Source: Azotobacter vinelandii CA
GTDB taxonomy: Bacteria; Pseudomonadota; Gammaproteobacteria; Pseudomonadales; Pseudomonadaceae
Direction of reading: 5' to 3'
DNA length: 64,000 nucleotides
Assembly (NCBI RefSeq): GCF_000380335.1
Contig: NC_021149.1
Span: 62,001-126,000 of the forward strand
The notes under the pieces were generated by a model, which was not told the origin of the DNA, ran no database searches, and worked only from the letters and a program-made list of their open reading frames with translations. Of this stretch, positions 1 to 64,000 are shown piece after piece (positions within the stretch are counted from its first letter, which is position 1; each line of letters begins with the position of its first letter). The position numbers and the translations under genes are program-made.

Positions 1-1057
1 AGTCGCCGAAGCGGCGCACCAGGTCGCGCACCTCGATGACCGGGGCGTCTTCCCCGGCCGCAGCGGCGCCCGAGCCTTCGGGCATGGCCCGGGCGGCCTC
101 GGCCGGGCGCTCGCCGCTGCGCGCGCGCAGCAACACCATGAAGCCATCCTCCAGCTTCTCGGCCACCGGCCGCAGCGTCCGCGCGGGCAGCCCGAGTTCG
201 GCCGGGCCGGTGGCGCCGCGCAGGATGAAGTGCACGCGCCCGCCATGCGGCACCGCATCGACGATCGCCGCGTCGTCGTCGAGCAGCCGCGCCTGGAGCA
301 GGCGCGGCGGCTGTCCCGGCGGCGGCTCGGCGTCGTGGCACAGGCCGCGGGCATGCGCGGCGATCTCGGCGGGACTGCCGCTGGCCAGGACACGGCCTTC
401 GTGCAGCACGTGGACCTGCGCGCAACGCTCGGCCTCGTCCATGTAGGAAGTCGCCAGCAGTACCGACAGGCGTTCCTGCGTCACCAGGCGCTGCACGATC
501 TCCCACAGTTCGCGCCGCGACAGCGGATCGACGCCGACGGTGGGCTCGTCCAGCAGCAACAGTTCCGGCGAGCGCACCAGCGTGCAGGCCAGGCCGAGCT
601 TCTGCTTCATGCCGCCGGACAGCTTGCCCGCCGGGCGTCTGGTGAAGCGCTCGAGGTCGGTCATCTCCAGCAACCGGGCGAAACGCTCGCGGCGCACCGG
701 CAGCGGCAGCGCATGCAGGTCGGCGTACAGGTCGAGGTTCTCCTGCACGCTCAGGTCCTCGTAGAGGCCGAAGCGTTGCGGCATGTAGCTGATGCGGTCT
801 TGCACCGCCTGCGGCTGGCGCGTCACGTCCAGGCCTAGCACCGACAATTCGCCTCGGTCCGGCCGCATCAGCCCGGCGACCAGCCGCAGGAAGGTGGTCT
901 TGCCGGCGCCGTCCGGCCCGACCAGCGCGGTGAGCGCGCCATGCGCCACCCGCACGTCGACGTCGTCGAGCGCGGCCAACTGGCGCCGCGTCGCGGGATC
1001 GGCGAAGCGCTTGCCGACCCCGCGTGCGTCCACGGCCAGGATCTCGTCGGCGCTCAT
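1..1057 (-). CDS. Efflux ABC transporter ATP-binding protein, YbhF/RbbA-like (partial)
   Basis: The gene runs off the left edge, so only the first ~352 codons are visible. The start is the ATG at 1057, which overlaps the stop of the HlyD gene by 4 bp (ATGA). Translation shows a Walker A variant GPDGAGKTT, a signature LSGGMKQK, and a Walker B with LLLLDEPTVGVDP. After a variable linker a second ABC domain appears to begin at the edge (EVRDLVRRFGD). Such tandem-ATPase subunits power YbhFSR-type exporters with inner-membrane ABC-2 permeases, which would lie outside this window. Substrate unknown. It is co-transcribed with the adaptor gene at 1054–2073. Confidence 0.88.
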   Translation of the reverse strand, partial: MSADEILAVDARGVGKRFADPATRRQLAALDDVDVRVAHGALTALVGPDGAGKTTFLRLVAGLMRPDRGELSVLGLDVTRQPQAVQDRISYMPQRFGLYEDLSVQENLDLYADLHALPLPVRRERFARLLEMTDLERFTRRPAGKLSGGMKQKLGLACTLVRSPELLLLDEPTVGVDPLSRRELWEIVQRLVTQERLSVLLATSYMDEAERCAQVHVLHEGRVLASGSPAEIAAHARGLCHDAEPPPGQPPRLLQARLLDDDAAIVDAVPHGGRVHFILRGATGPAELGLPARTLRPVAEKLEDGFMVLLRARSGERPAEAARAMPEGSGAAAAGEDAPVIEVRDLVRRFGD

Positions 1058-2073
1058 GGTCGTTCCTTCGTCTCCGCATCGGCGACCAGCCGGATCGTGG
1101 CGGGCATGCCCAGGCGCAGCCTGTCGCGCGGATCGTCGACAAGGATGCGCACCTCGTAGACCAGGCTGGTGCGCAGGTCCTCGGTCTGCACGGACTTGGG
1201 CGTGAACTCGGCGACCGAGGAAATGAAACCCACCCGTCCGTCGATCGGTGCGTCCGGTGCGCTGTCGGTGACGACCGTGGCGGCCATGCCCGGCCGGATG
1301 CGGCCCAGTTCGACCTCGTTCGCATAGGCGCGCACCCATTTGGGGTCGCTCAGCGCCAGCGTGTAGGCCGGCTGCTGCGGCGAGGCCATATCGCCCGGCT
1401 CCAGCAGCCGCGCGCGCACCACGGCGGCCTGCGGCGCGCGTAGCTCGGCCAGGTCGATGCGGTGCTGGAGCAACGCCCGCTCGGCCTGCGCCGCCCGCAA
1501 TTGCGCCTCGGCGCGGGCGATGTCCTCCTGGCGCGGTCCGATCCTGGCCAGGCGCTGCGCCTGTCGTTGCGCGTCCAACTGCGCCTGCGCCACGCGCAAC
1601 TGGGCCCGGGCGTTGTCCAGATCCTGCCGGCTCACGGCGTGCCCGCCGGTCCGCATGGAAGCGTCGTGCAGGCGCCGGAATTGCAGGCGGCTGCGCTCGA
1701 CCTCGGCGGCGGCGGCGACGACCTGGGCGTCGGCCTGCGCGATCTCCTCCGGGCGGCTGCCGTTACGCAGGGCCAGCAGGCTCTGTTCGAGCACCCCGAC
1801 CTGCGCCACGGCCTGCTCCAGTTGCAAGCGGAGGGTGCGCGTGTCCAGCATCGCCAGCACCTGCCCGGCGTGGACGCGGTCGCCTTCCTCCACGCGCATC
1901 TCGGCGATCCGGTCGCTGCCTTCGAAGGCCAGCGCGACCTGGCGGATATCGACGTTTCCGTACAGGGTCAGGACATCGCCAGGGCCGTCGTCGCGCCGCT
2001 GCCACCAGTACAGGCCGCCGGCGACGAGCGCGGTCGACAGGAGCGCTACCGCGAGAAAACGCTTTTTCGTCAT
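1054..2073 (-). CDS. HlyD-family membrane fusion (periplasmic adaptor) protein, YbhG-like
   Basis: 339 residues. An N-terminal membrane anchor (about residues 7–23, hydrophobic, after MTKKR) is followed by a barrel-sandwich segment (GNVDIRQVALAFEGSDRI, then EEGDRVHAGQVLAMLD), a long Ala/Gln/Arg-rich helical hairpin (about residues 85–200), and a C-terminal beta domain (PIDGRVGFISSVAEFTPKSV). This order is typical of the YbhG/HlyD adaptor that links an inner-membrane ABC pump to an outer-membrane channel. The gene starts 92 bp from the divergent TetR gene, which probably controls it, and overlaps the downstream ATPase gene by 4 bp. Confidence 0.9.
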   Translation of the reverse strand: MTKKRFLAVALLSTALVAGGLYWWQRRDDGPGDVLTLYGNVDIRQVALAFEGSDRIAEMRVEEGDRVHAGQVLAMLDTRTLRLQLEQAVAQVGVLEQSLLALRNGSRPEEIAQADAQVVAAAAEVERSRLQFRRLHDASMRTGGHAVSRQDLDNARAQLRVAQAQLDAQRQAQRLARIGPRQEDIARAEAQLRAAQAERALLQHRIDLAELRAPQAAVVRARLLEPGDMASPQQPAYTLALSDPKWVRAYANEVELGRIRPGMAATVVTDSAPDAPIDGRVGFISSVAEFTPKSVQTEDLRTSLVYEVRILVDDPRDRLRLGMPATIRLVADAETKERP

Positions 2074-2098
2074 GGATGGACGCCCGGACTCTATTGAG

Positions 2099-2116
2099 TT
2101 CGAATATAAATTTGAA
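2099..2116. promoter_or_regulatory. Candidate operator of the TetR/CecR-like regulator
   Basis: In the 92-bp AT-rich gap between the divergent adaptor and regulator genes lies TTCGAATATAAATTTGAA, an inverted repeat (TTCGAAT, 4-bp spacer, ATTTGAA) with one mismatch between arms. TetR regulators usually bind such sites in the shared promoter region and repress both transcripts. This is inferred from position and symmetry only. Confidence 0.5.
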
Positions 2117-2165
2117 TTTGATTTGATCTATACTGGATCGGTCTTTTCTTGTCCAGTCATTCGCG

Positions 2166-2849
2166 ATGCCCGTCTCCCGCAAGCGCTCCGCCACGAACCG
2201 GACCCCCGCCCTCGCCGGCAAGGGGCGACAGCCCCGGGCCGACGGTGACGCCACCCGTATCGAGATCATCGAGACGGCCGGCCGCCTGTTCGCCGAGCGG
2301 GGCTACCTCGGTACCACCAGCAAATCGATCTGCGAGCAGGCCGGCGTCAACATCGCGGCCATCAACTACCACTTCGGCAGTCGCGACGGGCTTTACCTGG
2401 CCGTGCTCAAGGAGGTCCACCGCCGCTTCATGAGCATGGAGTTCCTGCAGGAGCTTTCCGCCAGTACCTTGCCGGCGGCCGACAAGCTGCACCACTTCCT
2501 CGTCGAACTGGTCCGCCATGTCCTGGATGCCGACAACTGGACGATGCAGGTGTGGGCGCGCGAAATACTGTCGCCCACGTCATTGCTGGAGAGAGTCTTC
2601 CAGGAGGAAACGCAGCCCAAGTTCGAGGTGCTCGCCACGATCGTCGGCGAGATCGCCGCCATCGCGCCCACGGACCCGCGGATGCCGCGGCTGGTCCTCA
2701 GCGTGATAGCGCCCTGCCTGGTCATGCTGATCGTCGACCGCCGCTGCGCGACGCCGATCCAGCCGCTGTTCGCACAGTCGCCTGCGACGCTGGCGGACGG
2801 TCTGTGGCGGTTCGCGATGGCCGGTCTGGCCGACCTGGAGCGCGCTTAG
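2166..2849 (+). CDS. TetR-family regulator, CecR/YbiH-like
   Basis: 227 residues. After a basic, disordered N-terminus the TetR helix-turn-helix lies at about residues 28–80 (ETAGRLFAERGYLGTTS, then AGVNIAAINYHFGSRDGLY). The C-terminal part resembles the DUF1956 ligand domain of CecR/YbiH. In enterobacteria CecR controls the ybhG–ybhFSR efflux operon. The divergent arrangement with an HlyD/ABC pair here is the same, so it is most likely the local repressor. The ligand cannot be read from sequence. Confidence 0.85.
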   Translation: MPVSRKRSATNRTPALAGKGRQPRADGDATRIEIIETAGRLFAERGYLGTTSKSICEQAGVNIAAINYHFGSRDGLYLAVLKEVHRRFMSMEFLQELSASTLPAADKLHHFLVELVRHVLDADNWTMQVWAREILSPTSLLERVFQEETQPKFEVLATIVGEIAAIAPTDPRMPRLVLSVIAPCLVMLIVDRRCATPIQPLFAQSPATLADGLWRFAMAGLADLERA

Positions 2850-2897
2850 GCGCCGGGCGCCGGGCGGCGGGCAAGATGGAAGCGGAGGATTCCGGGC

Positions 2898-2939
2898 AAA
2901 AAAAACCCGGACTTCGTGTGGGGGAGGAAGAAGCCCGGG
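2898..2939 (-). terminator. Intrinsic terminator of the ErsA-like sRNA
   Basis: Read on the minus strand, CCCGGGCTTC (2939–2930) pairs with GAAGTCCGGG (2915–2906) with one G·T wobble, a 14-nt loop and then eight T residues (2905–2898). This is a textbook rho-independent terminator. It can end both the sRNA and read-through from polA. Confidence 0.9.
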
Positions 2940-3024
2940 GTTCAACTCCGGACCCCGAAGAGTCCGAATATCTGCCAACACTTAACACAACAAGGAGCAT
3001 CGAGAGGCTTTTCAGCCAATCGTA
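2898..3024 (-). ncRNA. ersA: ErsA-like small regulatory RNA (Spot 42 position, downstream of polA)
   Basis: No ORF fits here. An AlgU-type promoter (3057–3030) and an intrinsic terminator (2939–2898) bound a transcript of about 127 nt, close to the ~132 nt of Pseudomonas ErsA. The RNA begins near TACGATTGGCTGAAAAGCC (a small GGCT/AGCC hairpin), has a U-rich unpaired middle, then GGACTC-TTCG-GGGTCC, a UUCG-capped hairpin, and the terminator stem. In Pseudomonas, ErsA lies next to polA, where E. coli has Spot 42, and is AlgU-dependent; it pairs with mRNAs such as algC in envelope-stress and biofilm control. Position, promoter type and size agree. The 5' end is estimated. Confidence 0.82.
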
Positions 3025-3029
3025 CCGGG

Positions 3030-3057
3030 TCTGACTGCACGATCGCGCCAAAAGTTC
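3030..3057 (-). promoter_or_regulatory. AlgU (sigma-22/RpoE-type) promoter of the ErsA-like RNA
   Basis: Minus strand GAACTT (3057–3052), a 17-bp spacer, then TCAGA (3034–3030). The −35 element is a perfect match to the AlgU/RpoE consensus GAACTT and the −10 matches TCtgA at 4 of 5. It places the transcript start near 3024. Confidence 0.78.
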
Positions 3058-3144
3058 AGTCGGAGCGGCGAACGGGACTCTGGCACGAAGGGGCGGCTTT
3101 TCCGGGAGTGTTCGTGCTTTCCCGACGGCTTCGCGGTGGCCGGC

Positions 3145-5871
3145 TCAGTGCGCCTCGTCCCAGTTGCCGCCGACCCCGGCCTCGACCAGCAGCGGCACGT
3201 CCAGCGCGGCGGCGCCGCTCATGCGCGGCAGCAGGCCGGCCTTGAGCGCCTCGACCTGATCCTCGCGCACCTCCAGCACCAGTTCGTCGTGCACCTGCAG
3301 AATCATCCGCGCATCCAGCCCGCTCTCCAGCAGCCAGGCATCCACCGTCACCATGGCGCGCTTGATGATGTCCGCCGCGCTGCCCTGCATCGGTGCGTTG
3401 ATCGCGGTGCGCTCGGCGGCCTTGCGCAAGGCGCCGTTCTTCGAGTGGATCTCCGGCAGGTACAGGCGGCGACCGAACAGGGTCTCCACGTAGCCCTGTT
3501 CGGCCGCCTGCGCCCGGGTGCGCTCCATGTAGGCGAGCACGCCGGGATAGCGAGCGAAGTAGCGGTCGATGTAGGCCTGCGCCTCCTTGCGCTCGACGCC
3601 GATCTGCCTGGCCAGGCCGAAGGCGCTCATGCCGTAGATCAGCCCGAAGTTGATCGCCTTGGCGCTGCGCCGCTGGTCCGCGCTGACCGCTTCCGGGGCG
3701 ACGCCGAACACCTCGGCGGCGGTCGCCCGGTGCACGTCCAGGTCGTTCCGGAAGGCGTGCAAGAGGCTCGTATCCTGGGCCAGGTGGGCCATGATGCGCA
3801 GTTCGATCTGCGAATAGTCGGCGGCCACCAGCCGGTAGCCCTCGGGCGCGACGAAGGCCTGGCGGATGCGTCGGCCCTCGGTGGTGCGGATCGGGATGTT
3901 CTGCAGGTTCGGGTCCGAGGAGGACAGCCGCCCGGTGGCGGTCACCGCCTGGTGGTAGCTGGTGTGGATGCGCCCGGTGCGTGGGTTGATCTGCTGCGGC
4001 AGTTTGTCGGTGTAGGTGCCCTTGAGCTTGTTCAGACTGCGGTGGCGCATGATCACCTGGGGCAGCGGATAGCCCTGCTCGGCCAGGTCGGCGAGCACGC
4101 TCTCGGCGGTGGACGGCTGGCCCTTGGCGGTCTTGGAGAGCACCGGCAGGCCCAGCTTGTCGTAGAGGATGGCGCCGAGCTGCTTGGGCGAGGCGAGGTT
4201 GAAGGGTTCGCCGGCCAACTCGTGGGCCTCGCGCTCCAACTGCTGCAGCTTCTCGCCCAGTTCCAGGCTCTGCTCGCCGAGCAGCTTGGCGTCGACCAGC
4301 GCGCCGTGCCGCTCGATGCGCGCCAGCACCGGGACCAGCGGCATCTCGATCTCTTTCAGCACCTTCGCCAGCGCCGGGATGGCCTCGAGCTTCTGCCACA
4401 GGCACTGGTGCAGGCGCAGGGTCACGTCGGCGTCCTCGGCGGCGTAGGGGCCGGCCTGCTCCAGGGCGATCTGGTCGAAGGTCAGTTGCTTGGCGCCCTT
4501 GCCGGCGATGTCCTCGAAGCGGATGGTGCCCTGGCCGAGGTATTTCAGCGCCAGGCTGTCCATGTCGTGGCGGGTCGCCGTGGAATCCAGCACGTAGGAC
4601 TCCAGCATGGTGTCGTAGGCCACGCCGCGCACCTCGATGCCGTAATGCGCCAGCACGTTCATGTCGTACTTGGCGTGCTGGCCGACCTTGGCCCTGGCCG
4701 GGTCTTCCAGGATCGGCCGGAGCGCGGCGAGCACCGCGTCGCGGTCGAGCTGGTCGGGCACGCCCATGTAGCTGTGCGCCAGCGGGATGTAGGCCGCCTC
4801 CAAGGGTGCGACGGCAAAGGACAGGCCGACCAGTTCCGCCTGCTGGGCGTCCAGGCTGGTGGTCTCGCTGTCGAAGGCGATCAGCCCGGCCTGCTTCAGC
4901 TTGTCCAGCCAGGCCGCGAAGCGCTCCCGGTCGAGCAGCGTCTCGTAGTGCGTGCCGGGCGCCGCCGGGTCCGCCGTGGGGCCGGCGGCATGGGCTTCGC
5001 GCAGCAGCTCGTCCAGCCAGCTCTTGAATTCCAGTTCGCGGTAGAGGGCGATCAGCGCCTCGCGGTCCGGCGCGGCCGGATGCAGCGCGTCGATCTCGAT
5101 ATCCAGCGCCACGTCGGTCTTGATGGTCGCCAGCCGGTGGGACAGGTAGGCCATCTCGCGGTGCTCCTCGAGCTTGGCGGCCAGCGACTTGGCGCCACGG
5201 ATCGGCAGCGTCGCCACCCGCTCGAGGTTGGCGTAGATGGTATCGAGGCCGCCGCCCAGGCCCTGCAGCAGGCCGAGCGCGGTCTTCTCGCCGACTCCCG
5301 GCACGCCGGGGATGTTGTCCACCTTGTCGCCCATCAGCGCCAGGTAGTCGATGATCAGCTCGGGGCCGACGCCGAACTTCTCCGCCACTCCGGCGTGGTC
5401 CAGCACGCTGCCGGTCATGGTGTTGACCAGGGTGATGTGGCCGTCGACCAGTTGCGCCATGTCCTTGTCGCCGGTGGAGATCACCACCGGCCGGCCGTCG
5501 AGCGCGCTGCCGCGCGCCAGGGTGCCGATCACATCGTCCGCCTCCACCCCCTCGACGCACAACAGCGGCAGGCCGAGGGCGCGCACGCAGGCGTGCAGCG
5601 GCTCGATCTGCACCCGCAGATCGTCCGGCATCGGCGGGCGGTGCGACTTGTAGTGCTCGAACAACTCGTCGCGGAAGGTCGGCCCCTTGGCATCGAACAC
5701 CACCGCGAAGGGGCTGTCCGGATATTGCTTGCGCAGGGCCAGCAGCATGTTCAGCACACCCTTCACCGCCCCCGTGGGCGTGCCGCCGGAGGTGGCCAGC
5801 GGCGGCAGCGCATGGAAGGCGCGGTACAGATAGGAGGAGCCGTCCACCAGGACGAGGGGGGTCTGGGTCAT
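3145..5871 (-). CDS. polA: DNA polymerase I
   Basis: 908 residues, full length for the family. The N-terminal 5'–3' exonuclease spans about residues 1–290 ([41 protein letters not shown]). The 3'–5' proofreading domain keeps its acidic residues (FDSETTSLD near 333–341). The polymerase domain shows motif [14 protein letters not shown], motif [20 protein letters not shown] and motif [11 protein letters not shown]. It fills gaps in repair and matures Okazaki fragments. It is divergent from the DUF2782 gene and followed by the ErsA-like RNA. No anomaly seen. Confidence 0.98.
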
Positions 5872-5946
5872 GATGAAGAATCAACCTTTTCCGCGGGTGC
5901 GGCGCTAAAATGAGAGAACCATTGACGACGAAAGGACAAGGTTATC

Positions 5947-6234
5947 ATGCACACCTTCCCTCGCCTGCTGCTGGCCGGCCTGCTGGCTCTGGGCGCAGTC
6001 GGCGCCTTCGCCCAGCAGGATGCGCCGTCCGGCGAACCGGACGTGACCATCCGCGAGGAGGACGACAAGACCATCGAGGAATACCGCGTCAATGGTTTCC
6101 TCTATGCCATCAAGGTCACTCCCAAGTTTGGCAAACCCTATTTCCTGGTGCGCGCCGACGGCAACGATGCCAATTTCGTGCGCTCCGACGAGCCGACCAT
6201 GCGGATCCCCGCCTGGAAAATCTTCGAATGGTAA
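5947..6234 (+). CDS. DUF2782 family periplasmic protein
   Basis: 95 residues with a clear signal peptide (about residues 1–23, cleavage after GAFA). The rest matches DUF2782: an acidic stretch (PDVTIREEDDKTIEEYRVNG) followed by KVTPKFGKPYFLVRADGNDANF. The gene lies between polA and thrB, as in Pseudomonas, and ends 16 bp before thrB, suggesting co-transcription. The function is not established. Confidence 0.9.
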   Translation: MHTFPRLLLAGLLALGAVGAFAQQDAPSGEPDVTIREEDDKTIEEYRVNGFLYAIKVTPKFGKPYFLVRADGNDANFVRSDEPTMRIPAWKIFEW

Positions 6235-6250
6235 GCGAGCCCTCCTGAAC

Positions 6251-7201
6251 ATGTCGGTCTTCACCCCTCTCGAACGCCACGAGCTGGAAACCTTCGTCGC
6301 GCCCTACGGGCTCGGCCGGCTGCTGGATTTCCAGGGCATTGCCGAAGGCAGCGAGAACAGCAACTTCTTCGTCACCCTGGAGCAGGGCGAGTACGTCCTG
6401 ACCCTGGTCGAACGCGGGCAGATGGACGATCTGCCGTTCTTCATCGAACTGCTCGACGTGCTGCACGCGGCCGACCTGCCGGTGCCCTACGCCCTGCGCA
6501 CCGGCGACGGCCTGGCCCTGCGCAAGCTGGCCGGCAAGCCGGCGCTGTTGCAGCCGCGCCTGTCCGGCAGGCACGTGCAGGAGCCCAATGCGCAGCACTG
6601 TCGCGAAGTCGGCACGCTGCTCGCCCGCCTGCATCTGGCGACCTGCAAGAGCCCGCTGCCGCGACCCAGCGACCGCGGCCTGGAATGGATGCTGGAGAAG
6701 GGCCCGGAACTCGCCCTGCAACTGCCGGACGAGCAACTGCCGCTGCTGCGCGAGGCGCTGGCCGAGGTCGCCCGCCTGAAGAGCCGCCTGCTCGCCCTGC
6801 CTACCGCCAACCTGCACGCCGACCTGTTCCGCGACAATGCGCTGTTCGACGGCCCGCACCTGACCGGAGTGATCGACTTCTACAACGCCTTCGCCGGCCC
6901 CATGCTCTACGACCTGGCGATCGCCGTGAACGACTGGTGCTCGAAGGAAGACGGCAGCCTCGATCCGCAACTCACCCAGGCCATGCTCGCCGCCTACTCC
7001 GCCAAGCGCCCGTTCCGCGCCGCCGAGGCCGAACTCTGGCCGGCCATGCTGCGCATCGCCTGCCTGCGCTTCTGGCTGTCCCGGCTGATCGCCGCCCAGG
7101 CCTTCGCCGGCCAGCAGGTGCTGATCCACGATCCCGAAGTGTTCCGCCGCCGCCTGCAGGCGCGCCGCCACGTCCAGGTCGCCCTGCCCTTCGCCCTGTA
7201 A
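6251..7201 (+). CDS. thrB: Homoserine kinase, aminoglycoside-phosphotransferase-fold type
   Basis: 316 residues from the ATG at 6251 (MSVFTPLERHELETFVAPYG). Features: GIAEGSENSNFFV nucleotide loop, NLHADLFRDNALFDG catalytic loop, and GVIDFYNAFAGPMLYDLAIAVNDWC metal-binding segment. This ThrB type belongs to the APH/choline kinase fold, not the GHMP fold of E. coli ThrB, and is the usual form in Pseudomonas. It phosphorylates homoserine in threonine synthesis. In Pseudomonas the next gene is nrdJb; here an 11.7-kb island intervenes. Confidence 0.93.
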   Translation: MSVFTPLERHELETFVAPYGLGRLLDFQGIAEGSENSNFFVTLEQGEYVLTLVERGQMDDLPFFIELLDVLHAADLPVPYALRTGDGLALRKLAGKPALLQPRLSGRHVQEPNAQHCREVGTLLARLHLATCKSPLPRPSDRGLEWMLEKGPELALQLPDEQLPLLREALAEVARLKSRLLALPTANLHADLFRDNALFDGPHLTGVIDFYNAFAGPMLYDLAIAVNDWCSKEDGSLDPQLTQAMLAAYSAKRPFRAAEAELWPAMLRIACLRFWLSRLIAAQAFAGQQVLIHDPEVFRRRLQARRHVQVALPFAL

Positions 7202-7236
7202 TTCCCCCTCCTTCGCAAGGTCCCTCGATCCCCACG

Positions 7237-7272
7237 CAGGGTGGAAAACGCGCGTAGCGCTTTTTCACCCTG
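7237..7272. repeat. REP-like palindrome, copy 1
   Basis: An imperfect inverted repeat just after thrB: CAGGGTGGAAAA at the left and TTTTTCACCCTG at the right around a GCGCGTAGCGC centre. It shares the GGTGGAAAA…TTTTCCACC outline with elements at 26485 and 37907, suggesting a dispersed family. It could also act as a transcription-end hairpin. Confidence 0.6.
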
Positions 7273-7287
7273 ACGCCCGGAAACCGG

Positions 7288-8130
7288 CTATGGGCGAACG
7301 AATGCCAGGATCGCTTTCACCGTCCGTGCGGCGCCTTCCCCGAAGAGCATGGTCATGTGGTTGCCGGGTACCTCGACGCAGCGCCCGTCGGCCACCGCCG
7401 CGACCGTCTCCAGCGCCTGCTCGCGCGGCAGGACCGGCGGCGTTCCGGGCGGCCCGTAGGCGCCCGGGGCATTGACCAGCAGCATGGGCTGGCGGACGGC
7501 GGCGAGAATGCCGGGCCAGTCCTCGGCGAGCAGCCTGTCCAGCGCTTCGCCGATCGCCTCGGGACGCGAGCGCGGCTTGACCGTGCCGTCGCCGCGGATT
7601 TCCACGTCGGCCCGGTAGGCGCTCTCGATGGTCGGCTCCCACCAGCCCGCGTAGAACGGCAAGCGCTTCATCGTCGCCAGGTATTCGTCCCAGGAGGGAT
7701 GCACCTTGCCCAGGCGCTCCAGGGAGGGCTGGATCAGTTCGCGCACCTGCGGGTGGAAGGAGCCGGCGGCGTCGAGCACCACCAGCCGGCCGACCCGCTC
7801 CGGGTAGTGCGCCGCCATGTACAGGGCCAGCAGGCCGCCGAACGAATGCCCGCCCAGCACCACTCGCTCCAGCCCCAGCGCGTCCAGCAGGCCGATCACG
7901 TCGGCGGCATGCTCGGCCATGCCGTAGCCGCTGTCCGGCTTGTCGCTCAGCCCGCGCCCGCGCAGATCCACGGCCAGCACCCGCAACGCCGGACTCAGGC
8001 CCGCTTCGATCAGGCCGTCGAAGGCATGGGCGTTGGCGGTCAGGCCGGGCATCAGCAGCAGCGGCGGATCGCCGCCGGGATGATCCAGGCAATGCAAACG
8101 GATGCCGTTGGTCCGCACGAACCGCTCCAT
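7288..8130 (-). CDS. Alpha/beta-hydrolase fold protein
   Basis: 280 residues, no signal peptide. The nucleophile elbow is GGHSFGG (about residue 94), preceded by the oxyanion region DHPGGDPPLLLMPG and the DLRGRGLSDKP strand-turn. An acid residue lies near LLVNAPG and the C-terminal catalytic His in VPGNHMTMLFGEG. Such proteins include esterases, haloalkane dehalogenases and lactonases; the substrate is not predictable. It faces thrB tail to tail across a palindrome and marks the start of the accessory island. Confidence 0.85.
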   Translation of the reverse strand: MERFVRTNGIRLHCLDHPGGDPPLLLMPGLTANAHAFDGLIEAGLSPALRVLAVDLRGRGLSDKPDSGYGMAEHAADVIGLLDALGLERVVLGGHSFGGLLALYMAAHYPERVGRLVVLDAAGSFHPQVRELIQPSLERLGKVHPSWDEYLATMKRLPFYAGWWEPTIESAYRADVEIRGDGTVKPRSRPEAIGEALDRLLAEDWPGILAAVRQPMLLVNAPGAYGPPGTPPVLPREQALETVAAVADGRCVEVPGNHMTMLFGEGAARTVKAILAFVRP

Positions 8131-8280
8131 GGGTCACTTCCTCCGACAGGGGCTGGGATAACCTTTGCGTGGTCTTCTCTCGAGGATAGCCGCACGAAGT
8201 ATGGAATACCCAGGGCCCGGGGCCACGGGATGGTCGGCTGCACGGAGGCGATTGCGGCGCCGTTCCCCGCGGCGGTTCCA

Positions 8281-8649
8281 CTATGGATGCGGCTTGCCGG
8301 GAGGTTTCTTGTCCCGGCGTGGCCGTTCGAAAAGCACGCGAAGCTCATCCTTCGCCGCTTCCAGGCGCGCTTTCCGCTCCCCGGATAACTGGCGCCCGGC
8401 ACGGTTGATGTAGAACGTGAGCATCGACATGGCGGCGCGGAATGGCGTGGTCTTGCGGCGCTCGCTGCGCTCCGCGCTGGCCTTGAGGGAGCGGGCGATG
8501 GCGCGCGGATCGGCCCAGGTGAATACGCCCGGTTCGAGATCGAGGGCATCGCTGTTTTCCGTGACCTGCCGCGACCAGCGTTGCCGCTCTTCCGTGGGCG
8601 ACTGCGTTTCGTGGGGGTCTCCCTGTGGCTTGGCGGGTGTGGGCGTCAT
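8281..8649 (-). CDS. DUF3175 family protein
   Basis: 122 residues from the ATG at 8649; the open frame extends upstream but only the part from here looks conserved. The core RWSRQVTENSDALDLEPGVF and the stretch FRAAMSMLTFYINRAGRQL match the DUF3175 family, which occurs in many soil proteobacteria. A basic C-terminus follows (RPRRDKKPPGKPHP). Function unknown. It lies alone on this strand with its own long upstream region. Confidence 0.8.
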   Translation of the reverse strand: MTPTPAKPQGDPHETQSPTEERQRWSRQVTENSDALDLEPGVFTWADPRAIARSLKASAERSERRKTTPFRAAMSMLTFYINRAGRQLSGERKARLEAAKDELRVLFERPRRDKKPPGKPHP

Positions 8650-9047
8650 GCTTTCCAGCGGTCGTTGCGGCGCTTCCGGGGCTCCCGGCGATACGAGCCG
8701 GATGCCCGTCGGAATCGCGAAAAGTGGCCCGCAATCGGGTGGAATACCTGGAGTGAAGCACCCTTTCCAAGACCGCCGCGCCGGGAGGGACGTGGAGATT
8801 CCGTGTTCCCGCCGGGTGGATGCGCGCGTTCCCGTACCTCTGTGTACGCACATGTTCGGCCGTGAACGGCGGACCTCGGTATAACGTTGAAAAAGAAGGA
8901 GATTTGTCTACATCAGGGAACTAAACGCTTCTTTCATACCCGGACGTGCGTTTTCGCGCGTGGCATGGAGCTTGCCCTGAGTCAGGCAATCGGCCATATC
9001 GCCGGTTTCCCGAAAATTCTCCAAGCGACGACGCAAAGGAACACTGC
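8650..9047. other. Intergenic region, 398 bp, between divergent DUF3175 and phosphatase genes
   Basis: No convincing gene. Open frames here are upstream extensions of the DUF3175 frame or GC-driven shadows. Near the phosphatase side there is a weak sigma-70-like pair, TTGAAA (8887–8892) and TACATC (8909–8914) with a 16-bp spacer. An A-rich ribosome-binding stretch (aaagga) precedes the ATG at 9048. Confidence 0.4.
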
Positions 9048-9809
9048 ATGAATCTTCATCCTCGCCTCGCCACCGGCCTGATCGCCGCTCTGTTAATGCT
9101 CGGTACGAGCCATGCGACAGCCCACTCCAACGAAACGCCGACCTACGGCAGTATCGACAGACTGGATCTGACCCTGCTCCTGCCCGCTCCGCCCACCCTG
9201 GACAGCCCCGAGCAGAAGGCCGAAGTCGAGGCCATCCTGGCCGCCCAGAAAGCGGCCGGAGCGGAGCGTATCGCCCAGGCCGTGAAAGATGCCAAAGGCA
9301 CTGTGTTCGATATGTTCGGCCAGGTCCTGGGGGCGCATTTCACCGCTGCCGAGTTGCCCGCCACCGCACGGCTGTTCGCCCGTCTGGGCAATTCCGAGGC
9401 CGCTGTGGTCGAAGCGGCCCAGAACGTTTTCGACCGGAAGCGGCCTTTTGCCGCCGACGGCCGTGTCCAGGTTCTGCCCCAGGCCAGCATGATGTCCGTC
9501 GAAATGGCCAAGTCCCAGGGCGAAAACCTGCCGACCAAGGGCTCCTGGCCTTCCAGCCGTGCAGCCCGCGTTACCGCTTCGGCCATCGTCATGTCCGAGA
9601 TAGTGCCGGAACGCAAGAGCGAACTCTGGAGCCGTGCCCGGGAATATGCCGAAAGCCGCGTGATCGCCGGCATGCACTATCCCCAGGACCTGGAAATGGG
9701 TTATCGCGCCGGCACGGCTCTGGCGGCGCTGCTGCAAGCCGATGCCGAGTTCAAGGCCGAGTTCGCGGCAGCCAGGCAGGAAACCCGCACGGCACTGGGG
9801 TTGAAGTAA
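9048..9809 (+). CDS. PhoN-like class A acid phosphatase (PAP2 fold) with altered motifs
   Basis: 253 residues from the ATG at 9048, with a signal peptide (about 1–25, cleavage near SHATA). The layout follows bacterial class A non-specific acid phosphatases: RP at 132–133, a PSGH-type site at 168–171, and SRVIAGMHYPQD (203–214) with nucleophile His210 and Asp214. Two positions differ: the Lys of KX6RP is Gln125, and PSGH reads PSSR, so the leaving-group His is Arg171. The nucleophile half is intact. It may be a divergent enzyme or an inactive binding protein; position in the island suggests transfer. Confidence 0.82.
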   Translation: MNLHPRLATGLIAALLMLGTSHATAHSNETPTYGSIDRLDLTLLLPAPPTLDSPEQKAEVEAILAAQKAAGAERIAQAVKDAKGTVFDMFGQVLGAHFTAAELPATARLFARLGNSEAAVVEAAQNVFDRKRPFAADGRVQVLPQASMMSVEMAKSQGENLPTKGSWPSSRAARVTASAIVMSEIVPERKSELWSRAREYAESRVIAGMHYPQDLEMGYRAGTALAALLQADAEFKAEFAAARQETRTALGLK

Positions 9810-9899
9810 GCGGCGAACGGGCAGGCATGGTCGCCTCTGGGACATGCCTGTCGCGCTGCGATACCGGACGATGGATTCGTTCCGTTGTTTCGGTCGAAT

Positions 9900-9924
9900 G
9901 CTCCGGCGTCTGGATAGCCGGAGC
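9900..9924. terminator. Hairpin after the phosphatase gene
   Basis: GCTCCGGC (9900–9907) and GCCGGAGC (9917–9924) form a perfect 8-bp stem with a 9-nt loop about 90 bp past the phosphatase stop. There is no T-tract, so termination is only possible, not shown. The rest of 9810–10044 holds nothing recognised. Confidence 0.3.
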
Positions 9925-10277
9925 GCCAGGCCGTGGAACATGTCGCGTAGTCGTTCGCGGCACGCGGACGACTTGGGCCGACTGTAAATGAGCGCGGTCG
10001 GAAACTTCGGGTAGCCATCGTTTCCGGAGCGGGCGGAACGAACGTCATGAAGTCAATGATTTGATCAGATACTTTGGCGACTCTTCGTAGCCTTGCCGAT
10101 GATAAAAACGGTGGGCATCGGTCCGTCTGGAATGGCAGTGAACCTCCATCCGGTCACAGCCACGAGCAATGGCCAGTTCGGTGGCATACGATTCGAGGGC
10201 AGCGCCGACTCCCGATCCTCTGCTCGCTTCGTCCACGCAAAAATAACTGATGCGACAGAAGTCGCTCGCCAGAGCTA

Positions 10278-11328
10278 GAGCATTTTTACCTTATCCCGAT
10301 TCATATCCGGCTGCCTCGAAGTAGTGCCTGCAGTCCTGTGCAGAGAACTGCGCAATCGCCTCGCCAATGCTCTGCCACAGCTGCGGCACGGTCCGCGCCG
10401 CCGCCTTTCTCAGCAGTGCCTTGAGCTTGGAGAAGGCCATCTCGATCGGGTTCAGGTCGGGGCTATAGGGTGGCAAGTAGCGCAGTGTGGCTCCTGCGCC
10501 TTCGATGGCCTGGCGTACTCCCGCCACCTTGTGGGCCGGCAGGTTGTCCATCACCACGATATCGCCGGGCGTCAGCTCGGGTACCAGAACCTGCCCGACA
10601 TAGGCCAGGAAGACCGGGCCGTTCATGGCGCCATCGAGCACCAGCGGCGCGCTCAGGCCATCCACCCGCAGGCCGGCGGTAAAGGTCGTGGTTTTCCAGT
10701 GGCCGTGGGGGATCGCGGCCCGGCAGCGCTCGCCGCGAGGGGCCCAGCCCCGCAGGCGGGCCAGGTTCGTCGAAGCGGCGGTTTCGTCGACGAAGATCAG
10801 CTTGCGCCAATCGAAACCGGACTGCTCCTCGATCCATCCCTGTCGGGCTGCCTGGACGTCCGGCCGTTGCTGCTCGGCTGCATGCGCGGTCTTTTTTTGA
10901 ACGTCATGGCGTGCCGGTCGAGAAACGTCCACACCGTCGCCAGGCTGACACGGACGCCACGCTCCCGTTCGAGGGTCGCGGCGAGTTCGGCCAGCGTCAG
11001 GTCGGGGGTCTGCTCGAGCAGGCCGAGCAGGTAGTCCGCATGGGGATCGAGCCGCAAGCCCCGGGGCTTGCCCTGTCGGCGGGCGACGAGTTCCCCGCCT
11101 TCCCGGAAGCGCCGCACCCAGACGATCGCTGTTGCCGTCCCGACGTCGAATCGCTCGGCGGCCTGCCGAGCCGATAGCCCACCCATGGCCGCGTCGACGA
11201 CGCGCCGGCGAAGGTCCGCACTGTATGCCCGAGCCATTCTGGTCTCCTTGTCCGAGCGGGAGAGGAGAACCGAAATGACCAGGAAGAGCAACCCCTGCTT
11301 GTCGAATTCGTGTTTTCAAAAAATGCTC
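10278..11328 (-). mobile_element. IS630-family insertion sequence, complete
   Basis: 1051 bp with terminal inverted repeats GAGCATTTTT at both ends, flanked by the duplicated TA target (10276–10277 and 11329–11330). TA duplication and a transposase read through an A7 slip site are hallmarks of IS630. Both ends, target copies and the transposase are intact, so the element looks active. Confidence 0.92.
10291..11237 (-). CDS. IS630-family transposase, produced by −1 frameshift
   Basis: The first frame starts at ATG 11237 ([20 protein letters not shown]) and carries the helix-turn-helix domains up to MTFKKRP. Minus-strand AAAAAAA at 10898–10892 lies at the junction. The second frame continues with the DDE domain: [21 protein letters not shown] and [18 protein letters not shown]. 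The span is 947 nt; a −1 shift gives exactly 315 codons plus stop. It cuts and pastes the element at TA sites. Confidence 0.9.
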
Positions 11329-11529
11329 TAGTTGTGGAATGAAGTGCAGCGACATGACGCCCACGACCGTCGTTCCGTCGGTGGCGACCAGAAGCTCTTC
11401 ATCGGGATGGGCGAGGAGTTGTCCTATCCGAGCCCGGATGAAAGGCTGCGTCCCGGGATAGCCAAGGGAAGCCAGTAAATCGGAAATGGCGTCGCTATCC
11501 GATTCGAGCGCAGCTCTGATATCGACCAT

Positions 11530-11846
11530 TTAACGGATTCCTGGAAACCTGCTTTCGTTGGTCACGGGCGGCCGGTTTCGTGAGTCGTGGTTGGCGCGAT
11601 AGTGGGTTTCTGGTATCCGCGAAATCATCTTAGGCGTATCGACCGGATGATGCCTTCATATCAGGACACCGGTCTTCAATTCCGGTAGGGAAATCATTTC
11701 CTCGACCACCAGTGACGACGCATCGGGATGCCGTGCGGATCTGAGGCACTTGGAACCATCGGGAGGCATGATGTCTCGACATGTCCGTCGCAATGCGATA
11801 CCGGAGTTCGTTCGAGTTTCCAGTCGGGACGGTCCAGCGCATGCAA
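11530..11846. other. Intergenic region, 317 bp, nothing recognised
   Basis: The stretch lies between the disrupted GNAT gene and the RimJ-type GNAT gene. A minus-strand frame of up to 89 codons crosses it but has no recognisable domain and runs into the neighbouring gene's end. Base composition is lower in GC than the core genes, consistent with acquired DNA. Confidence 0.4.
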
Positions 11847-12398
11847 TCATGAGCTTGCCGCCCGGATTGTCCGCTGACGTGATTCATGCCATTGGCCATG
11901 GGTCATCCGGTACAGGCGTACTGGTCGCCCATGAAAGTCAGTTTCATGGAAATTCTGGAATCCGAGCTTCTCCGCGACCTTGAGCGAAGCGGTATGCTCT
12001 GGGTCGATGACCACCACTACCGAAGCCACTTCTCTTCTGTCGAAGACATATTCAAGGGCCGCTCTTGCAGCCTCCGACGCCAAGCCCCGATTCCAGTAGC
12101 GCTTGGCTAATCGATAGCCCAAGTTTATTTCTTCAATTCCATCGATCATTTCCATGGCGAGGCCACAGAAGCCCACGAAGTCATTGGAGCCCTTCTCCAG
12201 CAGTGCCCAAGGGCCCACACCGCGCGATGCATAGCAATTCAAAGTCCAATCGATGAACCTGCGTACGGCATTTTCATCACAGGCCCCTCGTACCGAGTAT
12301 TTCATTACCTCTGGATCGCCCAGGAGCCCGGTGAGAGCGGGTAAGTCCTGTCGGGACAATTGGCGTACGATCAATCGTTCTGTTTCAAATAGGCTCAT
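11847..12398 (-). CDS. RimJ/RimL-type GNAT N-acetyltransferase
   Basis: 183 residues from the ATG at 12398 (MSLFETERLIVRQLSRQDL); a TTG 24 bp upstream is an alternative start. ETERLIVR at the N-terminus, GEF-like NDFVGFCGL, INLGYRLAKRYWNRGLASEAARA (the acetyl-CoA loop) and SLKVAEKLGFQ are characteristic of ribosomal-protein-type acetyltransferases. These modify N-terminal amines or small molecules. Base composition is clearly lower in GC than the flanking core. It reads towards the IS630-disrupted gene. Confidence 0.86.
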   Translation of the reverse strand: MSLFETERLIVRQLSRQDLPALTGLLGDPEVMKYSVRGACDENAVRRFIDWTLNCYASRGVGPWALLEKGSNDFVGFCGLAMEMIDGIEEINLGYRLAKRYWNRGLASEAARAALEYVFDRREVASVVVVIDPEHTASLKVAEKLGFQNFHETDFHGRPVRLYRMTHGQWHESRQRTIRAASS

Positions 12399-12469
12399 CT
12401 TCGGTTCTGTGCATAATGTCAAGGTTCAGCCATTGTTACGCCAAAAGTGTGAATGTCGAAGTATTCGAA

Positions 12470-13102
12470 TCAGATTTTCCTGAGTGTTATCACTCCTGTC
12501 TCCCGATGGTCCGTATAGTAAGGGACTTCGATATCGTCTAGATCGCAGATGCCATCTTTGACACGAATTCGATAGCGGCATGTGCCGCGATGGGCTCGAA
12601 CGTTCGGGTCTTCTTTATGTAGCTTGCGTACGTCGGCACGGTATTCGATTGTCAGTATCAAATGAGCTGCGTCGAGAGAAAAGAAAGCTCCTATGCTGTG
12701 GGAGCATGTACGATCCGTTTCGAATTCGACTCCTATCGTCGACCACGTCTGCTTGATGGTCATCCTGCCCGTGTTACCCGCTATCTGAACTCCATCACGC
12801 CTGCGTGTTGCGACTTGACCAGTCCAGGTACCGTTGACGTCAGGCAACGTGATTCCCAGAAGTCGGCGGGCGGGCTTCCAGTTCCATAGATACGACTCTA
12901 CGGCACGAACGAGAGAAAGATAGACGATGATGGTGGAGGGAGCGGCAAGTGCCGCGATCGCAGGCCAATACTGGGTGAGCGTAGCCAGTAGAGCACTTAT
13001 CGCACCAACCAGAATGCTCGCTCCGGTGGCTAGCTTGTACGCGACGTGCAGGCGCTCGGAAGCGTTGAGGGAATCATCGAGGGAGTAAGGATGAAGGGCC
13101 AT
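12470..13102 (-). CDS. Cap15-like protein: two TM helices plus beta-barrel (S-2TM-beta), no CD-NTase partner
   Basis: 210 residues. Two hydrophobic helices lie at about 27–44 and 48–66, then a charged link, then a beta-rich domain from about residue 87 starting LPDVNGTWTGQV, with KQTWSTIGVEFETDRTCSHSI and GTCRYRIRV. This order and the NGTWTG and QTWS signatures match the SMODS-associating 2TM beta-rich effector family. Its CBASS member Cap15 oligomerises on cyclic dinucleotides and disrupts the inner membrane during phage infection. No nucleotide cyclase, Cap2 or Cap3 gene lies nearby. The gene is markedly low in GC and sits among mobile DNA. Family call from memory of motifs. Confidence 0.72.
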   Translation of the reverse strand: MALHPYSLDDSLNASERLHVAYKLATGASILVGAISALLATLTQYWPAIAALAAPSTIIVYLSLVRAVESYLWNWKPARRLLGITLPDVNGTWTGQVATRRRDGVQIAGNTGRMTIKQTWSTIGVEFETDRTCSHSIGAFFSLDAAHLILTIEYRADVRKLHKEDPNVRAHRGTCRYRIRVKDGICDLDDIEVPYYTDHRETGVITLRKI

Positions 13103-13357
13103 GTTTTTCCTTTCAGCCTGACGACTGAGCTAACAGGTGATTGTCTGACCATCTGGTTGAATGAAAGGCTGAATTGAAATCTGCTTACAGGCCGAATGTC
13201 TGTACGGATGGAAAATTCATGCTATCCGCAAAGATCGCGGATCGGCAAATTAGTCGTTTGCAGTAAGTACCTTCATACAGGCTATTCCTTCATGTCGTCG
13301 ATTGGTCCGTGCTCGAACTCGCCGGCCCGCGCGATTGTTCGTACGGACTCGTTCCCC

Positions 13358-13690
13358 TCAGTGAGAAACCGTCCTGGAAAATACGTTGAGGACGAGCACG
13401 CCCGCAATGATGAGAAGCAGGCCGATGATTGCCGGAATGTCCAGAGTCTGCCCAAGGAACAACCATGCAACCAGGGTGATCAGGGCGATGCCTGCGCCGG
13501 ACCATATGGCGTAGACGACTCCGACCGGAAGTGTCTTCAGCGTGAGGGACAGAAAGTAGAAGGCCGTCGCGTAGCCGATCAGGACCGCGAGCGAGGGACC
13601 CAGGCGGGAGAATCCTTCCGTTGCCTTCAGGGCCGAGGTGGCGATTACTTCGCTGACGATTGCTATCGAGAGAAAAATCCATTGCTGCAT
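13358..13690 (-). CDS. Small multidrug resistance (EmrE/QacE-type) efflux protein
   Basis: 110 residues from ATG 13690 (MQQWIFLSIAIVSEVIATSALK), the family's usual length; another ATG lies 6 bp upstream. Four transmembrane helices are evident. The proton- and substrate-binding Glu sits in helix 1 (VSEVIATS, residue 13–14) and YAIWSGAGIALIT in helix 3 carries the conserved Trp and GXG packing motif. Such pumps export quaternary ammonium compounds or guanidinium. SMR genes are common integron cassettes, but no attC site was found next to it. Confidence 0.9.
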   Translation of the reverse strand: MQQWIFLSIAIVSEVIATSALKATEGFSRLGPSLAVLIGYATAFYFLSLTLKTLPVGVVYAIWSGAGIALITLVAWLFLGQTLDIPAIIGLLLIIAGVLVLNVFSRTVSH

Positions 13691-13963
13691 GTGCATAACC
13701 CCGGATCGGAATATTCAATGTTTTGGTCGGGCCGGGTCGCGAGGTGGCGCTGGATCGAGTGAATCATGAGAGCTGATCCGGATACCACGCATCGACCAGT
13801 GGCCCCACCCGAACGGATATTATCTCCGGCCGGGTCTTGAGCCAAGTTCGAAGCATTTCCCGGTGCAATTCGGTTGCGGAAACATGCCTCTGGGTACGAC
13901 GAAACCATTCCCTCCGCCACCGAACAAGAGGTCGTTGGCTTCTATCGCATCGGCAATGAATTG

Positions 13964-14090
13964 ACATCCTCCCCCCTCTTGCTGACACTCGCCCGCCCCA
14001 AAGGCGGAAAGGAAGGGGATTCCTACCGTGTTCAGCCCACCCGGGCCGACTCACCTCGGCGGGTTCCTGCTGCTGGCGGCCTTACCGCAT
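13964..14090 (-). ncRNA. Candidate omega RNA (reRNA) at the 3' end of the TnpB element
   Basis: In TnpB elements a guide RNA is made from the tnpB 3' end plus the right end, with the guide itself lying just outside the element. The region here has the expected GC hairpins (CCCCTTCC…TTTGGGGCGGG) and ends at 13964. The first 16–20 nt of guide would then be the yggL sequence below 13963 (CAATTCATTGCCGATG). Boundaries are inferred by analogy, not seen. Confidence 0.4.
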
Positions 14091-15243
14091 CGCTCACTTC
14101 ACAGGCGAACCGGGCGTGTCCCGCCCTTGACACATTGATCGCGCCGACCATATCGGCGTTTTCCTCGAAACCACACTCCACACACTCGAACCGGGCTTGG
14201 CTCTGCCGGTTGTCCGCCGACACATGCCCGCAGCACGGGCAGGTGCGGCTGGTGTTCCGTGGCGGCACGGCAACGAGCCAGCCGCCGTTCCACGCCAGCT
14301 TGTAGTCCAGTTGGCGGCGGAACTCGAACCAGCCCTGGTCGAGGATGGATTTGTTCAGGCCGGACTTGGCCCGAACGTTTCTGCCCGGTACTTCGGTTGT
14401 GCCTGCCGCCGACCTGGACAGGTTCCGCACCGGCAAGTCCTCGATACACACCATCGCGTGGTTTTGGCTGATCGTGGTCGAGATCTTGTGCAGGTAGTCG
14501 CGGCGGGCATGGCCGATCCGGGAATGGATACGCTGGACGCGGGCTTTCGCCTTCTTCCAGTTGTTGCTGAACTTCTGCTTGCGGCTCATCGCCCGCTGCG
14601 CCTTGCGCAGTCGTTTCTCATGCCGCTTGAAGCTGTTGAGCGGTGCGTAGAACGTGCCGTCCGAGAGCGTGGCGAAGCGGGCCACCCCCATGTCGATGCC
14701 GACCGCACCACCCTTCGGGATGGGTTGCGCCATCTCGCGTTCGGTCTGGATGGACACGAACCACTTGCCGCAACACTGGCTGACAGTGACGTTCTTCACC
14801 ATGCCGGACACGTTCCGGCTGTTGCGATAACGCAGCCAGCCGAGCTTGGGCAGGAACAGGCGGCTATTTTCCTGGTTGAGCTTGATCTGCTTCGGGTCGG
14901 GATAGCGGAAGCTGTCGCGCCGGCCCTTCTTCTTGAAGCGCGGGAAGTCGGCCCGCTGGGCGAAGAAATTGGCGTAGGCTCGCTCCAGGTCCTTGAGTGC
15001 CTGTTGCAGCGGATGAACCGGTGCATCCGCCAGCCAGGCCGTCTCCGGATCGTGCCGCCATTCCGTGAGCCGCTTGCACAGTCCGGCATAGCCGAGCCTC
15101 GATTCGCCCTGTTCGTAGCGTTCCTTTTGCCACGCCAATGCCTTGTTGAACACGAACCGGCACGAGCCAGCGAAGCGGCGCATCTGGCGCTGCTGTTCGC
15201 CGGTTGGCATCACTTCGAATTTGAAGGCTTGAAGTCGAAGCAT
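14032..15243 (-). CDS. tnpB: TnpB RNA-guided endonuclease (IS605 OrfB family)
   Basis: 403 residues, full length. An N-terminal helix-turn-helix/WED part (FAGSCRFVFNKALAWQKERY) is followed by a split RuvC domain with all three acids: GIDMGVARFATL (Asp), VCIEDLPVRNLS (Glu) and ENADMVGAINVSRAG (Asp). A CPCCGH … CVECGF zinc ribbon lies between the last two. TnpB uses an omega RNA to cut DNA next to a short motif at the element's insertion site, helping the element persist. The C-terminal tail after the RuvC Asp (ARFACEVSDAVRPP…) is typical. Confidence 0.94.
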   Translation of the reverse strand: MLRLQAFKFEVMPTGEQQRQMRRFAGSCRFVFNKALAWQKERYEQGESRLGYAGLCKRLTEWRHDPETAWLADAPVHPLQQALKDLERAYANFFAQRADFPRFKKKGRRDSFRYPDPKQIKLNQENSRLFLPKLGWLRYRNSRNVSGMVKNVTVSQCCGKWFVSIQTEREMAQPIPKGGAVGIDMGVARFATLSDGTFYAPLNSFKRHEKRLRKAQRAMSRKQKFSNNWKKAKARVQRIHSRIGHARRDYLHKISTTISQNHAMVCIEDLPVRNLSRSAAGTTEVPGRNVRAKSGLNKSILDQGWFEFRRQLDYKLAWNGGWLVAVPPRNTSRTCPCCGHVSADNRQSQARFECVECGFEENADMVGAINVSRAGHARFACEVSDAVRPPAAGTRRGESARVG

Positions 15244-15520
15244 GGAAAATACTGTCTATTCGTACAGGTGCGAGTATAGGGCTGCTTCGCGCCCTGCGCT
15301 ATCCTTCCCCGGCCTGAAGGCCGAGGCTTGCCGCGCACCGGGTCATCCCAGAACCGGTCGGAAAGTCCGCTGGATAGCCTGAATTCGACATCGAAGCCGA
15401 ACTGCTGGAACTCCCCGACGTGAAGTTTCTTGCGGAGTCGGCGGCTTCTGGTTTTTGCGGTGTGTTTCATGGGGTTCTCACGCCTGGACCGAGCCGACCG
15501 GCGAAGTCGAATGAGCTGGA

Positions 15521-15961
15521 TTATCCGCCGGACGGAATCAGCGCTTTCTCCGGCCGCTGCTGGCTGGAATGGAAACGCCATGGCTCTCTGCCTTTTCCTT
15601 CGAATATGCCTATGTAGACAGGGCTGTCGCACGCACCGCTACGAACGGTGCCGGCGGCAGTGTCGATCAGCCAATTGTCGAAATAGCCTTTGAGCATGAA
15701 ACGGGCCGGACCGCACTGGTACAGGTTGGTGGCCGAGTAGCCGCCCGTATCGAGGGCCAGCTTCTGGCGGACAGTGGAGCCGTCGGAGCCCTGGAGTACC
15801 GCTATGCGTTCGTATTCCGCCAGGAACGGGTGTATCGGCTTCAGCTCGAGTCGAAGCGCCACATCCTTTCCGATCGAATAGGACGCAACGAGGTTGTCGT
15901 CGCCGCCACAGCCGACGAGCCAGGCAGCGATGATTGAAAGGGTGATCGCGCGGTATCGCAT
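15521..15961 (-). CDS. Small lipoprotein of unknown function
   Basis: 146 residues from ATG 15961 (MRYRAITLSIIAAWLVGCGG). A type II signal peptide ends in the lipobox LVGC (Cys about residue 18), and Gly-Asp-Asp after the Cys may favour inner-membrane retention. The mature part holds repeated basic and aromatic positions but no known domain. The frame extends far upstream (to 16213) but that part overlaps the next gene and lacks coding character. Neighbours are accessory genes. Confidence 0.65.
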   Translation of the reverse strand: MRYRAITLSIIAAWLVGCGGDDNLVASYSIGKDVALRLELKPIHPFLAEYERIAVLQGSDGSTVRQKLALDTGGYSATNLYQCGPARFMLKGYFDNWLIDTAAGTVRSGACDSPVYIGIFEGKGREPWRFHSSQQRPEKALIPSGG

Positions 15962-16131
15962 GGTAGTCGTCAGTGCCTGAGTCGAGCGGCGTCGATTCGA
16001 ATGAGTTGTCGGGTTTCTCACATCGTTATCGGAACTTACTCTTGTTCGCCTCTCCTGACTACGGCGCCATCGAGTCCGACTGCAAAGTGAAAGGCTACGG
16101 ATATATGCCGATTCGCTGCTCGCTGGAGACG

Positions 16132-16611
16132 TCAGGTTCCAGCGGTTACCCAGGCCGCGAACAGTAGCGAAGTGGCGAATGCACCGAGCAGGACGCAGGC
16201 GTGGACCATGCACCGGCAGGCTGGAGACAGACTTCGCAAGGTAACGCCGGCACGTTCCGATACGAGTATGACGATTGCCACCATCACGAAGCCGACCGTG
16301 ACCACGGGGAAAAACCGGGCAGAAACGCCCGAGAGCCGGAGAACCAGAAACAGGACCGCATCGTGCAGCAGGAAACCGCTGGCGGCGAAGGTGAGCAGAA
16401 GCGAGATGGACGGACCGAACACCCGGCGCAGAGGGGCGTAGCAGAAGTAGCGCAGTACATAGCCATAGACCGGGTTCCAGTAGTACCAGAACATCCGCAG
16501 CGTCGGCGCACCAAAAGGCCGGGCGAACATGCTTCGTGGCGTTGCCGGGCCGGCACTGCGGCCAAGGCGCTGTTCCACGAATCGGGCGAACGAGGCGCGG
16601 GAGCGGTTCAA
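16132..16611 (-). CDS. Membrane protein with WNPVYGY segment, unknown function
   Basis: 159 residues from ATG 16611. After a ~40-residue N-terminus (MNRSRASFARFVEQRLGRS) there is FWYYWNPVYGYVLRYFCYAPL followed by three or four hydrophobic helices (ISLLLTFAASGFLLHDAVLFLVL; FFPVVTVGFVMVAIVILV; the C-terminal VLLGAFATSLLFAAW). The SGFLLHD segment recalls the conserved His region of MBOAT acyltransferases, but the protein is far too short for that family. It overlaps nothing and precedes the lipoprotein gene by 170 bp. Confidence 0.68.
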   Translation of the reverse strand: MNRSRASFARFVEQRLGRSAGPATPRSMFARPFGAPTLRMFWYYWNPVYGYVLRYFCYAPLRRVFGPSISLLLTFAASGFLLHDAVLFLVLRLSGVSARFFPVVTVGFVMVAIVILVSERAGVTLRSLSPACRCMVHACVLLGAFATSLLFAAWVTAGT

Positions 16612-16855
16612 GTCAGTGACCAGGCATCTGGGTTGGATTGCATCGAGAAAGGTATTCGCCGGAATGATCGGTCATGTTTCGTCAGTATATCGAGACTGTA
16701 ATAACGGAGTCGCAGCTTCGCGCCAGAAGCTCGGAGAAATCACTCCGCCGGACATTCCGTCATGGGTGAAGTTCTCCATATGAAAATCGTCTCCCATTGA
16801 AGAGGTTCTTCGGGGAAAAGCTGAACCATCGTGCAATGATGCTCGAGCGGAGGCA

Positions 16856-17114
16856 TCAGCAGCCGTCCAGTGGAAATGCAATGTACAGACCTTTGCCAAG
16901 ATACTTCCCGTCGATGGTCAAGCGCCCTTCAACTGGACCTTCAAGGTTTCGATTCCATCCTTGTAGTAGACGAAAAAATCAGTGCCAAGCCAGTCGTCGG
17001 CCCGCTTGATGTAATTGAAAGCGTAGTTGCAGACACGCCCGCGACTTTCTGAAAGTTGTAGATTTCCTGTTGCTTGCCAGACAGCTTCTTGTAGTCGGTG
17101 CACTGGAATTTCAT
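16856..17114 (-). pseudogene. Decayed integron-cassette gene (KFQCTDYKKL family)
   Basis: From ATG 17114 the frame reads MKFQCTDYKKLSGKQQEIYNF, then needs a frame change to give CNYAFNYIKRADDWLGTDFF with VYYKDGIETLKVQLKG, then another to give LTIDGKYLGKGLYIAFPLDG before a stop. Joined, this is one small protein of about 90 residues with a D…D…V-Q-L-K pattern that resembles a PD-(D/E)XK nuclease core, though that is speculative. At least two frameshifts make it non-functional. The attC site at 17150 lies directly upstream, so this was a cassette. Confidence 0.6.
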
Positions 17115-17149
17115 CTTGGGGTGCGATGTCTGTCTTGCAAAGGTTATGA

Positions 17150-17210
17150 GTCTAACGCTTGAGTCAAGTCGTGCCGCGAAGCGGCGTCGGCTTGAATGAA
17201 TTATCAGGGC
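17150..17210 (-). repeat. Integron attC site, copy 1
   Basis: Read on the minus strand, a 61-bp imperfect palindrome ends in GCGTTAGAC, with the R' core GTTAGAC intact. The central stem pairs CAAGCCGACGCCGC with GCGGCACGACTTG around TTCG. It closely resembles aadA-type attC sites. The R'' end reads CCTGATAA instead of a YYYAAC core, so it is partly decayed. It follows the 68-residue cassette ORF and overlaps its stop codon, as cassettes do. Confidence 0.78.
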
Positions 17211-17410
17211 TTGGCCCGCCACTTGCCGAATACCAACAAGACGGCCGATAAACCAGGCAAGGCAAGCACTGTTGGCAGGAACCAGGCGCTGTCCTTATGT
17301 ATGAGGAAGGCCGGCACTAATAGCTTGGCAAGCCAGACGCACGCCATCACACCTAGCGCAGTGATTGCACTGGCTACAATAACCGCTGCAGTCAATCGCC
17401 ACATATTCAT
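17204..17410 (-). CDS. Integron cassette ORF: small membrane protein (68 aa)
   Basis: The ATG at 17410 (MNMWRLTAAVIVASAITALG) is preceded by GAGGAAAG at good spacing, so I prefer it to the upstream TTG. Two hydrophobic helices occupy about residues 5–30 and 44–63, with a WFLPTVLALPGLSAVLLVFGKW C-terminus. No known function. The ORF lies exactly between two attC sites (17429–17486 and 17150–17210), which defines it as a gene cassette of about 280 bp. Confidence 0.72.
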   Translation of the reverse strand: MNMWRLTAAVIVASAITALGVMACVWLAKLLVPAFLIHKDSAWFLPTVLALPGLSAVLLVFGKWRAKP

Positions 17411-17428
17411 ATTACTTTCCTCATTCAA

Positions 17429-17486
17429 GCTCTAACGCTGGAATTAAGCTGCGGCACAGCCATCCGCCCTGAACGAATTGTTGGGC
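17429..17486 (-). repeat. Integron attC site, copy 2
   Basis: Minus strand: GCCCAACAATTCGTTCAG … CTTAATTCCAGCGTTAGAGC, 58 bp. The R'' core GCCCAAC fits RYYYAAC exactly. The R' core is GTTAGAG, one base off GTTRRRY. The inner arms pair (AATTCGTTCAGGGCGG with the complementary half) with the unpaired bases typical of folded attC. It follows the 57-residue ORF by 21 bp. Confidence 0.82.
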
Positions 17487-17507
17487 TCGACGCCAAGAGC
17501 CTCTGTC

Positions 17508-17681
17508 TTAAAGAGGCCAAGCACGCTTTGTCCAAGCCAAATAGGAGGTGCCAGTGGCAAGGAAAGCTACACCAAAACCACATAAAGTCACTTGCTTGCC
17601 GAGGTATGCAGCGAGGAAAAACATGCGTCCGGCAGCGATGAAGAGATATCCGTCGCGCTTTGTACTCTGGAAACTCGACAT
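17508..17681 (-). CDS. Integron cassette ORF: small membrane protein (57 aa)
   Basis: Translation from ATG 17681: MSSFQSTKRDGYLFIAAGRM, then FFLAAYLGKQVTLCGFGVAF and LATGTSYLAWTKRAWPL, ending at TAA 17508–17510. An AAGGAG ribosome-binding site lies 6–8 nt before the ATG. Two short hydrophobic segments suggest a membrane protein. An attC site begins 21 bp downstream, supporting cassette status. No known family. Confidence 0.7.
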   Translation of the reverse strand: MSSFQSTKRDGYLFIAAGRMFFLAAYLGKQVTLCGFGVAFLATGTSYLAWTKRAWPL

Positions 17682-17696
17682 CTCACTCTCCTTTTA

Positions 17697-17745
17697 AAGG
17701 CCTGACTTTCGAGTTAATCGCGCGCCGCGAAGCACCGTTTGGATG
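17697..17745 (-). repeat. Degenerate attC half-site
   Basis: Minus strand TTCGCGGCGCGCGATTAACTC then GAAAGTCAGGC resembles the 3' half of an attC (TTAACTC…GTTAGGC) with one change in the R' core (GTCAGGC). The 5' half is not clear and would lie in the 3' end of the 88-residue ORF. It fits the cassette order but the match is weak. Confidence 0.35.
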
Positions 17746-17980
17746 TCAAGTCTAGGACTGCTGAAAAGATTGCCGTGCAGCCGCCAATTGCGACGTAGAG
17801 CATTGTCTCGCCCAACGACAGCAAGTCGGAAATCAAGTGGCCAATGGGCATACCTAAAGCTATTGCTAGCATAGTCGGCCAGTTTGGATCCTTTCCTAGA
17901 AGTTTGATAACGCCACCAACTACGAAGGCTGCAGCTAGTGATAGCACAAAGATGGTCAGAACTTTTGTGAAGATATCCAT
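17714..17980 (-). CDS. Cassette-like ORF: small membrane protein (88 aa)
   Basis: MDIFTKVLTIFVLSLAAAFV begins a protein with three hydrophobic stretches: about 5–30, 36–52 (TMLAIALGMPIGHLISDLL) and 58–76 (TMLYVAIGGCTAIFSAVLDL). The polar loop KLLGKDPNWP separates the first two. No family recognised. Low GC and the partial attC after its stop suggest it is the outermost recognisable cassette of the array. Confidence 0.6.
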   Translation of the reverse strand: MDIFTKVLTIFVLSLAAAFVVGGVIKLLGKDPNWPTMLAIALGMPIGHLISDLLSLGETMLYVAIGGCTAIFSAVLDLTSKRCFAARD

Positions 17981-18123
17981 ATTACGATCTCAGGAATACA
18001 CACCGCTCTGCGCAGCAGAGTGGTAAATGCATTGAACGCTCAAGCGAACAAGGAAGCGGAAAGCGGCTTTTCCACCGTTGCATAGACTCTCGCCGGGGCA
18101 TCAACTTCGTTATTTAGGGTGGC

Positions 18124-18687
18124 TTATTCGAGGGTTCCTTGGATATCAGGGATCAGGTCATTAACGGATATGACTTTTGCGAATAAGCCGTTGAGTGCTG
18201 CAAGGTAAGAAATTTGTACCTGTTCGGCCGATACCTGAACACCGTCGAAAGATAGTGCTTTTGTGGCGCAGGCATCATGCGCCAACGAACAGGAGAAACC
18301 AAGATCGGTTGCGGCACGGATTGTTGTATCGACACACATATGGGTCATCATTCCGGCGATGACCAACTGGGAAATGCCTTCTCCATGCAAATGGTCCAGC
18401 AGCGGTGTTTCACGGAAACTGTTGGGAAAGTGCTTCTGGAAAACCGGTTCGCTTTGCTTGGGGCGAACGGATTCGTGAATTTCTGCGCCGATGGTGCCAG
18501 GAAGAAAAAATGTTGCTCCGGCCCGAGCGGCAATGTGCTGGATATGGATGACCGGCAGGTCTCTCAGGCGAAAGGTGCCGAGTAGTTTGGCTGCCTGCTC
18601 TGCTGCACGGTCGGCTCCAACGAGTTCCATTGTGCCGCCCGGAAAATAATCGTTTTGAATGTCGATCAGAATAAGAGCGATGGACAT
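18124..18687 (-). CDS. Isochorismatase-family cysteine hydrolase
   Basis: 187 residues. The catalytic triad of the family is visible: Asp in ALILIDIQNDYFPGG (residue 9), the Lys region in EPVFQKHFPNSF, and Cys in AGMMTHMCVDTTIRAATDLG (about residue 117). The cis-peptide before the Cys region (VIAGM) is also typical. Members include nicotinamidases and N-carbamoylsarcosine amidases; the exact substrate is unknown. Its GC content is below that of nrdJ, and it is the last gene of the island before conserved synteny resumes. Confidence 0.88.
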   Translation of the reverse strand: MSIALILIDIQNDYFPGGTMELVGADRAAEQAAKLLGTFRLRDLPVIHIQHIAARAGATFFLPGTIGAEIHESVRPKQSEPVFQKHFPNSFRETPLLDHLHGEGISQLVIAGMMTHMCVDTTIRAATDLGFSCSLAHDACATKALSFDGVQVSAEQVQISYLAALNGLFAKVISVNDLIPDIQGTLE

Positions 18688-18923
18688 GGAGACCTCCAGC
18701 CGTTATTGGACACCATCAGGCGTATGACACCCCGGCTGGGCATGGTGATCGGCTTGCCACTTTCCCTGTCCAGGCTGTCAGTTTCATGGTCATGATGGCC
18801 GTTCCCATGGTCGGCAAACTCCATCTACCTGACCAGACGCATGACCGCACAGGCACCGGACACTACTCCATTCGCATCGGGCAGGTCCATTGCGAGCGCG
18901 TTGGCAGTTCGTTCGATCCGTCG

Positions 18924-19607
18924 TCACCCGCACTTCGAATGCCCACAGTTCAGGCATGTGGTACACCCTTCCAGTTGCACCACCGCCTGAGTGTTGCACT
19001 GCCCGCAAAGCTGCGCGCCGGGCGGGAAGCCTTCGCCGGGCTCCAGGGCGGCGGCGCCCTGGCTGGCTTCGTAGGCGGCGCGCTTTTCGGCGAGGTAGCG
19101 GCGTTGGGCTTCGTCCGGCGAGTGGCCGCGCAGGAGGCCGATGGCGATCAGGTGGCGCTCCAGCACCGCGCCGATTTCGGCGACGATCGAGGGCATGTAG
19201 ATGCCGCCCTTCTTCAGGTAGCCGCCGCGCGGGTCGAACACCGCCTTGAGTTCCTCGACCAGGAAGGTGCAGTCGCCGCCTTTGCGCAGCACGGCGGACA
19301 TGATCCGGGTGAGGGCGACGATCCACTGGAAGTGGTCCATGTTCTTCGAGTTGATGAAGATCTCGAAGGGCCGGCGCTGTTCAAAGCGGGTGCCGGCGTT
19401 GAGCAGGATGTCGTTGATGGTCACGTAGAGGGCGTGCTCGAACAGCGGCGACTTGATCTTGTAGGTGACGCCGATCAGCGTCTCCGGGCGTTCCAGATGC
19501 TCGTCCAGTTGCTCGGGCGGCTTTCCGGCATCGGTTTCGGCGGCGGGCCGCAGGCGTTCGTCGACCACCTTGAAGCTCTTGATGCGCTGCGTGATCCTGA
19601 CCGTCAT
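18924..19607 (-). CDS. nrdJb: Class II (B12-dependent) ribonucleotide reductase, small C-terminal subunit
   Basis: 227 residues from ATG 19607 (MTVRITQRIKSFKVVDERLR); a frame extension to 19667 crosses a hairpin and is not credible. NrdJb carries the C-terminal end of the split enzyme, including FEIFINSKNMDHFQWIVALTRI and the redox-active cysteine tail CGQCNTQ…GCTTCLNCGHSKCG. Together with NrdJa it reduces ribonucleotides using adenosylcobalamin, so DNA synthesis does not depend on oxygen. It follows nrdJa by 63 bp. Confidence 0.93.
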   Translation of the reverse strand: MTVRITQRIKSFKVVDERLRPAAETDAGKPPEQLDEHLERPETLIGVTYKIKSPLFEHALYVTINDILLNAGTRFEQRRPFEIFINSKNMDHFQWIVALTRIMSAVLRKGGDCTFLVEELKAVFDPRGGYLKKGGIYMPSIVAEIGAVLERHLIAIGLLRGHSPDEAQRRYLAEKRAAYEASQGAAALEPGEGFPPGAQLCGQCNTQAVVQLEGCTTCLNCGHSKCG

Positions 19608-19629
19608 GGGCGTTCTCCCCTCTCCCCAG

Positions 19630-19652
19630 CCTTCTCCCCGATGGGGAGAAGG
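19630..19652. repeat. Hairpin in the nrdJa–nrdJb gap
   Basis: CCTTCTCCCC-GAT-GGGGAGAAGG is a perfect 10-bp stem with a 3-nt loop. It lies inside the 63-bp gap between the two subunit genes, with further GGGGAGAGGGGAG sequence beside it. No T-tract follows on the minus strand. It may adjust subunit ratio through mRNA processing or partial termination. Confidence 0.6.
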
Positions 19653-19670
19653 AGTTGCAAGCCACACGTC

Positions 19671-21812
19671 CTAATACTTTCCGTAATAGCCTTCCTTCAG
19701 CGCGTCGAACAGGTTGGCGGCGGTGTTCACCTCGCCGTCGTATTCCACCAGTTCGTTGCCCTTGAGTTCGATCACGCTGCCGTCCTCCAGCTCGAAGCGG
19801 TACAGGGTGTTCGCGAGGTCGGCCTCGCGCACCAGCACGCCCTGGAAGGCCGTCGGGTTGAAGCGGAAGGTGGTGCAGCCCTTGAGGCCCTGGCGCCAGG
19901 CGTAGCGGTAGATGTCCTTGAACGCCTCGAAGGGGTAGTCGGTGGGCACGTTGGCGGTCTTGGAGAGCGACGAGTCCACCCACTTCTGCGCCGCCGCCTG
20001 GATGTCCACGTGCTGGGTCGGGCCGATGTCGTCGGCGCTGACGAAGTAGTCCGGCAGCCGGTGCGCCGGCTCGTCGCCGCCCGGCTGGGCCTGCGGATCG
20101 ACCAGGGCGCGGTAGGCCAGCAGTTCGTAGCTGAACACCTCGACCTTCTCCTTGGCCTTGCGTCCGGGGCGGATCAGGTTGCGCGAATACTGGTGGGCGA
20201 AGCTCGGTTCGATGCCGTTGGAAGCGTTGTTGGCCAGGCTCAGGCTGATGGTGCCGGTCGGCGCGATCGACGTGTGGTGGGTGAAGCGCGCACCTTGTTC
20301 GGCCAGCGCGGCGATGAGTTCGGGAGCGAATTCGGCCAGACGCTGCATATAGCGCGAGTAGCGCGCGTGCAGCACGCGGCCCGCTACCCGGTCGCCGACC
20401 CGATAGCCGTCGGTGGCCATCTCCGGGCGCTGGCGCAGCATCTTCGCGGTGACCTCGAATTCCTGCGCCAGCAGCGGCGCCGGGCCCTTTTCCTTCGCCA
20501 GTTCCAGCGCCACCTCCCAGCCGACCAGCGCCATCTCGCGGGCCACTTCCTCGGTGAACACGCAGGCCTCGGGGCTGCCGTAGCGCAGCCTGAGCAGGGT
20601 CAGCGCCGAGCCGAGGCCGAGAAAGCCCATGCCGTGGCGGCGTTTGTCGAGGATCTCGCGGCGCTGCGCCTGCAGCGGCAGGTTGTTGATCTCCACCACG
20701 TTGTCCAGGAGGCGGGTGAAGATGCGCACCACCTGGCGGAAGCGTTCCCAGTCGAAGCGCGCCCTGGCCGTGAACGGCTCTTCGACGAAGGCGGTCAGGT
20801 TGACCGAGCCGAGCAGGCAGGAGCCGTAGGGGGGAAGCGGTTGTTCGCCACAGGGGTTGGTCGCCCGTATCTCCTCGCACCACCAGTTGTTGTTCAACTG
20901 GTTGACCCGGTCGATGAGGATGAAGCCCGGCTCGGCGAAATCGTAGGTGGAGACCATCAGCATGTCCCACAGGTGGCGGGCGCGGACCTTGCCGTAGATC
21001 CTGCAGGCCACCTTGCCGTCGTCGCGCACGGGGTAGCCCTCGTGCAGCGGCCAGTCGCGCCAGAGCACCTGGTTCGGGTCGCCGAGGTCCAGCTCGGCCG
21101 CCTCCTTGGGATGCACCGGGAATACCAGCGGCCATTCGGCGTCGTTCTCCACCGCCTGCATGAATTCGTCGGTGATCAACAGGCTCAAGTTGAACTGGCG
21201 CAGGCGGCCGTCCTCGCGCTTGGCGCGGATGAACTCGCGCACGTCCGGGTGGGCCACGTCGAAGGTGGCCATCTGCGCGCCGCGCCGCCCGCCGGCGGAG
21301 CTGACGGTGAAGCACATCCTGTCGAAGATGTCCATGAACGACAGCGGCCCGCTGGTACGCGCGCCGGCGCCGGAGACGAAGGCGCCGTGCGGGCGCAGGG
21401 TGGAGAACTCGTAGCCGATGCCGCATCCCGCCTTCAGTGTCAGTCCGGCCTCCTGGACCTTGGCGAGAATGTCGTCCATGGCGTCGTAGAGGGTCCCGGA
21501 GACGGTGCAGTTGATCGTCGAGGTGGCCGGTCGCCAGACCTGGGCGCCGGCATTGGCGACGATCCGTCCAGCGGGGATGGCGCCGTTGCGCAGGGCCCAG
21601 AGGAACTGCCGGTACCAGTGTTCGCGAACATCCTCGCGCTCGATTTCGGCGAGGGCGCGGGCGATGCGCTGCCGGGTGGCGTCGATGTCGGCATCGACCG
21701 GCGTGCCGTCGGGTTCGACCAGGCGGTACTTCTGCGCCCAGATGTCCTCGGAGGCGGCCTGCAGGGGGATGTCGCCCAGGCCCTGCGACAAGGGTTCGCC
21801 GTGCTTCGCCAT
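19671..21812 (-). CDS. nrdJa: Class II (B12-dependent) ribonucleotide reductase, large catalytic subunit
   Basis: 713 residues. Catalytic features: CTVSGTLYDAMDD (first active-site Cys), GCGIGYEFSTLRP, TVSSAGGRRGAQMATFD, the NPCGEQPLPPYGSCLLGSVN loop with the radical Cys and Glu, and APTGTISLSLANNASNGIEP. The split NrdJa/NrdJb form is characteristic of Pseudomonas. It makes deoxyribonucleotides with adenosylcobalamin as radical source, useful under low oxygen. No cobalamin riboswitch has room in the 30-bp gap before it; the operon may start at the upstream transglutaminase gene. Confidence 0.95.
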   Translation of the reverse strand: MAKHGEPLSQGLGDIPLQAASEDIWAQKYRLVEPDGTPVDADIDATRQRIARALAEIEREDVREHWYRQFLWALRNGAIPAGRIVANAGAQVWRPATSTINCTVSGTLYDAMDDILAKVQEAGLTLKAGCGIGYEFSTLRPHGAFVSGAGARTSGPLSFMDIFDRMCFTVSSAGGRRGAQMATFDVAHPDVREFIRAKREDGRLRQFNLSLLITDEFMQAVENDAEWPLVFPVHPKEAAELDLGDPNQVLWRDWPLHEGYPVRDDGKVACRIYGKVRARHLWDMLMVSTYDFAEPGFILIDRVNQLNNNWWCEEIRATNPCGEQPLPPYGSCLLGSVNLTAFVEEPFTARARFDWERFRQVVRIFTRLLDNVVEINNLPLQAQRREILDKRRHGMGFLGLGSALTLLRLRYGSPEACVFTEEVAREMALVGWEVALELAKEKGPAPLLAQEFEVTAKMLRQRPEMATDGYRVGDRVAGRVLHARYSRYMQRLAEFAPELIAALAEQGARFTHHTSIAPTGTISLSLANNASNGIEPSFAHQYSRNLIRPGRKAKEKVEVFSYELLAYRALVDPQAQPGGDEPAHRLPDYFVSADDIGPTQHVDIQAAAQKWVDSSLSKTANVPTDYPFEAFKDIYRYAWRQGLKGCTTFRFNPTAFQGVLVREADLANTLYRFELEDGSVIELKGNELVEYDGEVNTAANLFDALKEGYYGKY

Positions 21813-21842
21813 GTTCCCGGGCCTCTCGTGCGGGGGACTCTC

Positions 21843-22784
21843 CTATTTTTTCGCCTTTTCCCGGTCCGCGGGCTGGGGCGTCCCGGCTTTCTTCACTTCC
21901 ACTTCCTGCTCTTCCTCGCCGGCAAGCAGCTCTCGGTTCACGCAGACGCTCACTTCGAGCCGGCCCGCGCCCAGCGGCCCGACGAAGGAGCCGGCCACCG
22001 GCGGTACCGATTCGGGCTGGCGCGCCACGGCCACGGCGATGTAGTTGGTGCCCACCACTTCCCCGTGGGTCGGATCGAAGCCCTTCCAGCCGGCGCCCGG
22101 CAGGTAGACCTCGGCCCAGGCGTGGGTCGAGCCGTCCTGCAGTCCTGCCGGCTCGACGTGCAGGTAGCCGCTGACGAAGCGGGCCGGCAGGCCGAGCAGG
22201 CGGGCCGCCTCCATGAACAGGTTGGCGAAGTCGCGGCAGGAGCCCGTGCCGAGTGCGAGCGTCTCCACCGCGCCCTGCACGCCGGGCTCCTCGCGCATCT
22301 GGTAGGCCAGCGTCCTGGGGATGTGCTCGTTGATCCGCCGCAGCAGGGCGTAGGTCTGGATCGGTTCGCCCGGCTGCCAGATCTTGGCGAGCCAGTCGTC
22401 GAGCTGGTCGCTGCCAGTATGCTCGGCGGAGTTCATGTAGGGCGAGAGCACCGCCCTGTCGTCGGGTTTGTAGACGAAAGGATAGTTCACCGCATAGTCG
22501 GCGACCATGAAGTCCAGCGGCGTCTCGTTGTACTGCTGGATGACGATCTCGCTCTCGATGGTCAGCCGTTCGGTGGCTCCCTGGAAGGTGGCGATCGCCA
22601 CGGAATTGTCTTCCGCGTCGCGGAACCAGCTCAGGCTGGCCGGGGTGGGCTCGATGTGCAGCTTCGAGGACTCGATGCGCAGCTCATGGCCTTCGCGCGG
22701 GCGCAGCAACAGGGAGTGCGGTCCCAGTTCGACGGGTTCGGTGAAGCCGTAATGGGTGCGATGAACGATCTTGTAGCGCTGCAT
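21843..22784 (-). CDS. Transglutaminase-like cysteine protease domain protein
   Basis: 313 residues from ATG 22784 (MQRYKIVHRTHYGFTEPVEL). An N-terminal beta domain (LLRPREGHELRIES) precedes the transglutaminase core with the triad Cys in LALGTGSCRDFANLFMEAAR, His in DGSTHAWAEVYLPG and Asp in KGFDPTHGEVVGTNYIAVAV. The C-terminus ends in a charged tail. Such soluble proteins resemble bacterial transglutaminase-like peptidases of unknown substrate. It is 30 bp upstream of nrdJa and may share a transcript. Confidence 0.88.
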   Translation of the reverse strand: MQRYKIVHRTHYGFTEPVELGPHSLLLRPREGHELRIESSKLHIEPTPASLSWFRDAEDNSVAIATFQGATERLTIESEIVIQQYNETPLDFMVADYAVNYPFVYKPDDRAVLSPYMNSAEHTGSDQLDDWLAKIWQPGEPIQTYALLRRINEHIPRTLAYQMREEPGVQGAVETLALGTGSCRDFANLFMEAARLLGLPARFVSGYLHVEPAGLQDGSTHAWAEVYLPGAGWKGFDPTHGEVVGTNYIAVAVARQPESVPPVAGSFVGPLGAGRLEVSVCVNRELLAGEEEQEVEVKKAGTPQPADREKAKK

Positions 22785-22912
22785 GTCCTCTCCTTGTCTT
22801 GTGTCTTGTCGTCGCCGATGGCATCGGCTTGCCGTTCTGGATCGGACTGGTGGCGGAAGTGGCGGTTCCGGTGCCCCGACCGGTGCTTCGCGAACGGCAT
22901 GCGGGGAAATGG

Positions 22913-23806
22913 CTATAGCGCTTCCAGGCAGCCGGCCAGTCCCTCGGCGAGATTTTCGAGCAACCGCTCGTAGCCCTGCGGCCCGACCGGGATGCCGCTG
23001 CCCAGTGGGTCGAGTTCGGCCAGGCGCACCGGCAGGCCGGCGCTCAGGGTTTGCGCCAGGCGCGGCTGCAGGGGCGGTTCGCTGAACACGCAGGTCGGCC
23101 CGGCCGCCTGCAGGCGCTGGCGCATGTGGGCGACCTGGCGGGCGCCGGGCTGGACTTCCGGGGAAACGCTGAACGTTCCGGCATGCCGGAGGCCGTAGGC
23201 GGCCTCGAAGTAGCCGTAGGCCTCGTGGAAGACGAAATAGGGCTTGCCGGCGAGCTTCTCCAGGCGCGCCTCGAGGCGCCGGTCGAGCGCTTCCAGGCGG
23301 GTCCGGAAGTCGGCGAGGTTGGTCTGGTAGCGGGCGGCGTTGTCCGGGGCGGCGGCGGCCAGGTCGGCGGCCATCCGCTCGGCGATCAGCCGGGCGTTGG
23401 CCGGCAGCAGCCAGAGGTGGACGTCCAGGCTGCCGGGGTGGTGGGCGTGGTCGTGTTCGTCCTCGTTTCCCGCTGCTTCGAAGTGGCGCAACTGCAGGCC
23501 GGGCAGCGTCTGCACGGCCAGGCTCGGCCCCTGGCGCCCTTCCAGCACCCTGGGCAGGAAACTCTCCAGATCGGGGCCGATCCAGTAGAACAGCGTCGCC
23601 TCGCGCAGCGCGCGCACGTCGGAGGGACGCAGCGCGTAGTGGTGCGGCGAGGCGCCGGGCGGCAGCAATACCGCGGGGCTGCCGGTGCCGTCCTGCACGG
23701 CGGCGGCGATCAGCTGCAGCGGCTTCACGCTGGTCAGCAGACGTACTTCGGCCGTTGCCGAAGCCACGCAGCCGACGAACAGCAGGGCAACGAGAGGACG
23801 GAACAT
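22913..23806 (-). CDS. znuA: Zinc ABC transporter, periplasmic binding protein
   Basis: 297 residues with a signal peptide (about 1–19, [10 protein letters not shown]). Zinc ligands are visible: His near [13 protein letters not shown], the acidic/His loop [19 protein letters not shown], His in [10 protein letters not shown], and the C-terminal [14 protein letters not shown] region. The His-rich loop is shorter than in E. coli ZnuA. It delivers zinc to ZnuB/ZnuC. It is divergent from zur–znuC–znuB across a 62-bp gap with a Zur-type box. Confidence 0.95.
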
Positions 23807-23826
23807 GACGGGCAGACCCCCGAGAC

Positions 23827-23850
23827 GAAAGTGTAATAGAATAACGTCTC
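23827..23850. promoter_or_regulatory. Zur box between znuA and zur–znuCB
   Basis: GAAAGTGTAATAGAATAACG followed by TCTC fits the Zur consensus outline GAAATGTTATAnTATAACATTTC in both half-sites, with a few mismatches. It is centred in the 62-bp gap, so Zur with zinc would repress both transcripts. Identified by eye. Confidence 0.7.
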
Positions 23851-23868
23851 TCCAACCGGAAGTCGCCC

Positions 23869-24354
23869 ATGACCACCCCGCCCCTGGCCTGCCGGCCCCA
23901 CGACCACAGTCACTGCATCAGCCAGGCGCTGGCCGAGGCCGAGAACCTCTGCAGCCGCCAGGGCGTGCGCCTGACCGCCCTGCGCCGGCGCGTGCTGGAG
24001 CTGGTCTGGCAGAGCCACAGGCCGCTCGGCGCCTACGACATTCTCGCCGTACTGAGCGAGCAGGACGGCCGCCGCGCGGCGCCGCCGACCGTCTACCGGG
24101 CGCTGGACTTCCTCCTGGAACAGGGTCTGGTGCACCGCATCGCCTCGCTCAACGCCTTCGTCGGCTGCAATCGCCCGGATCGCGCCCACCAGGGCCAGTT
24201 CTTCATCTGCCGGCAGTGCCACGCGGCCATCGAGCTGGAAGGTTCGGCGATCAGCGAGAGCATTCTCGACAGCGCCAGGGAGCTGGGCTTCCGGGTCGAG
24301 GGACAGACCGTGGAGGTGGTCGGTCTCTGCGCCAACTGCCAGGCCGCGCCATGA
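23869..24354 (+). CDS. zur: Zinc uptake regulator Zur (Fur family)
   Basis: 161 residues. A His-rich N-terminus ([15 protein letters not shown]) precedes the winged helix ([20 protein letters not shown] … [28 protein letters not shown]). The C-terminal dimer and metal domain has the structural zinc pairs [12 protein letters not shown] and [10 protein letters not shown]. The SLNAF motif distinguishes Zur from Fur. With zinc it represses znuA and its own operon. Its stop overlaps the znuC start by 4 bp (ATGA). Confidence 0.95.
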
Positions 24355-25124
24355 GCGACAGCCTGGTCCGTCTCGACGGGGTGCGCATCGCCTTCGCCGG
24401 CCGGCAGATGCTGCACGACGTGCATTTGTGCGTGCAGCCCGGCGAGATCGTCACCCTGATCGGCCCCAACGGCGCCGGCAAGACCACCCTGGTGCGCGTC
24501 GTGCTCGGCCTGCTGAAGCCCGATGCCGGCACGGTCTGGCGCCGGCCGCGGTTGTGCATCGGCTACATGCCGCAGAAGCTGCAGGTCAATCCCAGCCTGC
24601 CGCTGACGGTGCTGCGCTTTCTGCGCCTGGTGCCCGGCGTCGACCGTACCGCCGCCGTCGCCGCGCTCGCCGAGGTCGGCGCCACACAGGTCGTCGACAG
24701 TCCGTTGCAGAACATCTCCGGCGGCGAGCTGCAGCGCGTGCTGCTGGCCCGGGCGCTGCTGCGCCGGCCCGAGCTGCTGGTGCTCGACGAGCCGGTGCAG
24801 GGCGTCGACGTGGCCGGCCAGGCCGAGCTGTATCGGCTGATCACCCGGTTGCGCGAGCGCCACGGCTGCGGCGTGCTGATGGTTTCCCATGACCTCAACC
24901 TGGTGATGAGCACCACCGACCAGGTGGTCTGCCTGAACCACCACATCTGCTGCTCGGGGCGGCCCGAGCAGGTCAGCGGCGATCCGGCCTTCGTCGCCCT
25001 GTTCGGCCAGGCGGCGCGCAGCCTGGCGTTCTACCAGCATCATCACGACCACGCCCACGACCTGCACGGCGGCGTGGTGCTGCGCAAATCCCACGTACAG
25101 GGTCCCGATTGCAACCATGGCTGA
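24351..25124 (+). CDS. znuC: Zinc ABC transporter, ATP-binding protein
   Basis: 257 residues from ATG 24351 ([20 protein letters not shown]). Walker [13 protein letters not shown], signature [17 protein letters not shown], Walker [13 protein letters not shown] and switch His [12 protein letters not shown] are all intact. A His-rich C-terminus ([15 protein letters not shown]) is typical of ZnuC. It powers ZnuAB zinc import. It overlaps zur by 4 bp and znuB by 8 bp, indicating translational coupling. Confidence 0.96.
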
Positions 25125-25905
25125 TTTCCTGCTCAACGCCCTGCTCGCCGGGCTCGCCCTGGCGCTGGTCGCCGGGCCGCTGGGCTCCTTCGTGGTCTGG
25201 CGGCGCATGGCCTACTTCGGCGATACCCTGTCGCATGCCGCGCTGCTCGGCGTGGCGGTCGGCCTGCTGCTCGACGTCAGTCCGACCCTGGCGGTGATCG
25301 CCGGCTGCCTGCTGCTCGCCGTGCTGCTGGTGGCCCTGCAGCAGCGCCAGGCGCTGGCCTCGGATACCCTGCTCGGCATCCTCGCGCCGAGTACCCTGTC
25401 GCTCGGCCTGGTGGTGCTGAGCTTCATGGACGACGTGCGTATCGACCTGATGAGCTACCTGTTCGGCGATCTGCTGGCGGTGGGGCCGGGCGATCTGGCC
25501 TGGATTCTCGGCGGCAGCGCGCTGGTCATGCTGCTGCTGGTGCCGCTGTGGCGGCCGCTTTTGGCAATCACCGTGCACGAGGAACTGGCGCGGGTGGAGG
25601 GACTGCCGGTGGCCGGCATCCGCCTGGCGCTGATGCTGCTGATCGCCCTGGTGATCGCGGTGGCGATGAAGATCGTCGGCGTGTTGCTGATCACCTCGCT
25701 TTTGATCATCCCGGCCGCGGCCGCCCAGCGTCACGCCCGCACCCCCGAGCAGATGGCCGCCGGCGCCAGTTTCCTGGGGGTGGTCGCGGTCTGCGCCGGG
25801 CTGTCGCTGTCCTGGTTCCAGGACACGCCGGCCGGGCCGTCCATCGTGGTTTGCGCGGCCGTGCTGTTCCTCGCCGGCCTGCTCCTGCCGCGTCGCGCCG
25901 GTTGA
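25117..25905 (+). CDS. znuB: Zinc ABC transporter, permease
   Basis: 262 residues, ABC-3 permease family, with seven to eight hydrophobic helices starting [20 protein letters not shown]. The cytoplasmic coupling loop lies around [19 protein letters not shown]. The conserved [24 protein letters not shown] segment marks the C-terminal half. It forms the zinc channel with ZnuC. It is the last gene of the zur–znuC–znuB operon. Confidence 0.95.
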
Positions 25906-25992
25906 ACTCGGGCATCGCGCCGGGGTCTGCTTTCTGATAAGCCGGCGGCAGGTGTAGAGTGGGTGAAAGAAAACGATCCGAGAATCCCGTCC

Positions 25993-26379
25993 ATGTCCGC
26001 GCCGCTCCTTCGCTACCTGTCCCCGTTGTTGCTGCCGCTGTTGCTCGCCGCTTGCCAGCACAGGGCGACGGAGTCCGCCGACACCGCTCCGCCGCCGTCT
26101 CCGCCGAGCCTCAGCCAGGAACTGGAACGGCAACTGGGCGAGGGCGATCTGGCCGCGGCCACCGCCAGCTTCAAGCGCCTGCAGGCCGAGCAGCCCGGCC
26201 CCACGCTGGAAACCTACCAGCGGCGCCTGGCCGAGGCCTGGCTCAGGCACGGCGAGCAGGCCATCGAGCGCGGTGACATGAGCGAGGCCGCCACCGCCCT
26301 GGGCAACGCCCGCGCGCTGATGCCCAGGGCTCCGGCGCTGAGCCTGCCGCGCCAGAGCGGCGCGACCGCCAAACCCTGA
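25993..26379 (+). CDS. Lipoprotein of unknown function with TPR-like helices
   Basis: 128 residues from ATG 25993 (MSAPLLRYLSPLLLPLLLAAC). The lipobox LAAC (Cys 21) ends a strong signal peptide. A Pro/Ser-rich link leads to two helical repeats (LSQELERQLGEGDLAAATASF; AWLRHGEQAIERGDMSEAATAL), which look TPR-like. A small lipoprotein gene follows znuB in Pseudomonas as well. No specific function is known. Confidence 0.8.
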   Translation: MSAPLLRYLSPLLLPLLLAACQHRATESADTAPPPSPPSLSQELERQLGEGDLAAATASFKRLQAEQPGPTLETYQRRLAEAWLRHGEQAIERGDMSEAATALGNARALMPRAPALSLPRQSGATAKP

Positions 26380-26484
26380 GGTCGGCCCTCGCGGGGCGGC
26401 GGATCGAGCCGCGGGCCGGCCATGCGGATGCTTGGCGGTATCCTTGACGGATCACCGCGCGGCTGACCCAGCCCGTGCCCGCCA

Positions 26485-26517
26485 GGCCGGAAAACCCGCG
26501 CAGCGGTTTTCCACCAG
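26485..26517. repeat. REP-like palindrome, copy 2
   Basis: GGCCGGAAAACC and GGTTTTCCACC flank a CGCGCAGC centre. The arms and centre closely follow the elements at 7237 and 37907. It lies between the convergent lipoprotein and alcohol dehydrogenase genes, where it could help end transcription. Confidence 0.6.
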
Positions 26518-26531
26518 CCTCTTCTCCCCAC

Positions 26532-27515
26532 TCAGGGCACCAGCACCGCCGCGCCTTGGAAACGCCCGTGACGCAGGTCGTCCAGTGCCCGGTTGGCATC
26601 CTCCAGGGCATAGCGGTGGGTTTCCGTGCGGATGCCGGCCTGTTCGGCGACGGCGAAGAAGTCGAGGCCGTCCTGGCGGGTCAGGTTGGCTACCGACACC
26701 ACCTCGCGTTCCTCCCAGAGGATGTCGTAGGGAAAGCTCGGGATGTCGCTCATGTGGATGCCGGCGCAGACCACCCGACCGCCCTTGCGCAGCGCGCGCA
26801 GGGCGGTGGGCACCAGTTCGCCGGCCGGCGCGTAGAGGATCGCCGCGTCCAGCGGCTCCGGCGGCAACTGGTCGGAGCCGCCGGCCCAGGCCGCGCCGAG
26901 CGAGCGGGCGAAGTCCTGGGCGGCGAGGTCGCCGGGCCGGCTGAAGGCGTACACCTCGCGACCCTGCCAGCGCGCCACCTGCATGACGATGTGCGCCGCC
27001 GCGCCGAAGCCGTAGAGGCCGAGGCGCCTGGCCGGGCCCGCCTTGACCAGCGAGCGCCAGCCGATCAGCCCGGCGCAGAGCAATGGCGCCAGGGCCACGT
27101 CGTCGCCGTCCTCGCCCAGGGCGAAGGTGAAACGGGCGTCGGCCACCACCTGTTCGGCGTAGCCGCCGGGGCGGGTGTAGCCGGTGAACTGCGGCGCGTC
27201 GCAGAGGTTCTCCGCCTCGTGCCGGCAGTACCAGCAGTGCCCGCAGGTGTGTCCCAGCCAGGGGATGCCGACTCGCTGGCCGAGTGCGAAGCCCTCGACG
27301 CCCGGGCCGACGGCGTCCACCCGGCCGACGATCTCGTGGCCGGGGATGACCGGCGGGTTCACCGCCGGCAGCTCGCCGTCGACCACATGCAGGTCGGTGC
27401 GGCAAACCCCGCAGGCGCCGACCCGCACGCGCACTTCGCCCGGTCCCGGCTGCGGGGTGGGCAACTCGCGCAGCACCAGGGGATGACCGACCCTTTCCAG
27501 CAGCATGGCGCGCAT
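26532..27515 (-). CDS. Zinc-dependent alcohol dehydrogenase (MDR superfamily)
   Basis: 327 residues. Catalytic zinc ligands: Cys in [19 protein letters not shown] in [15 protein letters not shown], and a second Cys in [12 protein letters not shown]. The structural zinc site is [18 protein letters not shown]. The nucleotide fold shows [17 protein letters not shown], where the usual GxGGxG is altered to GFGAAA as in AdhA-like clades. It oxidises or reduces small alcohols and aldehydes with NAD(P). It is divergent from the sugar-acid dehydrogenase operon across a 482-bp gap. Confidence 0.9.
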
Positions 27516-27627
27516 CCGCGATCTCCTTCTTGCTTCGGGTTCCCATCAGCATAGGGCCATGGACAGACCGTGCGGCAATTCTTGTCCGCAAGGCGCGATC
27601 CGCAGGGCGAACGCCCGGTAATCATTA

Positions 27628-27645
27628 AAAGATAGCGCTATCTTT
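27628..27645. promoter_or_regulatory. Perfect 18-bp palindrome, LacI/GntR-type operator candidate
   Basis: AAAGATAGCGCTATCTTT is a perfect inverted repeat with the GCGC centre common for LacI-family regulators of sugar and gluconate genes. It is 113 bp from the alcohol dehydrogenase start and about 350 bp from the dehydrogenase operon start. Confidence 0.6.
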
Positions 27646-27666
27646 GCTGCGTTTTTTATTGTTCAA

Positions 27667-27680
27667 TGAAATCGGTTTCA
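27667..27680. promoter_or_regulatory. PtxS-type operator candidate
   Basis: TGAAATCGGTTTCA differs by one base from the reported PtxS site TGAAACCGGTTTCA. PtxS is a LacI-family regulator that responds to 2-ketogluconate and represses gluconate dehydrogenase and kgu genes in Pseudomonas. The position upstream of this operon fits. Confidence 0.62.
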
Positions 27681-27997
27681 ATCCTGGAAGAAGCCTCCGC
27701 CGATAAGAAGAGGTCCAGGTCCACGCACGATCCCGCCTGTTCGTTTACGGCCGGAGCCTTCCTGGCGACACGGCCGATGCCATGACGCGTTCCCGTACGC
27801 CATTCGGGAAAGTCCGCCTTCGCTCACGCCTGCCGGCGTCTCGCGAAAGGTCGGGATCCGCATCGAAACAGCCCAACGCGGCCAACGGACCCTTTCCCGG
27901 GTGAAACCTTTCGTCATGCAGGGACGCGCGACACGTTCGTTCAACTCGACCAGTCCAGAGCGAGACTGGGATTTACTGCGATCACTGAGGTGCCTCC

Positions 27998-28708
27998 ATG
28001 CCCGACGACAAGGCTTTCAATGGCCGACGCGACTTCCTGCGTAAAACATTGGCCGTGATTCCGGCAATCACCGTGGCCGGCTACGGCGTAGCGACGACGG
28101 CCTTCGGCCAAGCCGCCCCCGCCGCGCAGAACCCCTATCAGCCCCGCTTCTTCTCCGCCGCCGAGTGGGCCTTCGTCAACGCCGCCGTGGCCAGGCTGAT
28201 CCCCAGCGACGCCAACGGCCCCGGCGCGGTCGAGGCCGGCGTACCGGAATTCATCGACCGCCAACTGGAAACCGCCTACGGCCACGGCAACCTCTGGTAC
28301 ATGCAGGCGCCCTTCGCCGCCGACGCCGCGCCGCAGTTCGGCCACCAGTCGAAGCTGGTGCCGCGCGACATCTACCGCATCGGCATCGCCGCGCTGGATC
28401 GCTGGTGCAAGGGCCAGCACGGCAAGACCTTCGCCGAGCTGGAGCCGGCCGCCCAGGACGATCTGCTGCACCAACTGGAAGGCGGCCGGATCGACCTGCA
28501 GGACCTGCCGTCCGTCCTGCTGTTCAGCCAGCTCTGGCAGAACACCCGCGAGGGCTTCTTCGCCGATCCGATCCACGGCGGCAACCGTGGCCTGGCCGGC
28601 TGGAAACTGGTGGGCTTTCCCGGCGCGCGCGCCGACTTCATGGACTGGGTCGACCGCAACGAGAAGTATCCCTTCCCGCCGGTCTCGATTTCCGGAGAGA
28701 GGGGCTGA
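27998..28708 (+). CDS. Gluconate 2-dehydrogenase-type small subunit (subunit 3), Tat-exported
   Basis: 236 residues. The N-terminus has a twin-arginine signal (NGRRDFLRKTLAVIPAITVA), followed by the family pattern FFSAAEWAFVNAAVARLIPSD and EAGVPEFIDRQL. The small subunit accompanies the FAD subunit through the Tat pathway to the periplasm. It is first of a three-gene operon (subunit 3, GMC flavoprotein, tri-haem cytochrome c). The exact sugar acid is inferred from the operator and family. Confidence 0.92.
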   Translation: MPDDKAFNGRRDFLRKTLAVIPAITVAGYGVATTAFGQAAPAAQNPYQPRFFSAAEWAFVNAAVARLIPSDANGPGAVEAGVPEFIDRQLETAYGHGNLWYMQAPFAADAAPQFGHQSKLVPRDIYRIGIAALDRWCKGQHGKTFAELEPAAQDDLLHQLEGGRIDLQDLPSVLLFSQLWQNTREGFFADPIHGGNRGLAGWKLVGFPGARADFMDWVDRNEKYPFPPVSISGERG

Positions 28709-28710
28709 AC

Positions 28711-30486
28711 ATGGCGACGACACTCAAACCCGTGAACGCCGTGGTGGTCGGCTTCGGCTGGGCTGGCGCGATCCTCGCCAAGGAGCTGACCGAGGCGGGC
28801 CTGCAGGTGGTCGCCCTGGAGCGCGGCCCCTACCAGGACACCTATCCCGACGGCGCCTATCCCAACACCCTCGACGAACTGACCTACAACAGTCGTGGCA
28901 AGCTGTTCCAGGACCTGTCGAGGAGCACCGTGACCGTCCGCCACGGCATCGACGACACCGCGCTGCCCTACCGCCAGCTCTCCGCCTTCCTGCCCGGCAA
29001 CGGCGTCGGCGGCGCCGGCCTGCACTGGTCCGGCGTGCATTTCCGGATCATGCCCGAGGAACTGCGCCTGCGCAGTCACTACGAGGAGCGCTACGGCAAG
29101 GGCTTCATCCCCGAGGGCATGACCATCCAGGACTACGGCGTCAGCTACGAGGAACTCGAGCCGCACTTCGACTTCGCCGAGAAGGTCTTCGGCACCTCGG
29201 GTACCGCCTACAAGGTCAAGGGCCAAGTGGTCGGCGACGGCAACCCCTTCGCGCCGGACCGCTCCGATGGCTTCCCGCTGCCCGCGCTGAAGGACGTCCA
29301 CTCCGCCCACCTGTTCCGCAAGGCGGCCGAGGAAGTCGGCATGCACCCCTACGCGATGCCCGCGGCCAACGCCTCCGGCCCCTGGACCAACCCCTACGGC
29401 GTGCAGATGGGACCGTGCAACTTCTGCGGCTTCTGCAGCGGCTATGCCTGCTACATGTACTCCAAGGCCTCGCCGAACCTGAACATTCTGCCGGCGCTGA
29501 AGCAGAGCGAACTGTTCGAGCTGCGCGTCAACAGCAATGTGCTCCGGGTCAACCTGGACAGCGACGGCAAGCGCGCCACCGGCGTCACCTACGTCGACGC
29601 CCAGGGCCGCGAGATCGTCCAGCCGGCCGACCTGGTGATCGTCAGCGCCTTCCAGTTCCACAACGTGCACCTGATGCTGCTGTCCGGGATCGGCAAGCCG
29701 TACGACCCGCGCACCGGCGAAGGCGTGGTGGGCAAGAACTTCGCCTACCAGAACATGGCCACCATCAAGGCCTTCTTCGACCGCGACGTGCACACCAACC
29801 CCTTCATCGGCACCGGCGGCGGCGGCGTGGCGGTGGACGACTTCAACTCCGACAACTTCGACCATGGCCCGCTCGGTTTCGTCGGCGGTTCGCCGTTCTG
29901 GGTCAATCAGGCCGGCAGCAAGCCGATCCGCGGCCTGAGCCTGCCGCCCGGCTCGCCGACCTGGGGCAGCGGCTGGAAGCAGGCGGCCAGGGACGCCTAC
30001 ACCCATACCCTGTCGATGGACGCCCACGGCAGCAACATGAGCTACCGGGACAACTATCTGGACCTCGATCCCACCTACAAGGACGCCTACGGCCAGCCGC
30101 TGTTGCGCATGACCTTCGACTGGAAGGAAAACGAGTACAAGATGACGCGCTACGTCACCGAGCAGATGCGCAAGATCGCCGGGGCGATGAACCCCAAGGC
30201 CATCGCCGTCCACGTCAAGAACTTCGGCGACCGCTTCGACACCCGCGCCTACCAGACCACCCACCTGCTCGGCGGCGCGATCATGGGTTCCGATCCGAAG
30301 ACCAGCGCCGTCAACCGCTATCTGCAGAGCTGGGACGTGCACAACGTCTTCGTCATCGGCGCCTCGGCGTTCCCTCAGGGTACCGGCTACAACCCCACCG
30401 GCCTGGTGGCGGCGCTGGCCTACTGGTCGGCCAAGGCGATCCGCGAGCAGTACCTGAAGAACCCCGGCCCGCTGGTCCAGGCCTGA
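28711..30486 (+). CDS. GMC-family FAD subunit of membrane sugar-acid dehydrogenase
   Basis: 591 residues from ATG 28711. The FAD fold begins NAVVVGFGWAGAILAKELTE; GNGVGGAGLHWSGVHFR is the second GMC signature region; a Cys-rich stretch GPCNFCGFCSGYACYMYSK probably binds an Fe–S cluster. The C-terminal TTHLLGGAIMG and VIGASAFPQGTGYNPTGLVAALA hold the catalytic His/Asn region. It oxidises gluconate or a related sugar acid in the periplasm and passes electrons to the cytochrome subunit. The gap from the first gene is 2 bp. Confidence 0.93.
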   Translation: MATTLKPVNAVVVGFGWAGAILAKELTEAGLQVVALERGPYQDTYPDGAYPNTLDELTYNSRGKLFQDLSRSTVTVRHGIDDTALPYRQLSAFLPGNGVGGAGLHWSGVHFRIMPEELRLRSHYEERYGKGFIPEGMTIQDYGVSYEELEPHFDFAEKVFGTSGTAYKVKGQVVGDGNPFAPDRSDGFPLPALKDVHSAHLFRKAAEEVGMHPYAMPAANASGPWTNPYGVQMGPCNFCGFCSGYACYMYSKASPNLNILPALKQSELFELRVNSNVLRVNLDSDGKRATGVTYVDAQGREIVQPADLVIVSAFQFHNVHLMLLSGIGKPYDPRTGEGVVGKNFAYQNMATIKAFFDRDVHTNPFIGTGGGGVAVDDFNSDNFDHGPLGFVGGSPFWVNQAGSKPIRGLSLPPGSPTWGSGWKQAARDAYTHTLSMDAHGSNMSYRDNYLDLDPTYKDAYGQPLLRMTFDWKENEYKMTRYVTEQMRKIAGAMNPKAIAVHVKNFGDRFDTRAYQTTHLLGGAIMGSDPKTSAVNRYLQSWDVHNVFVIGASAFPQGTGYNPTGLVAALAYWSAKAIREQYLKNPGPLVQA

Positions 30487-30497
30487 GGAGCGCGACG

Positions 30498-31817
30498 ATG
30501 AAACTGATCCCATACCTGTTCGGCCTGTCGACCCTGTTCGCGTTCGGCGCCTCGGCCGCCGAGGCGGTCGACCCGGAACTGCTGAAGAAAGGCGAATACC
30601 TGGCCCGCGCCGGCGACTGCGTGGCCTGCCATACCGCCAAGGGCGGCCAGCCGTTCGCCGGCGGCCTGCCGATGGAAACGCCGATCGGCACCCTGTTCTC
30701 CACCAACATCACCCCGGACCGGGAAACCGGCATCGGCGACTACAGCTTCGAGGACTTCGACAAGGCGGTACGCCACGGTATCGCCAAGCAAGGCTACAGC
30801 CTCTACCCGGCCATGCCCTATCCGTCCTACGCGCGGGTCACCGAGCAGGACATGCGCGCGCTCTACGCCTACTTCATGCAGGGCGTCGCGCCGGTCAGGC
30901 AGGCCAACAAAGACAGCGCTATCCCATGGCCGCTGTCGATGCGCCTGCCGCTGACCTTCTGGCGCTGGGTGTTCGCTCCCGAGGTAAAGGACTTCGAGCC
31001 GGCCAAAGACCAGGACCCGGTGCTGGCCCGTGGCGCCTACCTGGTCGACGGGCTCGGTCACTGCGGCGCCTGCCACACCCCGCGCGGCATCGGCATGCAG
31101 GAAAAGGCCCTGAGCGCCGGCGAGGGGCCGGACTTCCTGGCCGGTAGCGCGCCCCTGGAGGGCTGGATCGCCAAGAGCCTGCGCGGCGACCCGCTGACCG
31201 GTATCGGCAGTTGGAGCGAGGCAGAGCTGGTGCGCTTCCTGCGCACCGGACGCACCGATCGCACGGCGGTGTTCGGCGGCATGTCCGAGGTGGTGGTGCA
31301 CAGCATGCAGTACATGAGCGACGCCGACCTCACCGCCATCGCCCGCTACCTGAAGTCGCTGCCGGCGAGCGATCCCGGCGAACCGGCGTACGCCTACGAC
31401 GACAAGGTGAGCAAGGCGCTGTACCACGGCGACGACAGCAAGACCGGCGCGGCGCTCTACATCGACAACTGCGCCGCCTGCCACCGTACCGACGGCCAGG
31501 GCTACGCGCGGGTGTTCCCGGCGCTGGCCGGCAACCCGGTGGTCAACGGCGACGACGCCACCTCGCTGATCCACATCGTGCTCAAGGGCGACACCCTGCC
31601 GGCGACCCATCAGGCGCCCTCGGCTTTCACCATGCCGCCGTTCAGCTGGCGCCTGACCGACCAGCAGGTCGCCGACGTGGTGAACTTCATCCGCACCAGT
31701 TGGGGCAACCGGGCGCCGGCGGTGAGCGCCGAACAGGTCGAGCACCTGCGCGCGGAGCTGGATGTGCCGCCCCTGGGGCAGATCCCCGATCCTCACGCGC
31801 TAGCGCCGCAGCACTGA
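30498..31817 (+). CDS. Tri-haem cytochrome c subunit of the sugar-acid dehydrogenase
   Basis: 439 residues from ATG 30498, with a Sec signal peptide (about 1–20, FAFGASAAEA). Three haem c motifs are present: CVACHTAKGG, CGACHTPRGIG and CAACHRTDGQG. The protein carries electrons from the flavoprotein to ubiquinone and is usually anchored by a C-terminal helix; here the C-terminus (PLGQIPDPHALAPQH) is not strongly hydrophobic. It is last of the operon, and a 26-bp palindrome follows. Confidence 0.93.
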   Translation: MKLIPYLFGLSTLFAFGASAAEAVDPELLKKGEYLARAGDCVACHTAKGGQPFAGGLPMETPIGTLFSTNITPDRETGIGDYSFEDFDKAVRHGIAKQGYSLYPAMPYPSYARVTEQDMRALYAYFMQGVAPVRQANKDSAIPWPLSMRLPLTFWRWVFAPEVKDFEPAKDQDPVLARGAYLVDGLGHCGACHTPRGIGMQEKALSAGEGPDFLAGSAPLEGWIAKSLRGDPLTGIGSWSEAELVRFLRTGRTDRTAVFGGMSEVVVHSMQYMSDADLTAIARYLKSLPASDPGEPAYAYDDKVSKALYHGDDSKTGAALYIDNCAACHRTDGQGYARVFPALAGNPVVNGDDATSLIHIVLKGDTLPATHQAPSAFTMPPFSWRLTDQQVADVVNFIRTSWGNRAPAVSAEQVEHLRAELDVPPLGQIPDPHALAPQH

Positions 31818-31824
31818 AGCGGCT

Positions 31825-31850
31825 TCCGGGCGTCCGGCCGGACGCCCGGA
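31825..31850. terminator. Palindrome after the dehydrogenase operon
   Basis: A perfect 26-bp inverted repeat whose left arm is TCCGGGCGTCCGG, starting 7 bp past the cytochrome stop. It forms a very stable hairpin but has no T-tract, so it may stabilise the 3' end or work with rho. Confidence 0.5.
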
Positions 31851-31966
31851 GCGCTTCGCTTCCAGACGGGTTCGGCAGCGACCGCCGGACCTTTTTCCCG
31901 CCGCACGACTATCCGCCGCCGCGGAGGGGAAGGCTTGAACTTTTTTCGTCTCGTGGAACATCGCAA

Positions 31967-33238
31967 TTGAATAACCGGAATGACTCGTCGCTCTCCGGGT
32001 CACGCGCTTGCGCGCTGACCCTGGCTTTCGCCGGGCTGTTTCCCGGCACGCCGGTCCTGGCCGGCTTCCTGGAGGACAGCCAGGGCACCCTGACCCTGCG
32101 CAACTTCTACATCCATCGCAATTTCGTCGAAGATGGCGCTACCCGAAGCAAGGCCGAAGAGTGGACCCAAAGCTTCATCCTCGATCTCAGGTCCGGTTAC
32201 ACCGAAGGCCCGATCGGCTTCGGCATCGACATCCTCGGCCTCCGGTCGGTCAAGCTCGACGGCGGCAAGGGCACCGGCGGCACCCAGCTTTTGCCCGTCG
32301 GCAAGGACGGCAAGCCGGCCGACGACTTCGGCCGCCTGGCGGTGGCCGGCAAGCTGCGCTTCTCGAAGACCGAGGCGAAGCTCGGCGAGTGGTCGCCGGC
32401 GCTGCCGATCCTGCGCTCCGACGACGGCCGCTCGCTGCCGCAGACCTTCCAGGGCGGCATGTTCACCGCCAAGGAGGTCCGCAACCTGACCCTCTACGGC
32501 GGGCGCTTTCGCGGCAACAGCCCGCGCGACGACAGCAGCCTCGAAGACATGAGCTGGGTCGGCAACGCCAGCGTCACCTCCGACCGCTTCAGCTTCGCCG
32601 GCGCCGAATACGCCTTCAACGACAACCGCACCCAAATCGGTGCCTGGTTCGGCCAACTGGAGGACATCTACAAGCAGCGCTACTTCCAGGTGCTGCACAG
32701 CCAGCCGCTGGGCAAGGACTGGACCCTGGGCGCCAACCTCGGCTACTTCGACGGCGAGGAGGACGGCAGCGCCCAGGCCGGCGACCTGGACAACAGCCTG
32801 CTGACCGGGATGTTCTCGCTCAAGCATGGCGCGCACGTCTTCTACCTGGGCCTGCAGCGGGTCGGCGGCGACGACCGCTGGCTGCGGGTCAACGGCACCA
32901 GCGGCGGCACGGCGGCCAACGACAGCTACAACGGCAGCTTCGACAACGCCCGCGAACGCTCCTGGCAGGTCCGCTACGACTGCAACTTCACCGCCCTGGG
33001 CATCCCCGGCCTGACCCTGATGACCCGCTACATCAAGGGCCACAACGTGCATGCGGGCGGTATCGACGACGGCGAGGAATGGAACCGCGAGACCGAGCTG
33101 GCCTACGCGGTGCAGAGCGGCCCGCTGAAGAACCTGACCCTGCGCTGGCGGAACTCGACGGTGCGTCGCGACTGGGGCGCCGACAACAAGTTCGACGACA
33201 ACCGGCTGATCGTCGGCTATCCGATGTCGTTGTTCTGA
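31967..33238 (+). CDS. OprD-family outer-membrane porin (probable sugar-acid uptake)
   Basis: 423 residues if started at TTG 31967 (preceded by GGAA at 9 nt), the only start giving a normal signal peptide (ALTLAFAGLFPGTPVLA, then GFLEDSQGTLTLRNFYIHRNF). OprD signatures: EWTQSFILDLRSGYTEGPIG, DDFGRLAVAGKLRFSKTEAKLG, and a C-terminal LIVGYPMSLF ending in Phe as required for barrel insertion. The upstream ORF extension is a shadow of the cytochrome gene. Proximity suggests uptake of the dehydrogenase substrate. Confidence 0.87.
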   Translation: MNNRNDSSLSGSRACALTLAFAGLFPGTPVLAGFLEDSQGTLTLRNFYIHRNFVEDGATRSKAEEWTQSFILDLRSGYTEGPIGFGIDILGLRSVKLDGGKGTGGTQLLPVGKDGKPADDFGRLAVAGKLRFSKTEAKLGEWSPALPILRSDDGRSLPQTFQGGMFTAKEVRNLTLYGGRFRGNSPRDDSSLEDMSWVGNASVTSDRFSFAGAEYAFNDNRTQIGAWFGQLEDIYKQRYFQVLHSQPLGKDWTLGANLGYFDGEEDGSAQAGDLDNSLLTGMFSLKHGAHVFYLGLQRVGGDDRWLRVNGTSGGTAANDSYNGSFDNARERSWQVRYDCNFTALGIPGLTLMTRYIKGHNVHAGGIDDGEEWNRETELAYAVQSGPLKNLTLRWRNSTVRRDWGADNKFDDNRLIVGYPMSLF

Positions 33239-33256
33239 ATCGCGGACGGCGGCCCC

Positions 33257-33892
33257 TCAGGGCTGGGTCTCGACCAGCAGCGGCAGGCGTTCGGCCAGCT
33301 TGGCGACGTTCAGCGGGGCGCGAACGAAACCGCGCTGGGTGCCGTCCGGGCCGAGCAGGGCGAGGTTGCCGCTGTGGTCCACGGTGTAGTTCTCCCGGCT
33401 GGGGTCGCCGGGGATGAAGGGGATGCCGAGGGTGTTGGCCAGGCGCTGGATGTCCGCCAGTTCGCCGGTCAGGCCGCGATAGTCCGGATCGAAGAAGGCC
33501 AGGTACTGCTTGAGCTGGGCCGGGGTGTCGCGCTGCGGATCGACGCTGACCATCACCACCTGCAGGCGCTCGCGGGTCGCCGGCGGCAACTGGCTTTCGA
33601 GCTGGCGCAACTGGGCGAGGGTGGTCGGACAGATGTCCGGGCAGAAGGTATAGCCGAAGAACACCAGGCTCCACTTGCCGGTGAGCGACTGCAGCGCGAC
33701 CGGCTGGCCGTCCTGGTCGGTCAGGCTGAGCGCGGGCAGGGGGCGGCCCTGCGGCAGCAGGACGATGCCCGCCTCCAGAAGCTGCGCCGAATCGGCCTGG
33801 CGCGGACCGTTCAGCACCTTGGAAAAGGTCAGGCCGAGCACGATGGCGATCAGCGCGACGAGGATGAGAACGGTCTTCTGGATGCGGGTCAT
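33257..33892 (-). CDS. SCO1/SenC copper chaperone for cytochrome oxidase
   Basis: 211 residues with an N-terminal anchor (KTVLILVALIAIVLGLTF). The thioredoxin-like fold has the copper site CPDIC in FFGYTFCPDICPTTLAQL and the distal His in YTVDHSGNLALLG. It loads copper into the CuA centre of subunit II. The gene closes the cytochrome oxidase cluster, but a MITE now lies between it and ctaB. Confidence 0.93.
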   Translation of the reverse strand: MTRIQKTVLILVALIAIVLGLTFSKVLNGPRQADSAQLLEAGIVLLPQGRPLPALSLTDQDGQPVALQSLTGKWSLVFFGYTFCPDICPTTLAQLRQLESQLPPATRERLQVVMVSVDPQRDTPAQLKQYLAFFDPDYRGLTGELADIQRLANTLGIPFIPGDPSRENYTVDHSGNLALLGPDGTQRGFVRAPLNVAKLAERLPLLVETQP

Positions 33893-33910
33893 GGGCGGTC
33901 CTGGGCATTA

Positions 33911-34177
33911 GGGGCTGTTGATACTACTCTACGCGTCCGCGACGGAGCCCGTTTTTGCGCGGGGTTAGGCGCGAGGAGAGAAGTTTGGTCATTCCAAACG
34001 AACGATGAGCAACGACGCTCCGCGCAAAAACGGGCCCGTCCCTGCGGGTTGCGCGGCAAATGGCGCCATGCGTCGTTGCGGGACTTGGCAAGGGAATGCC
34101 ATTCCCTGCGTCCCGCGCCTCGCCTGGCGCCATTTGCCGCAGCAACGCGGCTCGCGGAGAGTAGTGTCAACAGCCCC
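33911..34177. mobile_element. 267-bp MITE with TA target and 20-bp terminal repeats
   Basis: The left terminus GGGGCTGTTGATACTACTCT and the right terminus (complement GGGGCTGTTGACACTACTCT) differ at one base. TA flanks both sides (33909–33910; 34178–34179). Inside are two more large dyads: GCCCGTTTTTGCGCGG with CCGCGCAAAAACGGGC, and GCAAATGGCGCCA with TGGCGCCATTTGC. No ORF fits. This is a non-autonomous element, probably moved by an IS630/Tc1-like transposase. It separates ctaB and sco. Confidence 0.82.
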
Positions 34178-35076
34178 TATAGGGTCAGCGGCAGATAGTG
34201 ATCCACCAGCAGGGCGATGAACAGCAGGAACAGGTAACGAATGCTGTATTTGAAGGTGCCGATCGCCGCGTGGGGCTTGCTGTCCTTGTACAGGGCCCAG
34301 GCCCAGTGCAGGAAGCGTCCGCCGAGGAGCAGGGCGCAGAGCAGGTACAGCGGGCCGCTCATGTGGATGGCGTAGGGCAGCAGGGTCACCGCCAGCAGCG
34401 CCAGGGTGTAGAGCAGGATGTGCAGCTTGGTGTAGGCCTCGCCGTGGGTCACCGGCAGCATGGGGATCTCGGCCTTGGCGTATTCGGCCTTGCGGTGGAT
34501 GGCCAGCGCCCAGAAATGCGGCGGGGTCCAGGTGAAGACGATCAGCACCAGGAGCAGCGGCTCGGCGGACAACTGGCCGCTCACCGCGACCCAGCCGAGC
34601 AGCGGTGGGGCGGCGCCGGCCAGGCCGCCGATGACGATGTTCTGCGGCGTGGCGCGCTTGAGAAAGCCGGTGTAGAGCACCGCGTAGCCGAGCAGCGAGG
34701 CCAGGGTCAGCCAGGCCGCCAGCGGATTGGTGAAGGTCAGCAGCAGGGCCATGCCGGCCACTGCCAGCGCCAGCGCGAAACCCAGCGCGGCGAGCGGCGC
34801 GACGCGGCCCTCGGCCAGCGGCCGGCGGCGGGTGCGCGCCATCAGCGCGTCGATGCGCCGGTCGACCACATGGTTGACCGCCGCCGCCGCGCCGGCGCAG
34901 AGGCCGATGCCGAGGTTGCCGAACAGCAGTACCGTCCAGGGCACGCCGGCGCGCGAGGCGAGGAACATGCCGACCAGCGAGGTGATCAGCATCAGCACCA
35001 CCACCTTGGGTTTGGTCAGCTCCAGATAGTCGCGCCAGGTGGCCCGGTTGCCACGGGTGGCGAGTAGGGTGGCCAT
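34177..35076 (-). CDS. ctaB: Protohaem IX farnesyltransferase (haem O synthase)
   Basis: 299 residues from ATG 35076 ([20 protein letters not shown]). UbiA-type prenyltransferase with DxxxD motifs: [19 protein letters not shown] and [12 protein letters not shown] … [15 protein letters not shown]. Several membrane helices are evident. It makes haem O for cytochrome oxidase. The stop TAG (34179–34177) is completed by the first base of the flanking MITE; before insertion it would have been TAA, so the protein end is unchanged. Confidence 0.95.
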
Positions 35077-35162
35077 GGTCGTTTCTCCTTGTCGTCGTTC
35101 TTGTCCTGCGATGGATCGTTCCCAGGCCGCGTGGGAACGCAACCCGGAACACTCGGCGCTCC

Positions 35163-36233
35163 TCACCCCAGGTCCGCAGACGCGGAGCGTCCTGTCCGGG
35201 ACTCCCACGCAGGAGCGCGGGAGCCATCGAAATCGCGCGCCGGCCGCACGCGCAGCCGGTAGTTGACCAGCACCAGGCTCAGCAGCAGCAGGGCGGCGCC
35301 ACCGTTGTGGGCGACCGCCAGCGGCAGCGGCAACTGCCAGAGCACGTTGCCGACACCCAGCCCGATCTGCAGCAGAAGCGCGGCCAGCAGCAGGGCGGCG
35401 AACCGGCCGAGACCGTGGCGCCACAGCCGCCAGGCCAGCGCGGCGAGGGTCAGGGCGACGGCCAGGGCGCCGAGACGGTGGCTCAGGTGGATGGCGGTGC
35501 GCGCCGGGCCGTCGAGCATGCCGCCCAGGTAGTTGGGGCCGATTGCCTGGGTCAGGTGGAAGGCGTTGGCGAAATCCATGCCCTGCGGCCACCACTGACC
35601 GTGGCAGGTGGGCAGGTCGAGGCAGGCCACCGCCGCGTAGTTGCTGCTGACCCAGCCGCCCAGGGCGATCTGCCCGACGCTCAGCGCCAGCGCGGCGCCG
35701 GCCAGGAGGCGCAGTCCGGGCGCCGGCGCGGGCAGGGCGGGGATGCGGCCGGCGAGGCGCAGGGCGAGCAGGAAGAGCAGGGCGAGGGTGGTCATGCCGC
35801 CGAGCAGGTGGGCGACCACCACCTGCGGCCAGAGCTTGAGGGTCACGGTCCACATGCCGAACAGCGCCTGGGCGACCACCACCCCGAGCAGCGCCAGCGG
35901 CAGTCCGCGCGGCTGGCCGGCGTCGGTCCGGCGGCGCAGCGCCTGCAGCGCCAGGGCGAGGATGAGCAGCCCCAGGCTGCCGGCGAAGTAGCGGTGGATC
36001 ATCTCGTTCCAGCCCTTCTCCGCTTCCACCGGCGCATCGGGGAAGCGGCGTTCGGCGTGGGCCAGTTGCGCCTCGCCGCTCGGCACCGCGAGAAAGCCGT
36101 AGCAGCCCGGCCAGTCCGGGCAGCCGAGCCCGGCGTGGGTCAGGCGGGTGTAGGCCCCCAGCAGTACCACCGCGAAGGCCAGCAGGGTGGCGAACAGGGC
36201 CAGGCGAAAGCCCGGCTTGCGAAGTGTCGGCAT
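35163..36233 (-). CDS. ctaA: Haem A synthase (COX15/CtaA)
   Basis: 356 residues with about eight membrane helices. Conserved haem-binding His residues lie in [40 protein letters not shown] and [14 protein letters not shown]. Two cysteine pairs occur ([28 protein letters not shown]). It converts haem O to haem A. The C-terminal tail after [13 protein letters not shown] runs long and may not be conserved. It lies upstream of ctaB on the same strand. Confidence 0.94.
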
Positions 36234-36273
36234 GGCGATCTCCCGTTCCGTCGACGATCCGTTCCGGCGCCGC

Positions 36274-36861
36274 TCAGCCGATCTTCGACAGCTTGAGCAG
36301 CAGGCGCAGGTCTTCCAGTACGCCCTTGCCGTCGGTCTCGGCGCCGTAGCGCAGCACCAGGTTGCCGAGCGGATCGACGATCCACAGTTGCGCGCCGGAC
36401 AGCCCCGGCGTCGCCCGCTCGTAGGCCGTGCGTTCCAGGCGGTAATGGCCGAGCTGCGGGTATTCGCGTTCCAGCCGCCGTCTCTCCTCGGCCGCCGGCG
36501 GCTGGCCCGCGGCCAGGGCGTGGGCGCCGCGGTCGGCCTCGCGGCCGAGGCCGATGTGGATCTGCCGGGCCAGGTAGACCAGGCGCCGGCAGTCCGCCGC
36601 GCATTCCTCCGGGGCGGTGACCAGCAACTGCCAGCGCGACTCGGCGTGCTCGTCCGACTCGACGCCCAGCCCGGCGCGGCTCTGGCCGGTGCCGATCAGC
36701 GTGCCGTGGTAGGTGCGTCCTTCCGGCACCCAGAAACGCCAGTGGTACATGGCGCCGGCCAGCAGCATGGGGCCGAGGACCACGGCGAAGAGCGCCAGCA
36801 GTTGCAGGCGGCCGCGCCGGGGCGAGTGGCGGGGGTCAGTCCGGGCGGTGAGCGACGACAT
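36274..36861 (-). CDS. SCO-like thioredoxin-fold protein of the oxidase cluster
   Basis: 195 residues with one N-terminal membrane helix (LQLLALFAVVLGPMLLAGAMY). The soluble part has WQLLVTAPEECAADCRRLVYLARQ, a C-x3-C pair like that of SCO proteins, and IVDPLGNLVLRYGAETDGKGVLED, a thioredoxin-fold end. It occupies the usual place between SURF1 and ctaA in Pseudomonas. A copper or thiol role in oxidase assembly is likely but unproven. It overlaps surf1 by 26 bp. Confidence 0.85.
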   Translation of the reverse strand: MSSLTARTDPRHSPRRGRLQLLALFAVVLGPMLLAGAMYHWRFWVPEGRTYHGTLIGTGQSRAGLGVESDEHAESRWQLLVTAPEECAADCRRLVYLARQIHIGLGREADRGAHALAAGQPPAAEERRRLEREYPQLGHYRLERTAYERATPGLSGAQLWIVDPLGNLVLRYGAETDGKGVLEDLRLLLKLSKIG

Positions 36862-37603
36862 GCGAAGTCTCCCGTGCGTTGTGGATGCCGAGGTAGACGA
36901 ACAGGGCGAGCAGGGCGGCGGCCAGGGCGAACCACTGCACGGCGTAGCCCAGGTGCTTCTCCGGGCTCATGGCGAGCGGCGGCCAGTCCACCGCGTAGGC
37001 CGCGGGGCCGGGCTCCAGGCGCAGCTCGACGGGCAGCCCGTCGCGGCCCAGCTCGCGCCAGAGGGCGGCGGCGTCGACCCGGTTGACCAGCCGTGGCCAG
37101 GCGTCGCCGGCGACCTGTTCGAGCAGGAAGGGATTGCCGGGCGAGCGGTAGACCCAGGCGGTCAGCGCCAGGGCGCCGTCCGGCGTGGCGAAGGCCGGCG
37201 CCACGCGGCGGTCGGGCCAGGGCAGCCAGCCGCGGTTGAGCAGCAGCCAGCGGCCGCTGTCGTCGCGAAAGGGTTGCAGCAGTTCGACGCCGGGCCGGCC
37301 GGCACGGGTGCGGCTGTCCAGCAGCAGGCTGTGCTGCGGGTCGAAGCGGCCATGCAGGCGCACCCGTTGCCAGGCCGGCGCGCCGGCGGCTTGCAGCGTC
37401 GCCGGGTCGACCGGTTCGGCCTGGCGGCGGGCCTCGAAGCCGGCGAGCAGGGCTCGCTTGTCCTCGGCCCGCGACAGTTGCCAGAGGCCCAGGCCGATCA
37501 GCAGCGGCAACAGCAGCACGACCAGCAGGCTCGGCGCCCAGCCGGGGCGGAAGCGACGCCACGGCGCGCGGCCGGGCGTTTTCGACGGCGGACTATACTG
37601 CAC
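36836..37603 (-). CDS. SURF1-family cytochrome oxidase assembly protein
   Basis: 255 residues with two terminal membrane helices: near residues 22–42 (LLVVLLLPLLIGLGLWQLSRAEDK) and the C-terminal WFALAAALLALFVYLGIHN. The SURF1 pattern QLSRAEDKRALLAGFEARR, PAWQRVRLHGRFDP and LLLNRGWLPWPDRR is present. SURF1 helps haem A insertion into subunit I. It starts 29 bp from the divergent twin-TM gene. Confidence 0.93.
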   Translation of the reverse strand: MQYSPPSKTPGRAPWRRFRPGWAPSLLVVLLLPLLIGLGLWQLSRAEDKRALLAGFEARRQAEPVDPATLQAAGAPAWQRVRLHGRFDPQHSLLLDSRTRAGRPGVELLQPFRDDSGRWLLLNRGWLPWPDRRVAPAFATPDGALALTAWVYRSPGNPFLLEQVAGDAWPRLVNRVDAAALWRELGRDGLPVELRLEPGPAAYAVDWPPLAMSPEKHLGYAVQWFALAAALLALFVYLGIHNARETSHVVAHRPD

Positions 37604-37632
37604 GCATCCTCCTTAATCCCCCGGAGCCGTCC

Positions 37633-37839
37633 ATGTCGCTCAAGGTGGCGATTGTCCTGTCGCTGCTGGCGATGCTCGCCAGCCTGTTCAGCGGTCTGTT
37701 CTTCCTGGTCCGCGACGCCGGCCGCACCCACCGGGTACTGCATGCGCTGTACGTCCGGGTCGGACTGGCCGCGCTGATCCTGGCGCTGGTCGCCTGGGGC
37801 CTCTACAGCGGCCAGCTCGTTTCCCATGTGACCTGGTAG
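37633..37839 (+). CDS. Twin transmembrane protein (DUF2909)
   Basis: 68 residues with two helices (VAIVLSLLAMLASLFSGLFFLV and VGLAALILALVAWGLYSG) and a short arginine loop RDAGRTHRVLHALYVR. DUF2909 proteins accompany aa3-oxidase clusters in Pseudomonas and are transcribed opposite to SURF1, as here. Probably an oxidase accessory or assembly factor; not proven. Confidence 0.88.
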   Translation: MSLKVAIVLSLLAMLASLFSGLFFLVRDAGRTHRVLHALYVRVGLAALILALVAWGLYSGQLVSHVTW

Positions 37840-37858
37840 CCGCCGTTTCGTAGTTTCG

Positions 37859-37982
37859 TAGGGTGGGAAACGACCGCAGGTCTTTCCCGCCGTGGGTGTT
37901 CCATGCGGTGGAAAATCGCTGTGCGAGTTTTCCACCAGGCACCTTGGTTCTGGTGGGTAAGGCTGCGCCGTTACCCACCCTA
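37859..37982. repeat. Cluster of three palindromes, REP-like (includes copy 3)
   Basis: Between DUF2909 and coxC: TAGGGTGGGAAA…CTTTCCCGCC (37859–37891), GGTGGAAAATCG…GAGTTTTCCACC (37907–37936) and TGGTGGGTAA…TTACCCACC (37952–37979). The block is itself bounded by TAGGGTGGG and its complement CCCACCCTA. The middle unit matches the elements at 7237 and 26485. Confidence 0.7.
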
Positions 37983-38002
37983 TGTCCTGTCCCACCCCAT
38001 GC

Positions 38003-38893
38003 TCAGAGCACGTAGACGAAGACGAACAGGCAGATCCACACCACGTCCACGAAGTGCCAGTACCAGCTCGCCGCCTCGAAGCCGAAGTGCTCATCGGGGG
38101 TGAAGTGGCCACGCAGCACGCGGACCAGCATCACCGCGAGGATGATCGCGCCGATGGTCACGTGGGCGCCGTGGAAGCCGGTGAGCATGAAGAAGGTGGC
38201 GCCGTAGATTCCCGAGCCCAGGGTCAGCCCCAGCTCCCGGTAGGCATGCGCGTATTCCTCGGCCTGCAGGATCAGGAAGGTCGCCCCGAGCCCGATGGTC
38301 AGCGCCAGCCAGAGCTTCAGCTTGCGGCGGTCGCCGTCCTTCAGCGCGTGGTGGGCGAAGGTCACGGTGAAGCTGGAGGACACCAGCAGGATGGTGTTGA
38401 CCAGCGGCAGCGACCAGGCGCTGATGGTCCCCTTCGGCGCCGGAAACTGCTTGGGATCGGGGTTCTCCAGCAGCGGCCAGGTGTACTGGAAGTTCGGCCA
38501 GAGCATGTGGCTGATGCCCTTGTCGCCCTCGCCGGCGAGCCAGGGGCCGGTCCAGTAGCGGATGTAGAAGAGGGCGCCGAAGAAGGCCAGGAAGAACATC
38601 ACCTCGGAGAAGATGAACCAGCTCATGCCCCAGCGGAACGAGCGGTCCATCTGCGCGCTGTAGAGTCCGGCGCGGCCTTCGCGGATCACGCTGCCGAACC
38701 AGCCGAACAGCATCCAGGCGATCAGCAGGGCGCCGACGAAGAAGATCACCGGGCCGGAAATCTCGTCGCGGCCGGCCTTGAGGTCGTTGAACCAACTGCC
38801 GAGCCCGAAGACGGTGGTCAGCAGGCCGAGGGTGGCGACGATCGGCCACTTGCTCTGGGCGGGGACGTAATAGTGCTCGTGGGGCGTCGACAT
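38003..38893 (-). CDS. coxC: Cytochrome c oxidase subunit III
   Basis: 296 residues from ATG 38893 (MSTPHEHYYVPAQSKWPIVA), seven membrane helices. Hallmarks: FFLAFFGALFYIRYW, SSSFTVTFAHHALKDGDR, LQAEEYAHAY, GFHGAHVTIGAIILAVML and the C-terminal ASWYWHFVDVVWICLFVFVYVL. It stabilises the proton-pumping core and the oxygen pathway. It is last of the coxB–coxA–ctaG–coxC run. Confidence 0.96.
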   Translation of the reverse strand: MSTPHEHYYVPAQSKWPIVATLGLLTTVFGLGSWFNDLKAGRDEISGPVIFFVGALLIAWMLFGWFGSVIREGRAGLYSAQMDRSFRWGMSWFIFSEVMFFLAFFGALFYIRYWTGPWLAGEGDKGISHMLWPNFQYTWPLLENPDPKQFPAPKGTISAWSLPLVNTILLVSSSFTVTFAHHALKDGDRRKLKLWLALTIGLGATFLILQAEEYAHAYRELGLTLGSGIYGATFFMLTGFHGAHVTIGAIILAVMLVRVLRGHFTPDEHFGFEAASWYWHFVDVVWICLFVFVYVL

Positions 38894-38907
38894 GATCGTT
38901 CTTCTCC

Positions 38908-39462
38908 TTAACGGGAACGGGCGGCCTGCGCCGGCGGCTCCTGGCGCCCGGTGATGTCGAACAGCGTGTAGCCGAGGGTCAGGTGCCGCACGTCGGCCGG
39001 CAGGTCGCGGTCGACGACGAAGCGCACCGGCATCTCGATGCGTTCGCCCGGTGCGAGGACCTGCTGGGTGAAGCAGAAGCACTCGGTCTTGTGGAACCAG
39101 GCCGCCGCCCGGGCCGGGGCGACGCTGGGGATGGCCTGGGCGGTCATCGGCCGGTCGCCCGGGTTGCGGGCGACGAACAGCATCTGGTTGCTGGCGCCGG
39201 GATGCACCGTCAGCTCGTCCTGCAGCGGCCGGAATTCCCAGCTCATGCCGGCGGCGTTGCTAGCGAGGAACTGCACGCGCACGCTGCGCGACTCGTCCAC
39301 CGTCTGCGTGCCCCGCCAGGCGCCGGCGGTCTTGCCGTTGATGCCGAAGGCCTGGCACATCACGTCGTACAGCGGCACCAGGGCGAAGCCGAAGGCGAAC
39401 ATGGCCACCACCACCAGCAGCAGGCGGCGGACCAGGCGGGCGGTGGGCAGGCCGTCGTTCAT
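38908..39462 (-). CDS. ctaG: Cytochrome c oxidase assembly protein CtaG/Cox11
   Basis: 184 residues with one N-terminal helix (LLLVVVAMFAFGFALVPLYDVMCQAFGINGKTAG). The copper-binding pair is FHKTECFCFTQQVLAPGE. It delivers copper to the CuB site of subunit I. It lies 14 bp upstream of coxC and 27 bp after coxA. Confidence 0.95.
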   Translation of the reverse strand: MNDGLPTARLVRRLLLVVVAMFAFGFALVPLYDVMCQAFGINGKTAGAWRGTQTVDESRSVRVQFLASNAAGMSWEFRPLQDELTVHPGASNQMLFVARNPGDRPMTAQAIPSVAPARAAAWFHKTECFCFTQQVLAPGERIEMPVRFVVDRDLPADVRHLTLGYTLFDITGRQEPPAQAARSR

Positions 39463-39489
39463 GATTCCGACTCCCGGCGAGCGTTCATT

Positions 39490-41082
39490 TCACTTCACCT
39501 CCGGCGGCGTACCGAAGGTGTGGTAGGGCGCGGGGGAGGGCACCGACCACTCCAGGCCGTGGGCGCCGTCCCAAGGCTTGGCCGGGGCCGGCTCGCCGCC
39601 GCGGATGCACTTGATGACGATGTACAGGAACAGCAACTGGGTGGCGCCGAACAGGAAGGCGCCGAGGCTGGACACCATGTTGAAGTCGGCGAACTGCAGG
39701 TTGTAGTCGGGAATGCGCCGTGGCATGCCGGCCAGGCCGACGAAGTGCATGGGGAAGAAGGCCAGGTTCATGCCGACGAAGGACAGCCAGAAATGCCATC
39801 TGGCCAGGCGCTCGTCGTACATGTGTCCGGTCCACTTGGGCAGCCAGTAGTAGGTCGAGGCGAAGATGCCGAAGATCGCTCCGGGCACCAGCACGTAGTG
39901 GAAGTGCGCGACCACGAAGTAGGTGTCGTGGTACTGGAAGTCGGCCGGCGCGATGGACAGCATCAGCCCGGAGAAGCCGCCGATGGTGAAGAGGATGACG
40001 AAGGCCACGGCGAACAGCATCGGCGCCTCGAAGGTCAGCGAGCCGCGCCACATGGTCGACACCCAGTTGAACACCTTCACCCCGGTGGGCACGGCGATCA
40101 GCATGGTGGCGTACATGAAGAACAGCTCGCCGGTCACCGGTATGCCCACGGTGAACATGTGGTGGGCCCAGACGATGAAGGACAGGAAGGCGATGGCGCC
40201 GGTGGCGTAGACCATCGAGGTGTAGCCGAACAGCGGCTTGCGGGCGAAGGTCGGGATGATCGAGCTGACCGCGCCGAAGGCCGGCAGGATCATGATGTAC
40301 ACCTCGGGGTGACCGAAGAACCAGAACACGTGCTGGAACAGCACCGGGTCGCCGCCGCCGGCGGCATTGAAGAAGCTGGTGCCGAAGTGGATGTCCATCA
40401 GCATCATGGTCACCACCCCGGCCAGCACCGGCATCACCGCGATCAACAGGAAGGCGGTGATCAGCCAGGTCCAGCAGAACAGCGGCATCTTCATCAGGGT
40501 CATGCCCGGCGCGCGCAGGTTGAGCACGGTGGCGATCACGTTGATCGCGCCCATGATCGAGCTGATGCCCATCAGGTGGATGGCGAAGATGAAGAAGGTC
40601 ACGCTCTCCGGCGCGAAGGTGGTGGACAGCGGCGCGTAGAAGGTCCAGCCGAAGTTCGGCCCGCCGCCCTCCATGAACAGAGTGCTGACCAACAGGCCGA
40701 AGGCCGCCGGCAGCAGCCAGAAGCTGAAGTTGTTCATCCTCGGCAGGGCCATGTCCGGCGCGCCGATCATCAGCGGGATCATCCAGTTGGCCAGGCCGAC
40801 GAAGGCCGGCATCACCGCGCCGAAGACCATGATCAGGCCGTGCATGGTGGTCATCTGGTTGAAGAATTCCGGCTGGACGATCTGCAGCCCCGGCTGGAAC
40901 AGCTCGGTGCGGATGATCATGGCCATGCTGCCGCCGAGCAGGAAGGCGGTGAAGCTGAACCACAGGTACATCGTGCCGATGTCCTTGTGGTTGGTGGTCA
41001 GCACCCAGCGCATCGGGCCCCTGGCCGGGCCGTGAGGGTGTTCGTCATGGGCGGTGTGGCCCGGCTCGATCACTGCGCTCAT
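39490..41082 (-). CDS. coxA: Cytochrome c oxidase subunit I
   Basis: 530 residues with about twelve helices. Haem a and haem a3/CuB ligands are evident: TTMHGLIMVFGAVMPAFVGL, the HPEVYIMILPAFGAVS cross-linked His–Tyr region, IVWAHHMFTVGIPVTG and VVAHFHYVLVPGAIFG. The K-channel motif near FFGHPEVY and the D-channel region are present. It reduces oxygen to water and pumps protons. The gene follows coxB by 15 bp. Confidence 0.97.
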   Translation of the reverse strand: MSAVIEPGHTAHDEHPHGPARGPMRWVLTTNHKDIGTMYLWFSFTAFLLGGSMAMIIRTELFQPGLQIVQPEFFNQMTTMHGLIMVFGAVMPAFVGLANWMIPLMIGAPDMALPRMNNFSFWLLPAAFGLLVSTLFMEGGGPNFGWTFYAPLSTTFAPESVTFFIFAIHLMGISSIMGAINVIATVLNLRAPGMTLMKMPLFCWTWLITAFLLIAVMPVLAGVVTMMLMDIHFGTSFFNAAGGGDPVLFQHVFWFFGHPEVYIMILPAFGAVSSIIPTFARKPLFGYTSMVYATGAIAFLSFIVWAHHMFTVGIPVTGELFFMYATMLIAVPTGVKVFNWVSTMWRGSLTFEAPMLFAVAFVILFTIGGFSGLMLSIAPADFQYHDTYFVVAHFHYVLVPGAIFGIFASTYYWLPKWTGHMYDERLARWHFWLSFVGMNLAFFPMHFVGLAGMPRRIPDYNLQFADFNMVSSLGAFLFGATQLLFLYIVIKCIRGGEPAPAKPWDGAHGLEWSVPSPAPYHTFGTPPEVK

Positions 41083-41097
41083 CGTGGCCTCTCCTTT

Positions 41098-42255
41098 CTA
41101 TTGGGGTTGGGCGGGCTGCATGCCCTGGCCGGTTTCCCGGGCCTGCCGGAAGGCGTGGATGTCCTGCGGGGTGACGCTGTCGCCGAGCGCGTTGCCGAAG
41201 GCGTTGCGCTCGTAGGTGATCACCGCCGCCAGGTCGACGTCCGAGAGCTGCTTGCCGAAGGCGGCCATGGCAGTGCCCGGCTTGCCGTCGATGACGATGT
41301 TCATGTGGCCTTCCTTCGGTCCGGTGGCGATCTTCGAACCCTTGAGCGCCGGGAATGCCGGCGGCAGGCCCTCGCCGGTCGGCTGGTGGCAGGCGACGCA
41401 GGCGGTCCGGTAGACCCGCTCGCCCTGGGCGACCAGTTCCTCCAGGGTCCAGGCCTTGCCGGCCTGCGCCGTGGCCTCGGCGGCGGCGGCCTTTTTGCCG
41501 GCCAGCCAGGCGGCGTAGTCGGCCGGAGCCTTGACCTCCACCACCACCGGCATGAAGCCGTGATCCTTGCCGCACAGTTCGGTGCACTGGCCGCGGTAGA
41601 GGCCCGGCTCGGCGACGCGGGTCCAGGTCTCGTTGATGAAGCCGGGGATGGCGTCCTTCTTCACCGCCAGTTCCGGTACCCACCAGGAGTGGATGACGTC
41701 CGCCGCGGTGACCAGGAAGCGCACCTTGGCGCCGGCCGGGATCACCAGCGGTTCGTCCACCTCCAGCAGGTAGTGGTCGTTCTTCGGCGCCTGGTTGCCG
41801 ATGGCGTTGCGGTCGGTGGCCAGGTTGCTGAAGAACTCCACGTCCTCGCCCAGGTACTTGTAGTGCCACTTCCACTGGTAGCCGGTGACCTGGATGTCCA
41901 GGTCGGGCTCGGACGGGTCGTAGATGTGCAGCAGGGTGCGGGTCGCCGGCACCGCCATGGCGATCAGGATCAACAGCGGGATCACCGTCCACAGCACCTC
42001 GACCCGGGTGTTCTCGTGGAAGTGGGCGGGCTGCGGGCGACGCGAACGGCGGTGGGCGAACATCGACCAGAACATCGCGCCGAACACCAGCACGCCGATG
42101 GCCACGCAGATCCAGAAGATGGTCATGTGCAGATCGAAGACGGAACGGCTGACTTCCGTGACCCCCGGCCGCATGTTCACATCCCAGGCGGCCTGCGCCT
42201 GGGACAGGGCCGAGCACGACAGAAGACCCATCCAGAGTCGTGGATGTCGCATCAT
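41098..42255 (-). CDS. coxB: Cytochrome c oxidase subunit II with fused cytochrome c domain
   Basis: 385 residues with a signal peptide and two membrane helices. The CuA site is intact: VIHSWWVPELAVKKD and YRGQCTELCGKDHGFMPVVVE. The C-terminal extension carries a haem c motif CVACHQPTGEGLPPAFPAL, so this is a caa3-like subunit II. It receives electrons from cytochrome c. A large inverted repeat occupies the upstream gap, so its promoter must lie in the first ~250 bp or be inside the repeat. Confidence 0.96.
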   Translation of the reverse strand: MMRHPRLWMGLLSCSALSQAQAAWDVNMRPGVTEVSRSVFDLHMTIFWICVAIGVLVFGAMFWSMFAHRRSRRPQPAHFHENTRVEVLWTVIPLLILIAMAVPATRTLLHIYDPSEPDLDIQVTGYQWKWHYKYLGEDVEFFSNLATDRNAIGNQAPKNDHYLLEVDEPLVIPAGAKVRFLVTAADVIHSWWVPELAVKKDAIPGFINETWTRVAEPGLYRGQCTELCGKDHGFMPVVVEVKAPADYAAWLAGKKAAAAEATAQAGKAWTLEELVAQGERVYRTACVACHQPTGEGLPPAFPALKGSKIATGPKEGHMNIVIDGKPGTAMAAFGKQLSDVDLAAVITYERNAFGNALGDSVTPQDIHAFRQARETGQGMQPAQPQ

Positions 42256-42513
42256 TGCGGGTTCCCCTTATCGTTATCCCGCTGGCGAAACCGTCGACGC
42301 AGGGCACTGTCGCCGGGCCTTTCGACCTGGACGGGCCGCCGGAACCGGATCGTGCGGAAACGGTTGCGTCACGTTTCCAGCGGTGCCGGCTTTCCCTTTC
42401 CCGCGACCCGCTACCGCAGAACCCCGGCCTGCACGGTGCAGTCGGGCCTTACTCCGGTAAGCGTGTTTCGAGTCGAGTATAGACAGCGGCGCAACGGGGG
42501 GTGTTTTTTGCGG

Positions 42514-43265
42514 CCCGGGGCAGGGCAATCGCATGAAGCGCTTGCCTGATACCGGACTGGAAAGATTATGTGCCTGGTCGTTCCGGCGTGGTCTTCGGCT
42601 TCGCTGCACCGGCTGCTTGCCGAGGGGCCGGACAGTCCCTGTTTCGGGCCCCCGCCCGAGTCACTTTCTCTTTGCTCGCGCGAAAGAGAAAGTGACCAAA
42701 GAGAAAGCGCGCCCGATCATTCGGCCCCGGCTACGCCGGGGTTCCCTCGCTCCGGCGCCGCTCCGAGGGTCGTCGCACAAGGGGCATCCATGCCCCTCGT
42801 ACGACTCTCGCCGCCTCCCTGCGGCTCGCCCCTCTACGCGACACCTGCGCTCGGCCTCCTGAACGGGAGTCGGGCTCCGGGTTGCCTGAAAGCGCTTTCG
42901 CGCTTGCGGCACGACCTGTCAGGCCGCGCCGGATGCCCCCTTCAGGAGGCCGAGCGGAGTCGTCGCGCAAGGGGATGAGCCGCAGGGATGCGGCGAAAGG
43001 CCCGAGGGCCATGGATGGCCCTGCGGGCCGTGCCCTGGAGCGACGACGCAGGGAGGGAACCCGGAGCGAAGCGCAGGGCCGGATGAGGGGGTGGCCTTCT
43101 TTTTGGTTACTTTTTCTTGGCCAAAACAAGAAAAAGTGACTCGGCCGGGGGGCCGAAACAGGGACTGTCCGGCCCCTCGGCAAGCAGCCATGCCAAGGCT
43201 CACATAATCTTTCCAGGCCGGTCGGGCGGGCATTTCATGCGATTGCCCCGCAGCCCGGGGCGAGG
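42514..43265. repeat. ~750-bp imperfect inverted repeat
   Basis: Both ends carry matching arms of about 200 bp: GGGGCAATCGCATGAA at the ends, then TGGAAAGATTATGTG, GGCTGCTTGCCGAGGGGCC and GGACAGTCCCTGTTTCGG, and finally GAGTCACTTT. Each arm also contains a small hairpin (GTCACTTTCTCTTT with its complement; the other arm has GTTACTTTTTCTTGG). The 300-bp centre is GC-rich with further dyads and no credible gene. The element fills most of the 1104-bp gap between coxB and the gene at 43360. Origin unknown; it may be a mobile repeat. Confidence 0.82.
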
Positions 43266-43359
43266 CGATAGCGACATGCTGTACGGGCGTCTAAGCTAGG
43301 CAAGTCTGTCCACTGGCCAGGGAGGCTGCCTTTTCACAGGAACCCGAGGAGTACCGCCT

Positions 43360-44010
43360 TTGAATATTCCAGCCTTGCGCCAACTGATCGAGTGTGCACG
43401 CCAGCACGAATCCCGCCATGGCACGCTCGCTCGTCAGTTGGAAAGCCGGATGCAGTACCTGCACCCCGCCATCTGCCTGCCCGAGGAGGATGCGCTGGGG
43501 GTGCTGACGAAGTTTGTCGATGGATATCTGGAGCAGGTGCCGGAACTGCTCGAGGCGGCCCACGCGGTCGCCTGCGGAGCCGGTATCGAAGCGCAGGTCG
43601 AGCCGGTGCTGAAGGTGGCCGCGCACTTCTTCCTCAGTCCGCCCCAGGTGCTGGAGGGGCAGGAAGGCCTCGCCGGCCTGCTCGACGAGGCCTACCTGGC
43701 GCATCGTCTGGTCGAGGAGGTGAACGACCGCTACATCGCCTGCATCGGTCAGCCGCTGATCCCCCTGGACACCACGGTAGCCAACCTGATCGCCCACCGG
43801 CTGATCGGCGAGGAGTTCGCCAATCGCCTGGACGAGGCCGTGCACCTGGCGGTGAACGGCCTGCTCGGCGATACCCTGTTCGAGCAGGCGTCCCTGGATT
43901 CCCACCGCGCCCGCCTGAGCAATCCGAAGACCGTCGCCGCCTGGCTGGCCTGGCCCTGCCTGTCGCGGCAGTTCGGGGTGGAGTTGCAACTGAGCCGGGC
44001 GGCCGGCTAG
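43360..44010 (+). CDS. Conserved hypothetical protein between SulP and cox genes
   Basis: 216 residues, mostly helical, no signal or membrane segment. The start MNIPALRQLIECARQHESRH is supported by GGAGTACCGCC upstream. A homologous gene sits between the SulP and coxB genes in Pseudomonas. No domain could be named. A strong hairpin follows, shared with the convergent SulP gene. Confidence 0.78.
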   Translation: MNIPALRQLIECARQHESRHGTLARQLESRMQYLHPAICLPEEDALGVLTKFVDGYLEQVPELLEAAHAVACGAGIEAQVEPVLKVAAHFFLSPPQVLEGQEGLAGLLDEAYLAHRLVEEVNDRYIACIGQPLIPLDTTVANLIAHRLIGEEFANRLDEAVHLAVNGLLGDTLFEQASLDSHRARLSNPKTVAAWLAWPCLSRQFGVELQLSRAAG

Positions 44011-44012
44011 GG

Positions 44013-44057
44013 CGGATGCGACCCGCCACGCGGCAAGGGGCCGGCGGGTCGCATCCG
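44013..44057. terminator. Bidirectional hairpin between convergent genes
   Basis: CGGATGCGACCCGCC (44013–44027) and GGCGGGTCGCATCCG (44043–44057) form a perfect 15-bp stem with a 15-nt loop. It starts just after the hypothetical gene and ends 17 bp before the SulP stop. No long T-tract on either side. Confidence 0.65.
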
Positions 44058-44073
44058 TACTTGGTCCCGCGCC

Positions 44074-45615
44074 TCAGGCGGTCGCGCCGCCGATGCCCAC
44101 CGTGGTGCGCAGCCGGCCTTCCAGGCGGCGTTTCACCGCGCGGGGCTCGAGCACCAGCTCGGAGCCGTTGGCCGCGCTGGCGGCGCTCCACTCGTCGAGC
44201 AGCTCCATGCAGGCGTGGTCGATGTAGTTCAGGTGATCCAGCGGTACGTGCAACTGGGTACCGGGACGCACCGTGGCCAGCACGCGGGACAGTTCAGGCA
44301 CCTTGAGGAAGGTCGCCGAGCCGACCATGCGCAGCTCCGCGGTGCGTCCGTCCTCGTCGTAGACCAGGCTGATCTTCAGCCGCGAGGCGCGCCAGGCGAG
44401 CTTGGCCAGGGTCAGGGCGAAGCCGATCATCACCCCGGTCAGCAGGTCGGTGCAGACGATCGCCAGGGCCGTGGCGGCGTAGACGAACATCGGCATGCGG
44501 CCGTAGCGGCCCAGGCCGCGCAGGGCCTTGAGGTCGACCAGCTTGACCCCGGTGTAGACCAGCACCCCGGCCAGGCTGGCCACCGGAATGCTCTGCAGCA
44601 CCGCGGTCAGCAGCAGGACGAAAGCCAGCAACCAGAGGCCGTGGAGGACGGCGGACAGGCGGGTGACGGCGCCGGCCTGCACGTTGGCCGAGCTGCGCAC
44701 GATCACCCCGGTCATCGGCAGGGCGCCGAGCAGGCCGCAGAGCATGTTGCCGATGCCTTGGGAAGTCAGCTCGCGATCGAAGTCGGCGCGCGGGCCCTGG
44801 TGCATGCGGTCCACCGCGGCGGCCGACAGCAGGGTCTCGGCGCTGGCGATGAAGGCCAGGGTCAGCGCCGCGATCAGCAGGCTGGGCTCGGTCAGCAGGC
44901 GCAACAGGTCGGCCGGCTGTACCCAGTCGATGGCATCGCCCAGGTTGGCCGGCACCTCGACCCGGTGCACGTCCATCGAGAAGACCAGGCTGACCAGGGT
45001 CGCCAGGCTCACGCCGAGCAGCGCGCCGGGCAGGAAACGCAGTCTGGCCGGCTTGCGCTTGTCCCACAGCCACATGGTGCCGATGGTCAGGAGACCGAGC
45101 AGCCCGGCGCTCCAGCCGCTGCCTTCGCCGAACGGCAGGGCGTCGAGCAGCGCCGCCGGGAAGGCCTGCAGGTTGGTCAGGCCGGAAGCCTGCGGCGAAG
45201 CGTCGAGCATCACGTGTAACTGCGACAGGATGATCAGGATGCCGATCCCCGCCAGCATGCCGTAGACCACCGCCGGCGCGGTGACGCGGAACCAGCAGCC
45301 CAGGCGCAGGCGTCCGGCGAGCAGTTGGATCAGGCCGGCGAGCAGCAGGATCGGCCCGAGCATGGCGATGCCGTGCTGGCGCACCAGTTCGAAGACCAGC
45401 ACGGCGAGGCCCGCCGCCGGGCCGCTGACCTGCAGCGGCGCGCCGGCCAGCCAGCCGACCACCAGCCCGCCGATGATGCCGGTGATCAGACCCTTGGCCG
45501 GCGGCATGCCGGAGGCGATGGCGACGCCCATGCACAGTGGCAGGGCGACGAGAAAGACCACCACGGAGGCCATGGCGTCCCGTGGCAGGGTGGATTTCAG
45601 GGTTTCGAGGTTCAT
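44074..45615 (-). CDS. SulP-family anion transporter with STAS domain
   Basis: 513 residues from ATG 45615 (MNLETLKSTLPRDAMASVVV). About ten to twelve hydrophobic helices show the SulP signatures GVAIASGMPPAKGLITGIIGG and VSGPAAGLAVLVFEL. The C-terminal STAS domain is about residues 410–513 (DHLNYIDHACMELLDEWSAA). With the beta-carbonic anhydrase gene directly upstream it probably moves bicarbonate, as proposed for SulP–CA pairs; sulfate is the alternative. A terminator hairpin separates the two genes. Confidence 0.92.
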   Translation of the reverse strand: MNLETLKSTLPRDAMASVVVFLVALPLCMGVAIASGMPPAKGLITGIIGGLVVGWLAGAPLQVSGPAAGLAVLVFELVRQHGIAMLGPILLLAGLIQLLAGRLRLGCWFRVTAPAVVYGMLAGIGILIILSQLHVMLDASPQASGLTNLQAFPAALLDALPFGEGSGWSAGLLGLLTIGTMWLWDKRKPARLRFLPGALLGVSLATLVSLVFSMDVHRVEVPANLGDAIDWVQPADLLRLLTEPSLLIAALTLAFIASAETLLSAAAVDRMHQGPRADFDRELTSQGIGNMLCGLLGALPMTGVIVRSSANVQAGAVTRLSAVLHGLWLLAFVLLLTAVLQSIPVASLAGVLVYTGVKLVDLKALRGLGRYGRMPMFVYAATALAIVCTDLLTGVMIGFALTLAKLAWRASRLKISLVYDEDGRTAELRMVGSATFLKVPELSRVLATVRPGTQLHVPLDHLNYIDHACMELLDEWSAASAANGSELVLEPRAVKRRLEGRLRTTVGIGGATA

Positions 45616-45695
45616 GGAGGTTTCTTCCGTGTGCGAGTCGAACACGAGCCGCCCGCGCTGCGGGGAATGGCTCCGCAGCGGGGCGTCGGACGAAG

Positions 45696-45726
45696 TAAAA
45701 ACAAGGCCGATCACAGGGATCGGCCT
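45696..45726 (-). terminator. Intrinsic terminator after the carbonic anhydrase gene
   Basis: On the minus strand AGGCCGATC (45726–45718) pairs with GATCGGCCT (45712–45704), a 9-bp stem with a 5-nt loop, followed by TGTTTTTA. It should end or attenuate transcription between the carbonic anhydrase and SulP genes. Confidence 0.8.
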
Positions 45727-45744
45727 GCTGGACCGCCGGTGCCG

Positions 45745-46491
45745 CTAGCCTTGGTGGAAACGCGGGCGCGGCGTGGCTACGGGAATCGAGCCTTCGCTGT
45801 CGAGGGGGCGGAAACAGCCCTGCTCGGCGTCGTAGGCCTTGATCTCGGCGGTCTCGATGGAATAGACCCAGCCATGGATGAACAACTGGCCGCTGGCCAG
45901 GCGCGCCGCCACCGAGGGATGGGTGCGCAGGTGGTCGAGCTGGGCGACCACGTTCTCTTCGGTGAGCACTTCGAGGGTGTCGCGGCCGTTGCAACTGCAG
46001 CGGTTCTCCAGCACCACGGTCTTGGCCACCTCGGCGTGGCGCAGCCAGGCCTTGACGGTGGGCATGCTCTCCAGGGTCGGCGGGTCCAGCACCGCCTTCA
46101 TGGCGCCGCAGTCGGAATGGCCGCAGACGACTATGTGGTGCACGCCGAGCGCCGCCACCGCGTATTCGATGGCGGTGGACACGCCGCCGTTGATCTGCCC
46201 GTAGGGCGGTACCACGTTACCCACGTTGCGGCTGACGAACAGGTCGCCCGGCGCGCTCTGGGTGATCAGTTCGGGAACGATGCGCGAATCGGCGCAGGTG
46301 ATGAACATGGCCCGCGGCCGCTGGGCGCTGGCGAGGGAGCGGTAGAACTCCTTCTGCTGCGGAAAGACCTCGGTGCGGAAGCGATGGAAGCCATCGACGA
46401 TGTTCTTCAGCGCCACCTCGGCGTTTTCGGACTCGGTGCGGGCCTCGGTCGTTCCCTGCGAGGGGCCCTGTTTCGAGATGACATTGTTCAT
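45745..46491 (-). CDS. Beta-carbonic anhydrase
   Basis: 248 residues from ATG 46491 (MNNVISKQGPSQGTTEARTE). Zinc ligands: Cys–Asp–Ser–Arg in FITCADSRIVPELI and His-x2-Cys in VVCGHSDCGAMKAV. The N-terminal 30 residues are polar and extra to the usual start. It interconverts CO2 and bicarbonate and is paired with the SulP gene downstream. Upstream lie three direct repeats. Confidence 0.95.
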   Translation of the reverse strand: MNNVISKQGPSQGTTEARTESENAEVALKNIVDGFHRFRTEVFPQQKEFYRSLASAQRPRAMFITCADSRIVPELITQSAPGDLFVSRNVGNVVPPYGQINGGVSTAIEYAVAALGVHHIVVCGHSDCGAMKAVLDPPTLESMPTVKAWLRHAEVAKTVVLENRCSCNGRDTLEVLTEENVVAQLDHLRTHPSVAARLASGQLFIHGWVYSIETAEIKAYDAEQGCFRPLDSEGSIPVATPRPRFHQG

Positions 46492-47097
46492 GGCATAACC
46501 TCCCTGGGTAGCGGAAAGTGGCAAGGCTCGATGGTCGTCCCCGTTTATGACGAGTCGAGACGATGACTTCGGCACAGGTGGACGTGGGGCACTCGGGTGC
46601 CCTCGATGAAAATCAGCCTGCGTCAGCCAACTTAAATAAAGCTGAATGCGCGGCGCCCATAACTTAAGGGAAACTGAATAGCCGGCTACACAACTTAAAT
46701 GAAACCGAATGCAACGGAGTTCGTCCCTGCCGATTGTTCCGGCAGGCACTCTGCGGCATCGATGTCGCAGAGCCATATCCCGCGCCGTGCCTGTCTTCCA
46801 GGGCGCAGCTCGGGTGTGCGGCAGGACTCGCGCCCCGGCCGACGAACAGGTGGCGGCTTACAATTTTTTACATATGGGAAAAGCCGCTGTTCGCCCTTTC
46901 CGCCGCTCGAATATTTACTTACATAAAGATTTATCGAGCGACTGCCCATCAGGGAACTTTTCCGGGAAGTCGTTTCCCGTCGGGCGGGACGGAAGACTGG
47001 AGGATTGGCCGGCCGAAATACGCGGACCGGGGCGGTCGGCCCGCGGCAGCGGAATCGACACGGCCCCGGCGGGTCGGACCCCGGACGGGAACGGGAC
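46492..47097. other. Intergenic region, ~600 bp
   Basis: The stretch contains the three spaced repeats (46629–46712) and an AT-rich patch (46860–46960), then GC-rich sequence with short frames. No full gene is recognised. The end runs into the decayed glycosidase fragment. Confidence 0.45.
46629..46712. repeat. Three direct repeats spaced 31–32 bp
   Basis: Units start at 46629, 46661 and 46692 with the outline AACTTAAAtgAAaCtGAATGC. The spacing is almost exactly three helical turns. They lie 138–221 bp upstream of the carbonic anhydrase start. The layout suggests binding sites for a regulator on one face of DNA. Confidence 0.6.
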
Positions 47098-47480
47098 GAC
47101 GTGCTCGCCGCCTTCTACGCTGATCGTATTACCCGTTGCAGGATACCGCCATGCACGAGGGGCGCTGGCAACTGCTCGATACCGATCCCGCCTGGGCCGG
47201 CAATCGTAGCCACGATGCGCTGATCGCCTTCGCCTGGAGCGGTCCGGGCGGACGCCGGCGCCTGGTCGCGGTGAACTACGCCGACCATCCGAGCCAGGGA
47301 TTCGTCAGGTTGCCGTGGGACGATCTCGCCGGGCGCGACTGGTACCTGCGCGACCGGCTCGGCCCGGCGCGCTACGAACGCGACGGCACCGACCTCGCCG
47401 CCCGCGGTCTCTACCTCGACCTGCCGGCCTGGGGCTGTCGTGCGTTCGAGGTGCAGCGAATCCGAGGGGGCCTGCCGTGA
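47098..47480 (+). pseudogene. C-terminal remnant of an alpha-amylase-family glycosidase
   Basis: The tail from ATG 47151 (MHEGRWQLLDTDPAWAGNRS) matches the C-terminal all-beta domain of amylase/trehalose synthase-type enzymes: LIAFAWSGPGGRRRLVAVNYA, then LDLPAWGCRAFEVQRI. Upstream, ERDDVLAAFYADRIT is in another frame and joins by one base, so the gene is both truncated and frameshifted. The catalytic barrel is absent from this window. It is not likely to be functional. Confidence 0.7.
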
Positions 47481-47525
47481 CGGCAGAGCGCCCCCTGGGG
47501 GCCAGGGGGTGCTGCGTATCCGGAC

Positions 47526-47801
47526 CTACGGCTTCTTCAACTTCGGATTGGGAAAGAACTGCGCGGTGTGCACCTTGGGCGCGGCGGGGCCTGGGGCGGC
47601 CGGGGCCGCCTCGACCTTGTTCACCCGGGTGCCCAGTTCGAGAGGCACCGACAGGCCCTCGGCGTTGAGGATGTCGGCGAAGGAGCAGGAGACGCACTCG
47701 CGGTGCGGCACGCCGTCGACGTCCCACATGCGCACGGTGTCCATGCTTTCGCAGGCCGGGCACACGGCGCCGGCGATGAATTGTTTCTTCGGTTGATTCA
47801 T
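47526..47801 (-). CDS. Zinc-ribbon protein, YheV-like
   Basis: 91 residues (MNQPKKQFIAGAVCPACESM). Four cysteines form a zinc ribbon: VCPACESMDT and ECVSCSFADIL. The C-terminal half is low-complexity (Ala/Pro). It lies just downstream of prlC on the same strand, as in Pseudomonas. Function unknown. Confidence 0.88.
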   Translation of the reverse strand: MNQPKKQFIAGAVCPACESMDTVRMWDVDGVPHRECVSCSFADILNAEGLSVPLELGTRVNKVEAAPAAPGPAAPKVHTAQFFPNPKLKKP

Positions 47802-47810
47802 GCTTGCCTC

Positions 47811-49856
47811 TCAGGCCGCCGCGCTCAGGCCAAGGTGACGGAGCAGGGCGTCGATGGACGGCTCGCGGCCGCGGAAGTCGACGAACAGCACCATGGGGTC
47901 CTGCGAGCCGCCACGGGCCAGGATCGCCTCGCGGAAGGCCTGGCCGGTGACGGGGTTGAACACGCCGTCCTCCTCGAAGCGGGAGAAGGCGTCGGCGGAG
48001 AGCACTTCCGCCCACTTGTAGCTGTAGTAGCCGGCCGCGTAGCCGCCGGCGAAGATGTGCGAGAAGCTGTTGGGGAAGCGGTTGTAGGCCGGCGGCTGCA
48101 TCACCGAAACCTCGTCGCGGATGCCCTTGAGCACCTCGAGCACGCCGCGCCCGTCGCCATGGTGGACGTGCAGCTCGAAGTCGAACAGCGAGAACTCCAG
48201 TTGGCGCGCCATCATCATGCCGGACTGGAAGTTCTTCGCCGCCAGCATCTTCTCCAGCAGGTCCTGGGGCAGGGGCTCGCCGGTCTGGTAGTGGCCGGAG
48301 ATCAGCGCCAGGCCTTCCGGCTCCCAGCACCAGTTCTCCATGAACTGGCTGGGCAGCTCGACCGCGTCCCAGGGCACCCCGCTGATGCCGGAGGCGCCGG
48401 CGTGCTCGATGCGCGTCAGCAGGTGGTGCAGGCCGTGGCCGAACTCGTGGAACAGGGTGGTGACTTCGTCGTGGGTGAGCAGCGCCGGCTTGCCGCCCAC
48501 CGCCGGGGTGAAATTGCACACCAGGTTGGCCACCGGGCTGACCAGCTCGCCGGCGGTGTTGCGGCGCTTGTCGCGGGCGCCGTCCATCCAGGCGCCGCCG
48601 CGCTTGTTGGCCCGCGCGTAGAGGTCGAAGAAGAAGCGCCCGACGTGCTCGCCGTTCTCGCGAATCTCGAACAGGCGCACGTCCGGGTGCCAGCTATCGA
48701 AATCCGCAAGCTCGCGGATCTCGATGCCGTAGAGGCGCTGGACCATGGCGAACAGGCCGCCGAGCACCTTGTCGATCGGGAAGTAGGCGCGCAACTGCTC
48801 CTGGGAAATGCTGTAGCGGGCCTGGCGCAGCTTCTCGCTGTAGTAGCCCACGTCCCAGCTCTGCAGATCGCCGCAGCCCTGTTCGGCGGCGAAGGCGCGC
48901 AGCTCGGCCAGGTCCTTCTCGGCGAACGGCCGGCTGCGCGCGGCCAGATCGCGCAGGAAACCGAGCACCTGCTCGCCGGAGTCGGCCATCTTGGTCGCCA
49001 GCGACAGTTCGGCGTAGTTCGGGTAGCCGAGCAACCGGGCCAGTTCGCGGCGCAGGTCGAGGATCTGCTCCATCAGTGGGCCGTTGTCGAATTGCCCGGC
49101 GTTCGGCCCCTGGTCGGAGGCGCGGGTGCAGTAGGCGGCGTAGAGCTCCTCGCGCAGGGCGCGGTCGTCGGCGTAGGTCATCACCGCGTAGTAGCTGGGG
49201 AACTCCAGGCTGATCAGCCAGCCGTCGAGCCCCTTGGCCTGGGCGGCCTGGGCCATCTGCGCCCTGGCCGAGTCGGTCAGGCCGGCCAGCGCGGACTCGT
49301 CGGTGACGTGCTTGGTCCAGGCCTGGGTGGCGTCGAGCAACTGGTTGGAGAAGCGGCTGGTCAGCTCGGACAGACGCATCTGGATCTCGCCGTAGCGCTT
49401 CTGCTGCTCCTCCGGCAGATCGATGCCGGACAGGTGGAAGTCGCGCAGGGTGTGTTCGAGGACGGTCTTCTGCGCCACGTCGAAGCCGGCGGTCGCGGGG
49501 CTGGCGGCCAGGGCCTTGTAGGCGTCGCAGAGGGCGCGGTTCTGGCCCATCTCGGTCCAGTAGGCGGACAGCTTGGGCAGGCAGGCCTCGTAGGCGGCGC
49601 GCAGCTCGGGGCTGTTGCACACCGCATTGAGATGGCTGACCGGACTCCAGGCCCGGCCGAGGCGTTCGCCCAGTTCGTCGAGCGCCAGCACCAGGCCGTC
49701 CCAGCTCGGCGTGTCGGCCTGATCGGCGAGGGTCTGCGCGATGGCGGCGCGGTTGTCGGCGAGGATCCGGTCGATGGCCGGCTCGACGTGTTCCGGACGG
49801 ATGGCGGAATAGGGCGGCAGGTCGAAAGCTTGCAGGAGGGGATTGCTGGCAGTCAC
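47811..49856 (-). CDS. prlC: Oligopeptidase A (M3 metallopeptidase)
   Basis: 681 residues, full length. The zinc motif HEFGHGLHHLL (His-Glu-x2-His) is near residue 463. Further conserved parts include PSQFMENWCWEPEGLALISGHY and the C-terminal FREAILARGGSQDPMVLFVDF. It degrades signal peptides and short cytosolic peptides. The gene ends 9 bp before yheV, so they are probably an operon. Confidence 0.96.
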   Translation of the reverse strand: MTASNPLLQAFDLPPYSAIRPEHVEPAIDRILADNRAAIAQTLADQADTPSWDGLVLALDELGERLGRAWSPVSHLNAVCNSPELRAAYEACLPKLSAYWTEMGQNRALCDAYKALAASPATAGFDVAQKTVLEHTLRDFHLSGIDLPEEQQKRYGEIQMRLSELTSRFSNQLLDATQAWTKHVTDESALAGLTDSARAQMAQAAQAKGLDGWLISLEFPSYYAVMTYADDRALREELYAAYCTRASDQGPNAGQFDNGPLMEQILDLRRELARLLGYPNYAELSLATKMADSGEQVLGFLRDLAARSRPFAEKDLAELRAFAAEQGCGDLQSWDVGYYSEKLRQARYSISQEQLRAYFPIDKVLGGLFAMVQRLYGIEIRELADFDSWHPDVRLFEIRENGEHVGRFFFDLYARANKRGGAWMDGARDKRRNTAGELVSPVANLVCNFTPAVGGKPALLTHDEVTTLFHEFGHGLHHLLTRIEHAGASGISGVPWDAVELPSQFMENWCWEPEGLALISGHYQTGEPLPQDLLEKMLAAKNFQSGMMMARQLEFSLFDFELHVHHGDGRGVLEVLKGIRDEVSVMQPPAYNRFPNSFSHIFAGGYAAGYYSYKWAEVLSADAFSRFEEDGVFNPVTGQAFREAILARGGSQDPMVLFVDFRGREPSIDALLRHLGLSAAA

Positions 49857-50013
49857 GGCAGTTGACCCTGAGTCGAGAGATACCCGTTCATGTTAATGAG
49901 AAATTCCCGACAACGCAGCACGGATACTACTGTCGGCGCATCGGAGGGCGCGCGATACCGGCCATACGTCGGCGAATACCCAGATACATTGCTTGCTAAG
50001 CATCGCTCGGCTT

Positions 50014-50034
50014 AAGATGAGAATTCGTCTTATT
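50014..50034. promoter_or_regulatory. Possible Fur box before the FecI-type sigma gene
   Basis: AAGATGAGAATTCGTCTTAT partly matches the Fur consensus GATAATGATAATCATTATC around an AATTC centre. The position, about 30–50 bp upstream of an iron-starvation sigma gene, is what would be expected. The match is moderate. Confidence 0.4.
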
Positions 50035-50065
50035 TATGTCTGGCAGCTGCGGACGGTGATCGCCC

Positions 50066-50596
50066 ATGTCGACCCCCGATACTTCCTATCCGCAACAGGT
50101 AGCGGACTACTATGCCGAGCACCATGGCTGGATACGCGCCTGGCTGCACCGGAAACTGGGCAACGCCTGCGACGCCGCCGACCTGGCCCACGAGGTGTTC
50201 CTGCGGTTGCTGGCTAGGCCGCGCCGGTTCGACAGCGACGGCCATGCGCGCGCCTATCTGCACGGTATGTCCCATCATGTCTGCGTGGATTTCTGGCGGC
50301 GCCGGCAGGTCGAGCAGGCCTGGCTGGAGGTCCTGGCCAGTCGTCCCGAAACCTTCGCGCCTTCGGAAGAGTACCGGGCAATAGTGCTGGAGGCCCTGCA
50401 GCAGGTGCACGCGATGCTCTCCCGCCTGCCGGAGCGGGTCGCCGAGGCCTTCCTCCTGGCCCAGCTCCAGGGACTGGGCTACAAGGCCATCGGCGAACGC
50501 CTGGGGGTGTCCGAACGGACCGTGACCAAGTACATGGCCCAGGCGATGTACCAGTGCCTGCTGCTCGAGGCCGAACTCGATGAAGCCCTCGTCTGA
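50066..50596 (+). CDS. FecI-type ECF sigma factor
   Basis: 176 residues. Region 2 (ACDAADLAHEVFLRLLARP … CVDFWRRRQVEQAW) and region 4 (RLPERVAEAFLLAQLQGLGYKAIGERLGVSERTVTKYMAQAMYQC) are clear. FecI-type sigmas activate the adjacent receptor operon on a signal from FecR. It overlaps fecR by 17 bp, implying translational coupling. It should recognise the promoter region before 51685. Confidence 0.94.
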   Translation: MSTPDTSYPQQVADYYAEHHGWIRAWLHRKLGNACDAADLAHEVFLRLLARPRRFDSDGHARAYLHGMSHHVCVDFWRRRQVEQAWLEVLASRPETFAPSEEYRAIVLEALQQVHAMLSRLPERVAEAFLLAQLQGLGYKAIGERLGVSERTVTKYMAQAMYQCLLLEAELDEALV

Positions 50597-51563
50597 GACC
50601 GGCAGGCCCGACCACGCCGCCTTGCGGCAGGCCGCCGACTGGTACGCCCGGCTGAGCGCCGATCCGCACGACGCCGCCATCGGCGCGGCCTGGCGGCGCT
50701 GGCACGGGCAAAGCGAGGCGCATCGCCAGGCCTGGCGCTATGTGGAGCGCGTCGGCCGGCGCTTCGCGGCGCTGCAGGAGGACGGCGACACGGCCGTGCG
50801 CACCCTGCGCGCGGCGCGGCGCACGGAGCTGTCCCGCCGTCAGGCGCTGCGTACCCTGGGCGTGCTGTCGGGCGGCGCCCTGCTCGGCTGGTTCGGCTGG
50901 CGCGACACGCACCTGGCCGGCCTGGTCGCGGCCTGGTGCGCCGACTACCGCACGGCGACCGGGGAGGTGCGCGATTTCCTGCTTGCCGACGGCACGCGCA
51001 TCTGGCTCAACGCTGCCAGCGCCCTGGACAGCGATTACCAGCCCCGGCTGCGCCGGCTCCACCTGCTCGCCGGGGAGGTGCTGATCGACACCGCCTTCGA
51101 GGACAGGCCTTTCGTCGTCGACACCGCCGAAGGGCGCCTGCGGGCCCTGGGGACGCGCTTCAGCGTGACCCAGCAGGACGGGCACACCCGGCTGGCGGTC
51201 TTCGAGGGCGCGGTGGAAGTCCGCACCGCCGGCAGCGGCGCCGCGCGCATCGTCCGGGCCGGGGAGCAACTGCGCTTCGACCGGCGGGCCATCGGCGACC
51301 CGGAGCCCGCCGCTCAGGCCCGCCAGGCCTGGAGCAGGGGGCTTCTGCTGGTCGACGACATGTCCCTGGCGGAGTTCGTCGAGGAGTTGTCCGGCCATCA
51401 TCGCGGCTACCTGGGCGTCGCCCCGGAAGTCGCCGGGTTGCGCGTCATGGGCACCTACCCGTTGCATGACAGCGAGCGGATCCTGGGCATGCTGGAGGGC
51501 GCCCTGCCGATCGTCGTCCAGCGTCCGCTGCCCTGGTGGACGAGCATCGAAGCCCGTCGCTGA
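50580..51563 (+). CDS. FecR-family anti-sigma/regulatory membrane protein
   Basis: 327 residues. The N-terminal cytoplasmic part has the DUF4880 fold (QAADWYARLSADPHDAAIGA) that contacts sigma, then a membrane helix (ALRTLGVLSGGALLGWFGW, ~90–110), then the periplasmic FecR domain (TGEVRDFLLADGTRIWLNAAS … VDTAEGRLRALGTRFSV). It relays the receptor signal to the sigma factor. The start overlaps the sigma gene. Confidence 0.93.
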   Translation: MKPSSETGRPDHAALRQAADWYARLSADPHDAAIGAAWRRWHGQSEAHRQAWRYVERVGRRFAALQEDGDTAVRTLRAARRTELSRRQALRTLGVLSGGALLGWFGWRDTHLAGLVAAWCADYRTATGEVRDFLLADGTRIWLNAASALDSDYQPRLRRLHLLAGEVLIDTAFEDRPFVVDTAEGRLRALGTRFSVTQQDGHTRLAVFEGAVEVRTAGSGAARIVRAGEQLRFDRRAIGDPEPAAQARQAWSRGLLLVDDMSLAEFVEELSGHHRGYLGVAPEVAGLRVMGTYPLHDSERILGMLEGALPIVVQRPLPWWTSIEARR

Positions 51564-51684
51564 ATCGGCCGATGCCTCGAAGGCGGATGTAAAAAATTCT
51601 CGTTTTGCTTCCTGTTTTTCTCGCTCATCCGATTTGGTTGGTGACACCGGCTTTTCGCCGGCCGATTGCAGTAGAGGATTTCCC

Positions 51685-54066
51685 ATGCCACCACGCCAAA
51701 CCCGCCGTTTTCGCATCCCATTGACGCTGGCCGTTCCCTTCGTCCTGTCCGGCGTGCCCGCCCTGCTGTACGGCGCCGCCGCGTCGGCCGCCGAACTGCG
51801 GTATTACGAGATTCCCGCCGGTCCGCTGGCCGAGCGGCTCAACCGGTTCGCCGCCCAGGCCGGCATCCATGTGGCGGGCGACGCTGCCCTCACCGCCGGC
51901 AAGCGGAGCCAGCCGCTCGACGGCACGTATGAAATCGAGCAGGCGCTGAACATCCTGCTCGAAGGCAGCGGATTGCAGGCCGTGCCGACCCGGACCGGCG
52001 GCTACGAGGTGCGGGTCCTGGCGGATGGCGGCGCTGGCATGGCGCTGGATGCGATCAGCGTCAACGAGGTCGCCGAGGAGCGGACCTACCGGGCATCGAC
52101 GAGCGCCATCGGCGACAAGTTCGAGACGCCGTTCCTGGAGCAGTCGCAGACCGCCTACAGCGTCACCCGGCAGGTGCTGGACGACTTCGCGGTGAGCGAT
52201 CTGGAGGAAACCGTCAAGTTCGTCCCCGGCATCACGGTCGGCAACAGCTTCGGCGGCACCCAGGATTCCCTGGTCAAGCGCGGCTTCGGCAACGGGGTCG
52301 ACGGCGGGGTGTTGCGCGACGGCATCCGCACCGCCCGCGGGCGCAACTTCAACAGCATCACCACCGAGCGGGTCGAGGTGCTCAAGGGGCCGGCTTCCCT
52401 GCTCTACGGCATGCAGGAGCCCGGCGGGGTGATCAACGTCATCAGCAAGAAACCCACCTACCAGTGGCGCGGCACCCTGGGCGGACAGCTCAGCAGCGAA
52501 GGCGGCGGCAGCGGTTATTTCGATGTATCCGGCCCCCTGGGTGGGAGCGGTTTCGCCTTCCGCCTGATCGGCCAGCACAAGGACGAGGACTACTGGCGCA
52601 ACTTCGGCGTCAACCGCGACAAGGTGGTCGCGCCGTCGCTGGCCTTCGAGAGCGAGGCCTTCTCGGCCACCCTGTCCTACGAGTATTCCGACTATTCCTC
52701 GGTTCTCGATCGTGGCGCCTTCCTCTACGACGGCCACGCGGTCGGCGATCGCGATCATCGGCTCGACGAGCACTGGACGCGGATCGAGGGCCATCGCCAG
52801 TACGCCAGCCTGGCCCTGGAGTACCGTTTCTCGCCGACCTCGCGCCTGCGCTTCAACTACGGCTGGAACCAGGACGACTCCAGCGACTTCCAGGCCGATC
52901 CGAACGCCTACAACCCGGAAACCGGGGAACTGCGCCGACGCTTTCGCAGCAACCCGGATATCGAGCGCAGCCGCAACTACGCCGCCCTGGACTGGCTCAA
53001 CGAACTGGAGCTTGGCGGCATGCGCCACGAGTTGACCCTCGGCGCCGACCACGAGCGCCACGACGAGTCGAACGGCTTCTTCCATCAAGGTCCCAACACC
53101 TGGGGCTTCGACCCGGAGTCGCCGCACTACGGCGATCTGGAGCGGACCGAGATCGTCAATCTCGGCAACAGCCAGCAGCGCTCGCGGGTGCGCATGCTGT
53201 CGGTATACGCCAAGGACAACATCCACATCGGCGAGCACTGGATATTGTCTCTCGGCCTGCGCCATCAAAGGTTCCGCCAGCGGGACGGGCAGGGCATCCC
53301 TTACCAGATCGGCACCAATGTGAACAAGATCAAGAACCTGCCCTTCGCCGGCCTGGTCTACAAGGTGAACGATGAGTTTTCCCTGTACGCCAACTACAGC
53401 GAATCCTACAAGCCGAACATCGTCGAGGCCGGCACCGGCGTGGATGGCGGCAGCGACCCGGAGGAGGGCCGCCAGTACGAAATCGGTTTCCGCTACGACA
53501 ACGGCTGGCTGTCGGGACTGGTCGCCCTGTTCGATATCCGCAAGGAGAACATCCAGACCACCGAGACCGTCGGCGGCGAGCGGTTCACCCGGGCGGTGGG
53601 GGAGGCCCGCTCGCGTGGCCTGGAGGCCAGCCTCAACGGGCAGTTGGGCGAGCGCTGGAACGTCATCGCCAACTACGCCTACACCGATACCAAGGTGCTC
53701 AAGGACACGGAGGCCACCGAAGACAACGAACTGGTCAACGTCGCCCACAACGTCGCCGGGCTGTTCCTCTCCTACGACCTGCCGCAGAGCGTCCTGCCCG
53801 GCAGCCTGCGGATCGGCGGCGGCGCCCGCTACGTCGGCTCGCGGGAGGGCGACCTGGCGAACAGCTTCGAGCTGTCCGGCTATACCACCTACGACGCCTT
53901 CGCCACCTGGTCGCTGCCCGATGTGATCGGCAAGAAGGCCCAGGTGCAGTTGAACGTCGACAACCTGACCAACAAGCGGTACTTCATTTCCAGCGGCGAA
54001 ACCAGCAACCGGGTGTCCTGGGGCGCGGTGCGCACCGCGACGCTGTCGGCGAGCGTGGATTTCTGA
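51685..54066 (+). CDS. TonB-dependent siderophore receptor with STN signalling domain
   Basis: 793 residues from ATG 51685 with a long signal peptide (VLSGVPALLYGAAASA). The STN domain (ELRYYEIPAGPLAERLNRFAAQ, LNILLEGSGLQ) is followed by the plug (LEQSQTAYSVTRQVLDDFAV, LKGPASLLYGMQEPGGVINVIS) and a 22-strand barrel ending VRTATLSASVDF. STN receptors signal through FecR to FecI. The siderophore is not identified. The 121-bp gap to fecR contains a T-rich stretch that may be its FecI promoter. Confidence 0.94.
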   Translation: MPPRQTRRFRIPLTLAVPFVLSGVPALLYGAAASAAELRYYEIPAGPLAERLNRFAAQAGIHVAGDAALTAGKRSQPLDGTYEIEQALNILLEGSGLQAVPTRTGGYEVRVLADGGAGMALDAISVNEVAEERTYRASTSAIGDKFETPFLEQSQTAYSVTRQVLDDFAVSDLEETVKFVPGITVGNSFGGTQDSLVKRGFGNGVDGGVLRDGIRTARGRNFNSITTERVEVLKGPASLLYGMQEPGGVINVISKKPTYQWRGTLGGQLSSEGGGSGYFDVSGPLGGSGFAFRLIGQHKDEDYWRNFGVNRDKVVAPSLAFESEAFSATLSYEYSDYSSVLDRGAFLYDGHAVGDRDHRLDEHWTRIEGHRQYASLALEYRFSPTSRLRFNYGWNQDDSSDFQADPNAYNPETGELRRRFRSNPDIERSRNYAALDWLNELELGGMRHELTLGADHERHDESNGFFHQGPNTWGFDPESPHYGDLERTEIVNLGNSQQRSRVRMLSVYAKDNIHIGEHWILSLGLRHQRFRQRDGQGIPYQIGTNVNKIKNLPFAGLVYKVNDEFSLYANYSESYKPNIVEAGTGVDGGSDPEEGRQYEIGFRYDNGWLSGLVALFDIRKENIQTTETVGGERFTRAVGEARSRGLEASLNGQLGERWNVIANYAYTDTKVLKDTEATEDNELVNVAHNVAGLFLSYDLPQSVLPGSLRIGGGARYVGSREGDLANSFELSGYTTYDAFATWSLPDVIGKKAQVQLNVDNLTNKRYFISSGETSNRVSWGAVRTATLSASVDF

Positions 54067-54188
54067 GTCTTGGCTCTTTTTCGGCCGCCTCGGGATGGAA
54101 ACGGTTTCAGCCGTCGGCCGCGATCGGGCGCCTTGCACCGCTCGGGACTCTTCGGGACGATAGGCAATCCCCACATGGAGTCTTCGGC

Positions 54189-54767
54189 ATGACCATCAGA
54201 ACCTTCCAGGGCATCACCCCGATACTGGGCGAGCGGGTCTTCGTCGACCCCGCTTCCGTGGTCCTCGGTAACGTGGCGATCGGCGACGACAGCTCGATCT
54301 GGCCGCAGGTGGCGATCCGCGGCGACGTGCACCGCATCCGCATCGGCGCGCGCACCAGCATCCAGGACGGCAGCGTGCTGCACGTCACCCATGCCGGGCC
54401 GTTCAACGCGGAAGGCCACCCGCTGGAGATCGGCGACGAGGTCACCGTCGGCCACAAGGTGACCCTGCACGGCTGCCGCATCGGCAACCGTGTGCTGGTC
54501 GGCATGGGCGCCATCGTGTTGGACGGCGCGGTGGTCGAGGACGAGGTGATCGTCGGCGCCGGCAGCCTGGTGCCGCCGGGCAAGACGCTGGAAAGCGGCT
54601 TCCTGTACGTCGGCAGCCCGGTGAAGCAGGTGCGCCCGCTGAACGACAAGGAGCGCGGCTTCTTCCGCTACAGCGCCGACAACTACGTGCGCCTGAAGGA
54701 CCAGCACCTGGCCGAGCACTACCTGCCGCTGAAGGAGCCGCACCTGCTGGCCGATCACGAAGACTGA
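54189..54767 (+). CDS. Gamma-carbonic anhydrase-like protein
   Basis: 192 residues. A left-handed beta helix is read from the hexapeptide pattern (VVLGNVAIGDDSSIWPQVAIRGD). Zinc ligands: His in VLHVTHAGPFN and the pair in TVGHKVTLHGCRIGNR. It occurs next to prlC in Pseudomonas. The C-terminus is slightly longer than usual (DKERGFFRYSADNYVRLKDQH). Actual carbonic anhydrase activity is not certain. Confidence 0.92.
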   Translation: MTIRTFQGITPILGERVFVDPASVVLGNVAIGDDSSIWPQVAIRGDVHRIRIGARTSIQDGSVLHVTHAGPFNAEGHPLEIGDEVTVGHKVTLHGCRIGNRVLVGMGAIVLDGAVVEDEVIVGAGSLVPPGKTLESGFLYVGSPVKQVRPLNDKERGFFRYSADNYVRLKDQHLAEHYLPLKEPHLLADHED

Positions 54768-54789
54768 GTTTCCCCAGCCGGGCGGTGCG

Positions 54790-54807
54790 TGTAGGTCATG
54801 GCTTACA
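54790..54807 (+). promoter_or_regulatory. GacA box
   Basis: TGTAGGTCATGGCTTACA matches the GacA upstream activating sequence TGTAAG-N6-CTTACA with one mismatch. Its centre is about 66 bp before the predicted RNA start, the usual distance for rsmY/rsmZ genes. Confidence 0.85.
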
Positions 54808-54828
54808 TGGATTCGGGGACTTGTCCAC

Positions 54829-54857
54829 TTACCGGTCGCCGGAGGGCTCCTTAATAT
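54829..54857 (+). promoter_or_regulatory. Sigma-70 promoter of the RsmZ-like RNA
   Basis: TTACCG (54829–54834), 17-bp spacer and TAATAT (54852–54857). The predicted start is near 54864. It is preceded by the GacA box. Confidence 0.65.
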
Positions 54858-54863
54858 CGCCCC

Positions 54864-55003
54864 TGTGCCGACGGATCGGTACCGGCTGACCAGGATGGCG
54901 GCCAAGGACTTCGCAGGAGAGCGATCCCATCAGGACGATGACTCAACGGAAGAAAGGCAGTATTCCGCGAAGAACGGCGAGAGCGATCCTCTCGCCGTTT
55001 TTT
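54864..55003 (+). ncRNA. RsmZ-like regulatory RNA (CsrA/RsmA titrating)
   Basis: About 140 nt with six GGA motifs (54873, 54893, 54906, 54916, 54933, 54948). Two are displayed in short hairpin loops: TCGC-AGGAGA-GCGA and CATC-AGGAC-GATG. It ends at an intrinsic terminator (AACGGCGAGAG … CTCTCGCCGTT then T6, 54973–55003). With GacA box and promoter, this is the canonical design of RsmZ, which sequesters RsmA/CsrA. Azotobacter carries several rsmZ copies; Pseudomonas usually one near rpoS, so this location is worth noting. Confidence 0.86.
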
Positions 55004-55043
55004 ATTCGCCTGCACATCCCTGCGACGGCCGGAGAGCGCCCGC

Positions 55044-55343
55044 TCAGTCCGTGAGCGGAGCCTCCTCGGGCGCCGGTGCGGGAGTCGGGGATGGTTCGCC
55101 GCGCCGACTGCCGCCGTCGTTGCGCTGGTAGATGATCTTCCTGGTGCCGCCGTCGCAACTGCCGACCACCAGGTTGCGGTCGGTCACTTCCGCGTTGGGC
55201 ACTATCTCCAGAGTGTAGGAAGTCACGCCGGCGGCCTGGATCTTCACTTCGATCTCTTCCTTGAGTTCCTCGCAGGGCTTGATCGCCGCCAGCAGCGGGG
55301 TGCTCAACAGGCACAGGGAGAGGACGAGACAGCTTCGGTTCAT
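55044..55343 (-). CDS. DUF1161 family periplasmic protein
   Basis: 99 residues from ATG 55343, signal peptide about 1–19 (LVLSLCLLSTPLLA). DUF1161 core: KPCEELKEEIEVKIQAAGVTSYTLEIV and VVGSCDGGTRKIIYQR, with the conserved Cys pair. The Pro/Glu-rich tail is variable. It overlaps the aminopeptidase gene by 4 bp and faces the RsmZ-like RNA. Confidence 0.88.
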   Translation of the reverse strand: MNRSCLVLSLCLLSTPLLAAIKPCEELKEEIEVKIQAAGVTSYTLEIVPNAEVTDRNLVVGSCDGGTRKIIYQRNDGGSRRGEPSPTPAPAPEEAPLTD

Positions 55344-56440
55344 GGGGTTTCCTCCTGTATGGCGAGGCTGGATGGCGCGCCTGCCTGCAGTTCGGCCAGG
55401 CGTTTCTGGCGCGCGGCGGCGGGCAGCCGTGCCAGGCGTTCGGCTTGTCGGTAGAAGCGCGGCCAATCCTGGCCGGCGCGGCGGAATATTTCGGCGAAGG
55501 CTGGCAGCCAACCATCGTACAGGCCGAACGGCAGCAGTTTGGCGTTGTCCAGCGGTCCCTCGACCCAGGCGTCGTAGCGCCGGTCGCCCTGCCATTCGCC
55601 GTCGCGCAGCGTCCGGTAGCGCTGGCGCAGCAGTTCGAATTCGGCCGCCTTGCGCTGGCGCATCTCCTCCGCCGGCAGGCCGCTGGCATAGAGTTTCCGC
55701 AGGCGTTCGCGGCTGTCCAGCACCAGGCGGGTGAACTGCTCGCCGCGCCGGGCGCGGCGTTCGTCCGGCGGCGCCAGGCCGCGGCTGGCGCGCCATTGGC
55801 GCAGGCCCTCGCGCTCGACGAAGCTGGCGAAGGATTCGTTGAAGGCGGTGTCGTTCGGCAGGTAGAGGCGCTGGTGCGCCAACTCGTGGAAGATCAGCGC
55901 GGCCAGGGTGTCGTCGTCGTGGCGCAGCATGCCGGCGAGGATCGGGTCGGCGAACCAGCCGAGGGTGGAGTAGGCCTCGACGCCGCCGACGAAGGTGTCC
56001 AGGCCCTGCCGCTTCAGCAGCGCTGCCGCCCCGCGCGCCCGGCCGAGCTGGTAGAAGCCGCGGTAGGCGACGCAGCCGGCGATCGGAAAGCAGTGCGCGA
56101 GTGGCTCCACGGAGAACTCCCCGGTCGCGAAGAGATTCCACACCACGTAGGGGCGGCCCAGGTCGGCGTAGAGGCGATAGCTGGCGTTGTCCGGCAGGTC
56201 GAGCCGGGCGCTGGCGAAGCGGCGGGCCGCCTGGGCCTGGGTCAGACGCTGGCGCAGCACGGGGTCGCGGGCCGGATCGGCGATCACCGTGGCGAGCGGT
56301 TCGCGCCGGCGCAACAGGTCGAGCTGTCCGCCGGCCAGGTGACCGTAGTAGGCGAGACTGGAACAGCCGTTCAGACAGACGGCTAGCAACAAGGGAACCC
56401 CTCGCACGATAAGGTTGTCTCGTGATCTGCGAACATTCAT
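55340..56440 (-). CDS. Putative aminopeptidase lipoprotein (PF10023 type)
   Basis: 366 residues from ATG 56440 (MNVRRSRDNLIVRGVPLLLA). A lipobox VCLNGCSSL ends the signal. The zinc motif ALIFHELAHQRLYLPNDTAFNESFASFVEREG (His-Glu-x2-His plus downstream Glu) is intact. AYSTLGWFADPI is a family signature. It is probably an outer-membrane-anchored peptidase. It is co-directional and overlaps the DUF1161 start. Confidence 0.86.
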   Translation of the reverse strand: MNVRRSRDNLIVRGVPLLLAVCLNGCSSLAYYGHLAGGQLDLLRRREPLATVIADPARDPVLRQRLTQAQAARRFASARLDLPDNASYRLYADLGRPYVVWNLFATGEFSVEPLAHCFPIAGCVAYRGFYQLGRARGAAALLKRQGLDTFVGGVEAYSTLGWFADPILAGMLRHDDDTLAALIFHELAHQRLYLPNDTAFNESFASFVEREGLRQWRASRGLAPPDERRARRGEQFTRLVLDSRERLRKLYASGLPAEEMRQRKAAEFELLRQRYRTLRDGEWQGDRRYDAWVEGPLDNAKLLPFGLYDGWLPAFAEIFRRAGQDWPRFYRQAERLARLPAAARQKRLAELQAGAPSSLAIQEETP

Positions 56441-56621
56441 CCGGCGAACCCGGTGGCCCTGCAAGGCGTTTTTAAGGAAATAGAGGCGAGCGTATCGCTC
56501 GCCCGTGCATCAGGGAGTGTACAGGCAGCGGACGGACAATCCCGCGCTTCGATGTGGTGGAAGCCGGCCCGGTTTTTCCAGCGCCACCGGTTCCATGACC
56601 ACCATACCCCGGAGCTCCGTC

Positions 56622-57041
56622 ATGCGTGTCCTCATCCTGCTTCCCTGTCTGTTGACCCTTGGTGGCTGTAACCTGCTGCTGCCGCGGCACGATCCCGGCC
56701 AGGCCTGGGTCGAGCTGAATCCCCGCGTACCCCATTCGTTGCGCGCCGCCGAGGTGGATCGAAAGACGCTGGACGACCACCGCTTCTTCCAGGTCAGCCC
56801 CGGCGCCCATGAGCTGGGCATGCGCTACCGTTTCGAGGTGGCGAGCAGCAACATCGGCCCGAACCGGGCCCCCCACGAACGCAATTGCCTGATCCGCCTG
56901 AACTACAAGGAGTTCGCCCCCGGTCAGCGGTATAGTCTGGAGGTCGGCGACGTCGGTTTCCGTCCCTGGGCCAGGCTCTATGACGACCAGCGCCGGATGC
57001 TGGCGACCGGTCAGGAGAGCGGCTGTAACAGCGGAGCCTGA
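56622..57041 (+). CDS. Small lipoprotein, tandem copy 1
   Basis: 139 residues from ATG 56622 (preceded by GGAG), lipobox TLGGC at residue 16. Core: DPGQAWVELNPRVPHSLRAAEVD, RFFQVSPGAHELGMRYRFEV and NCLIRLNYKEFAPGQRYSLEVG. It is paralogous to the next gene. Function unknown; the PGAHEL stretch resembles PEGA-like lipoproteins. Confidence 0.82.
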   Translation: MRVLILLPCLLTLGGCNLLLPRHDPGQAWVELNPRVPHSLRAAEVDRKTLDDHRFFQVSPGAHELGMRYRFEVASSNIGPNRAPHERNCLIRLNYKEFAPGQRYSLEVGDVGFRPWARLYDDQRRMLATGQESGCNSGA

Positions 57042-57073
57042 CGCCTCGCCCGTTTCTTCGTGCGAGGCTGCCC

Positions 57074-57490
57074 ATGCGTGGACGATTTCCCTGGTTGACG
57101 TTACCCCTGCTGCTGGCCGGCTGCGCCGCTCCGGTGCCCGAACCGGACCCGCGGATGGCCTGGGTCGAGCTGCAGGCCCGCGAAGTGACCAGCCTGCTGA
57201 TGGCGGACTGGCAGGATGGCCAGCGGCTGCGCGACGGTCGTTATTTCCAGGTCGCCCCCGGTGCCCATGAGCTGGAGGCGACGTACCGCTACTACTACCA
57301 GGGCAATCCGATGGGCCGCAATCCGCTGGCCACCAGTTGCTGGTTGCGCCTGCGCTATCCGGACTTCACCGCCGGGCAGCGCTACCGGCTGGAGGCCTGG
57401 AACATGTCCACCCAAGTCTACGCCGTGCTCTACGACAGCGCCGGGCGGGAGCTGGCCGAGGTCGAGGTGCTGGGCTGCGGGCTGTATTAG
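57074..57490 (+). CDS. Small lipoprotein, tandem copy 2
   Basis: 138 residues, lipobox LLAGC (Cys 17). It shares AWVEL, YFQVAPGAHELEATYRYYY and CWLRLRYPDFTAGQRYRLEAW with copy 1, so the two arose by tandem duplication. Its end overlaps the convergent asparaginase stop by 4 bp. Confidence 0.82.
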   Translation: MRGRFPWLTLPLLLAGCAAPVPEPDPRMAWVELQAREVTSLLMADWQDGQRLRDGRYFQVAPGAHELEATYRYYYQGNPMGRNPLATSCWLRLRYPDFTAGQRYRLEAWNMSTQVYAVLYDSAGRELAEVEVLGCGLY

Positions 57491-58506
57491 GGCCTGTCGG
57501 CGCCTGCGGGCGAGGAGTCGGCGCACTCACCGCACAGATCCTGCGCCAGCCAGTATTCCGCCTCCTCCGCCGGCAGGCCGGCACCGAGCAGGGCGAACAG
57601 CTTGCCGAGCGCCGCCTCGCGGGTCATGCCGTCGCCGCCGATCAGCCCGGCCTCGCGCAGGGCGTCGCCGGCGGCATAGGTGTCGAACGCCACATGGCCG
57701 TGCGGGCACTGGCTGATGCCGAGCAGCACGGTGCCGCGCCGGCGGGCCTCGCGCAGCGCCTCGAGCAGTTCGGCGTCGTCCGACGGGCCGGTGCCGCTGC
57801 CGTAGCACTCCAGTACCAGGCCCTGTACGCCGCTGTCGAGCAGGGCGCGCAGTTGCGTCGCCCGCAGGCCGGGGAACAGCGGCAGCACGGCGAGGTTCAC
57901 CGGCTGGCGCAAGGTGTGATAGTCGAGTCCGGCGGGCAGCGTGGCGGTGCGACTGCCATGACGTCGGCGTGGCAGTTCGGCGAAGGCCTCGAAGGTCGCG
58001 CTGCCCAGCTTGCTGGCCCGTGCGCCGTGCAGCAGGCGGCCGCCGAAGTAGAGGTGCACGCCGGGGACCAGGCCCTGGGCGAGGGCGTCCACGGCGCCGA
58101 ACAGGTTGTCCCAGGCGTCGCTGCCCGGGACGCTCGCCGGCAGCATGGCGCCGGTTAGCACCACCGGCACGCCCAGGCCGAGCAGCAGGAAGCTCAGCGC
58201 CGCGGCGCTGTAGGCCAGGGTGTCAGTGCCGTGCAGCAGCAGTACGGCGTTGCAGCCGTCTTTCTCGACCGCGGCGACGATGGCGTCGCGCAGGGTCAGC
58301 CAGTGGCCCTGGTGCATGTTGGCGCTGTCGATCGGCGGGCTCAGCTCCCGGTAGCGCCAGGGCGGCATGCGGCGCTGCGGTTCGGCGATCAGTCGTTCGC
58401 GCAGGCGCGCGTCGAAACCGGCGGCCGGCACCAGGCCCCGGGGGCCGGCCTGCATGCCGATGGTGCCGCCGCTGTAGAGGACCATGAGTTGGTCGATCGC
58501 GGCCAT
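57487..58506 (-). CDS. L-asparaginase (type I-like)
   Basis: 339 residues from ATG 58506 ([20 protein letters not shown]). Both catalytic Thr motifs are present: SGGTIGM and [16 protein letters not shown], plus KLG-type [16 protein letters not shown]. No signal peptide, so cytosolic. It hydrolyses asparagine (and perhaps glutamine). It is convergent with the lipoprotein gene and divergent from purE. Confidence 0.92.
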
Positions 58507-58604
58507 GGTCTGGTCTCGGCGAGGACAGGGAATGTTCATGATAACCCGGACGGGAGGTGCGTGCGCCTGCACTTCCGCGTCCGGCTTTGGGTTATACTCC
58601 GCCG

Positions 58605-58722
58605 CTTGATAATGCGATCCTCTCTCATATCCGGAGAGGTTCGCCACCCCGCCAAGCCACGCCCTGCCAGCGTGGCTTGTTGTTTTTTGATGCGCCTGCG
58701 GGCGCCAACGAGAGGCATGAAG
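58605..58722 (+). promoter_or_regulatory. purE leader with hairpin and intrinsic terminator
   Basis: Downstream of a TATACT −10 (58593–58598) the leader folds GCGA-CCTCTC … GAGAGG-TCGC (58614–58644), then AAGCCACGC … GCGTGGCTT (58654–58678) with a T-rich tail (GTTGTTTTTT). The terminator lies between promoter and purE, so attenuation or a short sRNA is possible. The regulator is unknown. Confidence 0.6.
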
Positions 58723-59214
<492 letters not shown>

Positions 59215-59233
59215 GAAAGGGAGTTCCGACAAG

Positions 59234-60319
59234 ATGAAGATCGGCGTGATCGGTGGCGGCCAACTGGGCCGCATGCTGGCCCTGGCGGGCACTCCGCTGG
59301 GCATGGACTTCGCCTTCCTCGACCCGGCGCCGGATGCCTGCGCGGCCGCGCTCGGCGAGCACATCCGCGCCGATTACGGCGATCAGGACCATCTGCGCCA
59401 ACTGGCCGACGAGGTTGATCTGGTCACCTTCGAATTCGAGAGCGTGCCGGCCGAGACCGTGGCCTTCCTCTCCCAGTTCGTTCCCGTCTATCCCTCCGCC
59501 GAGTCCCTGCGCATCGCCCGCGACCGCTGGTTCGAGAAGAGCCTGTTCAGGAGTCTCGGCATTCCCACCCCGGAATTCGCCAACATCCACTCGCAGGTCG
59601 ATCTCGACGCCGCCGTGGCCGAGATCGGCCTGCCGGCGGTGCTCAAGACCCGCACCCTGGGCTACGACGGCAAGGGCCAGAAGGTCCTGCGCCAGCCTGC
59701 GGACGTCGCTGGCGCCTTCGCCGAGCTGGGCAGCGTGCCCTGCATTCTCGAAGGCTTCGTGCCCTTCAGCGGCGAGGTGTCGCTGATCGCCGTGCGCGGC
59801 CGCGACGGCGAGACGCGCTTCTACCCGCTGGTGCACAACACTCACGAGAGCGGCATCCTGCGCCTGTCGGTGGCCAGCAGCGGGCACCCGCTGCAGGCGC
59901 TGGCCGAGGACTATGTCGGCCGGGTGCTCGAGAAGCTGGACTACGTCGGCGTGCTGGCCTTCGAGTTCTTCGAGGTCGACGGCGGCCTCAAGGCCAACGA
60001 GATCGCCCCCAGGGTGCACAACTCCGGGCACTGGACCATCGAAGGCGCCGAGTGCGGCCAGTTCGAGAACCATCTGCGCGCGGTGGCCGGCCTGCCGCTG
60101 GGCTCCACCGCCAAGGTGGGCGAGAGCGCCATGCTCAACTTCATCGGCCAGGTGCCGCCGCTGGACAGGCTGGCGGCCGTTGCCGACTGCCACCCGCATC
60201 ACTACGGCAAGGCCTTCAAGGCCGGGCGCAAGGTCGGCCACGCCACTCTGCGCAGCAAGGACCTGCCGACTCTCGAGGCGCGCATCCGGGAAGTCGAGGC
60301 GCTGATCGCCGGGAACTGA
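59234..60319 (+). CDS. purK: N5-carboxyaminoimidazole ribonucleotide synthase
   Basis: 361 residues from ATG 59234 (MKIGVIGGGQLGRMLALAGT). ATP-grasp fold with GLPAVLKTRTLGYDGKGQKVL, CILEGFVPFSGEVSLIAVRG and FFEVDGGLKANEIAPRVHNSGHW. It uses ATP and bicarbonate to carboxylate AIR. It is in the purEK operon. Confidence 0.96.
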   Translation: MKIGVIGGGQLGRMLALAGTPLGMDFAFLDPAPDACAAALGEHIRADYGDQDHLRQLADEVDLVTFEFESVPAETVAFLSQFVPVYPSAESLRIARDRWFEKSLFRSLGIPTPEFANIHSQVDLDAAVAEIGLPAVLKTRTLGYDGKGQKVLRQPADVAGAFAELGSVPCILEGFVPFSGEVSLIAVRGRDGETRFYPLVHNTHESGILRLSVASSGHPLQALAEDYVGRVLEKLDYVGVLAFEFFEVDGGLKANEIAPRVHNSGHWTIEGAECGQFENHLRAVAGLPLGSTAKVGESAMLNFIGQVPPLDRLAAVADCHPHHYGKAFKAGRKVGHATLRSKDLPTLEARIREVEALIAGN

Positions 60320-60407
60320 AGCGCGCCCGCGCGCCCTTGCCCGGATGGCAGGTATGCTGGAGCGCGACTAGGCTGAGGGGGTCAAGGACTTCAGGGAGGG
60401 CTCTGTG

Positions 60408-60653
60408 ATGGGCATCCTCGGCACCATTCTCATCGGCCTGTTGATCGGCGTGGTCGCACGTTTCCTCAAACCGGGCGACCAGCCCATGGGCTGGATCATG
60501 ACCATCCTGCTCGGCATCGGCGGTTCGCTCGTGGCCACCTACGGCGGCCAGGTGCTGGGCATCTACCGCGCCGGCGAAGCCGCCGGCTTCATCGGCGCGG
60601 TGATCGGCGCCATTGTCCTGCTGGTGATCTACGGCTACCTGCGCAAATCCTGA
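60408..60653 (+). CDS. GlsB/YeaQ/YmgE-family small membrane protein
   Basis: 81 residues from ATG 60408 (a GTG three bases earlier is possible; GGGAGGG spacing favours the ATG). Three hydrophobic segments: GTILIGLLIGVVARFLKPG, WIMTILLGIGGSLVA, GFIGAVIGAIVLLVIYGYL. The family is often called transglycosylase-associated and is stress-related. It overlaps the end of the convergent pbpG by 19 bp. Confidence 0.9.
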   Translation: MGILGTILIGLLIGVVARFLKPGDQPMGWIMTILLGIGGSLVATYGGQVLGIYRAGEAAGFIGAVIGAIVLLVIYGYLRKS

Positions 60654-61597
60654 GCGGTGGCCGTGGCGGCGGCCTGGGTCCTGCGCCATTCCAACTGCTT
60701 CCGCTGCTTGTGGCGCAGGGCCATCAGGGGGACCGGCGTGCTCTTGCCGGTTTCCAGCCACTGCCGTACGCGGTTGGCGTCGCCGACGTGGGAGTGCTTG
60801 CCGAGGGTGTTCAGCAGCACCATGGCCACGGGACGGTTCTGGATCACCGCGAGCAGGGCCAGGCAGTGGCCCGCCTCGTCGATGAAACCGGTCTTGGTGA
60901 CCTCGATGCGCCAGTCGGGGTTGCGCACCAGCGGGTTGGTGTTGTTGAAGTTCTGCACGTAGCGCGGCTGCTGGAAGTACGCGCTATGGCTCGGCGTGGT
61001 GCTCAGTTCGCGGATCAGCGGGTATTGCCGCGCGGCTCTGAGCAGCTTCGCCAGATCGCGGGCGGTGGAGACGTTGCGCTCCGACAGGCCGGTCGGTTCG
61101 ACGAAGCGGGTGCTGTGCATGCTCAGGGCGCGGGCCTTGGCGTTCATCGCCGCGACGAAGCGCGCGTGGCCGCCCGGGTAGTTGTGCGCCAGGCTCGCCG
61201 CCGCGCGGTTCTCCGAGGACATCAGGGCCAGGCGCAGCATCTCCCGGCGGCTGATGAGGCTGTTGACCCGCACCCGCGAGTAGACGCCGCGCAGTTCGCG
61301 GGTGTCGTGGATCCGCACCGGGATCGCCTCGTCGAGCGGCTGGCGGGCGTCCAGGGTCACCATGGCGGTCATCAGCTTGCTGATCGAGGCGATCGGCACG
61401 ATCACGTCCGGGTGGTTGGCGAACAATTCCCGGCCGGTGTTCAGGTCGATCACCAGGGCGCTGGCGGAGGCCAGTTCCAGCGGTGGGGGCGTGCGGACCG
61501 GCGGGACCTTGTCGACGGCCTGGACGCCGGGCATGACGACGACGCATGCGCAGGCCAGCAGGAGTGCCAGGAAGGAGGGGTGGGTTTTCATGCGCAT
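60635..61597 (-). CDS. pbpG: D-alanyl-D-alanine endopeptidase (PBP7-like)
   Basis: 320 residues with a signal peptide (FLALLLACACVVVMPGVQA). Active-site motifs: SISKLMTAMV (Ser-x2-Lys), LMSSENRAAASLA (Ser-x-Asn) and VTKTGFIDEAG (Lys-Thr-Gly). It cuts peptidoglycan cross-links. The C-terminus has a basic/Gln-rich tail. It is convergent with the GlsB gene. Confidence 0.93.
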   Translation of the reverse strand: MRMKTHPSFLALLLACACVVVMPGVQAVDKVPPVRTPPPLELASASALVIDLNTGRELFANHPDVIVPIASISKLMTAMVTLDARQPLDEAIPVRIHDTRELRGVYSRVRVNSLISRREMLRLALMSSENRAAASLAHNYPGGHARFVAAMNAKARALSMHSTRFVEPTGLSERNVSTARDLAKLLRAARQYPLIRELSTTPSHSAYFQQPRYVQNFNNTNPLVRNPDWRIEVTKTGFIDEAGHCLALLAVIQNRPVAMVLLNTLGKHSHVGDANRVRQWLETGKSTPVPLMALRHKQRKQLEWRRTQAAATATAQDLRR

Positions 61598-61782
61598 GAC
61601 TCGCGGTGGGTTGCTGCTGAATTTTATGCGGTATAACCAGATGCTGCTGCTGCCCGCTGCTGGCAGGCGGAAATGCCCATGGTTTGCCGTCAGTCCCCTC
61701 TATGCTGCTCTTTATCGGCGCTCCGGTCGATGACATCATGCCGTCCGCATTTCCTTCCTTTTCCAGCCGCCGGTTCGATTCC

Positions 61783-62325
61783 ATGCGCCGACCATCGTTC
61801 CTTCTCCCCGTCCTGCTTCTCGCCAGTTCCCTGTCGCATGCCGAACCGCCGGAGCTGGACTGGCTGGAACTGATGCCTGAAGCCGATCGCCAGGCCTTGG
61901 AGGACATGCCGGACATCGTCCACGACACGCCGGAAACCGATGGCGACTTCACCGCCAGGGGCGGTCTCAAGCAGAAGTCGCGAAGCCTGCCGGCCGTGAT
62001 GTATTCGGCGAAGACGGTCCCGGCGCTGGACGGCAGGGAGATCCGCCTGGGAGGCTATCCGGTGCCGCTGGAGAACGACGGCGAGGGGCGCAGCACCACC
62101 TTTTTCCTGGTGCCCTATCCCGGCGCCTGCATCCATCTGCCGCCGCCACCGCCGAATCAGATCGTCCTGGTTCGCTATCCGAAGGGCTTTCGCGTGGACG
62201 ACATTTCGCTTCCGTTGTGGGTGGACGGCAGACTGCGGGTGGAGAAGATCAGCAACGATCTGGCGGACGCCGCCTATGCCATCGATGCGAGCGGGGTCGA
62301 AGTGGTCGAGGAGGAGGGGCTGTAG
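61783..62325 (+). CDS. DUF3299 family periplasmic protein
   Basis: 180 residues from ATG 61783 with a signal peptide (LLPVLLLASSLSHA). DUF3299 signatures: LDWLELMPEADRQAL, LDGREIRLGGYPVPLE and LVPYPGACIHLPPPPPNQIV. A homologue is found widely in Pseudomonas. Function unknown. A long hairpin follows. Confidence 0.88.
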   Translation: MRRPSFLLPVLLLASSLSHAEPPELDWLELMPEADRQALEDMPDIVHDTPETDGDFTARGGLKQKSRSLPAVMYSAKTVPALDGREIRLGGYPVPLENDGEGRSTTFFLVPYPGACIHLPPPPPNQIVLVRYPKGFRVDDISLPLWVDGRLRVEKISNDLADAAYAIDASGVEVVEEEGL

Positions 62326-62358
62326 GGGCGAGCCGGAACGGTACGCTCCGGCTCGCCC
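62326..62358. terminator. Hairpin between convergent DUF3299 and oprD genes
   Basis: GGGCGAGCCGGA (62326–62337) and TCCGGCTCGCCC (62347–62358) form a perfect 12-bp stem with a 9-nt loop directly after the DUF3299 stop. No T-tract; probably a shared transcript-end structure. Confidence 0.6.
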
Positions 62359-62401
62359 TGGGTGAAACTGCGTCCCTGCGGTCTCGATGGGGAACGGTTA
62401 C

Positions 62402-63724
62402 TCAGAACAGTGGCAGGCTGTAGCTGACCATCAGGCGGTTCTCGTCCTGGTCGCGGGTATCGTTGCCGCGCAGCGCAGCGTTGCGCCACATGAAACTGAC
62501 GCCCTTGAGGATGCCCGACTGTATGGTGTAGTCCACGCGGAAGTCGCGTTCCCATTCCTTGGTGTCGCTGCCGGCGGCGTCGATGTCGTCGCCGCTGACA
62601 TAGGCCAGGCTGGCCTTCAGGCCCGGCACGCCGATCTGCGCGAAGTCGTAGGCATATTTGGCTACCCAGGAGTTCTCGCCAGCGCTGGCGAACTTGCCCA
62701 TCTGCGAGTCGGTGATCAGGTACAGAGTGCGTCCGTTACCCAGGAAGATATGCGGGAAGTCGCTGTTGCCGGTGACCTTCTGGTAGCCGGCGCTCAGCGC
62801 GTGACCGGCCAGGCTGTAGGTGAACATCGCACTCCACAGGTTGTTGTCGACCTCGCCGCTGCTGCCATTGGCACCGCTGCTGACATAGCCCTCGGCACGT
62901 CCGGAAGCGCTCTCGTTCTTGCCGTCGGAGTCGCTGTAGAAGTAGCGCAGGTCGGTCTTCAGCGCGCCGACCGGCAGCTTCCAGTCGTGCACCAGGCCGA
63001 AGAAGTGCTGTTTGTAGAAGTCGCGCAGGTTGCCGTAGTAGTACTGCAGCAGGAGGTCCTTGGTGGCCTTGTAGTCGGCGCCGGCGAAGTAGAACTCGTT
63101 GCTGAACTGCGCCTTGCTGCCGCTGTTGGCGCCGGAGATCGACAGGCCGTAACTGTCGCTGGAGTTCCGTTCGGTGGAGTGCTCGATCTTGCCCGCGGTC
63201 AGGGTCAGGTCCTTGATCTCGTTGGTAGTGATCTGCGCGCCATGGAACATCTGTGGCAGCAGGCGGCCGTCGTTGTAGGTCAGCACCGGCATCTTCGGCA
63301 GCAGGGTGCCGAGGCGCGCCTCGGTCTTGGAGAAGCGCAGTTTGCCGGTCACGCCGACGCGGCCGAAGTCGGTCTTGCCCTTGCCGTTGCTTTCCAGCGG
63401 GAACATGCCGCCCGGGGTGCGTTCGATGTCCGCCTTGCCGGAGCGGCCGCCGCCGTCGAGGCGGATGGCGTGCATGGCCAGCACGTCGAGGCCGAAGCCG
63501 ACCGGGCCCTGGGTGAAGCCGGACTTGTAGTCGAGGAAGAAGGCCTGGCCCCACTCCTCGGAACGGGACGCGTCCTGGTTGCGGATGTCCTGGTTAACGT
63601 AGAAGTTCCTGAAGCTCAATGTAGCTTTGCTGTCTTCGATGAAGCCCGCAGCGACCGCTTGTTGCGACAGAGTCTGACCCAGAATGGCTGCCGTCACGGC
63701 CAGGGTCAGAGTGGACTTATTCAT
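62402..63724 (-). CDS. OprD-family outer-membrane porin
   Basis: 440 residues from ATG 63724 (MNKSTLTLAVTAAILGQTLSQ), preceded by AGGAGAAAAG. Signal peptide cleaves near QAVAA. OprD features: GFIEDSKATLSFRNFYVNQD, EEWGQAFFLDYKSGFTQGPVG, TDFGRVGVTGKLRFSKTEARLG and a terminal SYSLPLF. Substrate unknown, probably an amino or organic acid. It is paralogous to the porin at 31967. A strong palindrome lies about 125–160 bp upstream. Confidence 0.93.
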   Translation of the reverse strand: MNKSTLTLAVTAAILGQTLSQQAVAAGFIEDSKATLSFRNFYVNQDIRNQDASRSEEWGQAFFLDYKSGFTQGPVGFGLDVLAMHAIRLDGGGRSGKADIERTPGGMFPLESNGKGKTDFGRVGVTGKLRFSKTEARLGTLLPKMPVLTYNDGRLLPQMFHGAQITTNEIKDLTLTAGKIEHSTERNSSDSYGLSISGANSGSKAQFSNEFYFAGADYKATKDLLLQYYYGNLRDFYKQHFFGLVHDWKLPVGALKTDLRYFYSDSDGKNESASGRAEGYVSSGANGSSGEVDNNLWSAMFTYSLAGHALSAGYQKVTGNSDFPHIFLGNGRTLYLITDSQMGKFASAGENSWVAKYAYDFAQIGVPGLKASLAYVSGDDIDAAGSDTKEWERDFRVDYTIQSGILKGVSFMWRNAALRGNDTRDQDENRLMVSYSLPLF

Positions 63725-63848
63725 GTATGTCTTTTCTCCTGTTGAGTTGTGCGGGTTATCCATAGGCTGGCCTCGTCCGGAAGCCCGACGCTCGGGGCGG
63801 CGAAAAATGCCATTTATGGATCGGTTTGAAAATCGGGGGCCGAGGCAC

Positions 63849-63886
63849 CCTGATGCAAATCAATCGCTTCGTTGATTTGCATCAGG
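63849..63886. promoter_or_regulatory. 15-bp-arm palindrome with two ANR/DNR-like boxes
   Basis: CCTGATGCAAATCAA (63849–63863) and TTGATTTGCATCAGG (63872–63886) are perfectly complementary with an 8-nt loop. Each arm contains a site like the ANR/FNR box TTGAT-N4-ATCAA with one base off (TTGATTTGCATCAG). It may control the OprD gene or a gene off the right edge, or be a terminator of a gene from the right. The last 114 bases hold no clear gene. Confidence 0.5.
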
Positions 63887-64000
63887 CCTTGCGGCTTCAG
63901 CGAAATGAGAAGCGGCGCGCAAAATGCATTGAATATCTTCCTGAATTCGGATTCCGATTGAGCTGGCGATACCGATGGCCGCTGTTGGACCGCCAGCGGC

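Follow-up and report, generated by a model that had tools for sequence, protein, structure and literature searches.

Positions 54864 to 55003 (plus strand) of the window, by which we mean the whole 64,000-nucleotide stretch of Azotobacter vinelandii CA contig NC_021149.1 analysed here, very probably encode a small RNA of the RsmZ family that is activated by GacA and sequesters RsmA, and that belongs to a set of about eight copies in this genome that look intact; we put the probability of this reading at roughly 0.93. Members of the RsmZ family are small RNAs that sequester RsmA, whereby messages blocked by this protein are released. An initial annotation, made from the letters of the sequence alone, had proposed an RsmZ-type RNA here and suggested a covariance search and a count of genome copies as checks. 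The covariance search of the 64-kb window with RF00166 (PrrB/RsmZ) returned this interval at 75.3 bits against a gathering score of 44, and the match spans the full model (positions 1-133) with an E value of 3e-15 over the whole window, which rules out a chance match. Copy count, conserved synteny and covariation, given below, all agree with the family match. RsmY (RF00195) gave no match at gathering score in the same 64 kb, and a phage origin is not supported, as the region had no match in 50,697 phage records. The features of the locus are as follows.

54189 to 54767, plus strand: upstream co-directional gene of the gamma-carbonic-anhydrase family (YrdA-like; PF00132)
54790 to 54807, plus strand: GacA box (upstream activating sequence), one mismatch to TGTAAGN6CTTACA, centre at about -66 from the RNA start
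54852 to 54857, plus strand: -10-like TAATAT, read from the sequence, ending six bases short of the Rfam start
54864 to 55003, plus strand: RsmZ-type small RNA, about 140 nt (RF00166; fold z of -3.3; covariation over 41 distinct copies)
54865 to 54882, plus strand: hairpin 1, loop GGA at 54873 (fold and covariation; 4 of 7 pairs changed on both sides)
54884 to 54903, plus strand: hairpin 2, loop GGA at 54893 (fold and covariation)
54906 to 54908, plus strand: GGA in the stretch from hairpin 2 to hairpin 3 (a linker by the Rfam consensus, but paired in the minimum-energy fold)
54911 to 54924, plus strand: hairpin 3, loop GGA at 54916 (fold and covariation)
54928 to 54940, plus strand: hairpin 4, loop GGA at 54933 (fold and covariation; 99.4% of cells paired)
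54948 to 54950, plus strand: sixth GGA, 5' of the terminator (paired in the minimum-energy fold)
54969 to 55003, plus strand: intrinsic terminator, 15-pair stem and U run (minimum-energy fold; conserved in A. salinestris)
55044 to 55343, minus strand: convergent downstream gene, DUF1161 (PF06649, 82.5 bits)

RNA structure and covariation across copies

The predicted fold of the window RNA has an energy of -57.2 kcal/mol against a mean of -44.4 for shuffled sequences (z of -3.3), and only one of 200 shuffles was as stable. It contains exactly six GGA motifs (54873, 54893, 54906, 54916, 54933 and 54948), as had been annotated, although four of them and not two, as first thought, are held in hairpin loops. 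It is this placement that is rare: six GGA motifs occurred in 355 of 1000 dinucleotide shuffles and four loop GGAs in just one of the 1000, while among 1826 140-mers taken from the window every 70 bases on both strands, 55 had at least six GGA motifs and none of these 55 had four in loops. Six is at the low end of the range for the eight A. vinelandii copies over the cut-off (6 to 9). The annotated intrinsic terminator is borne out by the fold, its stem forming the last 35 nt of the RNA and running into the U tract. A simple terminator scan missed it, though it is plain in the fold, we think because the A's of the terminator pair with the U run.

Across 41 distinct copies, 85.0% of cells were found to be paired and 17 of 37 pairs showed change on both sides. 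The covariation score of 0.200 was reached by none of 500 shuffles, and controls in which the 3' partners were slid scored 0.063 to 0.085, a comparison in which the structure has an advantage, having been drawn from the window copy. Among the five measures used, the one counting further pair types was reached by 60 of 500 shuffles. Several pairs are weak: the outermost and innermost pairs of hairpin 1 (unpaired in 27 of 39 and 20 of 41 cells, respectively), and the outer two and the innermost pairs of the terminator, the last of which fails in 35 of 41.

Upstream control region

The GacA box that had been annotated upstream of the RNA is present as TGTAGGTCATGGCTTACA, starts at -74 from the RNA and deviates at one position from TGTAAGN6CTTACA, the GacA box consensus. 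Taken alone the box is weak evidence: the window holds two matches at no more than 2 mismatches where 0.33 would be expected, and two or more were also present in 5 of 100 shuffles. Its position is stronger evidence, since 34 of the 42 RsmZ matches that we found in Azotobacter genomes have a box of at least 10/12 starting 74 to 83 nt before the RNA. Within 200 nt upstream such a box was found for 36 of the 42, two of these boxes starting near -180 instead, and in six of the 42 the best box reaches only 7 to 9 of 12, including the copy at genome position 385522 that a primer ties to RsmZ1 (see below).

A sigma-70 promoter at the right distance had also been annotated. This stands as regards the -10-like TAATAT, but a recognisable -35 is lacking, as the best candidate (TTACCG at 54829-54834, spacing 17) is a poor match and a sigma-70 consensus scan found no site. 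The A. salinestris counterpart has its box in the same place, also starting at -74, and a -10 of TACTAT with one base changed from TAATAT; many other Azotobacter copies carry a GTAGATT-type -10 that is unlike either.

Neighbouring genes and history of the site

The upstream neighbour belongs to the gamma-carbonic-anhydrase family, in keeping with the annotated location of the RNA. In addition to PF00132 it matched the PDB entries 3r1w (carbonic anhydrase, E of 4e-82) and 3tio (YrdA, E of 5.5e-75), and it scored 153.8 bits with NCBIfam NF050158, below the cut-off of 250. In A. salinestris the same gene is immediately followed by the RNA, whose hairpins, loop GGAs, box and terminator hardly differ from those of the window; drift is seen in the linker between hairpin 4 and the terminator and in both outer flanks, and about 280 bp past the terminator do not align to the window. 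A. beijerinckii and a fourth Azotobacter genome have the same gene order with the RNA absent, leaving 63 bp and 27 bp, respectively, between the aligned blocks versus about 303 in the window; downstream of the gene, the A. beijerinckii genome has 420 bases in common with a locus of A. beijerinckii DSM 378. This provides a clean presence/absence site for one RsmZ copy. In a tree built from the flanking DNA, A. vinelandii and A. salinestris fall together (113 sites versus 70 and 29 for the other two splits; bootstrap 100), so that one gain or one loss suffices, and being unrooted the tree does not separate the two; by plain identity the nearest to A. salinestris is the fourth genome (91.7%, versus 89.0% for A. 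vinelandii).

The location of the window copy reflects the history of the lineage, and nothing here ties the RNA to gamma-carbonic-anhydrase function. That RsmZ might be a general feature of such genes was considered and rejected using a covariance model, R1, which we built from all 42 Azotobacter RF00166 matches with none dropped. R1 was run on 84 sources, comprising the best 80 of 399 confirmed gamma-carbonic-anhydrase loci (A. beijerinckii and 79 others, with flanks of 3 kb or, in some cases, less), the window and three further loci, the A. salinestris one among them. Only the window (105.6 bits) and A. salinestris (115.5 bits), whose copies are both part of the R1 training set, scored high; the next score was 18.1 bits, and none of the 80 loci exceeded 15.2.

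Elsewhere in the window, positions 2890-3000 of the minus strand match the ErsA (Pseudomon-1) RNA (RF01719) at 102.6 bits.

Copy number and other rsm loci

The single-contig A. vinelandii genome (5,366,370 bp) contains nine RF00166 matches, eight of them over the cut-off, which bears out the earlier suggestion that the window RNA is one of several copies; the ninth is a weak copy split by a transposase-bearing insertion. Together the four Azotobacter genomes hold 42 matches, with 9 in A. vinelandii, 10 in A. beijerinckii, 8 in the fourth genome and 15 in A. salinestris, and the same four counts were obtained under the stricter filters of a family-wide comparison of 148 genomes. In that comparison the 144 other Pseudomonadaceae had 0 to 3 matches each (24 with none, 113 with one and 7 with two or three). 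Each of the four Azotobacter genomes possesses one CsrA gene. Our comparison also adds a contrast, 8 to 15 RsmZ matches per Azotobacter genome against 0 to 3 in the others with a single CsrA gene in each Azotobacter, and it poses the question of why there should be many sponges for one protein, which could be tested by stepwise removal of copies.

The classical rsmZ of Pseudomonas adjoins rpoS, whereas the window copy does not, as had been pointed out. We also looked for a copy at the rpoS site itself and rejected it: rpoS is located at genome position 3912700, some 340 kb from the RF00166 match closest to it (4253268).

With R1 we found 46 places in the four Azotobacter genomes, only four of which are new because the other 42 are the training set; two of the four lie in A. 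vinelandii. At genome positions 4253268-4254587 an RsmZ with GacA box, promoter and hairpins is severed by about 1 kb from its terminator, and an R1 match at 4254461 appears to be the half with the terminator, separated from the weak copy at 4253268. The insert between the halves has open frames with a transposase domain (PF13358, DDE_3) and helix-turn-helix domains, and we take it to be an IS630-type element. A diverged RsmZ that is not among the RF00166 matches was detected at 1933827-1933961 (73.4 bits with R1), with a degraded GacA box (9/12) and 5 GGA motifs.

The RsmY locus of A. vinelandii (444798-445133) reads as a single RNA, about 336 nt long, that carries 22 GGA motifs and one terminator and is preceded by a GacA-box-like site (10/12) that starts 75 nt upstream. 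Its last 132 nt match RsmY over the Rfam cut-off and are preceded by two weaker pieces, and such weaker pieces beside the main RsmY match were seen in all four Azotobacter genomes. The RsmY1-2 named in the available passages of PMC7366521 may correspond to this locus.

Relatives of the window copy and possible dispersal

In a tree of the copies the window copy pairs with its A. salinestris counterpart at a local support of 0.85, and the two are joined (0.97) by a degenerate copy with a box at -77 that is carried on a 321.6-kb A. salinestris plasmid. The similarity between copies extends beyond the RNA itself: of 114 within-genome hits, 23 among the longest 30 in the list share a stretch that begins 79-108 nt ahead of the RNA and ends 4-27 bp beyond it, as exemplified by two A. 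beijerinckii copies with 95% identity over 263 bp. Other within-genome hits extend further, e.g. between copies on A. salinestris plasmids. About 20 bp after the terminator, a loose pattern like TTGCGCCGAAGAAAAGCGG is seen just after the U run in 34 of 42 copies, a pattern devised after viewing the copies and without a chance control; it is absent from the window copy and from its two relatives, the A. salinestris counterpart and the copy on the plasmid.

A blastn search of PLSDB returned eight plasmid records matching RsmZ, all from Azotobacter (two from A. salinestris and six from A. chroococcum) and 8 to 322 kb in size: CP045301, CP045303, CP010416, CP010417, CP010419, CP010420, CP066312 and CP066314. 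RsmZ-like DNA was found at 2 to 4 places in five of the eight, and plasmid typing classed one as conjugative and three as mobilizable. A PrrB/RsmZ RNA is mentioned for one of them, pAcX50b, in the available text of PMC4465626, and a plasmid-encoded CsrA homologue, RsmQ, is described in that of PMC9928087. Among the literature matches listed for plasmid-borne RsmZ, the available passages contained nothing on plasmid RsmZ as a sponge.

Although speculative, and with the odds in our view somewhat against it, RsmZ might be a dispersing family in Azotobacter, whereby a unit of about 250 bp, which begins with the GacA box and ends 10-25 bp beyond the terminator, has repeatedly been copied to new chromosomal sites and to plasmids. 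The window copy would then be an insertion between the gamma-carbonic-anhydrase and DUF1161 genes that was gained before A. vinelandii and A. salinestris diverged, in their ancestor, and plasmids would add GacA-driven RsmA sponges to the circuit of their host. Only the few near-identical pairs support a copied unit, because the shared ends of diverged pairs may mark where selection ends; no terminal inverted repeats were seen by eye at the edges of the unit, and the window site could equally reflect a loss in the other two genomes.

Alternative explanations

Two other accounts of the window RNA need to be weighed, both of which we consider very improbable. It could be mainly the 3' end of the gamma-carbonic-anhydrase message, in which case the capture of RsmA would follow the expression of that gene and not GacA. 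Gene and RNA are indeed co-directional, only 22 bases separate the stop codon from the box, and the scan found no terminator between them; on this account the RsmZ terminator may serve both. However, the same crude scan missed the RsmZ terminator too, the A. salinestris site keeps a GacA box at equal distance together with a similar -10, and A. beijerinckii and the fourth genome keep the gene without the RNA.

Slightly less probable still is that the window copy is a decaying duplicate without function. With many further copies in the genome one might be dispensable, the site is without the RNA in two Azotobacter genomes, another A. vinelandii copy has been split by an insertion, and the closest further relative, on the A. 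salinestris plasmid, is degenerate. Against decay, hairpins, loop GGAs, box and terminator have stayed near-identical in A. salinestris, whereas drift has affected the outer flanks and the linker that leads from hairpin 4 to the terminator.

Proposed action and comparison with known systems

We retain the reading of a GacA-activated, RsmA-sequestering RNA, the action of which, going by what is known of the family, would be as follows. Phosphorylated GacA would bind the box at 54790-54807 and activate a promoter giving transcription from about 54864 on, so that an RNA of 140 nt would be made that ends at its own terminator. Its loop GGAs would bind RsmA dimers; RsmA, the only protein of CsrA type that this genome encodes, would thereby be drawn off its target messages and leave them free.

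According to the available text of PMC12923157, induction of RsmZ1-7 and RsmY in A. vinelandii needs GacA, and RsmA binds RsmZ1 and RsmZ2; the available text of PMC4824345 likewise has GacA activating the rsmZ-Y genes. The same two sources, as far as their accessible passages go, name the algD, phbR and arpR messages as RsmA targets, and those of PMC8988225 report differing alginate phenotypes for single rsm mutants. A. vinelandii is known for its set of RsmZ RNAs, which take part in controlling how alginate, PHB and alkylresorcinols are synthesised. The numbering of the set varies in the passages available: the introduction of PMC11330419 lists RsmZ1 to Z8 and its results section RsmZ1-7, PMC12350332 has both rsmZ1-8 and rsmZ1-7, and PMC7366521 lists RsmZ1-7 and RsmY1-2.

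Primers offer a partial link between the published names and genome positions. RSMZ1-2R, as printed in the accessible part of PMC4824345, has one exact match at genome position 384555, which is roughly 950 bp away from the copy at 385522. The other three Azotobacter genomes have no place for it even when 2 mismatches are allowed. The second RsmZ1 primer has no place in the genome with fewer than 2 mismatches and three places with 2, all far from the copy at 385522. The window copy is probably one of the published RsmZ set, and most likely is already in print, because the eight copies over the cut-off fit RsmZ1-8. Multiplicity of RsmZ in A. vinelandii is already known, and the window copy is ordinary for the species.

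Among known systems, the nearest to the window RNA are the RsmZ1-7 (RsmZ1-8) RNAs of A. vinelandii, which are of the same family; the genome has eight copies over the cut-off. RsmX, RsmV and RsmW are described in the available passages of PMC7366521 as further RNAs that sequester CsrA/RsmA, but by the same description RsmV and RsmW are set apart in that they do not depend on GacA and seem to be restricted to P. aeruginosa. RsmY (RF00195) shares its Rfam clan and proposed action with the window RNA. With RsmZ/PrrB of Pseudomonas (RF00166) the window RNA has in common the covariance model, the GGA hairpins, the terminator and the GacA box, the last lying at -74 in the window copy, as against the good box near -180 in two of the 42 Azotobacter matches.
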